Origin: Procambarus clarkii
Taxonomy: Eukaryota; Arthropoda; Malacostraca; Decapoda; Cambaridae
NCBI RefSeq assembly: GCF_040958095.1
Contig: NC_091173.1
Span: forward strand, 12,626,500-12,690,499
Reading direction: 5' to 3'
Length of the DNA: 64,000 nucleotides
The notes below the pieces were generated by a model. It was given only the letters and a program-made list of their open reading frames with translations, ran no database searches and was not told the DNA's origin. Below, piece by piece: positions 1 through 64,000 of this stretch. The translations under genes were made by a program, and so were the position numbers. How positions within the stretch are numbered: the first letter of the stretch is position 1; every line of letters starts with the position of its first letter.

Positions 1-1690
1 ATAATGGGTCCAGAAACTGAACCTATTATATACATCTTACCCTCTTCACTAACGGTACAGTCACTGGATGGATATAGGCTGCATAATAAGTGAACTAAAC
101 TACTTTTTCGATGAAACATCATCATCATGGCTAGTCTAATTTGTACTTTTATTACATACTTAAGACCATATTGGTGTTTTAACTCTAAAATACTATTGTA
201 TTTAATTGGTATTTAAGTCATGTTTCACTTCTTGAGGCCTCTGTAACTCTCCACCAAAGCTCACGGGATGGGTATGGGGTGCATAATAAAGAAATAATTT
301 GAATTGAAGATAAATAACATAGGAAATTTAGGAACATTTAAGCAGACTAATAAAAATAAATAACAGTTTTACTAAGACAGCTAAAACAGTTATGTATTAA
401 TGAAAAGACCTACGATTAATATACAATGTGCAATTGTATTTACATAGCTATTGAAATTAAAAATCCATGTAACTAGCTGACATTATAATTACAAAATGTG
501 CACAATAGATGTAACTGATAATGTAATCTCTGTTTAGATCGTACCCTCTTTATCCTTTGCCGAGGAAATGAACCAGTATAATTCTTAATTTTCATTTGAT
601 GATGACATAATCTCCCCTAAGGGAGTGGACCATTTGGTCCTAATTAAAAAAACCATGGATACTCCACAGTAGACTTGAATCTCACCGCTCAGCCTGTGCG
701 AGCCTCCTCCACTCCCGTTAACACAGGAGGGAACGGTCATCAATGTCCAAGACTTAAGTCTTGAACAGCTTCCCGCTCAGAGGCTCACACTTAGCTACAT
801 CATCGCGGTGTGATTTCTTCAGAGTTTCGGACAAGGAACTCGGCAGTCATACTATAGAATTGATCCTATGAAGTATGATCATAAAGTCAGATTTAGTCTC
901 GCGAGGCCTCCCACATCGGTCTGCTGACTAACGTGAAACAGAGCATCCAATCTTATTAATTATGGAAACTTCAAAACAATAATGGAAATAATATAACTTT
1001 GTTTTAATATGCACAACAAACAGTAAAATATAAATTTTATACCATCAACATTTTATTACTTTTTCATATAATAATAATTTTTTCATATAATAAGTTTATT
1101 GATGTTGTATAGGTTCTCGCGGAAACATATTATGTACAATTTGTATTTTCATAAAAAACGTCATTATGGTATATTATTATAACTATTGGATCTTTGAAAG
1201 CACACGTCTTAAGCTCTACACTATTTAACATACTTATGAACGCCATTGCAAATATTGAAGTTCCGGAAGAAATACAAGTGGGATATGCAGATGTCCTAAT
1301 ACAAGCTCCCACCTTGGACGTGTCTGTATTTTGTTCGCTCGCTCTCGCGGTTGGTTGTGTTTTTCATGTGAGGGAAATCTCTGAACGTTCTTCACCGATG
1401 GCTTTGAAGTTTTGACAAAGCGTTGAATTTGAATATGCGCGTGTTGTTATATACCTACTATATAGATGTCCCACCTGTGACATGTAAAAACATGCATCTT
1501 TTGAAAAACTGTGTTTTTCAAGTGAGGGAACGGTGGGGAGGACGAGGGGATGGGGGAATTATTGGGGGAATGGGGGAATGGTGGGGAAGACGAGGGGATT
1601 TCTATGGGGATTTTTCTATAATTGACGACTATGTAGCGAGTAGATTATCCCAATAATATACTCGCTCCAAATATAGTGTTAATATTCCTG
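1..1690. other. AT-rich stretch, no gene recognised
   Basis: No open frame with recognisable protein similarity is visible. Short blocks near 60-95, 258-290 and 465-560 resemble the repeat at 56275-56430 (shared text such as gtaactagctg and gggtatggggtgcataataaa-like strings), so part of this stretch is old interspersed repeat. Positions 1360-1560 contain two diverged blocks around 'gtgagggaa'. The remainder is unassigned. Confidence 0.5.
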
Positions 1691-1699
1691 TCAACCTTT

Positions 1700-1968
1700 G
1701 GAGATGAATGAGGTGAGGCGTTGCCCGGGCAGCACGGTGAGGTGTTGCCCGAGCAATATAAGCGGCAAGAATAGCAAACATTAACTAGTCTACTTTCAAG
1801 TGTGGTCTAGAGCAGACACTTGCGAGATACTGTACCGACGCTCAGTGCGCTCAACTCACACCAAAGTATCACCGGTGTACTTATGTATATTCGACCAAAT
1901 ATATATATAGTATCTTAGTGTCTGTGTTTATTTGTCACCATACTTTACGTAACAATAGAACCGTTACA
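1700..1968 (+). mobile_element. Putative 5' LTR of a Ty3/gypsy-like element (left edge uncertain)
   Basis: Seen: a TATA-like caatataagcgg at about 1754-1765, followed by a stretch ending in gttaca at 1963-1968, immediately before a primer-binding-site-like sequence. Known: LTRs end in CA and are followed within a few bases by a site complementary to a tRNA 3' end. The left boundary is not defined because I find no second LTR in the window. An open frame runs from 1918 across the LTR edge to 2439 (173 codons). It may be the remains of the gag side but shows no recognisable domain. Confidence 0.45.
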
Positions 1969-1969
1969 T

Positions 1970-1979
1970 TGGTGACCCC
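1970..1979 (+). other. Primer binding site (tRNA-complementary)
   Basis: The sequence tggtgacccc starts with TGG, the complement of a tRNA CCA end, and lies 1 base after the putative LTR terminus. Its reverse complement, ggggtcacca, has the form of a tRNA 3' end. Priming of minus-strand synthesis from here is the standard role in LTR retroelements. The tRNA species was not identified. Confidence 0.6.
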
Positions 1980-2625
1980 AAAGAGTTTCGACGATACCCA
2001 GCCACGATGGACTACAACATGGACTCTCACTGGACCTCTACTGCTACTGCTTGCTGTGGACCGCAGCCACCTGTCATGGAACGTTGCCAACACCCTTGCC
2101 ATAGCTATGATTTTCATCGCGATCGTCTCTGCATTTTCATCTACTACGGCTTGCTGCTCCACGATCACTACTCACTCATCTGGCAGCTTCATCAGTAACT
2201 ACATAATGTGTGATCTACAGCCTGTCCTGCCGACTCTCCGTCGCTGCCAGGGCACTGCTTGTTCTACAGGGGCGCCCACGAAAGCTGCTCTTTCGTCAGA
2301 TTCATCTACACGTTCACTGCATTCTGATACTCTGCCGACTCAAGCACTTTGCGCAGTACAGGACTTACAGCTTGCGTTTCCGACTCTTCGTCGCCTCCAG
2401 GACAATTCAGCTCTAGCAGTGATTACCTCGTTGTCCTAACTACGTGCCTACATTACCTCCTAATGTCCTGGTGCCCGAGCCCATCCGCCCCGGATCTAAA
2501 TGCTCCACCAGCGACCCAAGGACGCAACAATTATGCACATTCTTCTCTCCTGCTACACCGAGCTTGTCCACACACTGCCTACATCTTTTAGTACCAGACT
2601 ACAATTTCCACAGTCAACAATGTAG

Positions 2626-3159
2626 TACTCGGCGTGTACAGTCCTAATCAACCCAAGACGCTACAGCTTCGACACAGAGCAGACAGCAGACTACGACCGC
2701 ATCGAGCCGCCACGCTCTCGCTCCCCGAGTTTTGACACTCACAATTCTCAATCGAGCCGCCACGCTCTCCCACATAGAGCTCCACGACTCCGGACTCACT
2801 CAGCTCTCTGCTCTGCTCCAGGCTTCGTCTCAACGTCTGCAACACTGCTAAATCCAGAGACACATCCGCCGACTACGCAGTTCACTTTTCGACCACAGTT
2901 ACCAGCAGCACCGCCACCTACGACAACGGACGATCCTGTACGACCTCCCACCCTACAACCCCAGTTACCAGCCGCACCACAACCTGATCCTACGACGACA
3001 GACTATCCTGTGCGACCTCCCACCCTACGACCCCAGTTAGATGACATCAGCGAAGAGGAGGAAGTTAACTTTGATGGTTATGTAACGCGAGCAGGGCGTA
3101 CAATTCACCGACCAGCTAAGTTATATATGTATATATATATATGTACTTCATGTACATGA
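2626..3159 (+). pseudogene. C-terminal pol remnant of a gypsy-like LTR retrotransposon
   Basis: A 178-codon open frame with no early ATG runs from a TAG at 2623-2625 to a TGA at 3157-3159. The translation is Arg/Pro/Thr-rich, with repeated PVRPPTLxPQL blocks, then an acidic run (DDISEEEE). It ends in YVTRAGRTIHRPAKLYMY. The RxGRxIxxPxxL ending is typical of the extreme C-terminus of gypsy-type integrase polyproteins, a tail used in DNA integration. Protease, reverse transcriptase, RNase H and the integrase core are absent between the primer site at 1970 and here, so the element is internally deleted. No 3' LTR was found downstream; 3120-3150 is AT-rich. The identification rests on the C-terminal motif and position only. 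Confidence 0.5.
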
Positions 3160-3649
3160 TATGATAAAATACATCATATGACAATTATATGATTAAAGAA
3201 TTTGGGAAAAAGGAATTTGTAGTGTTCCTCATTAAAATTTGTGAAAATAGAAAACTAGCAGTTTTAAGGAGAGACAAAATCAATTTTGAGCAAAGCATAT
3301 GCTTTGACTAATTATATGAATACAATTTATTTTGTGTAATTTTTATGAACATATTTCGTGTTTCAATGTGGTAATTATTATATCCCTACTCATTGGCTTG
3401 CGGTATATAAATATAATTTGCGCAAAGGTTTAATCGTTGGTCATATATGAAAACTGATAAAAACTATAATATCCTAATTGCATAGTATATGTTGTACTTT
3501 TATAGAATACAATAAAATAATAATTTGCAACAATAACATAAATAATGTTAATAAAACTGTAATTAATAGACATACTAACATAAAAATAGGTGGGATAATA
3601 TCGGTTGTCAGTGACGGGAGGGGCGTCTGGAGGTTGAGCTGACTTAAGC
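3160..3649. other. AT-rich spacer upstream of U1
   Basis: No coding or repeat signal is recognised. The 50 bases just before U1 (about 3600-3649) are locally GC-richer than the rest and could hold a snRNA promoter element, but I cannot identify a proximal sequence element by eye. Confidence 0.3.
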
Positions 3650-3812
3650 ATACTTACCTGGCACAGGAGATACCGTGATCACGAAGGCGGTTTTCCCAAG
3701 GCGAGGCTCACCATTGCACTCCGGTGGCGCTGACCCTTGCGATTAACCCAAATGTGGTTAACTCGAGTGCGAAATTTTTGTTAGCAGGGGACTGCGTTCG
3801 CGCTATCCCCTT
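3650..3812 (+). ncRNA. U1: U1 spliceosomal snRNA (gene or recent pseudogene)
   Basis: About 163 nt is collinear with U1 snRNA, which base-pairs with 5' splice sites during spliceosome assembly in the nucleus. Visible in order: the 5' recognition end atacttacctg (3650-3660); loop I gatcacgaagg, bound by U1-70K in the known particle; loop II attgcactcc, the U1A-type loop; stem III around aacccaaatgtggtt; a Sm site aattttt g (about 3775-3782); and a terminal stem-loop gactgcgttcgcgc. The length matches the roughly 164 nt of metazoan U1. Odd: nucleotides 3664-3665 (ca) mismatch the partner strand cccttgc (3734-3740) in the long-range helix, and one of them also weakens stem I, where human and fly U1 pair fully. 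That suggests either a variant gene or a pseudogene. No snRNA promoter or 3' box could be verified by eye. Confidence 0.9.
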
Positions 3813-3954
3813 AATATAGTTAATAATAATTAAATCAAAACTTAAGTGAATCATAATGTAAACAGTATTGCAATGTTATCCTCTTAAGTCCTTATTATGA
3901 TGACTACTTTTCTTGTAATTACTACCATCTATATAATGTAAATCATAATAAATT

Positions 3955-4200
3955 AAGGTAACTGCAGAAGACCTATTTGCCCATACGAGGCAGGTCCTAT
4001 TTATATCCAACCAAATTCATTCATATGTCTAATATACGCTTGAAGCATCAAGGGATCCTACTTCTGCTATGTTACGCGATAATTGATTCCACAAATCAAC
4101 AACCCTGTTACTGAACCAGTATTTACCCAGGTCTTTCCTAAATCTAAACTTATCCGATTTATACCCAATGTTTGCGTGAGAGGGTGTGTTACTTGTAGCT
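3955..4200 (-). mobile_element. LINE reverse-transcriptase C-terminal fragment
   Basis: On the minus strand the translation reads GYKSDKFRFRKDLGKYWFSN, then RVVDLWNQLSRNIAEVGSLD, across minor frame damage. The pattern RVVDxWNxLPxxxV followed by a short alpha-helical end is the usual C-terminus of CR1/L2-like non-LTR reverse transcriptases. A related copy lies on the plus strand at 42230-42370; both end in text like ggacctgcctcgtatg. No catalytic region is present, so this is a 5'-truncated dead copy. Confidence 0.7.
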
Positions 4201-4235
4201 CCAATTGTGCTACCATAGTAATAATGGGAGGTGTA

Positions 4236-4466
4236 GTGAGGGAACTAATCAATCTATGTGGAGCTCAGAGGACAAAGCTGGATTCGCTGCGCGATGAGCT
4301 AAGGCAGATGAAAAAGGTGCCTAGCAAAGGAGGAAAGCAGCATAAGGAAGTCTTTGTCTTGGAGTGTTGCAAAGGACAAGGGACTTATGAAGACTTTGCC
4401 AAGGCCGCCTACAGCTGTCCTGAAGACCTCAAATTGATTCACCGTGCTGGAAGGCGAATGCTGTAG
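4236..4466 (+). other. Unidentified open segment of about 77 codons
   Basis: The frame is open and the translation is protein-like: charged and helical at first (LDSLRDELRQMKK), then Cys-containing (LECCKGQGTYEDF, YSCPEDLKLIHRAGRR), ending TAG. It is fused in frame to the antisense of the adjacent LINE fragment, so any ATG at 4083 is not the true start. I do not recognise the family. It could be a retroposed exon or the ORF1 of a transposon. Confidence 0.3.
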
Positions 4467-4590
4467 GCAAACTACAGTTGACCCGAGAGACAAGGCAACA
4501 AAAGGAGCGTTGGTAGAGGAAGTAGCTAAACGAATTTAAGTTGTTGGTGATTGTTAACAATTCCACTCTGGACATAGGCTCGTGCCTGAT

Positions 4591-5081
4591 TTTGAAAACT
4601 GTAGGGGGGTTGCGGCAAAATATACCAATTCCCCGTTTTCAGTAATAGGCATATTTTCGTTATAAAAAGTTGTACCTTGAAAATGAAAATAGGTGCAGAG
4701 AGTCAGAATCCGGCTCAAAAATCACGCTCAAGAGTCAAATTTCCAACATTTCTGAAATTTAGAAAACTGCAGGGGAGGGTTTGAGCAAAATATGACCTAT
4801 TGCCGTTTTCAGTAATTGGCATATTTTCGGTATAAAATTCGTAATTTGAAAATGAAAATAGGTGCAGAGAGTCAGAATTCCGCTCAAAAATCACGATCAG
4901 GAGTCAAATTTTTGACATTTCAGATATTTTGAAAACTACAGGGGGTTTGGGCAAAATGCGACCAATCGCCATTTTCAGTAATTGGCATATTTTCGGTATA
5001 AAAAGTCGTAATTTGAAAATGAAAATAGGTGCAGAGTCAGAATTCGGCTCAAAAATCACCCTCTAGAGTCAAATTTCCGAG
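4591..5081. repeat. Three-copy tandem satellite, period 168-169 bp
   Basis: The string gaaaact recurs at 4594, 4762 and 4931. Each unit contains ttttcagtaat(a/t)ggcatattttcg, then gaaaatgaaaataggtgcag, then gtcagaat..cggctcaaaaatcac. Copies are roughly 85-90% alike by eye. The period is near nucleosome-repeat length. No coding potential. Confidence 0.85.
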
Positions 5082-5171
5082 CTCACAGAGCTGAGTACTC
5101 GTATCGCACTTTAGAGTACTGAAGACACAGAGTACACTTATGTGTGTGTGTGTATCATATTATACTAGTTG

Positions 5172-5253
5172 TTGACCAGACCACACACTAGAAAGTGAAT
5201 GGACGACGACGACGTTTCAGTCCGTCCTGGACCATTCTCAAGTCGATTGTGAA
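5172..5253 (-). mobile_element. Foldback-type retroposon, 5'-truncated copy
   Basis: This matches one arm of the self-complementary element described at 35375-35560: gaccagaccacacactagaa, then gacgacgtttcagtccgtcc, then ctcaagtcgattgt. Read on the minus strand it is the 3' half ending in ggtctggtca. No clear target-site duplication is visible. Confidence 0.7.
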
Positions 5254-5561
5254 TCTGATTATTGATTAGTTATGGAATAATCTTATGGATAAAAATTATA
5301 CTACTTGTCATAAAACACAATCACACGATGGAACACAAGTTTCGGACAGCATTGTATCAACTGTAAATAATGTAACATTAACCTTAAAAATATAATGTAT
5401 TAACGACAAAAGTAATCAGAATTGAATAATGTTTTAAATATAGAAATAAATATAACAGCCATCGCGATAAGGCACAGACACGACACTGTAAACAAAAAAG
5501 CAATATACAGACAGATGGATTCTCTGTGTCACAAGGAGTAAGATAGTTAACAGATCGGGAT

Positions 5562-5563
<2 letters not shown>

Positions 5564-5628
<65 letters not shown>

Positions 5629-5960
5629 ATAATCTCGTTCTCCTCTCACCCCGCTCCCCCTATTTTTCTTCCCCCCTTCGTCCTCCTCTTTCTTCACGCC
5701 TCTCATTCCTCCTTGACTACCGTTCCCACTCCCTTGCCTCGCTTACCTTACATCCGCTTCCCTTTCCCTTCTCCCCACCTCGCTTCCTGATCTCCCGCCT
5801 CCCTTCTCATCCCCCTATCAAACTTTTCCCTTCCCCACCTCTATGCTCCTCACTCCTTGCACCCTTACACCCCTCCCCTTCCCTCCTACCCCCTTATCTT
5901 CCCCTCTCCCTCTCTTAGGGTCTCTCACCTGGGGCCTCTCCCTACTTCCACGAGGACTGG
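5564..5960. repeat. (CT)n microsatellite and CT-rich tail
   Basis: A pure CT run covers about 5564-5626, followed by C/T-rich low-complexity sequence to about 5930. Open frames here are products of the composition. Confidence 0.9.
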
Positions 5961-6009
5961 GTTTGTCAGGTCATTAGTATGGCTCAACCAGTGCGAGAAG
6001 ACGGACACG

Positions 6010-6350
6010 ATTCTTTCCTCTCTGACCTCTGGTGACTTGTAGGGACCCTCTCTGACCTCTTGTGACTTGTATAGGGACCCTCTCTGACCTCTGGTGACTT
6101 GTAGGAGACCCTCCTTGTCCTCTGGTGACTTGTATAGGGACCCTCTTTGATCTCTGGTGACTTGTATAGGGACCCTCTCTGACCTCTGGTGACTTGTAGG
6201 GACCCCCTCTGACCTCTTGGGACTTGTATAGGGACCCTCTCTGACCTCTGGTGAATTGTAGGAAACCCACTCTGACCTCTGGTGACTTGTAGAGACCCTC
6301 TCTGACCTCTGGTGACTTGTAGGGACCCTCTCTGACCTCTTTATTGTGAC
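6010..6350. repeat. Minisatellite, unit about 30 bp
   Basis: About ten imperfect copies of a unit containing ccctctctgacctctggtga and cttgta, with optional tagg insertions. The unit is open on the minus strand and yields overlapping spurious frames. Diverged copies continue to about 6480. Confidence 0.85.
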
Positions 6351-6489
6351 CTGTGGGCTGTTGATCATCTGTGTAATGTAGGACGGTCTACGACCTGTTG
6401 CTCAATAGCGACCCGTAGTTTTTGTTCACTGGTGGCATGTAGACGAGCACTCTGACCTGTTGTTCGCTAATTACATGTAGAGACGTTAG

Positions 6490-7227
6490 CTAGCCTTTGC
6501 CTAAATGTCTCGAACATATAGATGAATGTGTGTCTGTAATCTGTTATTAGATCTTGAAACACTTTATCCGTTGGGCGCGTGTTTTAATTTGTGGTGTTTG
6601 TGTTTTTCCGCACCCATGTCTCTCTTCCTCTGTCTTGTTGGTATTTCTTTGTGTCTTTGACCTGTTGATGCCTGTGTGTGTGTGTGTGTGTGTGTCGGAC
6701 TTCCGGTTGACCTCGTTGTGAACCTGTGGTGGAGATTAGTGAGGCGTGGCGAGTTTCCGCCACCTGTGACCTCTGCCTAAGTCCTGACCTGTTGTTTAAG
6801 TCTGATGATCCCTGTGACTGATACAATATGACCTGTGGTGCAACTTGTTGATGAAGATGAATTTGTGTAACATGTAAAGCCAAGATTTGATCTAGTAAAG
6901 TTTAAGACACTACGAAAAAACTATTTGTATATCTTTTTAACGTGAAAAGTTTAAAAAATAAGAAAACATGTGAACAATCTTTCCAACATCACGGTGAAAA
7001 AAACAAATAAGAAATACTCCAGGTAACTTGCGACTCAACTCCATTACCAGCTGAGATCAACCCACATGTCAACTGGCAGTTGGCACTGTGCCTCAGGTAA
7101 GCTTGTGTCAGCATGAGTTGGTTGTGGTCAGCTTGGTTTACCTGTCACTGGAGGTGTGTCATGCCACAGTAATGACACGTCTCCTCTCTCATGTATGAGC
7201 TGGCAACAACCCTGTTGATTCATCCGA
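6490..7227. other. Unassigned spacer
   Basis: Contains a short (TG)n at 6676-6694. Nothing else recognisable. Confidence 0.3.
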
Positions 7228-7334
7228 GTTACAGCCCCGCTCCTGTGCCAGGTAAGTCCACAACGGGCTCACCATAGCACGTGCTACTTGGAACATTTTG
7301 TTTCAAGTAGCGAATCTTAAACAACAACAACCTG
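7228..7334 (+). mobile_element. SINE family 1 (about 100 bp, U1-complementary segment)
   Basis: Order of parts: gttacagccccg; the 18-mer ctcctgtgccaggtaagt (7240-7257); hairpin 1 acgggctcaccatagcacgt; hairpin 2 ctacttggaac/gtttcaagtag; then gaatcttaaacaacaacaac. The (AAC)n end is taken as the 3' tail. Flanks cctgttgatt and cctgttcatt may be a decayed target-site duplication. Confidence 0.8.
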
Positions 7335-8060
7335 TTCATTTGTCTCATAAGAGCTGGCAGAGCTCCGTGTCAAGCCAGTTTGACATTGTTTAACCAGCAA
7401 CACGCGTGTAATACGTCTTGTTTATCCTCCCATATGACGCTCCTGTTGTTTACATCGCTGCCTATGATCCTCCTTTTCTACTTTCTTTGGACTATGTTAT
7501 AATTCTAACCTAAATAGCGTAATTTACATGAGAAGCGGTTTGTAAACTGTTTACCCCGAGGCTCTGAGAGGTGGAGGGTGGGGGAGGGGTGGTGTCAGTA
7601 ATTAACACGTGCACCTGTGATGCCATGGCACCTGGAGACACCTGGAGATCCCTGGAGACACCTAGAGGAGTGGACCAGGAAGGTGACCTCGTCACAGCTC
7701 CCGTGCTAAGGAGTACGAGTTCGGCAATTAAGTATTTATGAAGGCTACTTAGATTAACCATTCATTTATGACCAATAATGAACGACTAGATGATTACAAT
7801 TTTGCATTGATCCAAAACATATATAATAAAAGATATATAGGGGCGAGACGCGTTTACGAATCTCGTGACTTAATTTTTTTTTAAATTAACAAGGTTTAAA
7901 TATATAAATAAGAAAAGTATCAAGATAATAGGCTTAGGGAAGTTAGCCAAATTATAAATATTTAATTGCATCAACTAAAAGTTAGATAACAAATTTCGAA
8001 GCTATCAAGGTCTACTGCAGTATAAATTCCCTTGTCAACCTTAGGCAAGAACTCAATTAC
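7335..8060. other. Unassigned spacer
   Basis: AT-rich with no recognised gene. 7625-7665 has a short cctggagacacctggagatc repetition. Confidence 0.3.
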
Positions 8061-8135
8061 GGGCTCACCATAGCCCGTGCTTCATGGACACTCCGGCCTG
8101 AATAGCTAAATCTTTAACAACAACAACAACAACTT
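8061..8135 (+). mobile_element. SINE family 1, subfamily b (5'-truncated)
   Basis: Carries the terminal hairpin acgggctcaccatagcccgt, then catggacactccggcctg, aatagctaaatcttt and a long (AAC)n tail. The head with the U1-complementary segment is missing. Flanks cttaggcaag and cttagacaag (9 of 10 matching) look like a target-site duplication. Confidence 0.75.
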
Positions 8136-8314
8136 AGACAAGGTTGGCAAGGAAATAGAATTCCCGAGGCTTCCACTAAAACCTACTCAGGGTTTCCACG
8201 AGTTCTAATTAAGCCTAATTAGAACCCGTGACTCTTGTAACAGAGTAATATGGAAGTAGACTACGAAGATCCATTTTTTTAATTTGGGGAGCGAGATAAG
8301 GGTACTAAATCCCT

Positions 8315-8359
8315 AAAACGAAGATGTTCATAATTTAACTTTATGAACATCTTCGTTTT
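8315..8359. repeat. Perfect 19-bp-arm hairpin
   Basis: Arms 8315-8333 (aaaacgaagatgttcataa) and 8341-8359 are exact reverse complements with a 7-nt loop. Length and loop are compatible with a small hairpin RNA or a foldback scar. No expression evidence can be seen. Confidence 0.8.
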
Positions 8360-8443
8360 CTCTAACATCACTTTCTAAACTAAAGAAGCAAGTAATTTTT
8401 CAAAAACAAAATTAATCGTCCTATACAACATGTTTATAAACTC

Positions 8444-8451
8444 GCGCGCGC

Positions 8452-8535
<84 letters not shown>

Positions 8536-8567
8536 GTGCGCGTGTGCGTGCGCGTACGTCAATATAA
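8444..8567. repeat. (CG)n/(TG)n compound microsatellite
   Basis: A short CG run leads into more than 35 TG units, then mixed TG/CG. Any Cys-Val frame is an artefact. Confidence 0.95.
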
Positions 8568-8683
8568 CGAGGAAAGCCTAACTCTCTGGTACCAATTTAC
8601 ATTTATATTTTCTATGAATATTTGCCACAACAACCTTCCCTCACCGGCCTCTTGAGACCACAGTCATCTTCAAAATCTCAAAC

Positions 8684-9711
8684 CAACTGAATCCTATGCC
8701 TTTACTGATGGTTCTGTACAATTGGTCACTGGTAGAACAGATTGTGCATGTGCAGTATATAAAGAGAATGAAAAATGATCATGTCTCTCACCATTTGGTC
8801 ACCACTTGGTCCGGGAGACATCTCCCGTCACGCAGGGTGCAGTTGCGCCTCCACAGATCTCCAGTATCATCTTTTGATACTGGTAATGGCTCGAAAGGGC
8901 CACCACTTACGGGCTATTCATGCCCGTGCCACCTCTTGGGTGGCTTAATCTTCATCAATCAATCAATGATCATGTCTAGTACGCAGAGATTGAACGACTG
9001 GGCAAGCACGACTCAGACTGAGCTATTGGGTATTAATCTAGCCACTGAGTATCTTGAGCTCAATGAGGTAGTGATATTTTGTGACTCTAAACCTCTGCCG
9101 TCCTGAAATAACATTAAAATCATATTTAATGTTTGAAGTAGCTTGTAATATTAAATGGAATGTAATTTTTGTCACTGATAATAATTTTTGTATAAAATTT
9201 GTGTGAGGGTTCCATCCCATGTTGGAGTTGGAAAACATGACTTTGTAGATCGATTGGCCAATGAGGCTTGCAGGAAAGAAAATACTGGACTATCGAAAGC
9301 AATTATTAGTAACATACAAATTAAAGAAATAACTTTAGATTAAGAAGAACTAAGAAATGCCCAGAGTCCTGAAAGCTGCAGTATTAAAAGCTATGACAGC
9401 TTTTGTAATAATAGGTATTTGTATGGTATGGTCAGCACAGTAACCGGACCAGGCAATGTGATGGAGTCATTTCGGTAATTCGCCTTGACTATAGACACAT
9501 CTGGCAGGTTAGTGAGGCTGAGCCACTACCAGAATATTCAGATTGTAAACTCTGTGACAAACCACTTTAACACTATATTGTTGAATGTGAAACCGTAAAA
9601 GATTTTAGACCTCCTGGCCTATTGTACCACCAACTATGTAACTATTTCATAGAATCTGGTGTACTGGACGACATCCTAACAATTTATCCAAGATTTGCTT
9701 GTCCATCTTAA
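8684..9711 (+). mobile_element. Non-LTR retrotransposon 3' ORF remnant: RNase H plus zinc knuckle
   Basis: The plus strand encodes, in order with frame breaks: YAFTDGS (RNase H first acidic motif, about 8695); GRTDCACAVYKENEK; RLNDWASTTQTELLGINLAT and VVIFCDSK (second and third acidic motifs, about 8980-9095); VPSHVGVGKHDFVDRLANEA (terminal His/Asp motif, about 9205-9265); then CKLCDKPL.HYIVEC (a CCHC-type knuckle, about 9545-9590) and FRPPGLLYHQLCNYFIES, ending TAA at 9709. Known: RNase H follows reverse transcriptase in some LINE clades and degrades RNA in the hybrid. The copy is dead: a SINE sits inside the RNase H domain, a deletion or insertion removes sequence near 9107-9200, and stops interrupt it. 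The upstream reverse transcriptase is absent. Clade not assigned. Confidence 0.85.
8787..8964 (+). mobile_element. SINE family 2, 178 bp, inserted in the LINE RNase H domain
   Basis: Flanked by an exact 13-bp target-site duplication, aatgatcatgtct, at 8774-8786 and 8965-8977. Parts: gggagacatctcccgtcacg; cgcctccacagatctcc; gatactggtaatggctcgaa; the hairpin acgggctattcatgcccgt; the hairpin gccacc/ggtggc; then taatcttcatcaatcaatca as a tail. Removing it restores the RNase H order. Confidence 0.9.
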
Positions 9712-10021
9712 AGAATGAAGAACAGCTTTATATTATTTTTAAGCTGCATCTCTTATGCACCCATCCCTGCCCTTGTGTGGCAGTGCACAATAGAAAGTTG
9801 ATTTTACATATTCATACATCAAAACATTAATTGTAACCATGATATATATATGTGCTTCAGCCTACAGTTTAGACCTATTGTCTTGTGTGTGACCCTCTGT
9901 CCTGCGTGACAGTGAATACCAGCATTATCCTCACTTTAATAAGACTTAACTGAAGTCCTTAGATTAGGCAAAGTTGTAATTAAATTTTGTCAATAAAAAT
10001 GTTAATAAAAATTTACCTTTT
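9712..10021. other. LINE 3' flank / spacer
   Basis: Probably the 3' untranslated part of the RNase H LINE: two short aataaa-type strings near 9990-10005 (caataaaaatgttaataaaa). No gene. Confidence 0.35.
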
Positions 10022-10066
10022 ACTGCTTGTGGGGGTTGAACTTTAGTTCTCTGGTCCCACCTTTTA
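10022..10066 (-). mobile_element. LINE 3'-region fragment
   Basis: The text gcttgtgggggttgaacttt and ctggtcccacctttta is a diverged reverse copy of the LINE 3' module found at 10410-10460 and 45220-45275. Confidence 0.6.
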
Positions 10067-10078
10067 ACACTGAGTCGA

Positions 10079-10205
10079 CGATGAGTCACAGTAACGTCAT
10101 ATGGTGTCCAAAGAACACAGAACAGTTAGAAACAACGACTTACTAATGGTCCAGAGCGGACCGAAACGTCGTTTCTTCATTGTCTGATGCCTAGTTTGGT
10201 ATCAT
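10079..10205 (+). mobile_element. Foldback-type retroposon, diverged copy with TSD
   Basis: Begins cgatgagtcacagtaacgt and ends ggtatcatcat, with the core atggtccagagcggaccgaa and acgtcgt. Flanks cactgagtcga (10068-10078) and caccgagtcga (10206-10216) match at 10 of 11, which supports insertion with a target-site duplication. Confidence 0.75.
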
Positions 10206-10261
10206 CACCGAGTCGATTCGCGTATGTCTCAACTGTTTCACTTAATGTATGCTTTTTGTTC

Positions 10262-10470
10262 AATATTCTGGGTGTGTGTGAGTGTGTTAGAGAGAAATAT
10301 ATGCCGTAGATGTAATAGAGGAAAAATAGATTGGTTAGAAAGGCTGGGTCCAAGAGCTAATAGCTCGATTCTGTAGATACAAATAGTAAATACACACGGT
10401 TGACGGTTGAGAGGCGGGACCAAGGAGCCAAAGCTCAACCCCCGCAAGCACAACTAGGTGAGTACACACA
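10262..10470 (+). mobile_element. LINE 3'-untranslated module
   Basis: Contains gagagaaatatatg, aatagaggaaaaatagattg, aagagctaatagctcgattc and gagaggcgggaccaaggagc, ending at cacaactaggtgagtac. The same module occurs at 10970-11505 (plus) and, reversed, at 49340-49535 and 49725-49870. The last ends a LINE coding fragment, which identifies the module as LINE 3' sequence. Confidence 0.75.
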
Positions 10471-10503
10471 CGCACACACTGTGACTAAGCAATAGAAAGC
10501 AGA

Positions 10504-10968
10504 GTTACTGTGAGGGGTGAGACCCCAGATTATCGTGAAATCACAAGCGAAGTTCCACAGGGTTCTGTACTCGGACTTATCCTGTTTCTGATATAGGTAA
10601 ATGATCTCCCAGAGGGTATAGACTCATTCCTCTCAATGTTTGCTGACGATGCCAAAATTATGAGAAGGATTAAGACAGAGGAGGAGTGCTTGAGGCTTCA
10701 AGAAGATCTGGACAAACTGAAGGAGTGTCCAACAAATGGTTGTTAGAGTTTAACCCGAGCAAATGTAATGAAGATAGGTGCAGGGAGCAGAAGGCCAGAT
10801 ACAAGGTATCATTTGGGAGGTGAAATTCTTCTGGAATCAGAGAGAGAGAAAGACTTGGGGGTTGATATCACGCCAGACATGTCCCCTGCAGCCCACATTA
10901 AGAGGATAACCTCAGCGGCATATGCCAGGTACCTGGGAGTTAGACAGCAACTACGAGCTGCTTCTTAG
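10504..10968 (+). mobile_element. LINE reverse-transcriptase pseudogene (palm region)
   Basis: The translation contains EITSEVPQGSVLGLILFLI, then VNDLPEGIDSFLSMFADDAK (the FADD catalytic box, about 10635-10650), LQEDLDKLKE, WLLEFNPSKC, MKIGAGSRR and EKDLGVDITPDMSPAAHIKR, all standard motifs of a CR1/L2-like reverse transcriptase. Damage: one in-frame TAG in LFLI*VNDL and at least two frameshifts around 10730-10770. The fingers domain and endonuclease are missing upstream. A LINE 3' module follows directly at 10970. The enzyme would copy LINE RNA at a nicked target; this copy cannot. Confidence 0.9.
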
Positions 10969-10969
10969 G

Positions 10970-11505
10970 GATGTGTGTGTGTGTGAGAGAGAAATATATG
11001 TAGTAGACATAATAGAGGAAAAATAAATTGGTTAGAAAGGCCGAGCTAAATAACATATTTGCCCAAGGGAGCCGGTCGGCCGAGCGGACAGCACGCTGGA
11101 CTTGTGATCCTGTGGTCCTGGGTTCGATTCCAGGCGCCGGCGAGAAACAATGGGCAGAGTTTCTTTCACCCTATGCCCCTGTTACCTAGCAGTAAAATAG
11201 GTACCTGGGTGTCAGTCAGCTGTCACGGACTGCTTCCTGGGGGTGGAGGCCTGGTCGAGGACCGGGCCGCGGGGACACTAAAAAGCCCCGAAATCATCTC
11301 AAGATAACCTCAAGAACCGAGCTAATAGCTCGATTCTGCAGATACAAATAGTAAATACACACACTGTATGTGTGTACTGGGCTTATAGAGCCCAATAGGC
11401 TCAGGAATCTGTACATCAGCTGATTGACAGTTGAGAGGCGGGACCAAAGAGCCAGAGCTCAACCCCCGCAAGCACAACTAGGTAAGTACACACACAGTGT
11501 ACTGT
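10970..11505 (+). mobile_element. LINE 3' module interrupted by a SINE
   Basis: The module gagagaaatatatgtagtag, ggttagaaaggc, (SINE), gctaatagctcgattctgca, gagaggcgggaccaaagagc, cacaactaggtaagtacac is the same as 10262-10470, but split by the SINE at 11068-11310. The string ccgagcta occurs on both sides of the insertion (near 11041 and 11318), a likely target-site duplication of about 8 bp. Confidence 0.75.
11068..11310 (+). mobile_element. tRNA-derived SINE with a LINE-matching 3' tail
   Basis: The head is tRNA-like: A-box region ggtcggccgagcgg, then cttgtgatcctg, B box gggttcgattcc. The body contains gggcagagtttctttcaccc and tagcagtaaaataggtacct. The tail is ggcctggtcgaggaccgggc, then cgcggggacactaaaaagcc, ccgaaatcatctcaagataa, cctcaag. 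It matches the 3' end of the LINE at 51421-52300 (reverse strand). Tail sharing is how SINEs are known to borrow LINE machinery. Confidence 0.9.
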
Positions 11506-11579
11506 AACAGTTCATCATTCAATTTAGTTTCATTCTTGAGAGTCAGCTGAGCGTGACAGGTGGTCAGCAAGCCACTCAC

Positions 11580-11655
11580 CGTCTCCACCTGACCACACCA
11601 TCCCTGACCACACCATCCCTGACCACACCATCCCTGACCACACCATCCCTGGCTA
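11580..11655. repeat. 15-bp minisatellite
   Basis: Four to five copies of the unit accacaccatccctg. Looser ctgaccacac motifs continue to about 11850. Confidence 0.85.
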
Positions 11656-11849
11656 GAGCCTCACTTCCACGATCAGGACCACACCCTGTTCAGGGGCTGA
11701 CAGCACCCCACAGGCTACACACTTCCTCCCCCCCCCCTCTCCAATCAGAGCTTGACAGAATCCCTCCTGACCACACTCTGACCACACCCTTGACCAACCT
11801 GATCTCTTACAAATAAAGTTACTTTTAGACCACACCCTTCCCCAAAAAA

Positions 11850-12300
11850 GGTCCTCGCCATATCCTCACTAATCAAGATCTAATCAAGTCCTGGTCACCC
11901 ACTCAGCTCCGCCAATCCTCTACAGGTCAGTCCAGCTTCAGGGCACTATTTTTCACTCTACATAAATATGTGACTATTACACCACTTTCTTAACACTTTA
12001 TCCATATAAAGTCCAATCTGATTTTCTTATGAGATCGTAATTTTCTAATTTGCCGCCTTGGTAAATTATTTTCTATATAATATTTCCTTCCTCTCCACAT
12101 TTAGCAATTTATATAAGATCCTTAAGCTATGGGTTTCTTACAGTTCCCAATTGTTACGGTAATTTTGTTGATATTTTGATATAATTATCTTAATTACCTC
12201 TTCATCAATTCCTGTTGATTCTTCCAGTGAGAAATAATCTGTTGCCTATTGTTCAGAATTAGGAAATTAAATCCTGGTTTTCTATGTTTACCAAAGTGAT
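11850..12300. other. Unassigned spacer
   Basis: Mixed sequence with no recognised gene or repeat. Confidence 0.3.
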
Positions 12301-12339
12301 GACAATCGCAGCATGATGAGTCGTCCCCCCCCTCCTTTG

Positions 12340-12595
12340 TCTTCATCCCCCATCAACAACCCTCCCCCCATCACCCACCAACAACCCTCCCTCCACCCAT
12401 CACCCACCAACAACCCTCCCTTCCCCCCATCACCCACCAACAACCCTCCACCCATCACCCACCAACAACCCTCCCTCCCCCCATCACCCACCAACAACCC
12501 TCCACCCATCACCCACCAACAACCCTCCACCCATCACCCACCAACAACCCTCCCTCCCCCCATCACCCACCAACAACCCTCCCATGCAATGTCCA
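12340..12595. repeat. C-rich minisatellite, unit about 26 bp
   Basis: About nine copies of a unit containing catcacccaccaacaaccct with a variable ccc/ccacc linker. The frames on both strands are repeat artefacts. Confidence 0.9.
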
Positions 12596-12805
12596 TCTTA
12601 TTATTACGCATGATGAGATCTCAATAGGCGGGGATTTCTTGGGTCATCGGTGGCCGGGGGTTGGCTCCTGTATCACAAGGAAAGGGGGCCGAGGGGGATT
12701 ACATAGGCCTATGCTACATGGCTATAATACTAATCATTAGTTTATACCGATTCTTGTGTTCGAAACTAGTTTCGATACACTTGAGGTCGGAGTGCGTCGA
12801 ACGCA

Positions 12806-12985
12806 GCACATCACAATGGGGTCCCGAAGCACAGTAGTCTGCGCACTCGGAGCACAACCAAGAGACCTATGTTCGATCCCCTGGCGAGACAGAGATAGAT
12901 GGACACTTTACCTTTCATCTGATGCCTCTGATCACCTAGCAGTAAATAGCTACTCTGGAGTTAGGGAGCTGCTGATGGGAGATCA
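12806..12985 (+). mobile_element. tRNA-derived SINE
   Basis: B-box-like tgttcgatcccc at about 12870, then gcgagacagagatagatgg, tcatctgatgcctctgatca and tagcagtaaatagctac. Matches the body shared by the other tRNA-headed SINEs in the window. Confidence 0.75.
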
Positions 12986-14130
12986 CCCTTTCCAAATTAG
13001 TATCTCTTTCCATCAAAGATGAGTAAAAAATCAATTCATTTCTTGGTGTATATACACTGAGAAGTGTACTCGGGAAGGGGGACCTCGATATAAGCCTAAA
13101 GTACATACACTCTGGCTGCCTGTCCCCCGACACAATGAATTACAATATATGAATTTAAATTTGCCATAGTATATATTTGCTCTATCTAGAAATCCAACAT
13201 TCTTCTTACAACTCATTTTGTATATACAGTGTGTACTTTCCCCTAAATAAACATTATTATTATTACTATTATTATCATCATTATTATTATTAATTAAAAA
13301 TCAGTCAGAATGGCATAAGCTCTCGCAAAGGCATGGCAGGGAGACATACGCTCTGCGTATTAGTGGCTTTACGCACAGTATTCTTATGACTCCTTATGAC
13401 TACTCAACTGTTCATGAATTGTTTTTGTGTATGTACATTTGCTTAACTAAATATTATATATATTCATTATCATTATCAATCATCAGGCAAATGAAGGATT
13501 GAACACATCACATATATTAAAGTTTATCATATAAAGTTCAAACAAGAAAACGGCTGTCTACTAAAGAAAATGTATTTACTCAGTTTGAAGGTAGACAATT
13601 ATATTTAGGATGAATTTCCACACTGATCCGCGTATTTTTCTAAACGTGGGCGATTGCTTGTAAAACTGCTGGAATAGTTTCCATTATAAATTTAAACATG
13701 ATAAAGCTAATAATATGACATAAATATTGCAAGTTTTTGCCATATCAACATCATTCGTATATACGTTCGTAAGGGTTTCTTTTCAAAAACAAAATATTTT
13801 ATACTTAGACCATTTATTTACAGATCTTCGCTGGAGCCACTAGGCAAATACAGGGTCGAAATCCGTTATTATTTTTTTGTATCAAATTGAATACGGTTAT
13901 ATTGAATAATATACCAAATATGCCATATTGAATAATATGTCACCACCTCACCATGACGTAGGCATAGCAATAAAATTAGCATTCAACAAGGATGAGGTTG
14001 AACTAGATTTAAGTATCCACATCTTCGTTGTCAAGAAGGATGAAGATGTATTGTTAAATACATCCTTCTGAAGATGAATTATTAAATACAAAAGTACTTA
14101 AGGAAATCCCTGTTTCAATTCTTCCTTCGT
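12986..14130. other. AT-rich unassigned stretch
   Basis: 13243-13295 is an (ATT)n-like run after ctaaataaacattatt, resembling a retroposon tail. 14030-14095 has overlapping short inverted repeats (gatgaagatgta / aatacatccttc). No gene recognised. Confidence 0.35.
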
Positions 14131-14135
14131 AGTCT

Positions 14136-14197
14136 GACACTGCCATACTATGGCAGTGTCTTGGGAGGCATAGTTTGTGCTCTTGACACAAACTATG
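14136..14197. repeat. Two adjacent hairpins
   Basis: 14136-14160 has perfect 12-bp arms (gacactgccata) around 1 nt. 14169-14197 has 11-bp arms (catagtttgtg) around a 7-nt loop. Function unknown. Confidence 0.75.
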
Positions 14198-14529
14198 TAA
14201 CTTTTCATATAGTTTAGGCTTGCTGCATAAATGCAGATTTACCTAAGTTAATAGAAACACTTCTTGTGATAAATTATTTCCGAGTCTAATAGTATGCAAG
14301 CCACTAACTTCTTTTGCTTCCCTGATCTTCAAAAGGTTTAGCCGGTGTGACTTTCCTTTCATAATTTCATGTTGGTGCTTTGTAGTCGAATGGTTCTTCC
14401 CTGTTCCCCTTCCTTACAGCTACTGGGCACTTTCCCATGTCTCAGTGAAACACTGGAGATCATTTTAAGTGTCATGCACAAGATTCGAGCAACTTCCTTT
14501 AGGATCCACGGTGATACCTTGCTAGGCTA

Positions 14530-14720
14530 AACCAACTACTTGGGCTGGACGGTAGAGCGACGGTTTCGCCTCATGCAGGTCGGTGTTCAATCCCCTACCG
14601 TCCAAGTGGTTGGGTCCTTCCCCCCGTCCCATAACAAATCCGTATCCTGACCCCTTCCCAGTGTTATATAGTCGTAATGGCTTGGCATTTTCTCCATGAT
14701 AGTTCTCTTCCCTTCCACAG
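14530..14720 (+). mobile_element. tRNA-derived SINE, Met-like head
   Basis: Head tggacggtagagcgacggt, then cctcatgcaggtcggtgttc, aatcccctaccgtcca. The first and last 7 bases (tggacgg / ccgtcca) pair as an acceptor stem, and cat sits where an anticodon would. Body: tatatagtcgtaatggcttg. Other copies: 48455, 53787 and 59225. Confidence 0.8.
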
Positions 14721-15224
14721 TCATTGTTTCGGCAAGTATTTTGGAGCTGGTCCATTATTACCACTTCCGGTGTTAGTACTACCGTACTCAGTTCAATCTC
14801 TGGAGGAGCCGTAGTTCCCTCCCATGTTGCTTTGTGATAAAGTAAGCCACCGGTTTCCTTGTCCCTCGTCGAGGTCACTTGTGATGGCGGCCATCATGTA
14901 AACTCGTCTAAATACTCGAGATAAGCCAAATAATTGTATTTTCTAAAGTCGGAATTATTGATCACATAATCGTCACTAGATGGTGTACGATTTTTTTTTT
15001 TTGGGGGGGGCCTTCGGCCTATCAATCACGGGTGAGTTAATAAGGCTACCTCAATAGTTTACTACCAACAGTAAGTATACTTTAGCTATGTACATAGTCA
15101 AGAACTTAAATAAACTTAGTGTATATACGCAAGACTTGCTTACTGCACTTTATGTATAATTTACTTGAGGTTTTCTACATTAAGCAAGTACATTTTGGGT
15201 ATTTAAGGTTACATGGTTATTTTC

Positions 15225-15300
15225 CATCATAGTTCTCGAACGTAGGTTCGAATCCTCGTCACGGCCCTTGTGGATTTGTTCATTTGTTCACAGTTGTCAT
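15225..15300 (+). mobile_element. tRNA-derived SINE fragment
   Basis: Text cgtaggttcgaatcctcgtc, acggcccttgtggatttgtt. The B box ggttcgaatcc is intact; most of the head is lost. Same family as 24880 (reverse) and 41822. Confidence 0.75.
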
Positions 15301-16060
15301 GCTATTGTTATTTTTCTGTAGTTATGTTATAACTTTATCCTCTTGTAAGCCGTACAGTTAATATGCAGCGTTTAAATCTTCGAATTTAGCTTCGATAATC
15401 AAAGATGTTTCAATATATATGTGGTCGGTGCATAAACTGAAGAAAAAAAAATGTTAGCAATAAACATATAGACCACATAATCTAACATAGTTATACCGGA
15501 AAGCAAATCATTTTCTTTTTATACTACACGTTTTCAGTGAAATATTAAGGGGTAACTCATGTATTTCTTCTTGGCAAATTTCGCCACTGAACACACCATA
15601 AACATTCATCTCGATGATATTTCGTTGCTATTATGGTGCATATTTAGATTGAAACTTAATTTAGACGAGGAAGCTGACATTTCTGAATTATAAACTTGAA
15701 GTAATTTACATTATAATCTCAACAGTCTGCTACGAGGTGACTATAACCCACTATATTAAAAAAATTCCTAATACATTTACATATAAATTAGCACGGCTGT
15801 CTTTTCAATATTCATGTTAACCAATTACTTCACAGATATTGACCATATATTACTGCAAAACGTTTTTTATTATACGTCTCACCAATAACCCACAGCGCTA
15901 TTAACCCATGGAACCACCTACCCGTTGAAGTCGTAAATGCCAAAACTTAGATTATAACTGATACATAATAATTATAATATATAATTATAACTGATAGAAT
16001 TATAAGATATAATTATAACTGATAGACTATAACTGATAATAACTCTAGAATACGAGGAAC
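15301..16060. other. AT-rich unassigned stretch
   Basis: 15965-16030 has repeated ataattataactgatag. No gene recognised. Confidence 0.35.
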
Positions 16061-16064
16061 TGTT

Positions 16065-16133
16065 TACTGTGTCTAAACAGGTTGTTTAGGCACAGTAATT
16101 GACACTGGTGGTAACTAGTTACCACCAGTGTCA
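16065..16133. repeat. Tandem pair of palindromes
   Basis: 16065-16097 pairs tactgtgtctaaac with gtttaggcacagta (one mismatch). 16100-16133 is a perfect 34-bp palindrome with half-site tgacactggtggtaact. They are separated by 2 bases. Confidence 0.85.
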
Positions 16134-16339
16134 GCTGGTATGTAACAATATGTAACAGCCTACATATTGCTCCTGTGTACAGTTATCATATAACAATTAC
16201 TAATATTTTGTTCTTGTCAGATAATTATCCGAGTATATTTCGGATAATTATCAATGTAGCAAGTTGGCCCTCAGTGTATCCCTGTGAAATGGGGGTGGGG
16301 GGGGTGGGGGGGACTTTTGAGTGCTCAGGATCTCCCAAT

Positions 16340-16405
16340 CCTGAGCACTCCAGGTGCAAACTCTGTGAGCAGGAATTGGGTCATGATCTCGTCCACTTCA
16401 TCACT
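16340..16405 (+). mobile_element. LINE zinc-knuckle fragment
   Basis: The translation PEHSRCKLCEQELGHDLVHF contains CxxCx(4)Hx(4)H-like spacing and matches the knuckle after the RNase H domain at 9545-9590 (CKLCDKPL.HYIVEC). Just upstream, 16319-16350 is a 12-bp-arm hairpin (gagtgctcagga). Confidence 0.6.
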
Positions 16406-16494
16406 CTACAACATGTCCTCTTAAAAAGAACGTCGCATTTCGATCGTATACGTTACATAAGGTCAAAAAATTGTCGCACTAGAAAATGAAATCA

Positions 16495-16620
16495 GCCCGC
16501 GAAAGTGACGTATTGTCCCGTTTTCTGTTTTAGGTCCTCTGGTTGGTTTGGAGAGGACACTTTAAATTGACCGTTTTCTTGACGTTGGAACGAGCAGCCC
16601 GTTCCGAGGACGGGCTGCTC
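16495..16620 (+). repeat. Interspersed repeat plus hairpin
   Basis: gtcccgttttctgttttagg and tcctctggt match the reverse strand at 45510-45560. 16592-16620 is a hairpin with 11-bp arms gagcagcccgt. Family unknown. Confidence 0.6.
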
Positions 16621-16916
16621 TAAATGCCCAGTTATTCGAACCTTCAGACCCGTTGGCACGAGGTGCTTGGAGCTTTGTAATTACTTTATTAACTCGTATT
16701 CTTGAGGATATCCTCATAATGCATCCCAAATTTGCCAGTGCAGACTTCTGATCACTTGGCCCTGTATAAGTAACCATCCTGTGTGATGGGAACTTTTAGC
16801 ATCACTTAGCTAGTTCTTGACACACTGTACACAACCTTCATTAAGTCTAAGACAGCTGCACAAATGCACATGTACCTAAATGCGTTAATACAAAAATCAT
16901 TATAATTTTGTTTTCT

Positions 16917-16917
<1 letters not shown>

Positions 16918-17013
<96 letters not shown>

Positions 17014-17405
17014 GAAGCAGGAAGAGATTGAGATTACTGTGAGTATTGAGGGAAGGGGTGAGATGAAAGAAAAAGGGAGAGGGGCGATGTTTAAAGAGGA
17101 TATTTAAAGGGAGGAAACGAGAGGGAGGACAGAAGATGTGAAGACAGTTTGGAGAGAGGACGGTTGAATGGTGGAGAAAGGGAGAGAGGTGCAATGTTGG
17201 AGAAGAGGGGAGAAACGAGAGGCTGGGAGAAGAGGGATAATAGTGGAGAGGGGGACGATTGGGAATAAAGGTGAAGAGGAGAAGGAGAGAGGGGAAATGT
17301 TGGGGAAGAAGGTGGAGATGTAAGGAGAGGAGGAAGATGGGGAGAGAACAATGAGATAGTGAAAGAGATGAGAGGAGATTGAGAGAGAGATGGGAAGGAT
17401 GGAGA
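16918..17405. repeat. (GA)n microsatellite and GA-rich tract
   Basis: A pure GA run to about 17002, a G run, then imperfect gagaggggaaatgttgg-type repeats to about 17400. Confidence 0.9.
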
Positions 17406-17438
17406 GTGACCCGGTCGCATGAGTTTAGTGATATATCC

Positions 17439-17440
<2 letters not shown>

Positions 17441-17490
<50 letters not shown>

Positions 17491-17600
17491 GCTAAGAAGC
17501 TTGAATGGTCCCCAAGCCAATATGCAACTGAAAACTCCTCACCCCTGAAGGATTCGAACCCAAACAGCCAGGGCTCCATGCATCTTAGCGTGGCCAGTAC
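17441..17600. repeat. (AT)n-linked interspersed repeat
   Basis: An AT run (17441-17489) is followed by aagaagcttgaatggtcccc, aagccaatatgcaactgaa. The same join of (TA)n to gaatggtcccc...atatgcaactgaa occurs at 22433-22560, so the dinucleotide run belongs to the element, probably as its tail on the reverse strand. Confidence 0.7.
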
Positions 17601-17639
17601 CAAGGTCCTCCCCCCCCCCCACACACACACGAACTACTG

Positions 17640-17815
17640 ACCTTTCTCCGGATGTAACCCCCCCCCCCCAAAAAAAAAAAAAGACTAACTCCGGAGTACC
17701 TATTTACTACTAGGTGATCAGCGTCATCATATGAAACGTCCCCAACCATATCTGTCCCGCCCGGGGCTCGATCCCGGGATTCTCGACTGTGAGTCGAGAA
17801 CGAGTAATAATGGCT
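17640..17815 (-). mobile_element. tRNA-derived SINE
   Basis: Reverse complement reads tcgttctcgactcacagtcg, then gggatcgagccccgggcggg, and the body block aataggtactccggagttag. The B-box-like part is diverged. Confidence 0.75.
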
Positions 17816-18005
17816 CGCAGTGTTCAACAAAATAATTAAACAAAAACAATTCTAGCAAAATAGAGCATAACAAATTGTGTTATATTCTCTATATCATGAA
17901 AAAAAATTTATCTTCGGATTAGCCAGCTTCTGATTCATACTTATTCTGTCATACATGCTCGTCATTCATACTCATTGATGATTCAGACATGTTATTCAGA
18001 CAGGG

Positions 18006-18085
18006 GGGGTAGAAATAGCCTAAGCTACTCTATCCCTTTGAGATATATTTATTGCTTATCTCAATAAACATACTTGAACTTGAAT
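18006..18085 (+). mobile_element. Retroposon 3' end with AATAAA
   Basis: gggtagaaatagcctaagct, actctatccctttgagat, atctcaataaacatacttga. Copies lie in reverse at 33092-33172 and 61086-61155. The caataaaca near the end resembles a poly(A) signal of a LINE-type 3' end. Confidence 0.7.
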
Positions 18086-18171
18086 CAGACATGTTGTTAA
18101 TTCATTCACACACATGTTCATGCATGGTGTTCACATATACATGCACATACTATGGAGGTAAGTGGTGCGAG

Positions 18172-18448
18172 GGCCCCCCCCCCCCGAGTTGTGCTGAGGG
18201 CCCCCGAGTCGTGCTGAGGGCCCCACGAGTCGTGCTGAGGGCCCACGAGTCGTGCTGAGGGCCCACGAGTCGTGCTGAGGGCCCACGAGTCGTGCTGAGG
18301 GCCCACGAGTCGTGCTGAGGGCCCACGAGTCGTGCTGAAGGCCCACGAGTCGTGCTGAGGGCCCACGAGTCGTGCTGAAGGCCCACGAGTCGTGCTGAGG
18401 GCCCCACGAGTCGTGCTGAGGGCCCACGAGTCGTACTGAGGGCCCGTC
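18172..18448. repeat. 20-bp minisatellite
   Basis: About 13 copies of cccacgagtcgtgctgaggg. It is open in several reverse frames, giving meaningless STTRGPSARLVGPQHDSW-type peptides. The same unit appears inverted at 18948-18990. Confidence 0.95.
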
Positions 18449-18586
18449 GCATACCGTGAGAGCCCGGACTCGCCAATAATAGGCCTGGGCACTTCTTTCA
18501 GATTCAAAAACAGCCCCGTCGCCTTCATTTTTGGGATCTTTTCATCGGGAAATGCGTAAAAAGGCAACGACTGGAGCGTTTACAAT

Positions 18587-18694
<108 letters not shown>

Positions 18695-18947
18695 ATTAAA
18701 CTCACATTAGTATGGGAATAGTATAGATATTTAAACAAATTTACTAATAATATACAAGCCACTTTTCAAAATATGTTTACAACTAAATATTAAAAAAAAG
18801 GTTCGTTTGAACGTAAAATTCAAAATTTCACCGCTTCCTCCTTTCACAATGGTTCATACCTTCGTTTTCCTATCGCACCTCAGACGCCGTTGGTCTTAGG
18901 GATAACGCAATTAAAAATGAATCGTGTACGTATATACTCAGGTGCCC

Positions 18948-18990
18948 TTAGCGCGACTCGGGGGCCCTCAGCACGACTCGGGGGGGGGGG
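18948..18990. repeat. Inverted minisatellite units
   Basis: gcgcgactcgggggccctca and gcacgactcgggggg are two units of the 18172-18448 array in opposite orientation, ending in a G run. Confidence 0.8.
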
Positions 18991-19134
18991 GGGGCCCTCA
19001 GGTTCAGGGGAGTATGTTTTGTATGTATATGTTCAGTGGAACACCGTATATACGAATATGCGCAAGTTACCAAGTTGTTGTTTTCAAACACGTTGGTCGT
19101 GAAGCTATGTATGATTGGTTCGAATATAATATGA

Positions 19135-19425
19135 CAGGTTCAGGGTTGAGTGCAGGTTCAGGGTTGAGTGCAGGTTCAGGGTTGAGTACAGGTTCAGGGT
19201 TGAGTACAGGTTCAGGGTTGAGTACAGGTTCAGGGTTGAGTACAGGTTCAGGGTTGAGTGCAGGTTCAGGGTTGAGTGCAGGTTCAGGGTTGAGTGCAGG
19301 TTCAGGGTTGAGTGCAGGTTCAGGGTTGAGTGCAGGTTCAGGGTTGAGTGCAGGTTCAGGTTGAGTACAGGTTCAGGGTTGAGTGCAGGTTCAGGGATGA
19401 GTGCAGGTTCAGGGTTGAGTACATG
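19135..19425. repeat. 18-bp minisatellite
   Basis: About 16 copies of ggttcagggttgagtgca. It encodes SGLSAG repeats on the plus strand; being open on both strands is a property of the unit, not evidence of a gene. Confidence 0.95.
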
Positions 19426-19764
19426 TACAGCTGTGATCACATGTACAAGTTTTAATTAAATGTACAGGTGTGAGTGCAGGTGTTATTCAAATTTGTTCTG
19501 TTCAGAGATTCGCAAAAGAAGAGAACACAGCCAAGATGAACATGAACGTGAACTCGAGAAGCACGATAACACACCAGTTTACATCCTGTAGTAAACTGTC
19601 TGGTGCAAGTATACACAACACAACAACAACCAACAACAGGAGGCACCATGTCATCACAACAAGTGTAAACAACACGTGAGAGTATATAATGTCCAATCAA
19701 ATAATAACACAACGATATATAATAAGAAACACTCGTGTCCCAAACGTCCTGAAAATGCCCAAAA

Positions 19765-19768
<4 letters not shown>

Positions 19769-19842
<74 letters not shown>

Positions 19843-19885
19843 TATGCTAAACATACTCCCTCACATCTATACTGTGAGGGAGTAT
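19769..19885. repeat. (CA)n microsatellite followed by a hairpin
   Basis: CA run 19769-19840. 19853-19865 (atactccctcaca) pairs perfectly with 19873-19885 around a 7-nt loop. Confidence 0.9.
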
Positions 19886-19944
19886 ATTTTGTATGTATAT
19901 AAACCTTCACAATTAACGTCCATGGTAAATACAAACGTGATAAC

Positions 19945-19949
<5 letters not shown>

Positions 19950-20034
<85 letters not shown>
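19950..20034. repeat. (GA)n microsatellite
   Basis: About 42 GA units. Confidence 0.97.
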
Positions 20035-20038
<4 letters not shown>

Positions 20039-20970
20039 AGATTTAACCTGTAATATTACCGATGGCTGGAAGATGTTAATCGTCAGAGGGGCCCCAAAAT
20101 ATGCGGGTAATTGTGTAATATAATTATGCTCTGGTCTGGGGACCCGGAGAGAGAGAGAATACGGCAGCGGTGCCGCGCCTTCCAGCCCACCACCACCACC
20201 ACTCGGCCACCCAGCGAGGAGGCGGCAACGTTGTGCCAGACTGACAGGTCCAGATTGATAAAAATACACACAAAAGCACCAGCACTGGGCTAAAATACGG
20301 TGGAAAAAGGAGGTTTGCCCATCTGGGGTAAACCCGGATGCCAAGCCATCAATTAATACTGCAATAAAACCCTCAACATTCCTATCTAAAAACTTTTTCC
20401 AAAATGCCCCAAAAAACCAGAACGAGAAGTGCAGGATTTTGAGATATTCAGGAGAGTGCAGTTGAGGTGAATGATAAGGTGGAGGAACCGCCAGCTTGGC
20501 GAGCAGCGGCAGCCAGCCAGCCAGGCAGCCAGGCGGGCCGGCGCTACTGAGTTACATATTAATGCCACTGGAATTTGGAAATCTCGAGGTTCGTGGGAAA
20601 TCCCTAAAGGGGGAGGATGGGGGGGAAATGGGGCTGAGGAGGTAGGGAAGGAACCACTTTTTTGTGTATTTCTTCCCTTTTTATTCATTATTTTGGGTTT
20701 GTTTGATATAAAAGAACTTGGGAAAAACGGGAGAGGGGGATGGGAAGGCGGGCTCCTCCAACAACAAATATGGTACATGACCCGAGGCTATACTCCCGGA
20801 CGGCTCCCGTACAACCAGTCCCGCAGCTTAAAGCTTCGCCGCTCAACACATAACAACGCTTTAGCGTGTCTTGATGTTATTCATATAGGCTCCGGGGCCC
20901 CACTGCCAGAGATGCCGGGAACCTGCAGCTCTTGTTGTCTAGTTATTATGTCTGTTCTTTTGTGCCCTGT
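20035..20970. other. GC-richer unassigned stretch
   Basis: 20500-20545 has a gccagccagccaggcagcca tetranucleotide tract. Open frames here start or end in the adjacent low-complexity sequence. No domain is recognised and no exon can be supported. Confidence 0.3.
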
Positions 20971-20972
20971 GT

Positions 20973-20982
20973 GTGTGTGTGT

Positions 20983-21018
<36 letters not shown>

Positions 21019-21032
21019 CTCTGTGTCTCTCT

Positions 21033-21074
<42 letters not shown>

Positions 21075-21075
21075 A
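20973..21075. repeat. Compound (TG)n(TC)n(CA)n microsatellite
   Basis: TG, then TC with tgtctctgtgtc interruptions, then CA. Confidence 0.95.
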
Positions 21076-21077
21076 GA

Positions 21078-21225
21078 CCGGACACGGACACAGGCGCCAC
21101 TGACGACACACCTGTCATGCTCTCACAAGCACCGGACACAGGCGCCGCTGACGACACACCTGTCATGCTCTCACAAGCACCGGACACGGGCGACACTGGC
21201 GCCACACCTGTCACAGTGTCAGCGA
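21078..21225. repeat. 48-bp tandem repeat, three copies
   Basis: ggacacaggcgcc recurs at 48-bp spacing (about 21093, 21141 and 21189), each unit with cgacacacctgtcatgctct or a variant. Confidence 0.9.
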
Positions 21226-21324
21226 TACAAACTTCGCCAATCGTCTAATTATTTAACATAACATTCCTTAGTTTTATTACAAGCCTTGACCCGCTGCGCG
21301 ATTCTTTATGCGTGAACGATTGAG

Positions 21325-21512
21325 TACGTGCAGGCATGCGTTCGTGAAGGTTTGAGTACGTGCAGGCGTGCGTTCGTGAAGGTTTGGGTACGTGCAGGCG
21401 TGCGTTCGTGAAGGTTTGGGTACGTGCAGGCGTGCGTTCGTGAAGGTTTGGGTACGTGCAGGCGTGCGTTCGTGAAGGTTTGAGTACGTGCAGCCGTGCG
21501 TTCGTGTAAATA
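21325..21512. repeat. 32-bp minisatellite
   Basis: Six copies of a unit containing gtgaaggtttgggtacgtgc and aggcgtgcgttc. Confidence 0.95.
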
Positions 21513-21619
21513 ACTTAACTTACCCATTTATAAAAAGGATTATCAAAAATTCATTAAATGTGATTGAAGTCACGTTAATCCGAAAGGAATTCTTACGTTT
21601 GTCTTAAAATATATACAAC

Positions 21620-21712
21620 TGTCACACATCTGACCCAAGCTCCACACATCTGACACAAGCTCCACACATCTGACCCAAGCTCCACACATGTGACCCAAGT
21701 TCCACACACGCG
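21620..21712. repeat. 20-bp tandem repeat
   Basis: Four copies of cacacatctgacccaagctc with minor changes. Confidence 0.9.
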
Positions 21713-21900
21713 TTCGATCCCCGACGGCCCAAATGATTAGTCACCCTTTCTTCACTCCGTTCCTCTACCCGGAGCTCCTATCCTAATATCCCTATCCCAG
21801 GCGAGAGGGGGGGGGGGGAAGGGATGGTGCCCAACCACTTGGACATTCGGGGATTGAACACCGACTTGCATGAAGCGAGGCCGTCGCTCGCCAGTCCCTT
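21712..21900. mobile_element. Head-to-head tRNA-derived SINE fragments
   Basis: Plus-strand gcgttcgatccccgacggcc at 21712 and minus-strand ggattgaacaccgacttgca near 21850 are two fragments of the Met-like SINE family in opposite orientation, separated by a G run. Confidence 0.7.
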
Positions 21901-21937
21901 ATGGGTTATTCATGCCCGTGCCACGGGCATGAATAGC
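21900..21937. mobile_element. SINE family 2 hairpin fragment
   Basis: gggttattcatgcccgtgcc, acgggcatgaatagcac: two terminal hairpins of family 2 fused head to head, making a near-perfect palindrome. Confidence 0.65.
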
Positions 21938-22042
21938 ACGAGAACTACCAGATACAGCAAGACACGTACACTGTACTGAGCACCAGTGTTACAGTACGGT
22001 GATGCTCAGCTTATTGTACAGTTAATATTACAGTGAGCCACC

Positions 22043-22145
22043 TGTTGTTGTTTAAGATTCGCTACTTGGAACAAAAAGTTCCAAGTAGCACGGGCTATGG
22101 TGAGCCCGTAGTGGACTTACCTGGCACAGGATCGGGGCTGTAACT
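22043..22145 (-). mobile_element. SINE family 1, full length, with TSD
   Basis: 103 bp. Plus-strand text runs gttgttgtttaagattcgct, then acaaaaagttccaagtagc, gggctatggtgagcccgta, acttacctggcacagga, tcggggctgtaact. Flanks cagtgagccacc (22031-22042) and cagtgcgccacc (22146-22157) match at 11 of 12. The U1-like segment differs from the 18-mer by one base. Confidence 0.9.
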
Positions 22146-22428
22146 CAGTGCGCCACCACTGAAGTATCCATATATATATACATATGTGGTTGTAATACAA
22201 CCACGTGTACGTGTTCCTTCCGTTTATGTTCGTGTCTATTCCACCCCCATGTCCGTGACCTTTCCCCCCCCGCCCATGTACGTGTCCCCCAAGAAAGTTT
22301 CCATAATCAGTGTGAACATGTGTGCGAGTGTGTGACCCCCCCCCCCCCCCCCACACACACACGCACACACCCACCCCAGCGACCCACTCCCACATATCTC
22401 CTCGTTAATCTCAGCCCCAGACCATACC

Positions 22429-22432
<4 letters not shown>

Positions 22433-22511
<79 letters not shown>

Positions 22512-22560
22512 CGAACAAGCCTGAATGGTCCCCAGGCATATATGCAACTGAAGGAGAGAA
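22433..22560. repeat. (TA)n-linked interspersed repeat
   Basis: A TA run of about 38 units joined to gcgaacaagcctgaatggtc and cccaggcatatatgcaactg. Second copy of the element at 17441-17600. Confidence 0.8.
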
Positions 22561-22849
22561 ACAATAAAGAGCTTTAGTGATTTCGTTCACGAATTATTTT
22601 AAATACAATATTTTTAATATTGAGTGCAAATTGAGTGGCTTCAGTCGACAAACGTGAGACATGCTGGTGCATTGTCGGTGGTGAGGTCCCTCATGCGTGT
22701 GTCACTAACTTCAACTTCCTTCTCTGTATAAACCTCAATAATATTTAGTCGAATACCTTTCATACCAACACAATCAGATGTCAATCCTTGTGCCTTTCTG
22801 GCTGATTTTCGAACGCTTAGGGATTGTTTTCTGCCAATTATTAAGTCTA

Positions 22850-23165
22850 CTTAGTTCATTCTATAGCGTTTCTTAGTTTTGGCCTGGCTTATTTACCTGT
22901 CATAAGTATGGGTCATTGATATATTGTCTACTGTTGCTGTTAGACCAGTATCTCGATCATTGGTGTATCTGGTGAAGAATGAAGGTCCCAGAACACAACC
23001 CTTGGGACCTGCCTGTACCTGTCCCACCCACCGAGCCTCACCCAACTTACCTCCAGCTTACTGAATATCATATTTACGTTTACCAGTGACTGCAGGTTTC
23101 TCGAGTGTTTAAACTGTTGCAGTTTGATTTGAGGTCAGGCGTCCTCCATGACAGCCTGGAGGATT
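22850..23165 (-). mobile_element. CR1-like LINE reverse-transcriptase fragment
   Basis: The minus strand around 22930-23010 translates as PKGCVLGPSFFTRYTNDRDT, then GLTATVDN. This corresponds to the PQGxVLGPxLFxxYxNDL motif of non-LTR reverse transcriptases. Flanking minus-strand sequence is LINE-like but too damaged to read. Upstream 22560-22850 is unassigned. Confidence 0.7.
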
Positions 23166-23209
23166 GACTGGTGGATCATATTGTTGCATTTTTTTGTATA
23201 GCTAATTCG

Positions 23210-23212
<3 letters not shown>

Positions 23213-23286
<74 letters not shown>
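23213..23286. repeat. (TC)n microsatellite
   Basis: About 37 TC units. A C-rich tract follows at 23400-23475. Confidence 0.97.
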
Positions 23287-23289
<3 letters not shown>

Positions 23290-23739
23290 CACACATTCAT
23301 GCCCATTACATATAATAATAAAAACATTCCTCCCTCTTTTGCAAAAATATATCTCGGTATTACTACCTAACAAATTAACTAACCACGCCCCACCACCCAG
23401 ACCTCCCCCTCCCCCCCCCCCCTCTCCCCCAATACCCCCACCCCTCCCCCTCCCCCTCCCCACCGCCCACCAGGGGGTGGGAATGTCACACAATCCTGGA
23501 AACTGTGTGACGGGAGGCTGGGGAAAAGGGGTGATGGCGGGGGAAAATATACAGGAAAAACGCGAGAGGAAGAGAGGGGGATTGAAAGGGTAATTTCCCG
23601 AAAACATTAAAATTCATGAAGTACAAAATAGCGTAAAACTGGCGGGAACAAGGCGACTGTTGTGTTCTCAGGAAGGTTGGGACAAGAGGGAATGGTTGTG
23701 ATGGTGGTGGTGGTGGTTAGTGCTTGTGGGCGTGTGTTG

Positions 23740-24597
23740 TGCTTGTTGCTGTGGCTGGACGTGGTGGACTGGTGCTGTGATTGGACGTGATGGGACAGTT
23801 GTTGTGACTGGACGTGATGGGACGGTTGCTGTGATTGGACGTGATGGGACAGTTACCGTGACTGGACGTGATGGGACAGTTGCCGTGACTGGACGTGATG
23901 GGACAGTTGCCGTGACTGGACGTGATGGGACAGTTACCGTGACTGGACGTGATGGGACAGTTACCGTGACTGGACGTGATGGGACAGTTACCGTGACTGG
24001 ACGTGATGGGACAGTTACCGTGTCTGGACGTGATGGGACAGTTACCGTGACTGGACGTGATGGGACAGTTACCGTGACTGGACGTGATGGGACAGTTGCC
24101 GTGACTGGACGTGATGGGACAGTTGCCGTGACTGGACGTGATGGGACAGTTGCCGTGACTGGACGTGATGGGACAGTTGCCGTGACTGGACGTGATGGGA
24201 CAGTTGCCGTGACTGGACGTGATGGGACAGTTGCCGTGACTGGACGTGATGGGACAGTTACCGTGACTGGACGTGATGGAACAGTTACCGTGACTGGACG
24301 TGATGGGACAGTTGCCGTGACTGGACGTGATGGGACAGTTGCCGTGACTGGACGTGATGGGACAGTTGCCGTGACTGGACGTGATGGGACAGTTGCCGTG
24401 ACTGGACGTGATGGGACAGTTGCCGTGACTGGACGTGTTGGGACAGTTACCGTGACTGGACGTGATGGGACAGTTACCGTGGCTGGACGTGATGGGACAG
24501 TTGCCGTGACTGGACGTGATGGGACAGTTACCGTGACTGGACGTGATGGGACAGTTACCGTGACTGGACGTGATGGGACAGTTACCGTAGCAGGATC
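23740..24597. repeat. 27-bp minisatellite, about 30 copies
   Basis: The unit contains gtgactggacgtgatgggac and agttacc or agttgcc. Because 27 is divisible by 3 and the unit lacks stops, both strands stay open for more than 300 codons (TGRDGTVAV on plus, PSRPVTATV on minus). I see no start context, domain or splice evidence, so this is annotated as a repeat, not a CDS. Variation is almost entirely acc/gcc. Confidence 0.93.
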
Positions 24598-24766
24598 CGT
24601 AACCTGCTTCACCTCCACCTCTCTCTCTCTCTTATCTCTTATCTCTCTAATTCTCTCTTAGAGAATTAGACCCTATTGCAGACCCTTTAAATAATGTCTG
24701 CAATAGCCCCCCCCCCTTGCCGGACTTCGGCTCCTGGGCGCCAGGTAATCCTGAGGACCATACAGG

Positions 24767-24822
24767 TGTGTGTGTGTGTGTGTGTGTGTTCCTTCCCCCC
24801 CCCCCCCCCCTCTCACACAGCC
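24767..24822. repeat. (TG)n and C-run
   Basis: Short TG run to about 24789, then ttccttccccc with a long C run. Confidence 0.9.
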
Positions 24823-24879
24823 CATTGATAAACGGCGTTTGATACAGAGAATCAAATTCGAGACTGCTAGTATCGGAAC

Positions 24880-24970
24880 CCTTTACTATATGAACAAATC
24901 CACAAGGGCCGTGACGAGGATTCGAACCTGCGTCCGAGAGCATCTCAGACACTCCCTTAATGAGCTCATT
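24880..24970 (-). mobile_element. tRNA-derived SINE fragment
   Basis: atgaacaaatccacaagggc, cgtgacgaggattcgaacct, gcgtccgagagcatctcaga is the reverse of the family at 41822. The intact B box is ggttcgaatcc. Confidence 0.8.
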
Positions 24971-25211
24971 TGATGAATCACGCAATTGTGCTTTCTGTGT
25001 GTACCTTTACCGTATGTTTCTAAGAGAGTTAATTCGGTTTCCAGTCACGTTAACGACTATAGACCCTGAAACCAGTAACACCACGAACCTGAGTATACTT
25101 ACACCCCGCTATAAGACTAGTATAACCAATATCATACACTGCCAATTGCAGTATATCACGCATTATTATTTGTGTCGTGCGAGATGGGTTATCTCAGAAT
25201 ATACCAGATAT

Positions 25212-25330
25212 ATCAGGGGTCTCGTAGTATAGTTGGCTTCGTTCTCGACTCACAATCGGGGGGGGATTTCCGGGTTCGATTCCTGGGCAGGATAGAAATG
25301 ATTGGGTACATTTACTCAGACTTTCACGCT
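25212..25330 (+). mobile_element. tRNA-derived SINE
   Basis: tctcgtagtatagttggctt, ctcgactcacaatcggg, cgggttcgattcctgggcag, then gatagaaatgattgggtac. A- and B-box-like parts are both visible. A G run sits in the variable region. Confidence 0.8.
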
Positions 25331-25554
25331 TACCTTCAATCTTAAAGAAGGATTCATGAACCCCCAATCGTAGCAGGATTGGTTTACGCCAATCTTGAGA
25401 GGGATGAGTTTACCTCACTACGGAGATCTATAACAACTCTTAGTTTACGCTGGTTTACTCTTCGTCTTGACTGATACTGGCTGTAAAGTTGAAGTTGTTA
25501 CATCAGATGTAAACTACGGAAAATTTGCAAGAAAATTTGGAACATCTTGCATTA

Positions 25555-28314
25555 GTGGTTCGTTAAGAACAGTACATTAGTGGTTCGTTAAGAACAGTAC
25601 ATTAGTGGTTCGTTAAGAACAGTACATTAGTGGTTCGTTAGGAACAGTACATTAGTGGTTCGTTAGGAACACAGTACATTAGTGGTTCGTTAAGAACAGT
25701 ACATTAGTGGTTCGTTAGGAACACAGTACATTAGTGGTTCGTTAAGAACAGTACATTAGTGGTTCGTTAAGAACAGTACATTAGTGGTTCGTTAGGAACA
25801 GTACATTAGTGGTTCGTTAAGAACAGTACATTAGTGGTTCGTTAGGAACAGTACATTAGTGGTTCGTTAGGAACACAGTACATTAGTGGTTCGTTAAGAA
25901 CAGTACATTAGTGGTTCGTTAGGAACACAGTACATTAGTGGTTCGTTAAGAACAGTACATTAGTGGTTCGTTAAGAACAGTACATTAGTGGTTCGTTAAG
26001 AACAGTACATTAGTGGTTCGTTAAGAACACAGTACATTAGTGGTTCGTTAAGAACACAGTACATTAGTGGTTCGTTAGGAACACAGAACATTAGTGGTTC
26101 GTTAGGAACACAGTACATTAGTGGTTCATTAGGAACACAGTACATTAGTGGTTCGTTAGGAACACAGTACATTAGTGGTTCGTTAAGAACACAGTACATT
26201 AGTGGTTCGTTAAGAACACAGTACATTAGTGGTTCGTTAAGAACACAGTACATTAGTGGTTCGTTAAGAACACAGTACATTAGTGGTTCGTTAAGAACAC
26301 AGTACATTAGTGGTTCGTTAGGAACACAGTACATTAGTGGTTCGTTAAGAACACAGTACATTAGTGGTTCATTAGGAACACAGTACATTAGTGGTTCGTT
26401 AGGAACACAGTACATTAGTGGTTCGTTAAGAACACAGTACATTAGTGGTTCGTTAGGAACACAGTACATTAGTGGTTCGTTAAGAACACAGTACATTAGT
26501 GGTTCGTCAAGAACAGTGCATTAGTGGTTCACCAAGAACACAGTACATTAGTAGTTCGTCAAGAACAGTGCATTAGTGGTTCACCAAGAACACAGTGCAT
26601 TAGTGGTTCGTTAAGAACACAGTACATTAGTGGTTCGTTAGGAACACAGTGCATTAGTGGTTCATTAAGAACACAGTGCATTAGTGGTTCGTTAGGAACA
26701 CAGTACATTAGTGGTTCGTCAAGAACAGTGCATTAGTGGTTCACCAAGAACGCAGTACATTAGTGGTTCGTCAAGAACAGTGTATTATTGGTTCGTTAAG
26801 AACACAGTGCATTAGTGGTTCGTCAAGAACAGTGCATTAGTGGTTAGTTAAGAACACAGTACATTAGTGGTTCATTAAGAACATTAGTGGTTCGTTAAGA
26901 ACACAGTACATTAGTGGTTCGTTAAGAACACAGTACATTAGTGGTTCGTTAGGAACACAGTACATTAGTGGTTCGTTAGGAACACAGTGCATTAGTGGTT
27001 CGTTAAGAACACAGTGCATTAGTGGTTCGTTAAGAACACAGTACATTAGTGGTTCGTTAGGAACACAGTGCATTAGTGGTTCGTCAAGAACAGTGCATTA
27101 GTGGTTCACCAAGAACACAGTACATTAGTGGTTCGTCAAGAACAGTGTATTATTGGTTCGTTAAGAACACAGTGCATTAGTGGTTCGTCAAGAACAGTGC
27201 ATTAGTGGTTAGTTAAGAACACAGTACATTAGTGGTTCATTAAGAACATTAGTGGTTCGTTAAGAACACAGTACATTAGTGGTTCGTTAAGAACACAGTA
27301 CATTAGTGGTTCGTTAGGAACACAGTACATTAGTGGTTCGTTAGGAACACAGTGCATTAGTGGTTCGTTACGAACACAGTACATTAGTGGTTCGTTAAGA
27401 ACACAGTACATTAGTGGTTCGTTAAGAGCACAGTACATTAGTGGTTCGTTAAGAACACAGTACATTAGTGGTTCGTTAAGAGCACAGTACATTAGTGGTT
27501 CATTAGGAACACAGTCCATTAGTGGTTCGTTAAGAACAGTGCATTAATGGTTCGTTAAGAACAGTACATTAGTGGTTCGTTAGGAACACAGTGCATTAGT
27601 GGTTCGTTAAGAACAGTGCATTAGTGGTTCGTTAGGAACACAGTGCATTAGTGGTTCGTTAAGAACACAGTGCATTAGTGGTTCGTTAAGAACACAGTGC
27701 ATTAGTAGTTCGTTAAGAACACAGTACATTAGTGGTTCGTTAAGAACACAGTACATTAGTGGTTCGTTAAGAACACAGTGCATTAGTGGTTCGTTAAGAA
27801 CACAGTACATTAGTGGTTCGTTAAGAACAGTGCATTAGTGGTTCGTTAAGAACACAGTGCATTAGTGGTTCGTTAAGACCACAGTGCATTAGTAGTTCGT
27901 TAAGAACACAGTACATTAGTGGTTCGTTAAGAACACAGTACATTAGTGGTTCGTTAAGAACACAGTGCATTAGTGGTTCGTTAAGAACACAGTACATTAG
28001 TGGTTCGTTAAGAACAGTGCATTAGTGGTTCGTTAAGAACTCAGTGCATTAGTGGTTCGTTAAGAACAGTACATTAGTGGTTCGTTAAGAACACAGTACA
28101 TTAGTGGTTCGTTAAGAACAGTACATTAGTGGTTCGTTAAGAACACAGTGCATTAGTGGTTCGTTAAGAACACAGTGCATTAGTGGTTCGTTAAGAACAG
28201 TGCATTGGTGGTTCGTTAAGAACACAGTACATTAGTGGTTCGTTAAGAACAGTACATTAGTGGTTCGTTAAGAACACAGTACATTAGTGGTTCGTTAAGA
28301 ACACAATACGTAAT
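25555..28314. repeat. Large minisatellite, 25/27-bp units, about 105 copies
   Basis: The unit is acattagtggttcgttaaga with acagt or acacagt, so 25 and 27 bp versions mix along 2.76 kb. Variants (gtgcatt, ttaggaac, tcaccaag, tagtagttcg) recur in order. A block containing tgtattattg repeats at 26781 and 27146 (365 bp apart). A block containing attagtagtt repeats at 27701 and 27888 (187 bp apart). Several minus-strand frames (NEPLMYCV repeats) are artefacts of the 27-bp phase. Confidence 0.97.
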
Positions 28315-28564
28315 TATTTGTTTACAATGATGCCTACAATGGTCTGTCATCATAGTATAGTTCGCGTATATCTCCAGTTAACGTTGTCGAGGTTAACAAA
28401 GCTTGTTAACCTCTATGATGTTAACTTTATCATGAATTGGACTTAAACTCTCAAGTTCACTGTAATAACAAAATTTTGCATCATTTCCTTGTAGCTGAAT
28501 CTTAAACATTTCTATACAACATTCACTGACGTTTCGCAATCTGACTAAAGCTGTCCACTTAAAC

Positions 28565-28604
28565 TTTGGAGTTTTCATAGGTTATAACCTATGAAAACTC
28601 CAAA
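28565..28604. repeat. Perfect 40-bp palindrome
   Basis: The half-site tttggagttttcataggtta is followed directly by its exact reverse complement, with no spacer. Confidence 0.95.
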
Positions 28605-30500
28605 AACAAAATGGCAGCGGTTCATTGCATATTCACAATCCAATTATGTAAAATAGTCCTCCATTTTGTAGTGACGTGGCACCCTGCGATTGGTCCCGCC
28701 ACGACGGTCTTGTTCTCCTGAAGCGTGCTTCAACCCTATTCGTCTAACCCTTTCTGCATGACAAAGTAACGCCGGCTTTTATTATCCGAGGGTCTGAGGC
28801 TGGCTGCCGGGGGATAGGGTTTTTTTTACCTAGTCAAATCGGAGGGACCTATAGGCGTCGTGCTCTAGGGTAAGGCTGTAGGGACGGTGAAGGGGTCGTT
28901 AGGCGCCACTATGCAAGCTTTATGCTAGCTTAAAGCCTAATTTTAAGCTGGTGGAGCCCCTGTAAGATGTATAGTGTAATAAGCTATGAAGCTTTAGCTC
29001 ACGTATTAATTTTAAACCACTATCCAATACCATAAATTTGATATATATGCTTACTACTCAAAATCGATAGCGGTTTGATCGGTCGCTGGCAATACTCCAC
29101 GTATCCCTACGACCCGTTTTTTTTATACAAGTTTCAACCCCGTGTAGGCTCCCCCCCCCCCCCCCCCCTTTCCTCTCTCTCTCTCCTCAATGGCTGTTAG
29201 GCTTCCGCTATTGAGGCCGCGCACATGCCAATAATAGATTTTAATAAATTCAGGCAGAGAACGGTTTTTTGTATGCTCAAGTACGTTATATCACAGGGCA
29301 GTCTTTGGGGCGGGTGACAGGAGGCATGCATCACAGAACACAACCCTTTTCAGGGGCCTCGCTCCGTTTTTTTTACATACTAAATACGGATCTGACACGC
29401 CATTGGCTGGGCGCATTTGAATGGCACCCCCCCCCTCTTTTGAATTTAAATTGCTACCCCCATTTCGCATCGCATGAACGGAAGCCCCCCCCCCCGGGGT
29501 CGGTTATAAAAATGGCAGCTGGTCTAACCCTATCGAGATGGTGTGTAGTTAAATGCACCATTTTGTTGTGAAAAAGAGAGGGGGGAGGAAGAGGGTAGGG
29601 CTGTAACGGGAGATTTAGGAAATATTCTGAAATTTGCAGCCTATTCAAATGCACAATAAGACAAAAATCACTTCATATACAAAAGTTCTTTCTGCTGATG
29701 TCTGTTGGACAATAATGCCATATCTGATCATTTCTCTTTTTCTTGGTCGATATCGTGAATATCCGTCAGATATGCCTCAATAAAAGTCATTTCATGCCAA
29801 GACCAATGAACAGCTGAAAACAACAACTATGGACAAAATAGATTCCTAAGAAAAGGGGAAAGTCACTTAATACAACAGGTTGTAGTGGTTTTGTGAATGT
29901 TTAGCTCGTTTCTGAGACACACTCCAACTTCCTCTTAAGTTTTAAATTGTATTATGTTCTCCCTTCTGACTCCCGTTTTCTCACATTTGTTAAACTTATT
30001 AAATAAAGATTCACATCTACACACACACGCAAATATACACATGTGCAACACACACACACGCAAATATACACATGTGCAACACACAAACACACACACACAC
30101 TGTACAAGACACACCAAAGAGGACCACCACAAAAGGTGCTCTTAACAATATGGAACACCTTGATGGCTGAAGCTTCAAAGCCCTCCACGCCCATATTTTC
30201 TTAAGGCAAAAATACCCCATTGGCAACGAAGCATGCCTGGGCCCCCTCCACGACCTCTCAAGCCCCTTGCTGAAGCCCTTTACCCCTGTTCCCCGCCCTA
30301 AATAAGGATGGACCCGCCGGCGGAGCTCGGCCCGTGGAGAGACAGTGTCCGGGCCTACTGAAGCGAAGGTACCCCCAACCGTCCACCGCCCGCCTGTCCA
30401 TTGACGTCCCCTGAACCCCAGTTTTTACATAAACAAATGCACCCCTTGGCCCCTCTTAACCCTTCGATTTTGAGAACGCAAAACTGCTGAAGAAAATTTG
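28605..30500. other. GC-rich unassigned block with a recurrent T-run motif
   Basis: No gene recognised. The motif gttttttttacatagtcaaa, or a close variant, appears at about 28819, 29366 and 30421 (and again at 34087 and 34181). aaatggcagc and ctaaccct occur near it more than once. 29150-29168 is a C run. 30018-30100 has a twice-repeated block around cacacacacgcaaatataca. These suggest a diverged low-copy repeat rather than unique coding sequence. Confidence 0.4.
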
Positions 30501-30517
30501 ACTAGCGAGAGTTACGA

Positions 30518-30533
30518 TGAGAGCGAGAGCGAG

Positions 30534-30567
<34 letters not shown>
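30518..30567. repeat. (GA)n microsatellite
   Basis: gagcgagagcgagag leading into a pure GA run. Confidence 0.93.
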
Positions 30568-30571
<4 letters not shown>

Positions 30572-30775
30572 TAGAATAAGACATCTAAAAATAGGTATGT
30601 AGTAGGATAAACAACTTTAGGAAAGAGGTGTGTTTGTGTATATGTCATTAATACCCAATGAAAACATAATATTTTTGTTGATAAAATTTCTGTTGATAAA
30701 AAGATTGAAGCCATTTGTGCAAGTGAATATATGCTATGTAATACCCGCTGATGTCTGTTGTGAAGTCTGTTATAT

Positions 30776-31235
30776 TTTCCCCCTCTCCCACACGGCTCCT
30801 CCCACAGTCTTCCCTCTCCCACACGTCTCCTCCCACAGTCTTCCCCTCTCCCACACGTCTCCTCTCACAGTCTTCCCTCTCCCACACGTCTCCTCTCACA
30901 GTCTTCCCTCTCCCACATGTCTCCTCTCACAGTCTTCCCTCTCCCACACGTCTCCTCTCACAGTCTTCCCTCTCCCACACGTCTCCTCCCACAGTCTTCC
31001 CTCTCTCCCACACGTCTCCTCCCACAGTCTTCCCTTTCCCACATGTCTCCTCTCACAGTCTTCCCTCTCCCACACGTCTCCTCCCACAGTCTCCCCTCTC
31101 CCACACGCCTCCTCCCACAGTCTCCCCTCTCCCACACGTCTCCTCTCTCAGTCTTCCCTCTCCCACACGTCCCCTCTCTCAGTCTTCCCTCTCCCACACG
31201 TCTCCTCTCTCAGTCTTCCCTCTCCCACCCTCCGT
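30776..31235. repeat. 30-bp minisatellite, left arm
   Basis: About 15 copies of a unit containing cacagtcttccctctcccac and acgtctcctc. Not coding. Confidence 0.95.
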
Positions 31236-31285
31236 CCACTTCCCCTTCCCCCACCATCCATGTGGGGGAAGGGAAAGTGGGCGTA
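31220..31285. repeat. Hairpin in the inverted-repeat spacer
   Basis: ccacttccccttcccccac pairs with gtgggggaagggaaagtgg around a short loop near 31258. Confidence 0.7.
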
Positions 31286-31499
31286 GGAGGGGTGTAAGAG
31301 GGGAACTGAGGGTAGGGAGGGGGCAGTATGGAAAAAAAGACATGGAGTTGGGGATTACCATGGGGAGGTAGTAATTATGGAATTAAGACGATAATTGAGG
31401 AATTTGGGAAGGTAACTGAGATGGTGGCTGGGAAGGACGGAAAAGGGAAGGTTCAGGCAACATATAATAGTAAAGGACGCATGTCAGTGTTGGAGTAGA

Positions 31500-31645
31500 G
31501 GAGGAGAGGTGTGGTGGAGGAGAGGTGTGGTGGAAGAGAGGTGTGGTGGAAGAGAGGTGTGGTGGAAGAGAGGTGTGGTGGAGGAGAGGTGTGGAGGAAG
31601 GGGGTTTGGAGGAGAGGTGTGGAGGAAGGGGGTTTGGAGGAGGAG
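31500..31645. repeat. About 16-bp minisatellite
   Basis: Eight copies of gtggtggaagagaggt and variants in the spacer of the inverted repeat. Confidence 0.85.
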
Positions 31646-31726
31646 GGAAGGGGAGTGTGGAGGAGAGGATTCTAGGAAAGAGATGTGAATGAGATAGCAA
31701 GAGAAAAGTTAATACTTATGGAAGAA

Positions 31727-32225
31727 ATGTGAGAGGAGACGTGTGGGAGATGGAAGACTGTGGGAGGAGACGTGTGGGAGAGGGAAGACTGTGGGAGGAG
31801 ACGTGTATTCGTTTGCCTTGTACAACAGGGAGGGAAGGGAAGAAGAGGGAAGACTGTGGGAGGAGACGTGTGGGAGAGGGAAGACTGTGGGAGGAGACGT
31901 GTGGGAGAGGGGGAAGACTGTGGGAGGAGACGTGTGGGAGAGGGAAGACTGTGAGAGGAGACGTGTGGGAGAGGGAAGACTGTGAGAGGAGACGTGTGGG
32001 AGAGGGGGAAGACTGTGAGAGGAGACGTGTGGGAGAGGGGGAAGACTGTGGGAGGAGACGTGTGGGAGAGGGAAGACTGTGGGAGGAGACGTGTGGGAGA
32101 GGGAAGACTGTGGGAGGAGACATGTGGGAGAGGGAAGACTGTGAGAGGAGACATGTGGGAGAGGGAAGACTGTGGGAGGAGACGTGTGGGAGAGGGAAGA
32201 CTGTGAGAGGAGACATGTGGGAGAG
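31727..32225. repeat. 30-bp minisatellite, right arm (inverted)
   Basis: About 15 copies of a unit containing ggagacgtgtgggagaggga and agactgtgag, the reverse complement of the left-arm unit. Confidence 0.95.
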
Positions 32226-32339
32226 GGGGAAAATATAACAGACTTCACAACAGACATCAGCGGGTATTATATAGCATATATTCACTTGCACAAATGGCTT
32301 CAACCTTCACCTAATGTAATTATGTGAAGGTTGAGGACA

Positions 32340-32455
32340 ACCAGCGCTGTCCTGCAGGAGTCACTTCTGGGGTCACCGTTGAAGGGGTCACCGCTGCAGG
32401 GGTCACTTCTGGGGTCACCGCTGCAGGGGGGTCACTTCTGGGGTCATCCTCTACT
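32340..32455. repeat. Short tandem repeat
   Basis: Four copies of ggggtcac(c/t)(g/t)-type units such as cacttctggggtcaccgctg. Confidence 0.8.
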
Positions 32456-33091
32456 GGTTCATGTGCCTGACGACGACGAAGGGAAAGTTAAATAAAGTAA
32501 CTCCAGAAAAATGCAGATCATATCACACCGATTCTGTTTGCTGAAGCATACATCAACTGATTATCATCAGCTGCATATGCAAATTGGGTTAACTGTGGGG
32601 GACAGTTTTCTTTTTCGTCAAATACAAATTAACTGGTACAGGTCTAGAAACACCGGACTAAGAATTGCGAAAACTGAGAACACGAAACGTCACAAGAGGA
32701 TAGAAACACGAGAGATATGATCCTGACATAAAAAGTTCTCAATGTAACTTATGGAGTTGGGAAGAAAAAGCTATTAAAAATGAGAGGGACAGTTAACAAG
32801 GAGACACACACGTGGAAATAAAGTACCTGAATGAGCCATGTTAGAGACGTAACTAATAACCGATTAGCAAATGATACGGAGGTGATTTCCACTTGCCTTC
32901 AGACGACATGTGTCATGCACAATGGGTGCAGAACCTGCACCCAGGGTCGCGCGAGTGGCGAGGCCCAAGAGCCGAAGCTCGTTCTCTACAAGCACATCTA
33001 GGGTAGGACATGACCGCCACGATATGACGTACAAAGGTGACCTGTACAACACGATACACACTGACAAACTACAGTGTACGTGTAATTCAAA
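32456..33091. other. Unassigned stretch
   Basis: No gene or clear repeat recognised. Around 32930-33010 the text ggcgaggcccaagagccgaagctcg and ctagggtaggacatgac loosely resembles LINE 3' modules. Confidence 0.3.
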
Positions 33092-33172
33092 TATGTTTAT
33101 TGAGACAAGAAAGAAATACATCTCAAAGGGATAGAGTAGCCTAGGCTATTTCTACCCCCCCCCCCCCCTACT
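33092..33172 (-). mobile_element. Retroposon 3' end with AATAAA
   Basis: Reverse copy of the repeat at 18006-18085: tgtttattgagacaag, ctcaaagggatagagtagcc, taggctatttctacccc. Confidence 0.75.
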
Positions 33173-33274
33173 AGTCATAACCTATGTAGTGATTATTTTG
33201 ATGCACAAGTGATCAAGACACCTGTGCACATGTGACTGTTTACAACTTGCAGCGCACACCGCACATGTTCCTAA

Positions 33275-33373
33275 TTGTGATTGTGTGCACATCGCACACA
33301 ATCGACTTGAGAATGGTCCAGGACGGACCGAAACGTCGTCGTCCCTTCACTTTCTAGTGTGTGGGTTTGGTCA
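33275..33373 (+). mobile_element. Foldback-type retroposon, 5'-truncated, with TSD
   Basis: 99 bp: the right arm only (caatcgacttgagaatggtc, caggacggaccgaaacgtcg, ctagtgtgtgggtttggtca). Flanked by an exact 12-bp duplication, acatgttcctaa, at 33263-33274 and 33374-33385. 5' truncation plus a TSD points to target-primed reverse transcription. Confidence 0.9.
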
Positions 33374-33385
33374 ACATGTTCCTAA

Positions 33386-35360
33386 CTTCTCCTGTGCATC
33401 CCATTTCTGAAATGATCAGACTTGATCATTTAAGTAACACCGTGTGCTTGACTATGCATATGTGGTAGGACATGTGACTGCGTATATATGACAGGGGAAG
33501 ATCCGTACACAAGTGGCTGTCTTTAACAACCCCTTGAAAATATCAGTTAATAATATGGTCGTAACAAAATAACAAGTTAGAGTCATTGTCAACAATGAAT
33601 ATATCGTTGAGAGATTCTTCAGTGGCCAAGAACGATCATAATCTAATGAAATGAAAAGCGCCTATCATCGCCCAAACGACAATCTTGTTCTGATAGGCTC
33701 CGAACTGAGATAACCCCTTAATTATATTTAAGATCTTGAATAATTTGCTGCTAATATACTTTAAGCCTGAACTGCTCAAGAAAAGGCATAGTTGATTTTG
33801 ACGGCTTCGACTGTCATATTTTGCTTAGTGAGAAGCTATAGTGACAATAGTGACTCTGTCTTCGGTTTCAGCAACCTGTAGGAGGCGCCGCAGTGGGTGT
33901 AGTGAGGCCTGATCAGCCTCCAGGCCGCCCTGCGTATGGCTGCGCGGCGGGGGTAGGCGCCCCCCGCCACACACAGTAACGGGTGTGGCGCCAACTATCA
34001 AATAAGCCGCCATCGAGAGGCGATCAAGTTGCGCGCTCCCTTCCGCTCCCGCACCTTTTGTGCTCACCTTTTGAAAATTCATCCCTGTTTTTTACATACC
34101 CAAATGTACCACCGGCAGCCATTATGGCTTGGCGGTTGGGACCCCTTGTCGAACCCTTTCGTAAGTCCAAAAGCCCAGGTTGTTTTTTTTACATAGTCAA
34201 ATGGCGGGAGGGTCGGCCGTTTATTCCGCTATTGGCTAAGAAGGCGTGTATTACGTACCCAATAATAACACAAATGTGAGCCTCTATGATATCCTAGCTT
34301 AGCTTATATTATAACACAGCCTCTCATGTTATCATCTCGACAAATAAACAACGCAAATATTGCAAACATGACATACAAATGAAGTATTTAAGGGAGGTCG
34401 TGTAGGTGTCGGGGTCCGGGCGGGCGCACGTGTACGGCACGGACCCATTCACCCTCCTCCGTTTTCTATGCTCGCCTCCCCCTTCCTCCTGGCAGCAGCA
34501 CCAGCCTTAACCACCGATAATCTCAACGTATCGAGAGATTGCAGCCTAATATCGCCATTTCCTGATCTGATATTGAGTTTACGACGCCTCTAAGACCTCA
34601 TCTAGTACAGTGACTTCACATCTATGTTCAGCGGAACGGGCATTACATGATCAGATAAAAATTACGAGGCCATAAACAGATAGGAGTCTGTTAATAATAT
34701 CTACCTCTCAGCTGTTTCTATCCTATTAAGTTTGTGACAGGTTTTCTCCGAAACCAACGTAACTACCAAGGGAAAAAAAATCGAATTGGGACTTAAAAGT
34801 TGTTGTAGATAGATAATGAGTGGGACAATTCATAGCTGTCATTCTTCAATAATGTGAGGGCTGATTCATCACCTCCTCCAACGGTTCCGGCAACCACATC
34901 ACGAGCTAATAATTTACAGCAAAATACAAGGAATGTACAATATACAGTTTATGTATAAACTGTATACTGTTAATGTATAAACTGTATACTGTTAATGTAT
35001 ATACTGTATACGTTTAGAACTGTAAACTTTTTTGTTTATGTTCTAAACGAAAATGTTGTTTTATTTCATCTCGTATACAATTGTGTTTGCGCAGCCTATT
35101 CGTCTGATTTGCCGCTCCGTACAAAACACAACCTATTAACCTAACCCTAAGCGTACGAACCCAAACAACCCACGTAACGTAGCCTAATGATGCAAGAGAA
35201 AACGTGAATACCTGTTTGAGGCTCTACTTTTCATAGTAGGTCACATTTGGCACGATGGTTACCACACAACCCAGTTGAGAATGCGGGTTGCAGTGGGTCA
35301 CAACAGAATATTTGGTGAGAAACTGCAATATTTCTGACATCAAGAATAGACGTTTAAGAA
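33386..35360. other. Unassigned stretch with a GC-rich, CpG-dense core
   Basis: 33880-34060 and 34400-34510 are GC-rich with many CpG (gcgcggcgggggtaggcgcc). They could be promoter-like, but no exon was found. The T-run motif recurs at 34087 and 34181. 34930-35000 has cryptic tandem tgtataaactgtatactgt. 35018-35052 is a hairpin with arms cgtttagaac. Confidence 0.35.
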
Positions 35361-35374
35361 TCAGTCAGATTAGC

Positions 35375-35560
35375 AGGCGATGAGTCACAATAACGTGGCT
35401 AAAGTATGATGGCCAGACCACACACTAGAAGGTGAAGGGACGACGACGTTTCGGTCCGTCCTGGACCATTTTCAAGTCGATTGTCACAATCGACTTGAGA
35501 ATGGTCCAGGACGGACCAAAACGTCGTCGTCCCTTCACATTCTAGTGTGTGGTCTGGTCA
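35375..35560 (+). mobile_element. Self-complementary (foldback-type) retroposon with TSD
   Basis: 186 bp, flanked by a 14-bp duplication tcagtcagattagc (35361-35374 and 35561-35574). It starts aggcgatgagtcacaataac. The left arm (gaccacacactagaaggtga, cgacgacgtttcggtccgtc, caagtcgattgt) meets the right arm, its reverse complement, with almost no spacer. The RNA would fold into one hairpin of about 70 bp. Other copies: 5172, 10079, 33275, 56205 and 61336. Confidence 0.92.
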
Positions 35561-35583
35561 TCAGTCAGATTAGCGTCTAAACA

Positions 35584-35586
<3 letters not shown>

Positions 35587-35678
<92 letters not shown>
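35587..35678. repeat. (TA)n microsatellite
   Basis: About 46 TA units, only 13 bases after the foldback element's downstream TSD. Confidence 0.97.
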
Positions 35679-35680
<2 letters not shown>

Positions 35681-36663
35681 AGGACGGCAGCAAAAGCTGT
35701 TACATATACCAGGGATGACAGTTCACTTCTTACAAGGCTTCAAACACCTTGCTAAGATAGCTGGCACATTGTGTTTCTAGCCAGTACGAGTGTTTAGCCT
35801 CTTACGGCAGAGTCGTTAGTGAACTCAACTGTATACATAGTCATGGAAGACTGGAAAATCTGTCAATGTATTTCAACAGGGGATGGAGGCCTCTCGATAA
35901 ATTTAAGCAAGGAAGGTCTCACAACATTCGTCAACATGGAAGATTTGTCAGTATATTTCAGCTGGGAAGCTGTATGCTGCAACACTGAACACTCCTTAAC
36001 CCTTAATAATTTAAGGAAGATATGAAATGTAAATGAAAACGTAACCAAAGAAGACTTATTAATCTTCCTGCAATTTACAATCTTTTAGGCGACATGATAA
36101 GCGAGAAATTAATTTCCTTTCCGGAAGAGAGAGTTCGAACCGTTTCGTGGATAAGCTATCCACGAGCTCTCTCGAAGGAGGATTCTGATCAATGTACAGT
36201 ATGGCTAGAAGAAGACTTCCAACCCTCTTATCAACCAGAGAGGAATCCACTATAATTGTTTTTGCAAAGGGAGACTTCAATCCTTTATTTAGAGATTGTT
36301 TTTTTTTCCCTAAACTTAAGAACTGGTGTGATGAGGGAGGCTGAGGGAGTGGGAAGGGATTTAATCATCTACTGTTTATAGAAGTAGTTTCAGAATTCCT
36401 TTATCAAAGGAAAGAAGGGTTCTAGTCTATCATCTGAATCTTAAATGACGCTCAACTTCTTATTAAGCTTAGAAACTGCATCTCTTTGCTGAAAAAAAAA
36501 GTTTAACCCTTAACTGGACCAAAAAATAAAGAGGCTCCAAAATTTAATCAGGCCAATATAAAAAATTGTAAGTCTTGATCAAGAGGTGGTAAGCCATTAA
36601 GAGGATCAAAGGGGCATTACAACACCTCTTATCCTAGTGATCCTCTTACTGACCTTCGTTAAA
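35679..36663. other. Unassigned stretch
   Basis: Two blocks near 35860-35880 and 35945-35970 share cagt(a)tatttcagc-like text. 36135-36165 has a ggataagctatcc inverted repeat. No gene recognised. Confidence 0.3.
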
Positions 36664-36675
36664 CCCCTTGTTTTC

Positions 36676-36992
36676 GACGTGAGACATCTCCCGTCACGCA
36701 GGGTGCAGTCGCACCTCCACAGATCTCCAGTATCATCTATTAATACTGGTGATGGCTCAAAAGGGCCACCACTTACGAGCTATTCATGCCCGTGCCACCT
36801 TTTCGGTGGCTTCATCTTCATCTTAACACATTCACAAGGGAGACATCTCTCGTCATGCAGGGTGCATTCGCACCTCCACAGATCTCCAGTATCAGCTCTT
36901 GATACTGGTAATGGCTTAAAAGGGCCACCACTCAGAGGCTATTCATGCCCGTGCCACCTTTTGGGTGGCTTAATCTTCATCAATCAATCAAT
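36676..36992 (+). mobile_element. Dimeric SINE family 2 with a single TSD
   Basis: Two monomers in direct order (from gagacatctcccgtcacgca at 36681 and gagacatctctcgtcatgca at 36840) are enclosed by one 11-bp duplication, cccttgttttc (36665-36675 and 36993-37003). The first monomer ends in a short tail (cttcatcttaacacattcac). The second has the full (ATCA)n tail. Confidence 0.88.
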
Positions 36993-37003
36993 CCCTTGTT
37001 TTC

Positions 37004-37430
37004 TTCTCCAGTTCTCCTACACATCGTTGGCTTTCAACCTCAAATTCTCCAGTTTCTTCGTAGTACCTGTACATCTTTTTCCAATCTTTGGCGGCTTTGT
37101 TTACAATTATTTAACAGTTAATGAGCTCCGAAGCACCAGGAGGCTGTTTATAACAATAACAACAGTTGACTGGGAAGTTTTCATGCATGTAAACTGTTTA
37201 ATAAATGTAACCAAAGCCGTCAAAAATTGAGGACAGATGTAAACTTTCGTAAGTACTTGCGTAACTGCTTCGTGAATCTGGCCCCAGAGGCATATTAATT
37301 AATACATAACCCCAGTACGTCGTTCAAAACGTCGAACGTTATTTCGTTACAATGACTCATTATAGTTACGCCAATGTCATACGCATGAACCGAAGGGCAG
37401 AAGTGAGTTGTTCAGAGTAGTAGGTGGTTT
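37004..37430. other. Unassigned spacer
   Basis: No gene or repeat recognised. Confidence 0.3.
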
Positions 37431-37439
37431 ACCTCTGTT

Positions 37440-37812
37440 AAGAGCTACACCATAGATGGTTTACCTCTGGTCAAAGCTACACCATAGACGGTTTACCTCC
37501 GGTCAGAGCTAAACCATAGATGATTTACCTCCGGTCAGAGCTACACCATAGACGGTTTACCTCCGGTCAGAGCTACACCATAGATGGTTTACCTCCGGTC
37601 AGAGCTACACCATAGACGGTTTACCTCTGGTCAGGGCTACACCATAGATGGTTTACATTTGGCCAGAGCAGACACCATAGACGGTTTACCTCTGGTCAGA
37701 GCTACACCATAGACGGTTTACCTCCGGTCAGAGCTACACCATAGATGGTTTACCTCCGGTCAGAGCTACACCATAGATGGTTTACCTCTGGTCAGAGCAG
37801 ACACCAAAGGTT
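37440..37812. repeat. 32-bp minisatellite
   Basis: About 12 copies of a unit containing catagatggtttacctccgg and tcagagctacac; gatgg/gacgg alternate. Confidence 0.95.
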
Positions 37813-38600
37813 TGTATGTGTAAACTCCCCCACATACTGACAGACCCTCTCAACTAATAGGCTGGATTTCTTACGTTATTGGTAATCGAGGTTAACCTCT
37901 CTGCAACCTATTCAGGAATGTAATGGTACACGAAATATATTCACGTTTTCTATGCCCTGGGACTCAGTAGGTTAGGGGGTGGGTTGCTTGGGTTAGTGCG
38001 TTTCTGGTTAGAGTAAATGGCTGGATTGTTTTTTTTTTAAGAGAACGATCTGCAAAATTTGAAGAGATATTGCTTAAATCAGCAGCGTCGGGACTGTTCA
38101 TTACTCTGAGGAAGGGCAGAGTATGCGTCCGTATACTGACGCATGGAAGGTAATGACGCACGAGCCAGTGACGCATAGATGGTAGTGACGCATGGATGGT
38201 AGTGACGTGTGTAAGAGTGACGCATTAGCCTGTGACGCAAACGGGATAATGATGCATAAGCGAATGATACAGAATGATTAAAAAGAAACATTTGGAAACC
38301 TTATCAAATACTCAAAATATGGCGTACTAACAAGAGATGAACGCACTGAACGCACACGCGTGGGAGGGCAGTATTAAATGAAGATTTATAAATATCACAC
38401 CCACCCAAACACACACACACACACACAAGCGCATGATGATGTACCCGGAACCAATATCAACACCAAGTCGCGACACGCAATGACGATACGCACCGACGCA
38501 CGAACTAAGAGCTCACGCCAGAAATACCCGCCACAAGAGGCGACGCATCAGCATCAACGACACAAAAAACTCACATCATAAAACACGAAATCCTGCATAA
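37813..38600. other. Unassigned; irregular GACGCAT repeats
   Basis: 38130-38260 has about eight spaced gtgacgcat motifs (gtgacgcatagatggtagtg). Otherwise unassigned, with a short (CA)n at 38408. Confidence 0.45.
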
Positions 38601-39660
38601 AATCCCAGTTTACTTTGCACCTTCCCCGTCACCCCCCCCCCCCACCCCACCCCTCTGTGCTCACTCATCCCCCTCTGACACCCTCACCATCACTCTCACC
38701 ATCACCACACCCTCACCACCAACCACTCTGCTCTCTCTCTGATTATTCGCAATTTCCTATAAATCCCCAATCCGGGTTAGGACGCCTCTTTCTACCGCTC
38801 CCACGGCACCTCCACCTCTACCCTACAGGTGTGAGCTTCCCTGCGCGCCCATTCACTCTCCCCTGCCCCGGACACTGTGTTATTCACCTCTTTAGGGAAA
38901 AAGTGTCATTTCGCGTTCCCACGGCTCCGTCCGGGCAAGGGTTATGGCACAAAAACGCCGATAAAGCACAAAAAAAATGAAATTTATTCGAAAAAAAAAA
39001 TTGTAGTGGCAGTTGGGTTTATAAAATATTGTTATTCCACTCTAAACTGCGTAAAAATAAATCATATATTCCAAGATAAGCTTATTTTTTTCCAAGAAAA
39101 TTTGCGTTGGGGAGAATATATTCTCCAATATGAGTCAGTGTGAGGTGTGAGGAGGGATGAATACCTGTGGTGGTGAGCACAAGCGGCACCACCACCACCA
39201 CCAGCAGTCACCTGCAGGTTCTCGCGGGGTCACTGTGACATCTGTACACAACAAGTGCTGGAATGCTGGGAATTCCCTGAACGGGGCAACCCTGTGGGAA
39301 CCACATTATCACCAAAAAACGTGGACAAAATGGGAACAATGTGCTGTATACTAGAGCGAACACAGCTCAAAAGGGAGTTCATACCATGATTATATTACCA
39401 ATCCAACCTATCCCAATCCTTACTCAAGATTTCCTCTATCCTTTTCATCACCTGCTGACCAGAGCTATGATCATTCGATCCAGTTCTGTCTTACTTATAC
39501 CATGCTTGAAGTACCAATACAAACTATCCCATACCATAATTATAGTACCAATCCAACTCAGCATTAAACACGTTAATACAAACTTGTACAGTAAAGCTAA
39601 GCTGCACTTGTTTAGTAAAATTAATTTCCATGGGGGAGTATGTAGCCTATCTCATTAAGT
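38601..39660. other. Unassigned stretch
   Basis: C-rich 38620-38720, then mixed sequence. ccagagctatgatcattcga appears once. No gene can be supported. Confidence 0.3.
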
Positions 39661-39669
39661 TCTAATAGA

Positions 39670-39800
39670 GTAGCCTAACTTCTCACGTTTCCATGGATGA
39701 GTAGCCTAACTTCTCACGTTTCCATGGATGAGTAGCCTAACTTCTCACGTTTCCATGGATGAGTAAAACTTCATGGATGAGTAGTCCTAACTTCTCACCT
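39670..39800. repeat. 31-bp tandem repeat
   Basis: About four copies containing ctaacttctcacgtttccat and ggatgagtagc. Confidence 0.92.
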
Positions 39801-40560
39801 TCCAGCCGTTAATCTCCATCAAATTATTACTAACTTCACCTCACGTAATCTATATAAATTAAAACTAGCAAAAGCACTACTAAAGACTGATAATTCTCTT
39901 GAGTTCACTACTAAATATTAAAAAACTTGTATATATATACTTAAGTATAGTAACATATACGTTTTAGCGTGTTGTAAAGACACATTGCACTATTCGAAAT
40001 TCTTAAAGAATGATAAGCAAGGAAACCTTGAAATATTTAAATAACAAAATTTCATACTGTATAAATATATGAAAAAATATAAACAAAAAATTTTCAAGCA
40101 AAAAGCTTTTTTTCAATTATCAGAAGGAATCTGCTCAGATAACCTCAGTTTGCACAATAGACGGACAAAAACGCTAAAAACACTTCCATTAACACGAAGT
40201 GATATCAGCCCGTCCTCCAAAAATGGGGAGGTAAATGTAACAGCACAAGTAAGTGCAATTATGTACTATTCATAGCAGTAAGGAATTGTACTTATTACAC
40301 TTAGTATTAAACCGTACTGTCAATTCGGAGGCTGGGTTGCAGCGATATATAAACATAGGTATATTCTAAATATCAAGTCAACATTTTAAGCTTTATCGTG
40401 GATTTAAACTTTCACGACTATATTAGACTTGCTGGCAGACCATTTATCTCGAGCTGACCTTAACAACCCGAGAGATTGAACTGGAGTCCATCAACAATCC
40501 AATTAGCGCGGGAAAGATAGCCCCGTCACCTTGGGTGTGTTGACAGTTTGATATCAGATG
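39801..40560. other. AT-rich unassigned stretch
   Basis: No gene recognised. cagcccgtcctccaaa at 40207 recurs at 54197, suggesting a small shared repeat. Confidence 0.35.
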
Positions 40561-40562
<2 letters not shown>

Positions 40563-40606
<44 letters not shown>

Positions 40607-40633
40607 GCGTGTGCGTGTGTGTGTGTGTGTGTG
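40563..40633. repeat. (TG)n microsatellite
   Basis: TG run with gcgtgtgcg interruptions. Confidence 0.95.
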
Positions 40634-40781
40634 AGATATAATAATCAGCTTTCAAACAGACAAGAGCATCAGCTAGTGATTCGGAAATCAGACACCAGCA
40701 CTTGTACAATTAAGCGTTTAAGTGGAATTTTAATCTGGTGTTTGTATCATAATCACCGACCTGTAATCCCGGATCAGGAAC

Positions 40782-40830
40782 AATGTGGTGTTAATAAGTC
40801 GGTTATTAACCGACTTATTAACACCACATT
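40782..40830. repeat. 49-bp palindrome, 24-bp perfect arms
   Basis: Arms 40782-40805 and 40807-40830 are exact reverse complements around a single T. The left arm starts aatgtggtgttaataagtcg. Confidence 0.95.
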
Positions 40831-40984
40831 AACACCCCGGTCCCGCCTTCCCTTGTGAAGTATCATTTGATCTTGGTACTATGCTCGATTCTTATTACTT
40901 TACCTTAAATGGTATTATTCTTGGTTGGTATCAATGAAACTGGTGTTACCCTTGGCTGGTAACAGTAAAGTTTGATACAGGACC

Positions 40985-41070
40985 ATGATGCAGTGGTCTA
41001 GAGGGTGCCCGGGGGGTGGGGTGGGTTATCCATCGCATAGGTTCGAATCCATCTCACGGCTCCTACTAAT
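40985..41070 (+). mobile_element. tRNA-derived SINE fragment
   Basis: catgatgcagtggtctagag (A-box-like), then a G-rich insert, then cataggttcgaatccatctc with an intact B box. Confidence 0.6.
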
Positions 41071-41501
41071 CTTTTCATCGATACATCAAATTAATGCGAT
41101 TTCTTTGCGAATTAAACACACGAAGTAAATCCAACTTCACGCAGCATAGGACGTATTATCCAGATGCCATCTAACTCGCATCATGCAAATCCAGGCTTAA
41201 AAAGCCTAAGACCTCTTTTATATGGCTTAAACGAAACGCACGACGGTGGCTTTTATCAGTAGCGGGCGATCAAGATTACCGCAGGACGCCGCTAGTGACG
41301 GCCCAACATCCTGTGACCGAGCCCACGACAGAGCCCCGCCGTCTTCAAGAAATCTCAGATGTTGTCTAGAAGTGAGTAACCCCCTCCCATCCCCCCGCTC
41401 CCGCCTACAGCGCCTGAAGGGAACTCTGGGAAATAACATCGGTGTAATAACGGATCTAATATTATAAACGTTGACTGAGCATTAGGATAAAACGTTGTTT
41501 A
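41071..41501. other. Unassigned; GC-rich part at 41240-41430
   Basis: A minus-strand frame of about 70 codons and a plus-strand frame overlap in 41227-41467. Neither shows a recognisable domain. A donor-like aagtgagt is present at 41370. A host exon is possible but unsupported. Confidence 0.25.
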
Positions 41502-41515
41502 AACGTTGAACAAAC

Positions 41516-41616
41516 AAGTTTCAGCCCCGCTCCTGTGCCAGGTAAGTCCATCACGGGCTCACCATAGCCCGTGCTACTTGGAACTTTTAGTTCCCAGTAG
41601 CTGAATCTTAAACAAC
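41516..41616 (+). mobile_element. SINE family 1, full length, with 14-bp TSD
   Basis: 101 bp enclosed by exact aacgttgaacaaac at 41502-41515 and 41617-41630. Parts: aagtttcagccccg; ctcctgtgccaggtaagt (41530-41547, exact complement of U1 3652-3669); tcacgggctcaccatagccc; ctacttggaacttttagttc; ctgaatcttaaacaac. This copy defines the full-length unit. No pol III A/B boxes are visible. Confidence 0.93.
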
Positions 41617-41821
41617 AACGTTGAACAAACGTCGATCCAACGTTACTCGAGCATGATTAAATACACTAGTCAATGCTGCTCATGCAAAATATTAAACTAA
41701 AAAATATATATACTGTACACACAGCCGTAACTACACACAGAGATCACACTAACGTGATGCATCAAATGAATCTTACGGGATCCAGTAAGTTCAGTAGAAC
41801 TTCGGTTTCAACTCTTTTTAC

Positions 41822-41905
41822 CCTGTCGTAGCTCAGTCGATTAAGGCAGTGTCTGGGATGCTCCCGGACGCAGGTTCGAATCCTCGTCACAGCCCTTGTG
41901 GATCA
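41822..41905 (+). mobile_element. tRNA-derived SINE
   Basis: tgtcgtagctcagtcgatta, aggcagtgtctgggatgctc, cggacgcaggttcgaatcct, cgtcacagcccttgtggat. The arm tctgg-gatgctc-ccgga folds as an anticodon arm with TGC, so the ancestor may be tRNA-Ala. It lacks a clean acceptor stem and is not a functional tRNA. Confidence 0.82.
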
Positions 41906-42229
41906 CAACCGTAAATCTTAAAACATACATAAATATGTACAAGTGTGCAGTAATTCATTTCAAGACCAACGTCTCGGGAGGTGATCTAAAGACTAATGAG
42001 TTCCTGCAAATTATTCTCAAGAACGATATATTCTTCCAAAAAAACAACTTTACAAGAACACCCCGTGTTAGGGGACTTGTTAGTACAACCCCAGGATGTT
42101 ACTGGGGGAAAATGGCTTCCTGGTGTATAGAGGTTTTCCTATCTAAGGATTTAGTTATAAATCATTCATATGAACATGTAACAACTAATATTTGGAATAA
42201 GTCTACATTAAACAAGACTACGCTCGTGC
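41906..42229. other. Possible LINE-related stretch
   Basis: An open plus-strand frame runs from 41896 to a stop at 42259-42261, just inside the LINE C-terminal remnant. It has no recognisable domain. Confidence 0.3.
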
Positions 42230-42370
42230 TACGAGACTACCCATTGGGGGGGGGGGTCTAACATAATAGAAGTAGGATCCCCTTGATTGTTTCAAGCGTA
42301 GGTTAGACATATATATGAATGAGATTGTGTGGTTATAAATAGGAGCTGCCTCGTATGAGCCAATAACTCC
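42230..42370 (+). mobile_element. LINE C-terminal fragment
   Basis: cataatagaagtaggatccc, ttgtttcaagcgtaggttag, ataggagctgcctcgtatga: the plus-strand relative of the minus-strand LINE end at 3955-4080 (IIEVGSP in translation), interrupted by stops. Confidence 0.65.
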
Positions 42371-42469
42371 AGAATACCTGCAGTTACTTTCATTCTTATG
42401 TTCTTCTTTTGTTCTTATACCTACGGTCCTATATTCCTATAAACGGGATCGCACGAATATTCATATAAA

Positions 42470-42630
42470 TTGGGTCCAATGTATATTTATATAAATTGGG
42501 TCCAACGTATATTTATATAAATTGGGTCCAACGTATATTTATATAAATTGGGGTCGAACATATATACATATGAATGAAGTCGAACGTACATTCGTATAAA
42601 TGGGGTGGAACGTGGATTCCTATGAATGGG
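42470..42630. repeat. 26-bp tandem repeat
   Basis: About four good copies of tatatttatataaattgggt ccaacg, followed by two diverged ones. Confidence 0.9.
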
Positions 42631-42639
42631 GTAGAGCTG

Positions 42640-43845
42640 TCTTCCTAACTGGCCAATTAGCCGTCATACTCGGCAGAGAGAGCGGTCTTTTGTGCACTCT
42701 GATAACAACACAAAAGGGTGATTATTCCGCGATCAAGTTTTGACTGACGGCTGAGTTTGATTGGCTCCTGGTTGTTGTCTTGTCAATGTCTGGGCCAATG
42801 GGAAGCTGGGTCTTTTGTCTGTGGGGTATTTTAAGTAGGTCCCATAACGACCCCTCACGGTGGCCGTTAATGTTTTCATATATTCCTACGTCGCTTGTCT
42901 CGAGCACTAACCGAGACGACTACATAAACGAGGTATTAATTGATGAATTAATAATAATTATCAAGTGTTCTTATCGCGCATGCGGCAACACGCGTCTCCA
43001 GCCAACCAACGAGCGTGAAGGCCAACGTCACGTATGATAATAGACCAAACTTTAAAATTCAATTATTAATATATGATAAAAAATGGGGCCCCCCCTGACT
43101 GACCGCGCCCTCTCTGGGTAAAAAAAAATAGGGAAAAACATCTGCCGGCAGGTCTGGTGTTGCCATACAAAGGGTGATGGAATACTGGCCCCGGCACGAG
43201 GCATTCCTCTACTCTCCCCCCTCAACCCAATATTATTTTTTTCTTGTTCCTAACGCACCCTTTTATGTGATTAACGAACTTCATATATGTCTCCTAAAAT
43301 ACTCGCTTCGTCATAAAAAATGTTTTCGACTAAGAGAACAAATCGATATGTGAGTTAAATCAAATTCAATACATAAATTTTGTATCGTGGTTTAAAGGGT
43401 TACTGGACATCAAAGGATGCTTGATCAGTGAACTGTGTGCTGGAAAACGTGGCAGCAGCAAGCCGGCTATAGTAGGAGAAGCTGCGCAGCGCAGCGGATC
43501 ATGATGTGCGCACCACTTCGCTCACACCAGTAAGCACCCTTTGGGTCTGGACACTAACTGGATTGGTGACGGATAAATTAAACGAACATGACAATATTTA
43601 CTAAAACTTTCCGAGTCAAAACTAACAGATCAACTTGTAAACTAGATCTTAGTTAGGTCAGTAATTATCATAATAACCTTAATGTTATTTTTAGTATCAG
43701 TAGCCTGATATGTAAACATATATTTGAAAATATACAAAATCACTCAAACTGCTCAGTAAGTCAGGCCGATACTTGCTTACTAGGCCTAGTAGCGAGCACG
43801 AATAATTACCTAAGTGTCGTTACAGGATGAGAGGATTGGAAAACT
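42640..43845. other. Unassigned stretch
   Basis: No gene recognised. The flanking text around 42790-42830 is unique and moderately GC-rich. Confidence 0.3.
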
Positions 43846-43849
43846 TCAG

Positions 43850-44085
43850 AATTAGCTAGTGTGTCCCGTCTTCCCAATACTCTTTGTCATATAACGCTTT
43901 GAACCTACTGACGGTTTTGGCCTCCACCACCTTCTCACCTAACTTGCTCCTGCTGTCTACCACTCTCTTTGTAAAACAGAACTTTCATTTTTTTTCGGCA
44001 ATCTTGATTCCTTAGCTTGAGTCCCTGACCTCTTGTTCTTCAAGATGCAGGTTTCAAGAATACGCTTTCGTTAATTTTGTCGATT
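43850..44085 (-). mobile_element. LINE reverse-transcriptase C-terminus
   Basis: The minus strand reads VTGIDKINESVFLKPAS, then RNQDCRKKNESSV and LGEKVVEAKTVSRFKALYDK, EYWEDGTH, with stops between. The RVVDxxSKLGEKVVEAxTVxxFK pattern is the C-terminal signature of CR1/L2-like reverse transcriptases. Truncated on the 5' side by the (TG)n at 44097. Confidence 0.8.
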
Positions 44086-44094
44086 CCTGTTACT

Positions 44095-44096
<2 letters not shown>

Positions 44097-44179
<83 letters not shown>

Positions 44180-44239
44180 ACTCTATTTGTGCTTGCGGAG
44201 ATTAAGCTTTGGCTCTGGTCCACAGACCTCTTTGGTGTT

Positions 44240-44317
<78 letters not shown>

Positions 44318-44319
44318 TA
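44097..44319. repeat. Two (TG)n runs flanking 64 bp
   Basis: TG runs at 44097-44176 and 44242-44319. Each gives spurious Cys-Val frames. Confidence 0.95.
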
Positions 44320-44926
<607 letters not shown>

Positions 44927-45189
44927 TAATTTACGACAAGAGCAGCACCAATAAGGGTGGTATTCCCCAACATCTGTGAAAGGTATAGACCAACAGGTAT
45001 ATATAGACTGGGAAGTATTCATCAACAGGTATAGCAGACCGGCCGGTGTTCATCACCGGCATATTAATCAATATTCGTCCCTAATGAATCAAAATATTGA
45101 CACTGAAGCTGAAGACCCCAAGAAAAAAGGTCATCAGATGTATAATTGTCTTTACATGAATACTGCAACACGTGGAGCACCAAAAATCT

Positions 45190-45480
45190 AGGCCTCCATT
45201 ACTTCCGAGCAGCGTGTACTCACCTAGTTGTGCTTGCGGGGGTTGAGCTCTGGCTCTTTGGTCCCGCCTCTCAACCGTCAATCAACAGGTGTACAGGTTC
45301 CTGAGCCTATTGGGCTCTATCATATCTACACTTGAAACTGTGTATGGAGTCAGCCTCCACCACATCACTGCCTAATGCAATTCCATTTGTCAACCACTCT
45401 GACAGTCGTACTGCAACCACAGAGGTAGTTACAATCTCAGCCCGCCCTCCTCCTTAAGGTTTCCCCAACGTTAAGAAACT
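45190..45480 (-). mobile_element. LINE C-terminus and 3' module
   Basis: Minus-strand translation VVRLSEWLTNGIALGSDVVE, ADSIHSFKCRYDRAQ, then agcccaataggctcaggaac and gagaggcgggaccaaagagc, cacaactaggtgagtaca. It joins the RT C-terminus to the 3' module seen alone at 10262 and 10970, so it documents the order of parts in this LINE family. Confidence 0.85.
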
Positions 45481-45489
45481 GTCGCGCTA

Positions 45490-45570
45490 AAGTGCCCTTA
45501 TCCTAACCTACCAGAGGACCCAAAACAGAAAACGAGACAGTACGGCAGTTTCGCGAGCCGCTTCCATTTT
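45490..45570 (-). repeat. Interspersed repeat
   Basis: Reverse copy of 16495-16560 (accagaggacccaaaacaga, aaacgagac). Confidence 0.6.
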
Positions 45571-45684
45571 CTATTACGACGATGTTTGCCCTTTAGGTAG
45601 AGTATACGTCAAAATGCGACGTTCTATTAGGAGGACGATGTTGAGAATAGAGCGACTATAAGCCTGGCAGGTCTAACAAACGGT

Positions 45685-45772
45685 AAGTTCACTACGGGCT
45701 CACCATAGCCCGTGCTACTTGGAACTTTTTGTTCCAGGTAGCGAATCTTAAACAATAACAACAACAAACAAA
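45685..45772 (+). mobile_element. SINE family 1, 5'-truncated
   Basis: ggtaagttcactacgggctc, accatagcccgtgctacttg, actttttgttccaggtagcg, aatcttaaacaataacaaca. Only the last bases of the U1-complementary segment remain. Confidence 0.85.
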
Positions 45773-47215
45773 AGGTATTGTATGGATGAGCCTTCAAGAC
45801 ATACAGCCAAGACATGCAACCACTTATCACGTGAAGATGTTGACAGTGTTCAAACCCTAGACAGTTTCAACCACACACTCAGAATTTGCGAATTTACTTA
45901 TAGATCACATCAAATTCTAAGTAATCAATGGATGAGCAAATTTCAAAATTGATCAAACTAGAAATGCAATAATTGTGATACGAACTTAATGGATTAAAAA
46001 ATGAGCTATAAGTTGAATCGCAATACAATTATTGCTTCTAAAAGTGAAATTAAACAGCTCTACAGACCCTTACTCGATATCACCAACAAGAATTCAAAAC
46101 AGAAAAGGCTTAAAAAGCGAAACTACGACCAATAACTTCAACTAAAACACAATTGAGGAAAAATATATATATATATATAGTTTTAGAAATCGCCATCCTG
46201 AGGCGCGAAAAATCGCAATGCCGCCAGCGCACGCGCAAGGGGGGTCAAATGAGCAATCGTGGGCGCGCACAGCCGTCCGTACAAATCAACTCTTTTGATG
46301 TGTTTGAAATGTGAAGGGGGTGACTTATAGCTCGCACCGCGGCCGTTGAACGCCGTAGATAATTTAACAGTTAGGGGCGCGTGGTGGTGTTTAGGCAGTT
46401 ATGGTCGGTGGGTGGGCCGGAAGGGGTGGAGAGGGGTGGGGGGCAAAAAGGGTTATATGATCTGCTTCGTTTGGGCGGCAGCAGCTTTGGTAATGGCGGC
46501 CACCTCGTACGTGCCCTGGAGAATGACCCACAGCATTACAGTCTGCTAAATTATCCACAATAGAAACCACAAAAGTACTAAACACATTAATGCTTTAAAC
46601 CAGTAAAAGAAAATGTGGCGACAAATCGTGTTTAAACGAATCGCCAACGACATTCGAATGCTAAAACGACTATAACTGCGTTCGTCGAGGTGCGGATTCA
46701 GGCACAAATTTCGGAAGTCTTGAAAAACGAGGCACGCACGACACGGGGTGAAAAGTAATGATAAATGAGAGGTCGGCGTCGCTCAGGACACAACTTGGCG
46801 AAAATAATCATTAGTCACCGAAAGAAATCTTCCAGTGGATACCAGAACAAAAAAAAAAAAAAAAAAAAGAGTCAAGTCATGTTGGTGCAAACTGTCATCT
46901 AAAAATTTGGGTTAAAAGCGACATTCTGATAATACAAACGAAGTTAACGAATACAATTATAAACATAACTAACGAATAAATTCGTAAACTAACGAATAAT
47001 CGAGAAGGTAACGAACCAGAGTAAATTAGGAGCTTACTGGACAAAATATAAATATTATCACAAAAGGGAATTATCTTTCTGAAGATGAATACACAAGGGG
47101 TAGAACGTCGAGGTAACCAACTGTTAACTCTACACGAAACACACATATTGTTATATATCAACACAACAGCAGGAGAAAACAAACACACATGAAAAATAGA
47201 CAAACTGAGTACAGC
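45773..47215. other. Unassigned stretch with a CpG-rich core
   Basis: 46190-46400 is GC- and CpG-rich (gcgcgaaaaatcgc, gcgcacgcgcaaggggggtc, ccgcggccgttgaacgccg). It could be promoter-like, but no gene is visible on either side. Poly(A) at 46850-46868. Confidence 0.3.
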
Positions 47216-47326
47216 AGACCCCACAGCAGACGACGACCCCGCAGCAGACGACGGCCCCGCAGCAGACGACGACCCCACAGCAGACGACGACCCTGCAGCA
47301 GACAACGACCCCGCAGCAAGCACAGA
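47216..47326. repeat. 18-bp minisatellite
   Basis: About six copies of cagcagacgacgaccccg. The RRRPRS-type peptide is an artefact. Confidence 0.92.
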
Positions 47327-48122
47327 CCAATAAACAAGCAGAGCGAGAGATTGTCACAACATAAAAATAAAAGAGAAATAATTTCAGAACCAAGAAGAGA
47401 CCAAAAAGAGAACTAAAAAGCTGACGAAGAGCCAGAGGAGAAAAAGCAGGATAAGGTATGAAGCAGACACAGGAAGAAGAAAGGCGAGGCCGCTCCCCCC
47501 CCCCCCCCCCCCTAAAAAAAGGGAAGGCTGGGGAGCGCTAGAAGGGGGGGGGGGACCATTTTTCACGAGGCGGGTAATTGTGAAGGTGTCCAGTCGCATC
47601 ACAGGTGAGGCCACTGGCTCGAAAATTTGGGTGAATGGACTGTTCGTTACTCACCTCTGTGTGTGTACTCTCACCTAAATGCATTTACCTAAATGTGTGA
47701 CTGCAGGGTAGAGTTTCGATCCCTGGACTACACACATCTCTTTAGTTGTCTGTGTGGTGTAGACTCCCGCATCATCATTACTCTTATCGTGTCTACTGCT
47801 GAAACTTTGCACAGAGTTCGTTTTAATCTTTCGAGCATTTTCTTTCCTCCCAAGATCTTTCTCCTTGCTCACCAATGCTGCTAAAACTTCATAAAATGCC
47901 GCCTGATCATCCGGGTCTCAGGTTTCCAATCAAGCATTCCCTTTCCTGTGTTTTACACTAAACATTTCTTCCCCTGTGTACTTGGCTAACTCCACCGATG
48001 ATCGTCCCAGAGCCTCAACCATGTCATCCTCTAAAATCTCCTTTTCCTGCGTCGTGAGGTTCAGTACACAATCTCTTGGTAAACCTCTGTACCTTCTCTA
48101 GCCTCGTCCACTTGCTTTTTGA
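47327..48122. other. Unassigned stretch
   Basis: 47490-47520 has a C run. 47690-47735 has a weak SINE-like gagtttcgatccctgg. The rest may be old LINE antisense but cannot be read. Confidence 0.3.
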
Positions 48123-48137
48123 TGTGGGGATAGCATG

Positions 48138-48245
48138 TTGTTGTTATTATTATAGATTCAGCTACTCAGAACAAGTTCCAAGTAGCACGGGCTATGGTGA
48201 GCCCGTAGTGGCTAACCTGGCACAGGAGCGGGGCTGTGTGATGTG
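48138..48245 (-). mobile_element. SINE family 1, full length, with 15-bp TSD
   Basis: 108 bp between exact copies of tgtggggatagcatg at 48123-48137 and 48246-48260. Contains ttgttgttattattatagat, agttccaagtagcacgggct, ggtgagcccgtagtgg, ctaacctggcacaggagcgg. Here the gtaagt of the U1-complementary segment has decayed (acttacc is ctaacc). Confidence 0.93.
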
Positions 48246-48449
48246 TGTGGGGATAGCATGCCGGGAGTGCATATTTTAGCCCTCTCTTGCTCGCTCAGGT
48301 GGTGGGTCTTGATCAGAGGGACCAAGGTGTGTAGATTTATAAATGTTAGATGTGGTGAGGGTGATACTGTGTTGTTGACATAGGGAGTCTGGTGGCTGAG
48401 TTGGTGTTGTGTTTATTCCTAGTACAGCTTTCCCTCTTACCGATGAACC

Positions 48450-48625
48450 ACTTGGGCTGGACGGTAGCGCAACAGTCTCGCTTTATGCAGGTCGGCGTTT
48501 AATCCCCAACCGTCCAAGTGGTTGGGCACCATTCCTTCTCCTCCGTCCCATCCCAAATCCTTATCCTGAGTCATTCCAAGTGCTATATAGTCGTAACGGT
48601 TTGGCGCTTTCTCCCGATACTTCAT
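48450..48625 (+). mobile_element. tRNA-derived SINE, Met-like head
   Basis: ggctggacggtagcgcaaca, tttatgcaggtcggcgttta, atccccaaccgtccaagtgg, then tatatagtcgtaacggtttg. Same family as 14530. Confidence 0.85.
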
Positions 48626-48689
48626 TCCATCCGACGTCGGGTGGAGTTGGTCGATCTCGGTGAACTGCACAATGTATGTCGTGCCACGT

Positions 48690-49335
48690 TGCATATATAT
48701 GGGTTAAAGATCAATAGCCATGCATTTTTGGGTTTGAAGTTAAGTTGCCACATCTCTGAGCACCTCTGAAGTACGTCCAAGTCCTGGAGCATTCAACTCT
48801 CCACGTGTGCCCTGGCTTTCTTGATAATACCCACCATATACCCTCCTACCCAGTACAATTGTGCATCACTCAATATACCATAACGTTGGTGTTACGTGTC
48901 AACAGTGGTACGAAGGAGCCGACACCCGCAATCCGATCATTTATGTAAATCAGGAACAGGATGGGATATGGCACTGATCCTCTTGGTATTTCACTCGTTG
49001 TCCTTCCTACAGTTAGTCACCTCTGTTACTCGGCTCTCTTCTCAAGGAGAAGCTCTCTCATTTTCCCGCTTCCCAATTTGGCATTTTCATTCAATCCAGT
49101 CAGTCTCTTTAAGCTTTCGTAGCACTTCCTTAGTGAGGGACTGTGTTGAAGACCTTCTGGTAGTCCAGAAAGATGCCGTCAGTCCATCTATTTATTTACC
49201 TCCTGATTACTGCAGTTTTATCAGTGAACTCAAAACAAGTTTACCAAATGAGACTTGCTTCACTGAAGCCATGATGGTGATGGTTTACGAACCTTGTTTT
49301 TTAAAGGGACCGCTCGAACTGCATTGTCACAGTGT
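48690..49335 (-). mobile_element. LINE reverse-transcriptase pseudogene
   Basis: On the minus strand, from high to low coordinate: TRFVNHHHHGFSEAS (from QHGFxxxxS); FTDKTAVIRR; TDGIFLDYQKVFNTVPH (first catalytic Asp block, about 49180-49130); then SEIPRGSVPYPILFLIYIND (from PQGSVLGPILFLIYIND, about 48985-48925). Many frameshifts and stops. Same reverse-transcriptase lineage as 10504-10968. The FADD box is not readable. Confidence 0.82.
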
Positions 49336-49339
49336 ATTT

Positions 49340-49535
49340 AACATTTGTATTTATTATTTGTGCCAGCAGGATCGAGCTGTTAGCTCTTGGACCCCGCCTT
49401 TTTAACCGTCGGTTCTCCCGACCTAGATTGATAAAGATTAAGCCACCCAAGAGGTGACACGGGCATGAATAGCCCGTAATCCCGACCTATTTTTCTTCTA
49501 TCATCTGAACTTCGTATTTCTCTCTCACTCACCCA
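49340..49535 (-). mobile_element. LINE 3' module with nested SINE
   Basis: Contains gatcgagctgttagctcttg, accccgcctttttaaccgtc and, after the SINE at 49426-49479, tttttcttctatcatctgaa. Reverse copy of the module at 10262-10470. Confidence 0.75.
49426..49479 (-). mobile_element. SINE family 2 tail-only insertion with TSD
   Basis: 54 bp (gattgataaagattaagcca, cccaagaggtgacacgggca, tgaatagcccgtaa) between duplicated tcccgaccta at 49416-49425 and 49480-49489. Only the two terminal hairpins and tail are present. Confidence 0.85.
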
Positions 49536-49544
49536 TCCCCAGGA

Positions 49545-49705
49545 TGTAGCCGTAGCAGCTGTCCAACTCCCAGGTAACTATTTACTGCTGGGTGAACAGG
49601 AGTATCTGGTGAAAGAAACTGCCCAATTTGTTTCCGCCTCGGTCGGGAATCGAACCTTAGGGCTACGACCCCCGAGTGCTGTCCATTAAGCCGCGAGGTG
49701 TGTGT
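49545..49705 (-). mobile_element. tRNA-derived SINE
   Basis: Reverse complement: cctcgcggcttaatggacag, cactcgggggtcgtagccct, aaggttcgattcccgaccga, gaaacaaattgggcag, then the body block cagtaaatagttacctggga. A and B boxes recognisable. Confidence 0.85.
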
Positions 49706-49724
49706 GGGGGGGGGGGGTATTTAC

Positions 49725-50330
49725 TATTTATATTTACTATCTGTGTCTGCAGAATCGAGCTATTAGCTCTTGGACCCCGCCTTTTTAACAATCTATTTTT
49801 CCTCTATTATATTTACATATTATATTATATTATTACTCTATATTTACTACATATATTTCTATCAAGTGCTTTCGGTTAAGCATAACTACATAGGAATCTG
49901 GGTAATGAGGTCTGGCGCCACCGCTGCTCTCCCTGGTACATTTCGTTTATCGACTACTCTGACACTACAGAAGTTCTTGCGTTCCTGCTGTTCAATGGGC
50001 TGATAATTTAACCCGTGTTCCCGTGTTATTTTCCCCACTTGTGTCAGATAGTCTTTTCTATTAATTTCCTGAGTATTTTGTATGCAATGATCATGTTTTC
50101 TCTAATCTGTCCTTCAGTGAATGAAGGGTTAATTTCTTTAGTTTTTCCTAGTAATTCAAATCTTTCATAACGGTGATTATTCTGAAGGCTTACTTCTTGA
50201 CATCCTCTGCAGATTTATGTGTATGACAAGATATGTACTCCATGCTAGCGCTGCATATTCCAGAACACGTCTAACCTCTGTGAGGCGCACCACTCTGAAC
50301 GACGCGCTGTGCAAGTTTCCAGTTTATAGT
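49725..50330 (-). mobile_element. LINE RT C-terminus and 3' module
   Basis: Minus-strand pieces in order: RRVLEYAALAWSTYLVIHIN (the LxYxxxVWxP block); RYERFELLGKTKEINPSFTE, GQIRENMIIAYKILRKLIEK; VRVVDKRNVPGRAAVAPDLI; then the 3' module ggcggggtccaagagctaat (reverse of 49738-49790). Frameshifts are present. It is a separate, more 5' copy than 48690-49335. Confidence 0.8.
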
Positions 50331-50520
50331 GTCGCTCTTAACAACATTCATTAATAAAATGATGAATGATTGCGATATGGCGGCAAATTATATACATTAA
50401 TGTTTTCATTACAATCTTTTAACACCAATTCTTAATACGTTATTTTTACGACGTTTATTAATTTTTTCTTCAAACGTTTGTAGAGATTATGTAGCATTAA
50501 ACAAAATACAAAACAGACAG
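50331..50520. other. Unassigned spacer
   Basis: AT-rich, nothing recognised. Confidence 0.3.
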
Positions 50521-50586
50521 ACAAACAGACAGACGGGGGAGGGAAGGGGGGGGAGGGGGGGGGAGGGGGGGGGAGGGAGGGGGGGG

Positions 50587-50654
<68 letters not shown>

Positions 50655-50740
50655 GAGAGAGAGAGAGAGAGAGATGGGGGGGGGGGGGAGAGGGAGTGAG
50701 AGAGGGAAAGGGGAAGGGGGGAAGAAGGGAGTTGGAGATT
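50520..50740. repeat. G-rich / (GA)n low-complexity tract
   Basis: ggggaggg repeats, then GA runs 50588-50673 broken by gtgag and a G run. Confidence 0.93.
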
Positions 50741-51205
50741 TATGATTTTTGCAGAACTGTCTGAACCTGCTCACATTTCCCATTATTGGAATAGACAAGA
50801 TGACAAGAGTCAGACCGAAGATCTGATGAAGACAACAGGGGGGGGGGGGGGGGAAGGAGGCAAGATACACACCTCAGCCTCCCATATAATACACACCTCA
50901 ACAACACTCCCCCCCCCCACACACACACACCCCTCCTCATCCTTCCCCCCCACCACAACAAAGCCCTCCTCCACCCAGGCACCGGGAGGAGGAGGAGGAG
51001 GGGGGGAAAAAACAAACACGTGATGGTGTAATGGCTGACGTGCGCGACAAACAAGAGAAGGTGGGCGAGCTACTCACCTACCACACACAAAGGGGTTCAA
51101 CCCCTTCAGCTTACACGTGCCGGACGCCATTCACGGACCCGGCGGCCCGCCGCCACCACCGCCCGGCCACTTGTTGACACCAAAGGGTTATATGCTTGTC
51201 CACTC
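50741..51205. other. Unassigned with G and C runs
   Basis: 50839-50855 G run, 50909-50935 C/A run, 50985-51008 ggaggaggaggagg. No gene supported. Confidence 0.35.
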
Positions 51206-51224
51206 TTCCGCCACTTTGGCGGGC

Positions 51225-51286
51225 TCACCATAGCCCGTGCTACATGGACACTCCGTCCTGAATAGCTAAATCCTTAACAACAATAA
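51225..51286 (+). mobile_element. SINE family 1b, 62-bp truncated copy with 19-bp TSD
   Basis: tcaccatagcccgtgctaca, tggacactccgtcctgaata, gctaaatccttaacaac between exact ttccgccactttggcgggc at 51206-51224 and 51287-51305. The last bases of the upstream duplication overlap the element's own cgggc, so the 5' edge is ambiguous by up to 5 bp. Confidence 0.92.
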
Positions 51287-51356
51287 TTCCGCCACTTTGG
51301 CGGGCCATAATTATCACGGCAATTGACTTTCTCTGTGTTTTCTATATAATGTAGTT

Positions 51357-51420
51357 ATCTTGAGATGATTTCGGGGCTTTAGTGTCCCCGCGGCCCGGTC
51401 CTCGACCAGGCCTCCACCCA
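51357..51420 (-). mobile_element. SINE tail fragment next to LINE 3' end
   Basis: tcttgagatgatttcggggc, tttagtgtccccgcggcccg, gtcctcgaccaggcctccac is the reverse of the tail of the SINE at 11241-11310. It abuts the LINE 3' end. Confidence 0.82.
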
Positions 51421-52300
51421 CCTACCTTGAGGTTACCTTGAGGTGCTTCCGGGGCTTAGCGTCCCCGCGGCCCGGTCGTCGACCAGGACTCCTGGTTGCC
51501 GGACTGATCAACCAGGCTGTTGGACGCGGCTGCTCGCAGCCTGACGTATGAGTCACAGCCTGGTTGATCAGGTATCCCTTGGCGGTGCTTATCCAGTTCT
51601 CTCTTGAACACTGTGAGGGGTCGGCCAGTTATGCCCCTTATGTGTAGTGGAAGCGTGTTGAACAGTCTCGGGCCTCTGATGTTGATGAGTTCTCTCTCAG
51701 AGTACCTGTTGCACCTCTGTTTTTCAACGGGGGTATTCTGCACATCCTGCCATGTCTTCTGGTCTCATGTGATGTTATTTCTGTGTGCAGGTTTGGGACC
51801 AGCCCCTCTAATATTTTCCACGTGTAAATTATTATGTACCTCTCCCGCCTGCGCTCAAGGGAGTACAGTTTTAGGCTCTTTAGTCGGTCCCAATAGTTTA
51901 GATGTTTTACTGAGTGGATTCTAGCAGTAAAGGATCTCTGCACGCTCTCCAGGTCAGCAATTTCTCCAGCTTTGAAAGGTGCTGTCATTGTGCAGCAGTA
52001 CTCCACTCTAGAGAGCACAAGCGTTTTGAAAAGTATCATCATCGGTATAGCATCTCTAGTGTGAAAAGTTCTTGTTATCCAACCTGTCATTTTTCTTGCA
52101 GTTGTGACGGCTACTTTATTGTGTTCTTTAAAGGTAAGGTCTTCCGACATGAGTACACCCAGATCCTTTACATTGCCTTTTCGTTCTATGTTATGATTTG
52201 CCTGAGTTTTGTACGTGGTTTCCGTTTTTATATTTTCATTTTTTCCATAGCGCATGAGCTGGAACTTATCTTCGTTAAACACCATATTATTTTCTGTAGC
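51421..52300 (-). mobile_element. LINE reverse-transcriptase C-terminal half with 3' end
   Basis: Minus-strand frame 52285-51638 (215 codons): FNEDKFQLMRYGKN, KGNVKDLGVLMSEDLTFKEH, ARKMTGWITRTFHTRD, LFKTLVLSRVEYCCTM, FKAGEIADLESVQRSFTARI, HLNYWDRLKSLKLYSLERRR, YIIIYTWKILEGLVPN. It continues after one frameshift near 51700 as RYSERELINIRGPRLFNTLP, GITGRPLTVFKRELDKHRQG, IPDQPGCDSYVRLRAAASNS. This is the thumb and C-terminus of a CR1/Jockey-like reverse transcriptase, the enzyme that copies LINE RNA. The 3' end (cctggtcgacgaccgggccg, cggggacgctaagccccgga, agcacctcaaggtaacctca) is shared with a SINE. It is the longest and least damaged LINE frame in the window, 5'-truncated at a GGAA tract. Confidence 0.92.
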
Positions 52301-52309
52301 CCACCAGGG

Positions 52310-52437
52310 CTACAGGAAGGAAGGAAGGAGGAAGGAAGGAAGGAGGAAGGAAGGAAGGAGGAAGGAAGGAGGAGGAGGAAGGGAGGAGGAAGGAAGGAGG
52401 AAGGAAGGAGGAAGGCAGGAAGGAATTCCTTCCTGCT
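52310..52437. repeat. GGAA-rich tract ending in a palindrome
   Basis: ggaaggaggaaggaaggagg repeats. 52414-52435 is the palindrome gcaggaagg aattccttcctgc-type junction where the orientation switches. Confidence 0.85.
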
Positions 52438-52439
52438 TC

Positions 52440-52615
52440 ACCAGGAAGCAGCCCGTGACAGCTGACTAACACCCAGATACCTATTTTACTGCTAGGTAAC
52501 AGGGGCATAGGGGTGAAAGAAACTCTGCCCATTGTTTCTCGCCGGCGCCTGGGATCGAGCCCAAGACCACAGGATCACAAGTCCAGTGTGCTGTCCGCTC
52601 GGCCGACCGGCTCTA
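52440..52615 (-). mobile_element. tRNA-derived SINE (same family as 11068)
   Basis: Reverse complement: gagccggtcggccgagcgga, cttgtgatcctgtggtcttg, ggctcgatcccaggcgccgg, gggcagagtttctttcaccc, tagcagtaaaataggtatct. The LINE-like tail is missing; the copy stops at gctgcttcctgg, where GGAA sequence begins. Confidence 0.9.
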
Positions 52616-52970
52616 TAGTGTAGTTAAGACACTTGCGGAGATTCGACATTACTTGGTAGTCATGTGTGTGTGATATGAAGCATTTGCCGCACGGGAAGAT
52701 ATAATTGTGTGTGGGAAGAGTTCGTGCTTTACACTTTGCGTACTAATGATCTTAATAAATTACGGATTTATCCACTGTATTATGTCCTCCCGAACTTTAT
52801 TACAAGAATAATATTACACATCGGATAGAATTGTAGAGGTTCAGTAAACGGAATAAAACGGGTATAAGGTATAGGGGTGAGAGGGGGGGGATATAGTGGA
52901 GGGGGGGTTGGGGGGGGAAGATAGTGGGGGGTAGAGATGATGTAGTACAAGTTAAAGTACGTTTCTTGTG
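52616..52970. other. Unassigned spacer
   Basis: 52865-52935 is G-rich. Nothing else recognised. Confidence 0.3.
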
Positions 52971-52974
52971 GTGG

Positions 52975-53422
52975 TAGTGGACACCCCCCCCCCCTACCGT
53001 TGTGTGGTAGTGACACCCCCCTACCGTTGTGTGGTAGTGACACCCCCCTACCGTTGTGTGGTTGTGACACCCCCCTACCGTTGTGTGGTAGTGACACCCC
53101 CCTACCGTTGTGTGGTAGTGACACCCCCCTACCGTTGTGTGGTTGTGACACCCCCCTACCGTTGTGTGGTTGTGACACCCCCCTACCGTTGTGTGGTTGT
53201 GACACCCCCCTACCGTTGTGTGGTTGTGACACCCCCCTACCGTTGTGTGGTTGTGACACCCCCCTACCGTTGTGTGACTGTGACACCCCCCTACCGTTGT
53301 GTGACTGTGACACCCCCCTACCGTTGTGTGGTAGTGACACCCCCCTACCGTTGTGTGGTTGTGACACCCCACTACCGTTGTGTGGTTGTGACACCCCCCT
53401 ACCGTTGTGTGGTTGTGACAGA
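52975..53422. repeat. 27-bp minisatellite, about 16 copies
   Basis: The unit contains gtgacacccccctaccgttg and tgtggtt or tgtggta. It is open on both strands for more than 150 codons because 27 is divisible by 3. The same core forms a 30-bp array at 56941-57155. Confidence 0.97.
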
Positions 53423-53620
53423 CACCAAGCACGACCCAGAAGACCCTGTGAGTGAGCCAGCCAAGAGAACCACCGCTGAAGACGGCTAAAGATGGTATCT
53501 TAAGCCTTCGACGAATCTTTAGACGAACTCTTCATCTTGAACTCTAAAAGGAGACAACTCTCAAGAGTCTCTCTTAAGAGGACAATGACACCTAACCTCT
53601 GAGTGGTGTGACCCGAGGGA

Positions 53621-53708
53621 GACAGCCTGGTTGATCAGTCCAGCAACCAGGAGGCCTGGTCGACGACCGGGCCGCGGGGATGCTAAGCCCAGGAAGCACC
53701 TCAAGGTA
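53621..53708 (+). mobile_element. LINE 3'-end fragment
   Basis: gacagcctggttgatcagtc, cagcaaccaggaggcctggt, cgacgaccgggccgcgggga, ggaagcacctcaaggtaag: the same 3' end as the minus-strand LINE at 51421-51560. Confidence 0.88.
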
Positions 53709-53786
53709 AGACCCAAGCTTCAACCAGACCTATTGAGAGGTAATTTCAGAAAGACCTTTTTACTGGCAGATCAGTATTGGGTGTAG

Positions 53787-53945
53787 GTCATGCAGGTCGG
53801 CGTTCAATCCCCGACCATCCAAGTGGTTGGGCACTATTCCTTTCCCCTCCGTCCCATCCCAAATCCTTATCCTGACCCCCCTTCCCAGTGCTATATAGTC
53901 GTAATGGCTTGGCGCTTTCCCCTGATAGTTCCCTTCCCTTCGGGG
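53787..53945 (+). mobile_element. tRNA-derived SINE, Met-like head (5'-truncated)
   Basis: tcatgcaggtcggcgttcaa, tccccgaccatccaagtggt, then tatatagtcgtaatggcttg, gcgctttcccctgatagttc. Confidence 0.82.
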
Positions 53946-54004
53946 ACAGGAAGCCTGTGTATATCTTTTTCCAGGCTTTTATTGAAGTTCCTCCAAGGTC
54001 GAAC

Positions 54005-54150
54005 TACTGACCTTCTCCAGGATGTAATTCCATAACAGTTCTATAACTCTCGGGTATCGATTTACTGCTAGGTGAACAGAGTCATTAGGTGAAAAAGAAA
54101 GGGCACAATCATTTCTGTCCCGCCCGGGAATCGAACCCGGGATCCCACCC
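54005..54150 (-). mobile_element. tRNA-derived SINE
   Basis: Reverse complement: gggtgggatcccgggttcga, ttcccgggcgggacagaaat, gattgtgccctttct, cctagcagtaaatcgatacc. B box intact. Confidence 0.85.
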
Positions 54151-54534
54151 ACCCGATTCAAATAAACCAAAACACGGTGCCCGCTCATGCTCCAATCAGC
54201 CCGTCCTCCAAACAAAGATCCAAAAGTGATTCCATGCACCCGCCAAACCCCCTGTTTATGAATGAAAAGCGGTTTACACACGACTTATAACTGCTGACGT
54301 TCGAACATATCCGGAACAAGTGCTTCACTGACGAATTTTGTTCGAATCACAACGCTATAAATGCTTCACCCACGTACTATAAATACAAATAATCGCAAAC
54401 AGAACCTAATCACCTAACCTAACCTATCCTATGCTCATATATACACAATATGCCAATATATTATAATATTAATTTATACTTGAGAAAATTCCCGTTTTAA
54501 ATGAAAAGCATGTTAAAATTTATGAATGCGTCTG
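54151..54534. other. Unassigned stretch
   Basis: 54197-54212 shares cagcccgtcctccaaa with 40207. 54413-54427 is cctaacctaacctat, three arthropod-telomere-like units. No gene. Confidence 0.35.
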
Positions 54535-54745
54535 TGGGGTCGACCGCTGAATGTAATGGACTTGAGTGAGGACGGGTTGGCTCCAATAGTTCCAGGTTCG
54601 ATCCCCGAGCTGCATGCCACTTTCGGCACTCCCTTTTTTTTTTTTTTTACATCTGATGCCGTTCTTCACATAGCAGTAAATAGATACCTGAGAGTTAGGT
54701 GACTGTTGTGGGTTGTATCGTGGGGAAGAAGTAGGCCTAGCTACG
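54535..54745 (+). mobile_element. tRNA-derived SINE
   Basis: gggtcgaccgctgaatgtaa, agttccaggttcgatccccg (B box), a T run at 54629, then acatctgatgccgttcttca, tagcagtaaatagatacctg. Confidence 0.82.
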
Positions 54746-54844
54746 GGGACCTGTATAAACCCAGGCAGGCTTCCTGTCCCCGAGAATAGTGAAGTATACA
54801 GTAGACTGTCCTGAGGCAGCAGCTGGTCAACAACCTCCGTCATG

Positions 54845-54900
54845 ATTGACTGATAAAGATTAAGCCATTCAAGAGGTGGCACGGGCATGAATAGCCCGTA
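54845..54900 (-). mobile_element. SINE family 2 tail-only copy with decayed TSD
   Basis: attgactgataaagattaag, ccattcaagaggtggcacgg, gcatgaatagcccgta. Flanks aacctccgtcatg (54832-54844) and aaccgccgccatg (54901-54913) match at 11 of 13. Confidence 0.8.
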
Positions 54901-54964
54901 AACCGCCGCCATGTACACCACCCAGTTTACACAGTGACGCACAAGTGAGGTCCCTGGGTGTTAA

Positions 54965-55030
54965 ATGAACAAATCTACAAGAGGTCGTGACGAGGATTCG
55001 AACCTGCATTCAAGGGCATCCCAGACGTGG
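54965..55030 (-). mobile_element. tRNA-derived SINE fragment
   Basis: atgaacaaatctacaagagg, tcgtgacgaggattcgaacc, tgcattcaagggcatcccag. Reverse copy of the 41822 family. Confidence 0.8.
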
Positions 55031-55204
55031 GATGAGTGTTGCTTCGGAGTGGTGGGAAGCAGGTTACCACAGCCCAGGCTGCGCCGGCACCCTGTCACCA
55101 GCAGTGTGATTCTTCCTCTTCCATTCGCCAGGGCTCTGAGAGACTCGACCTGTTGACCCCCCCCCCCATGTGTGTGTGAGACCGAAGCTCTATCGACCGA
55201 GCTA

Positions 55205-55819
55205 TTGAGCCCAGAAGAATTGAATGTTTATTTCCACAGAAGTGTAGATAACAATTTATATGACTATCTTATTGACAATAATTCTGACAATAATCAGAGA
55301 ATCTCCACCTTTAACTTTCTTCCTTAATTAAAATTAAAATTTAATGAATAACCAATATATACTAAGTTTAAAAATCCATTAAAATCCCATATGATATTTC
55401 GCTGACAAATATTGCAATTGTTTATCGTAAAAGGAAAACCAGGAGGATTACTTTATTACAAACTTGCGAATAAATTAATTATAAAAACCGAACTGTGAAA
55501 GAGGGAATGGAGAAGTCTGGAGAACAGACACAATAATTTAGAAGAGATAAGGAATGGCAGCGAAGTATTCTGTAAACGTAACCGTAAAAGGATAGATCTC
55601 TTCACGTGATAATGTACTGAGTGTAAGCTATTCAATATCCATTTAAATGTGTCAGGATCCATTACTGCTTGGGAGAGCGTAGATAAATAGCGACACTACT
55701 ATTTACGCAATACATTAATTATATTCTTACCTTATTCTTACATTCATCCTATTCTTACCTTCTCTTACCTGCTCCTCGCCCCTCATCTTACTCTCTTACC
55801 TTATATATTTGTCTGCACC
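55205..55819. other. AT-rich unassigned stretch
   Basis: Short cttaccttattcttacattc-type repetition at 55725-55800. No gene. Confidence 0.35.
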
Positions 55820-55832
55820 TTCCTCTCTTTCC

Positions 55833-55983
55833 CAGCACAGCCCTGCTCCTGTGCCAGGTAAGTCCACTGTGGGCTTACCATAGCCAGTGCTACTTGCCCC
55901 GCTCCTGTGCCAGGTAAGTTACGGGCTCACCATAGCCCGTGCTACTTGGAACTTGTTCCGAGTAGCTGAATCTAAAACAACAA
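55833..55983 (+). mobile_element. SINE family 1, tandem dimer
   Basis: A first monomer cut at gctacttg (55836-55895) is followed directly by a second (55896-55983). Both carry the exact 18-mer ctcctgtgccaggtaagt (55846-55863 and 55902-55919). tcctctcttt upstream (about 55821) and tcctctctct downstream (about 55986) look like one target-site duplication. Confidence 0.85.
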
Positions 55984-55996
55984 CATCCTCTCTCTC

Positions 55997-56055
55997 TCAT
56001 TACGGGCTATTCATGCCCGTGCCACCTCTTGGGTGGCTTAATCTTCATCAATCTT
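55997..56055 (+). mobile_element. SINE family 2 tail-only copy
   Basis: attacgggctattcatgccc, gtgccacctcttgggtggct, taatcttcatcaatc between two tcctctctctc strings (about 55986 and 56055). Confidence 0.85.
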
Positions 56056-56077
56056 CCTCTCTCTCGCACACGGTGAA

Positions 56078-56190
56078 GTTACAGCCCCGCTCCTGTGCCA
56101 GGTAAGTCCGCTACGGGCTCACCATACTCCGTGCTACGGTGAGTTCCGGAACTTTTTGTTCCTATTAGCTCAATCTAACACAACGACAAC
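56078..56190 (+). mobile_element. SINE family 1
   Basis: gttacagccccg, exact 18-mer at 56090-56107, tacgggctcaccatactccg, ggaactttttgttcctatta, ctcaatctaacacaac. Hairpin 2 carries a short insertion (ggtgagttcc). Confidence 0.88.
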
Positions 56191-56204
56191 TGTCTCACAT
56201 GACT

Positions 56205-56272
56205 TAATAATGGTCCAGGAGGGACCGAACTGTCGTCGCTTCTCCATCTTCTGAGTCGTGGTTTGGTCATCA
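56205..56272 (+). mobile_element. Foldback-type retroposon fragment
   Basis: taatggtccaggagggaccg, aactgtcgtcgcttctccat, cgtggtttggtcatcaac: a diverged right arm. Confidence 0.75.
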
Positions 56273-56274
56273 AC

Positions 56275-56430
56275 AATCTCTGTAACTAGCTGGCTTGTAA
56301 TTATATGATGTGCAGGATAAATGTAATAATCTCCGTTGAGATCTGATAAAGACATTTCGTGCCCTCTGTAATCCTTTTTGCGCTACCGCTCACAGGATGA
56401 GTATGAGGTGCACAATAAACTAGCCTCCTC
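56275..56430. repeat. Interspersed repeat related to 1-560
   Basis: gtaactagctggcttgtaat, gtaataatctccgttgagat, ctcacaggatgagtatgagg, tgcacaataaac. Matches blocks near 60, 258 and 465. Confidence 0.6.
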
Positions 56431-56785
56431 TGGCGGCAACAATCAATGTAAACAATACTAATGTACATTAACTATGCTAAGTTATCCTTCCCATCACAAA
56501 CACTGTCTTACCCATCTCGTAAACTGTTGAGCATTTGTACTCAAGGGTGTATATATGTACCCAAGAGTGTATTTGGTATCTCGTATCTAAAAGAAAAGGT
56601 GACAACTTGTTATCGACTATGCACCGTGAAGTTATGTTAAGTTGGGTTAGCATTCACGGGAGTGTATATTTTGGCGGGTGACCAGATGAAAACATTCTGC
56701 GTCTCACCGGCCACAAAGAGCGCCGGCCTGCTTGACTGAGGCTATATTATTACCCCATGATAGCCTTCCCAGCCATCCATCACAG

Positions 56786-56788
<3 letters not shown>
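56431..56788. other. Unassigned spacer
   Basis: caagggtgtatatatgtacc and caagagtgtatttggtatc form a short repeat at 56541-56580. No gene. Confidence 0.3.

Positions 56789-56878
<90 letters not shown>
56789..56878. repeat. (CA)n microsatellite
   Basis: About 44 CA units. Confidence 0.97.
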
Positions 56879-56879
<1 letters not shown>

Positions 56880-56940
56880 AAACGTTCCTGAGCAAGGAAA
56901 GATTGATCTAAACAATATTAAGTTGTTGAATTACAAACGG

Positions 56941-57155
56941 ACACCCCCCTACCGTTGTGTGGTAGTGGCGGACACCCCCCTACCTTTGTGTGGTAGTGGC
57001 GGACACCCCCCCCCCTACCGTTGTGTGGTAGTGGCGGACACCCCCCTACCGTTGTGTGGTAGTGACGGACACCCCCCCAACCGTTGTGTGGTAGTGGCGG
57101 ACACCCCCCCCCTACCGTTGTGTGGTAGTGGCGGACACCCCCCCCTACCGTTGAC
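56941..57155. repeat. 30-bp minisatellite related to 52975-53422
   Basis: Seven copies containing acacccccctaccgttgtgt, ggtagtggcgg. It differs from the 27-bp array by the extra cgg. Confidence 0.95.
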
Positions 57156-58479
57156 ACTGTTCTCGGTACCAATGTACCTGGCGGAGGTGTGAGTGTGTGT
57201 TTCTCGCCCAAACTTCCAGGATGAGTTGAAATTCCTCCAGGAATGAAGAACAGCCCAACACAACGTTTCGTAATTTTCGTGTCACAGAGGTCTTTAAAGA
57301 ACCTTAGCGAACATAAAAATCGGGGGCAATGTAGATTCAAAAGAAATGGTCAATGGGGGTGAAATGCAGTTTTCACTTAGCGGATCACTTAAATAGGATA
57401 GGCCTAAGAGCCCCGCTTCGGTACCTAGGCCTCGCCACACATTCTTATCTTAAGTAGTCTCAAAATGCCCCCTTAGTCAAAAATAACATACATTATAATG
57501 TGGTGTTATTATTTAAATAATTTCCGACGTAAAAAAAAGTAGCAAAAATAACACTAGAATGTACCAGGGGAAGTAAATTTCCCCTCTCGACACAGGAGCC
57601 TGGGTAAACATAGCCTAATTTGCCTCTAGTGCCAGATGCCAAATTCTACAATAATTATTACATTTCACTGACCTGGACGAGTTATCTCAACAAAACGAGT
57701 ATTACGTCCCCCACAAAACGGACACATAAACTGCTGGTAACATCAATATATGTAAAGAACCAGTGTTAGGGGAGCCATCGGCCGGTTTCCCACCCCTGGC
57801 AAGTGGAGCGGTGCTCGGCGCTCCACTGGCCTTGATCTGTCACGGAGGAATTAAAACGGAGATCAATCACCATATTTGTCAAGTCACTGTGGCGCCATTC
57901 AGCCCACGGCCGTCCATATTCATGCCTACAGCCCCCGAGGGGAAGGGGGGGGGGGGGACATTCTCCAAAGGGACCACAAGTGAAAAATGCTTCGCGTCTT
58001 GTACAACGACCAGACTTTCTAATGAACATTTCACCAGCGAAAGTCACCACTCTCCAGAATATCTATATTCTGGGAGATTGGTGTCTATATCTAAACCCAT
58101 CCACCTGTTTAGATAGTACTTTTTGGGTAACTATGTGCGCCATCGAATAGATATTGACTCAATGGACAAATAGTAGAATTTGGTACTATTCACTTTGTAG
58201 AGTACAGAAAAAATAAAGCTAAAAAAACAAAAATTTAAATATTCCTAGGCCTATTATAGCACAAATATGTACAATATTAGGCCTCAGATACCGTGCATAG
58301 GGGGAGGGGCCTAGGATGGTTAGGTTAGATTTCCTTAGCAACGTAAATACAAACCTTTCCCGGTTTGTCCAAATTCAATAGTGCCAAATTCTACTTTATA
58401 ATTGACCATTAAGTCAATATAAGTACTAGCTAAACAGTACGATGGGCTTTATATCGTGATATATCATTACTGTAGTGCG
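57156..58479. other. Unassigned stretch
   Basis: 57763-58116 is an open frame of 117 codons without a recognisable domain, opposed by a minus-strand frame, and it crosses a G run. I do not call a gene. 58130-58260 is AT-rich. ttaggttag occurs at 58319. Confidence 0.3.
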
Positions 58480-58585
58480 ATCGGCATAGTTGATTCACTA
58501 CCGAAAGATCACGGGTTCGAATCCTACGTATAGCGGAGACGTTTGAGCGCATTTATTTACACCTGATGCCTCTGTGTCCATGAGT
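58480..58585 (+). mobile_element. tRNA-derived SINE
   Basis: gtgcgatcggcatagttgat, gatcacgggttcgaatccta (B box), then tttacacctgatgcctctgt. Confidence 0.75.
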
Positions 58586-58634
58586 AAACAGGAACAGAAA
58601 AAATTGTCAACTGTAGTGTGTTGCATTCTGGGAA

Positions 58635-58885
58635 GGGCCTCGACCTGGTGGTCCGCGGGGACCCTGGTGGTCCGCGGGGACCCTGGTGGTCCGCGGGGAC
58701 CCTGGTGGTCCGCGGGGACCCTGGTGGTCCGCGGGGACCCTGGTGGTCCCGCGGGGACCCTGGTGGTCCGCGGGGACCCTGGTGGTCCGCGGGGACCCTG
58801 GTGGTCCGCGGGGACCCTGGTGGTCCGCGGGGACCCTGGTGGTCCGCGGGGACCCTGGTGGTCCGCGGGGACCCTGGTGGTCCAC
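58635..58885. repeat. 19-bp minisatellite, about 13 copies
   Basis: Unit ggtggtccgcggggaccct. Each unit contains the inverted repeat ggtcc-gcgg-ggacc. Because 19 is not divisible by 3, the frames cycle through GDPGGP, RGPWWS and AGTLVV, and all stay open. Confidence 0.95.
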
Positions 58886-59029
58886 CGACGTCCACGGAGG
58901 CGCCACAAACTGTATCGCAATTGGATGGAAATTATTTGTGTTGGTGATGTCGAGACAGGAGATCTCCCTCGGCCAACAACAGAGTAGGTGGGGGGGGGGG
59001 GTGGCACCATCCCACAACTGCCAACCTCC

Positions 59030-59160
59030 AAGGTTCATGTTTACAGCTAGGTGAACAGGTGCACAAGGTATAAGCTAGGAAACGTGCCTAAACGTTTCCT
59101 GTCGATGATCGAACCCGGGACCCTTCGGTTGCGTGCTGACGAAGCAGACTACTGCGCTAT
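59030..59160 (-). mobile_element. tRNA-derived SINE
   Basis: Reverse complement: agtagtctgcttcgtcagca, gaagggtcccgggttcgatc, gacaggaaacg, cacctagctgtaaac. Confidence 0.78.
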
Positions 59161-59224
59161 ACACTGTGATGGATAAGGTCGATAAAAGTAGCCTATGTAA
59201 AATACCACCCAGCCACTTTGACTG

Positions 59225-59400
59225 GGTGTGGAGCGACGGTAGAGCGACGGTCTCGCTTCATGCAGGTCGGCGTTCAATCCCCGACCGTCCAAGTGATTGG
59301 ACACCATTCCTTACCATCCGTCGCATCCCAAATCCTTATCCTGACCCCCTTCCAAGTGCTATATAGTTGTAATGGCTTGGCGCTTTCCCCTGATAAACAA
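59225..59400 (+). mobile_element. tRNA-derived SINE, Met-like head
   Basis: gagcgacggtagagcgacgg, tcatgcaggtcggcgttcaa, tccccgaccgtccaagtgat, then tatatagttgtaatggcttg. Confidence 0.85.
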
Positions 59401-60620
59401 AATATATAAAATACCTATAGTGAGGAGTTTCCTGTATTGTAGGCGAGATCAAGTCGCCGAGAATTAAAGTTATCTTCAAGTTCAACTCTTACAAATACAT
59501 ATAAAGAATAAAATAAGTTACCAGGTGCTCTGGAAGTATATAATACAATCTAGGAGTGGAAGACTGAACAGGAAGGAGTTGTAAGTGGCCGTCTCAGTAG
59601 CTGGGTTCACGAACTAGCATATATATCTCGAGAGAACAACCGACCACCTGAACGGAAAGACTTACAATTTTATGAAACTTAAGGTGTATTCAAGACGCAA
59701 AGGGTCCCCGGACCCAAAGTTGCCCCCTCCCTCCCCCCCCTCTCCCTCCCCTAGAGAACAGGTAAGTAAGGGATCAGCTACTCCATTGAATATTCACACT
59801 TCATTACCCTTGTTGGCGAAATCCAAAGTCATCGTATTGTGTTCCGGACGCCATTTAAACTTCCTGCTCCAAGGGTGGGTTTTTATGGTGTTGGTTTAAC
59901 CCGGCCCAAGAAATACCCCAAGTAACCCCAGGAAGGTTTTAACGTTAATTAAAACAACCTCAAGAACGTTCACTACTCTATCTAAACATTACTTCAAGAC
60001 TGCGTTATCGAATGGTATCTTTCTTGCCGGGAAAACATTGATGCGACTTCCTGTACTGGTTCATTGTATCGAGGTCCGAGTTCCCTGGTGTCTGAATCCT
60101 GTTTTGAACGGGGATGAAAGGTTTTACGCTAACAAGAGCCAGATTTATGTGACTAGCCGATATAATGAATGTTTAAACTAGGAGGTGACGGCAAAGAAGC
60201 GTATTCTACGCATCTCTACTGCATAATAATAAATATTCAGTGTGGATACAGTCCATTGTGTCACCAGTTGCCAGAGGTCTCCAGAGCGTATATTTATGGC
60301 CGTCAAGATCTGCGCTTCGCTGTTGCTGAATGGGGCGCTCGGATTTACCTCCAGGTTTACGTGTGACCGTTTCTTGAGGGTTTTTTTTTTTTACTACGCA
60401 GATTAGCCTAAAACCAGGCGCCTCTACTGATCAACCAGGCTATCGCTTCATACGCTCTGCAAACTGATTTGCTAATCGCGCTCCACCTTTATCGTCACAA
60501 CAGCTTGCAGGAACCTCAAAGAGTTCCTTCTGGGTGATTGTCGTAGTAATATGATTAATAATGTTAGTAGAAGGTTGAAGACTCGTTAACGTCACGTTGT
60601 GAGCTGCTCTCCCACCGGGC
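59401..60620. other. Unassigned stretch
   Basis: 59730-59755 is C-rich. 60415-60435 (ctgatcaaccaggct) resembles the LINE 3' end. No gene supported. Confidence 0.3.
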
Positions 60621-60627
60621 TCACAGC

Positions 60628-60830
60628 ATCCTGGGGGATGCTGTGAGATGCTGGGGGGATGCTGTGAGATGCTGGGGGATGTTGTGAGATGCTGGAAGAT
60701 GCTGTGAGATGCTGGAAGATGCTGTGAGATGCTGGGGGATGCTGTGAGATGCTGGGGGATGCTGTGAGATGCTGGAAGATGCTGTGAGATGCTGGGGGAT
60801 GCTGTGAGATGCTGGGGGATGCTGTATATC
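60628..60830. repeat. 20-bp minisatellite
   Basis: About ten copies of gatgctgggggatgctgtga, with ggggg/gaaga variants. Confidence 0.95.
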
Positions 60831-61085
60831 CTTGCACCTATACCGTATCTCCCTCGCTCCTATACACAGCTACTGACCATTTCGGGCCCCTATACCATTT
60901 TCCAAACTATATATTATATCTTTATTGTTCAAGACTGCAGGGTATAACCCTGCAATGAATCATCCAATGAATTTAAGAGTATCGGTAATTCACAAAGTTT
61001 ACATATTACAATTATTCTGTTATTGACGATTTCAAGTAACCAAAAATGGATGAGTTGCCTGACCAGGCATAACTTTCATCCAATT
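60831..61085. other. Unassigned spacer
   Basis: AT-rich, nothing recognised. Confidence 0.3.
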
Positions 61086-61155
61086 CAAGTAAGTTTATTG
61101 AAGTAATGAAATACATCTCCAAAAGGATATGATAGCTTAGGCTATTTCTACCCTC
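61086..61155 (-). mobile_element. Retroposon 3' end
   Basis: agtaagtttattgaagtaat, gaaatacatctccaaaagga, agcttaggctatttctaccc. Third copy of the family at 18006 and 33092. Confidence 0.72.
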
Positions 61156-61335
61156 GATTTCATCCAATGACTTCGCTAGATATGATCTAATGTATTCAAA
61201 TCCATACCGGTATATTGATTTCCTGCACCAAGATTGAGTACCTTGTGTAAATGGCTTTGTCTGTGCTTGCTCCAACAGGCGAACACTATACTACTGTTCC
61301 TCAACGCCTGCGCTGTAACTTAATTATAACTGTAG

Positions 61336-61537
61336 ATGCAGACGATGAGTCACAATAACGTGGCTGAAGATAAGTTGACCAGACCACACACTAGAAGGTG
61401 AAGGGACGACGACGTTTCGGTCCGTCCTGGACCATTATCAAGTCGATTGTGACTTGATCGATCACAATCGACTTGATAATAGTCCAAGACGGATCGAAAC
61501 GTCGTCGTCTCATCTTATGGTGTGTGGTTTGGTCATG
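61336..61537 (+). mobile_element. Foldback-type retroposon, full copy
   Basis: 202 bp: cagacgatgagtcacaataa, left arm gaccagaccacacactagaa to caagtcgattgtgacttgat, right arm cgatcacaatcgacttgata to gtgtggtttggtcatg. Flanks ataactgtag (61326-61335) and ataacagtag (61538-61547) match at 9 of 10. Confidence 0.88.
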
Positions 61538-61547
61538 ATAACAGTAG

Positions 61548-61974
61548 TTGAGCTGTTATGAAGCGAGAGAATACCACCACCTTCCCAATAATGTCTAGTG
61601 TACATCAAACACGTTCCTCGTTTTCCGTACATTTGTATGAACAAATTTCATCCACTTCGTCAACGCTTCTTAAGCAACATATGTCATTGAAAGCAATACA
61701 ACAACAACCCTTAGACAAGTATCCCATGCAGGTGTTTAGTGCAGGTGACTGTAAGCTTTCCCTCAAGAGTATGGTGTGTGTAGTCCATATTAAAGTAATT
61801 AAACCAACTTCCACTCACAATACTCCCTGAATAACAAGTCCATGTTTAATTTTAATTGCCCTTATAAAGCTTTCAAAGCGAGTGTCTTCGCAAAGAATAT
61901 TAATTTCTGTTGTCGGAGACAGGAAATTTGTACTTAGGCTTATCTAGGTCCTCGATCTTAGGCCACTTTCTGAC
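61548..61974. other. Unassigned stretch
   Basis: 61558-61830 is open for 90 codons, Ser/Thr-rich, with no recognisable domain and a competing minus-strand frame. Confidence 0.25.
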
Positions 61975-62150
61975 ATTCCCCAGGATACAAACCACAACAG
62001 TTGCCTTACTCCCGTGTAGCTATTTTACTGCTGGGTGAACACGTGAATCAGCTGAAAGGAAACGTGACTAACCGTTTCTGTCCAGCCTGGAAATTGTGTA
62101 GCCGTTCCCTCGGTTGAGAACCAAGAGCGTAAACCACTCTGCTACAGAAT
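61975..62150 (-). mobile_element. tRNA-derived SINE (diverged)
   Basis: tagctattttactgctgggt, gaacacgtgaatcagctgaa, cgtttctgtccagcctggaa. The B box has decayed. Body order agrees with the other copies. Confidence 0.72.
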
Positions 62151-64000
62151 CACAACGAACCTCTATGGAACCACGAATATGTTAACTACTAACCTTCAGC
62201 ATTGGTGAAGGATAGTAAGGTTATTAACCTGGGTTAATAACACTTGTCGTCACACCACAGCAAGCATGGACCTGTCCTTAGCCCTTCAGCATATTGTAGA
62301 AGATCCCTCTTTAACTGACAGTGTTGCCAGCAGCCCAAAGCAAAATACCTTTTCTTCAGTGCCAGTGTCACGAGAACACAGTGGTTAAACCTTTTCTTGC
62401 GCGGTGCAAGGTGAGAGGGGTCCATACCCTCTCACCGAGTGTCACAAGGACACTTCCCCCTTCTCTGTCGCCACTATCGTCAGTCCATCTACCAAAGGTC
62501 AAAGGCTATGGGATTCTCCAACTAATGAAAAATACATTCTTGATATAATCAGAGCCTCTTCCACCTCCTCCACCCTCCCAGCAACCTTTCCCATCCCCTG
62601 GCCCCCAGCCCCCACAACCCTCCCCTTACCACTCTTCCCATCCCCACAAAGACACCCCCCCACTTCCCCCTTACCCCAAAATCTGCTATTTGGCTAACCA
62701 GGCCGTGTACATTTTGGCGGGAAATGCGTCACACCGCCCAGGCCGAGACGGCACTGAAGAGAATGAATAATTTACATCATTATTTTGTTCTCTCTCTCTC
62801 GTCATGTGTCAGTTGATCGTCTTAATGACCATAAGACCTGTTAAATGAAATTAATGACTTCCGCAACGTATACAAAGTGGGTTGATAGAATAGAGCGAAA
62901 CAACATATTTGTATTTTGTTTTAGTTAACACAGCTTGACATCATCGCATACTTGTCCCCAATTTGTTGCCAGACATTAAAAAAATACAAAATTAAAAAAG
63001 TGCAATAGTGTGACAATATCTTATGTTGAAACTACAGTAGGCTTATTGCATTCTGTTTATGCTAACTGAAACCTGCATCAGCCGCTATAAGCGGGAGTTC
63101 TCCTGTCGAAGAGTCCATAGCACAGGCTCGGGTTGTAACGGAGGCGCCCTAGGAGCGTCCTACCGTGTCCCAATCAAGCCTATGGAAGCCACGGGTCCTT
63201 ACTCTTGCTTCCCCTGTGGCCCAAGGGAGGCCCAGGACCTAGCCAGAACAAAGGGTGACCATCCCTTTCTGTGAAACTTCCCTTACTTGGTATTCGAGAG
63301 CATAACCCCGATTAAGAGCTCTCGGAGTTTCGGTCTGTTGCATGTGTCAGTTCGAAGGATTGCAGAGGATCTAATTCCCAATGTCAGACTTGATAACAAG
63401 TATTTAAAGTATTGGAATTACCGTAAGTTCTCCAATGAACTCCCATGGGAGCTTTATCACGGCCGAGATCCGCGACATTTCAGGTAAAACGGGGTGACAA
63501 GCCCAGCATTTTTAACAAAATCATCCCCATTTCTGGCGACTAAAAGGAGTACGAGTTACCACTTCGTTTGATTTTCCCATCTTTATTATAACAAATACAA
63601 ATAACGAAAATATAAACAACGATAATCAACAATCCAACAGATTAACCTGTACATAAATTATTCAACAAAATATTGAAAATAATTAAAATCGAGTTCCTTA
63701 TTGGTTTATATGGAAGAAGTGGGCAATGGGTGGCAATGGTTGGTCTGAAGACTAGCCCCTGGCGCCACCCTCCCGGCCGGGGGGGGGGGGGGGAGGCTAC
63801 GCTGTGTAGTGGTACAGTGGTACTCATACTGGGGCTATGAGGTACACTGTGTGTGTGTACCTCATCACTATATCTACACGCACCTACTTCACCAAACCCA
63901 TTACTCTTACACCCCCACACACCCTAAACACAATTACAACTCCGCAATTACTACACATGCTCTCCACCACTGCACCTAAACACTCCGTCTTGCCCTGTCG
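62151..64000. other. Unassigned stretch
   Basis: 62216-62243 has a short inverted repeat (ggttattaacc / ggttaataac). 62570-62690 is C-rich. 63059-63274 is a 71-codon frame without a recognisable domain. 63778-63796 is a G run. No gene supported. Confidence 0.3.

Follow-up and report, generated by a model that had tools for sequence, protein, structure and literature searches.

A SINE of Procambarus clarkii carries near its 5´ end 18 bases, CTCCTGTGCCAGGTAAGT, that are antisense to nucleotides 3–20 of U1 snRNA. On balance, this head is probably an antisense cDNA copied from the 5´ end of U1, which was captured, joined to a LINE tail and then amplified. Copies of the element and a U1 gene occur together in the 64,000-nucleotide stretch of contig NC_091173.1 that was analysed (the window). 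Judged from its own sequence and from the loci compared with it, this U1 locus is one ordinary member of a family of many gene copies.

The U1 gene in the window has a canonical fold

The U1 snRNA gene at 3650..3812 (+) matches the Rfam model RF00003 over its full length (157.7 bits, E 1.4e-40), in agreement with the first-pass annotation of a U1 copy at this position, and its minimum-energy fold is canonical. The 5´ strand of helix H, GCAC (U1 12–15, 3661..3664, +), pairs with the 3´ strand GTGC (U1 118–121, 3767..3770, +), both in the alignment to the Rfam model and in the predicted minimum-energy fold. The first-pass annotation had paired 3661–3667 with 3734–3740 and had concluded that the bases at 3664–3665 break the helix. 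The true partner of 3661–3664 is GTGC at 3767–3770, to which it is fully complementary, and CCCTTGC at 3734–3740 is the 3´ strand of stem-loop II. The CCUUG strand within it pairs with CAAGG at 3697–3701 in the Rfam alignment and in the unconstrained minimum-energy fold. Forcing the earlier pairing yields −39.5 kcal/mol, compared with −53.4 kcal/mol for the canonical U1 fold, a cost of ~14 kcal/mol. The 7-bp helix between U1 12–18 and 3734–3740 was rejected because the Rfam alignment and the fold energies identify 3734–3740 as the wrong partner. To our knowledge, the apparent complementarity of human and fly U1 in this register is incidental and corresponds to no accepted U1 helix.

C15 is paired, and only A16 (3665), at the foot of stem I, has no standard partner; stem I begins after A16, and the canonical U1 junction emerges from the Rfam alignment as well as from the unconstrained minimum-energy fold. 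In human U1, helix H is formed by GCAG with CUGC, and base 15 is G15. Relative to this familiar human sequence, C15–G118 is a compensated pair, and helix H is intact because the base at 118 matches C15. The proposal that the U1 of this species really differs is correct in that C15 replaces G15, with base 118 compensating. A full-length covariance-model match, the canonical four-way junction and the 5´ end ACUUACCU, all of which characterize a functional U1, are found at this locus, and a putative promoter element upstream is recognized by its conservation only. This candidate element, TAACATAAAAATAGGTG (3576..3592, +; about −74 to −58), is proximal sequence element-like by placement and conservation. 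Of the 21 other distinct U1 upstream sequences, 20 align with it, four of them reading CCATAA; in this alignment it is absent from L038, the 3´-truncated U1 copy.

U1 loci across the genome share the same word

At least 42 U1 matches were listed in the genome, 34 of them above the cut-off. The U1 copy number is a lower bound, with 42 scored of 65,035 first-look candidates. The best 30 of the 42 were compared, and the 12 lowest-scoring were left out. All 30, spread over nine contigs, carry GCACAGG, with GCAC at 12–15 followed by A16. Opposite GCAC in helix H stands GTGC in 28 loci and GTGT, which can still pair, in the other two. Moreover, the pattern ACTTACCTGGCNNNGGAGATACC, in which bases 14–16 are free, has nine matches in the genome, and ACA occupies the NNN position in every one of them; five are full-length U1 genes and four are short U1 fragments. 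Among the compared loci, U1 genes that all carry GCACAGG together with a compensating change (G118) are what was found, which is the outcome that the first-pass annotation had itself named as refuting its reading.

A U1 gene identical to that of the window lies 7.7 kb upstream of it, beyond the window edge. A U3 snoRNA gene (684–882, −; Rfam RF00012, 117.5 bits), 2.8 kb from the U1 gene, sits between these two U1 copies of contig C24. On contig C50, nine U1 genes at 16.236–16.277 Mb (L022–L030) are spaced ~4.9 kb apart and are identical across the U1 region, forming a tandem U1 array.

The antisense U1 word heads an abundant SINE

The U1 5´-end pattern is ATACTTACCTGGCACAGGAGA. The 18-mer ACTTACCTGGCACAGGAG (U1 nt 3–20) occurs exactly at 3652..3669 (+) in the U1 gene and, as was first reported, on the minus strand at 7240, 41530, 55846, 55902 and 56090, and near copies lie at 22115 (one mismatch) and 48211 (two mismatches). 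With up to three mismatches, the window holds eight matches, U1 itself included, versus 0.03 expected. In the 4.03 Gb genome, the exact word was found 35,366 times (17,669 + 17,697), a number of words that includes tandem units and U1 genes and is not a count of insertions; the same pattern read backwards gave no exact match genome-wide. The longest exact word common to antisense U1 and the SINE consensus is 18 bases, whereas dinucleotide shuffles of the consensus reached at most 11, in 4 of 1,500. In the window and the fetched loci, short U1 matches within SINE units are exactly U1 3–20 in 72 of 77 cases, a set in which overlapping loci are counted repeatedly and L001–L008 were selected by that very word. 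A second similarity, in sense orientation, links GGCTCACCAT in the SINE hairpin to U1 56–65; it was noticed post hoc and is too weak to build on (13 of 1,500 shuffles reach 10 bases). U1-like words had no match in IMG/VR and three in prokaryote genomes (257 Gb; ~7 expected by our own estimate), none of which is U1 by Rfam.

Oriented so that the tail is 3´, the SINE reads AGTTACAGCCCCG-CTCCTGTGCCAGGTAAGT-CCAC-TACGGGCTCACCATAGCCCG-TG-CTACTTGGAAC(T)nGTTCCGAGTAG-CTGAATCTTAA-(ACA)n. Its layout is thus the reverse complement of U1 20..3, CCAC, a LINE-like tail and (ACA)n. The whole head is CCCCGCTCCTGTGCCAGGTAAGTCCACTACGGGC; the ~13 nt that precede the U1 word (AGTTACAGCCCCG) and the CCAC that follows it are not U1, and the match is limited to 18 nt. 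As expected of a SINE, the element is short (~105 bp), dispersed and present in very high copy number, as the head words counted above attest, and a 37-base internal word has 4,340 genome copies. It also has target-site duplications and a short 3´ repeat tail, (ACA)n. An exact flanking direct repeat of at least 8 bp, usually 8–15 bp, was found in 28 of 48 copies, although at least six of the 28 are doubtful, as the repeat found does not adjoin the element. The 48 copies are what is left of 91 rows after removal of matches that stop short of consensus base 85 and of repeated entries for one copy; they were chosen through exact words, most come from contig C1 and the window, and some lie in duplicated regions.

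Full copies in the window are located at 7227..7331 (+; 95% to the consensus), where the antisense-U1 head is followed by the LINE-like tail, at 22043..22145 (−; 98%, one mismatch in the U1 word), at 41517..41619 (+; by consensus match, 14-bp target-site duplication AACGTTGAACAAAC) and at 56077..56190 (+; 85%). The copy at 48139..48237 (−) has two mismatches in the U1 word and a 15-bp target-site duplication, CATGCTATCCCCACA. Another, recognized by consensus match at 45682..45763 (+), is truncated inside the U1-complementary word, and the copy at 55837..55985 (+) contains the head-plus-hairpin unit twice, with two U1 words. The tail is predicted to fold into two hairpins and the head to be largely open. 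In some copies the head-plus-hairpin unit is repeated at least twice, with a period of 56, 52 or 41 bp, so single SINE insertions carry many U1-complementary words. Such tandem units occur in L007, L008, L040, L066 and at 55837–55985 of the window, with ~8 units in the longest among the matches listed. Along contig C1, exact SINE words among the matches listed look unevenly distributed, with few below 28 Mb and many between 28 and 46 Mb.

The head was also surveyed in copies selected by a downstream word. It is present in 22 of 25 distinct copies (30 loci minus five with an identical 60-base upstream sequence), 11 of which have the exact 18-mer, and 15 changes were counted in the 396 bases (22 x 18). 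These counts show that the head is retained, apparently with no special constraint on the 18-mer, the changes being those within the 18-mer alone. Tails without the U1 word were found at 8050..8128 (+; 79% to consensus bases 28–107), at 51220..51286 (+; 79% to consensus 38–105), at L065:989 and at L069:2398. These four headless copies start within ~8 bases of TACGGG, the junction of the head in the headed form, with flanking repeats identified by eye; the copy at 8050..8128 has the imperfect duplication CTTAG(G/A)CAAG and that at 51220..51286 the duplication TTCCGCCACTTTGG. In four others (window 45682, L056, L060 and L062), the U1 word is lost wholly or partly at the 5´ end; these are too few to attribute the loss to a U1 duplex that blocks reverse transcription. 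The SINE copy at ~1466–1580 of L062 has unrelated sequence before TAAGTCCAC, possibly a different head.

In the five SINE loci scanned, the Rfam U1 model did not report the SINE, and nothing with E up to 5 covers the SINE body. No pol III A or B box was evident in the SINE by eye, and no tRNA match lies over it in five loci; one sub-threshold, low-complexity tRNA match touches its 5´ edge in L063. Elsewhere in the window, an RT-like ORF (51638–52309, −) runs into a 3´ sequence different from the tail of the SINE, and no relative of this ORF was found in viral contigs. Minisatellite-like arrays lie at 23668–24661, 26000–26524, 27900–28310 and 52946–53489, several with open frames on both strands.

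Capture of antisense U1 cDNA as the probable origin of the head

The proposed origin begins with target-primed reverse transcription, through which a LINE reverse transcriptase would insert a short LINE 3´ end (~70 nt). On the opposite side of the break, the reverse transcriptase would be primed inside a U1 RNA and copy it in the direction of its 5´ end (twin priming), and the antisense U1 5´ fragment would thereby be joined to the 5´ side of the LINE tail. Amplification of the composite by the LINE machinery would then produce the ~35,000 exact U1 words, with the head-plus-hairpin unit in tandem in some copies. Capture is favoured by features read directly from the sequences: the identity to U1 3–20, its orientation, the duplications, the form of the tail, the headless relatives and the chimeric locus L075. 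The direction from U1 to the SINE is suggested because U1 is a constrained gene and U1 bases outside 3–20 do not continue the match. The earlier proposal that the SINE head came from a variant U1 RNA is thus retained as to its source, which would, however, be the ordinary U1 of the species, in antisense and as captured cDNA. Twin priming is the route that we infer. The LINE origin of the tail is likewise suggested by its form, as no LINE bearing this tail was seen in the window and the fetched loci. Among the SINE copies examined, none was an intermediate that matches U1 over more than the 18 nt.

L075 is one clear, independent antisense-U1/repeat-tail chimera, and its form is decisive. It consists of ATGAGTTCC, the reverse complement of U1 36..1 with one mismatch, a tail beginning TACCTCAATAAACTTATTTCAATTTC and a second ATGAGTTCC, and a few joint bases are common to both parts. 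It has the architecture of the SINE with the tail of another repeat, which is also found without U1 in L066 and L019. The first two nucleotides of U1 are 2´-O-methylated, and a match that stops at nt 3 would fit a reverse transcriptase halting there; unlike the SINE match, the antisense U1 of L075 appears to reach nt 1. Three further loci carry U1 pieces that stop within, or close to, the loop of stem I or stem II. L070 contains U1 1–32 followed by ATCAATCATC, with a clear duplication, CATGTAAGCAT, and L069 (U1 1–33) and L076 (U1 1–70) have weaker flanking repeats, short or imperfect. All three pieces are sense, and none is antisense-plus-tail. That L075 is the single antisense-U1 chimera among the loci examined, with a tail from another family, and that the three other fragments are sense weigh against capture.

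The main rival remains a donor-derived head, completed by luck or selection. The head would be a former exon–intron junction with a strong 5´ splice site, so that 10 of its 18 bases match U1 for that reason and the other eight by luck or selection. The sense SINE indeed reads CCAGGTAAGT, a perfect splice donor in a head predicted to be mostly unpaired, and the computed U1 duplex energy falls from −12.4 (nt 1–11) to −36.4 kcal/mol with the full word. However, eight further exact bases (U1 13–20) would arise by chance with a probability of ~1.5e-5 by our own arithmetic, and selection for pairing is unexpected in U1 12–20, a segment already engaged in helix H and stem I, with A16 between them. 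Donor function alone therefore does not predict the last eight matches (13–20), and we know of no use of U1 13–20 in donor recognition. The position of the eight extra bases in helix H and stem I makes descent more probable than function, and a junction origin is rather unlikely, albeit worth serious consideration.

More doubtful still is a reading in which the head is itself LINE 3´-end sequence, the SINE being the terminal fragment of that LINE and the U1 match having been acquired in the LINE. The LINE-like hairpins and short repeat end of the tail fit such a fragment, as do the headless copies with duplications. However, among the copies examined by eye, no common sequence was seen in front of the head except in duplicated loci, and the 5´ ends of the SINE fall mostly at AGTTACAG, CACAGCCCC, GACGGCACC or CCCGCTCC. 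Finally, conversion or chimerism of the window U1 locus by SINE sequence, raised in the first-pass annotation from the 18 bases identical in the two, is extremely improbable: with GCACAGG in 30 of 30 U1 loci on nine contigs, opposite a helix H strand of GTGC (28/30) or GTGT (2/30), conversion of one locus is not needed and, as a local event, finds no support in these loci. The U1 locus is normal.

Sense SINE RNA is predicted to contain a perfect 5´ splice site, CAG/GTAAGT, mostly open to the U1 snRNP. We consider it a long shot that SINE RNA, wherever transcribed, forms up to 18 base pairs with U1, recruits the U1 snRNP in this way and is thereby protected or retained in the nucleus, which would explain the retained word and its tandem multiplication other than by chance drift; SINE insertions might then act as splice donors. 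If capture of antisense U1 cDNA is the correct origin, a host small RNA that is captured in antisense by twin priming can give rise to a successful SINE family. One genome would then hold ~35,000 perfect U1-binding words (splice donors), a natural test of the effect of U1 recruitment on transposons and neighbouring genes.

Comparison with known systems

Class III pseudogenes of U1, U2 and U3 are truncated snRNA retropseudogenes. L069, L070 and L076 resemble them in their U1 5´ parts, whose ends fall inside or beside the loop of stem I or stem II; in contrast to the crayfish SINE, no sign of amplification was seen. The head of SINEU is reportedly an snRNA in sense orientation, as Kojima is said to have described in 2015. 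The crayfish SINE is similar in that its 5´ part is proposed to come from an snRNA, but its U1 part is antisense, 18 nt long and lacks an evident promoter. Set against the U1/U2-homologous head by which SINEU is recognized, the crayfish head amounts to 18 antisense nucleotides, and in the five loci scanned the SINE is not among the matches to the Rfam U1 model. The existence of SINEs with snRNA heads is recorded for SINEU in the available parts of two sources (PMC8010984, PMC7245038).

A survey of decapod repeats describes a recent SINE increase in Procambarus, with more low-divergence SINE sequence in the two species of that genus, and, in the part of it that is available, names no U1-headed family (PMC10454600). 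In the literature searched, the scope of which leaves out most subscription papers, no antisense-U1 SINE family was seen among the matches listed, and the literal SINE and U1 words did not occur.

The closest parallel is with human LINE-1 chimeras, as described in the available portion of one study (PMC13174262). The U5 pieces in these chimeras are all 3´-truncated and 80% of them are antisense, as are most half-tRNA and 5S pieces; for the antisense chimeras, the authors proposed twin priming (PMC13174262). The commonest chimeras, however, contain U6 (70.9% of 253), are sense and are ascribed to template switching or ligation (PMC13174262). This predominance of sense U6 among LINE-1 snRNA chimeras counts against antisense capture. 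The antisense LINE-1 chimeras share with the origin proposed for the crayfish SINE an antisense small-RNA piece 5´ of a LINE end, formation in one event and target-site duplications (PMC13174262). They are reported as individual insertions, whereas the crayfish composite is apparently a very large family.
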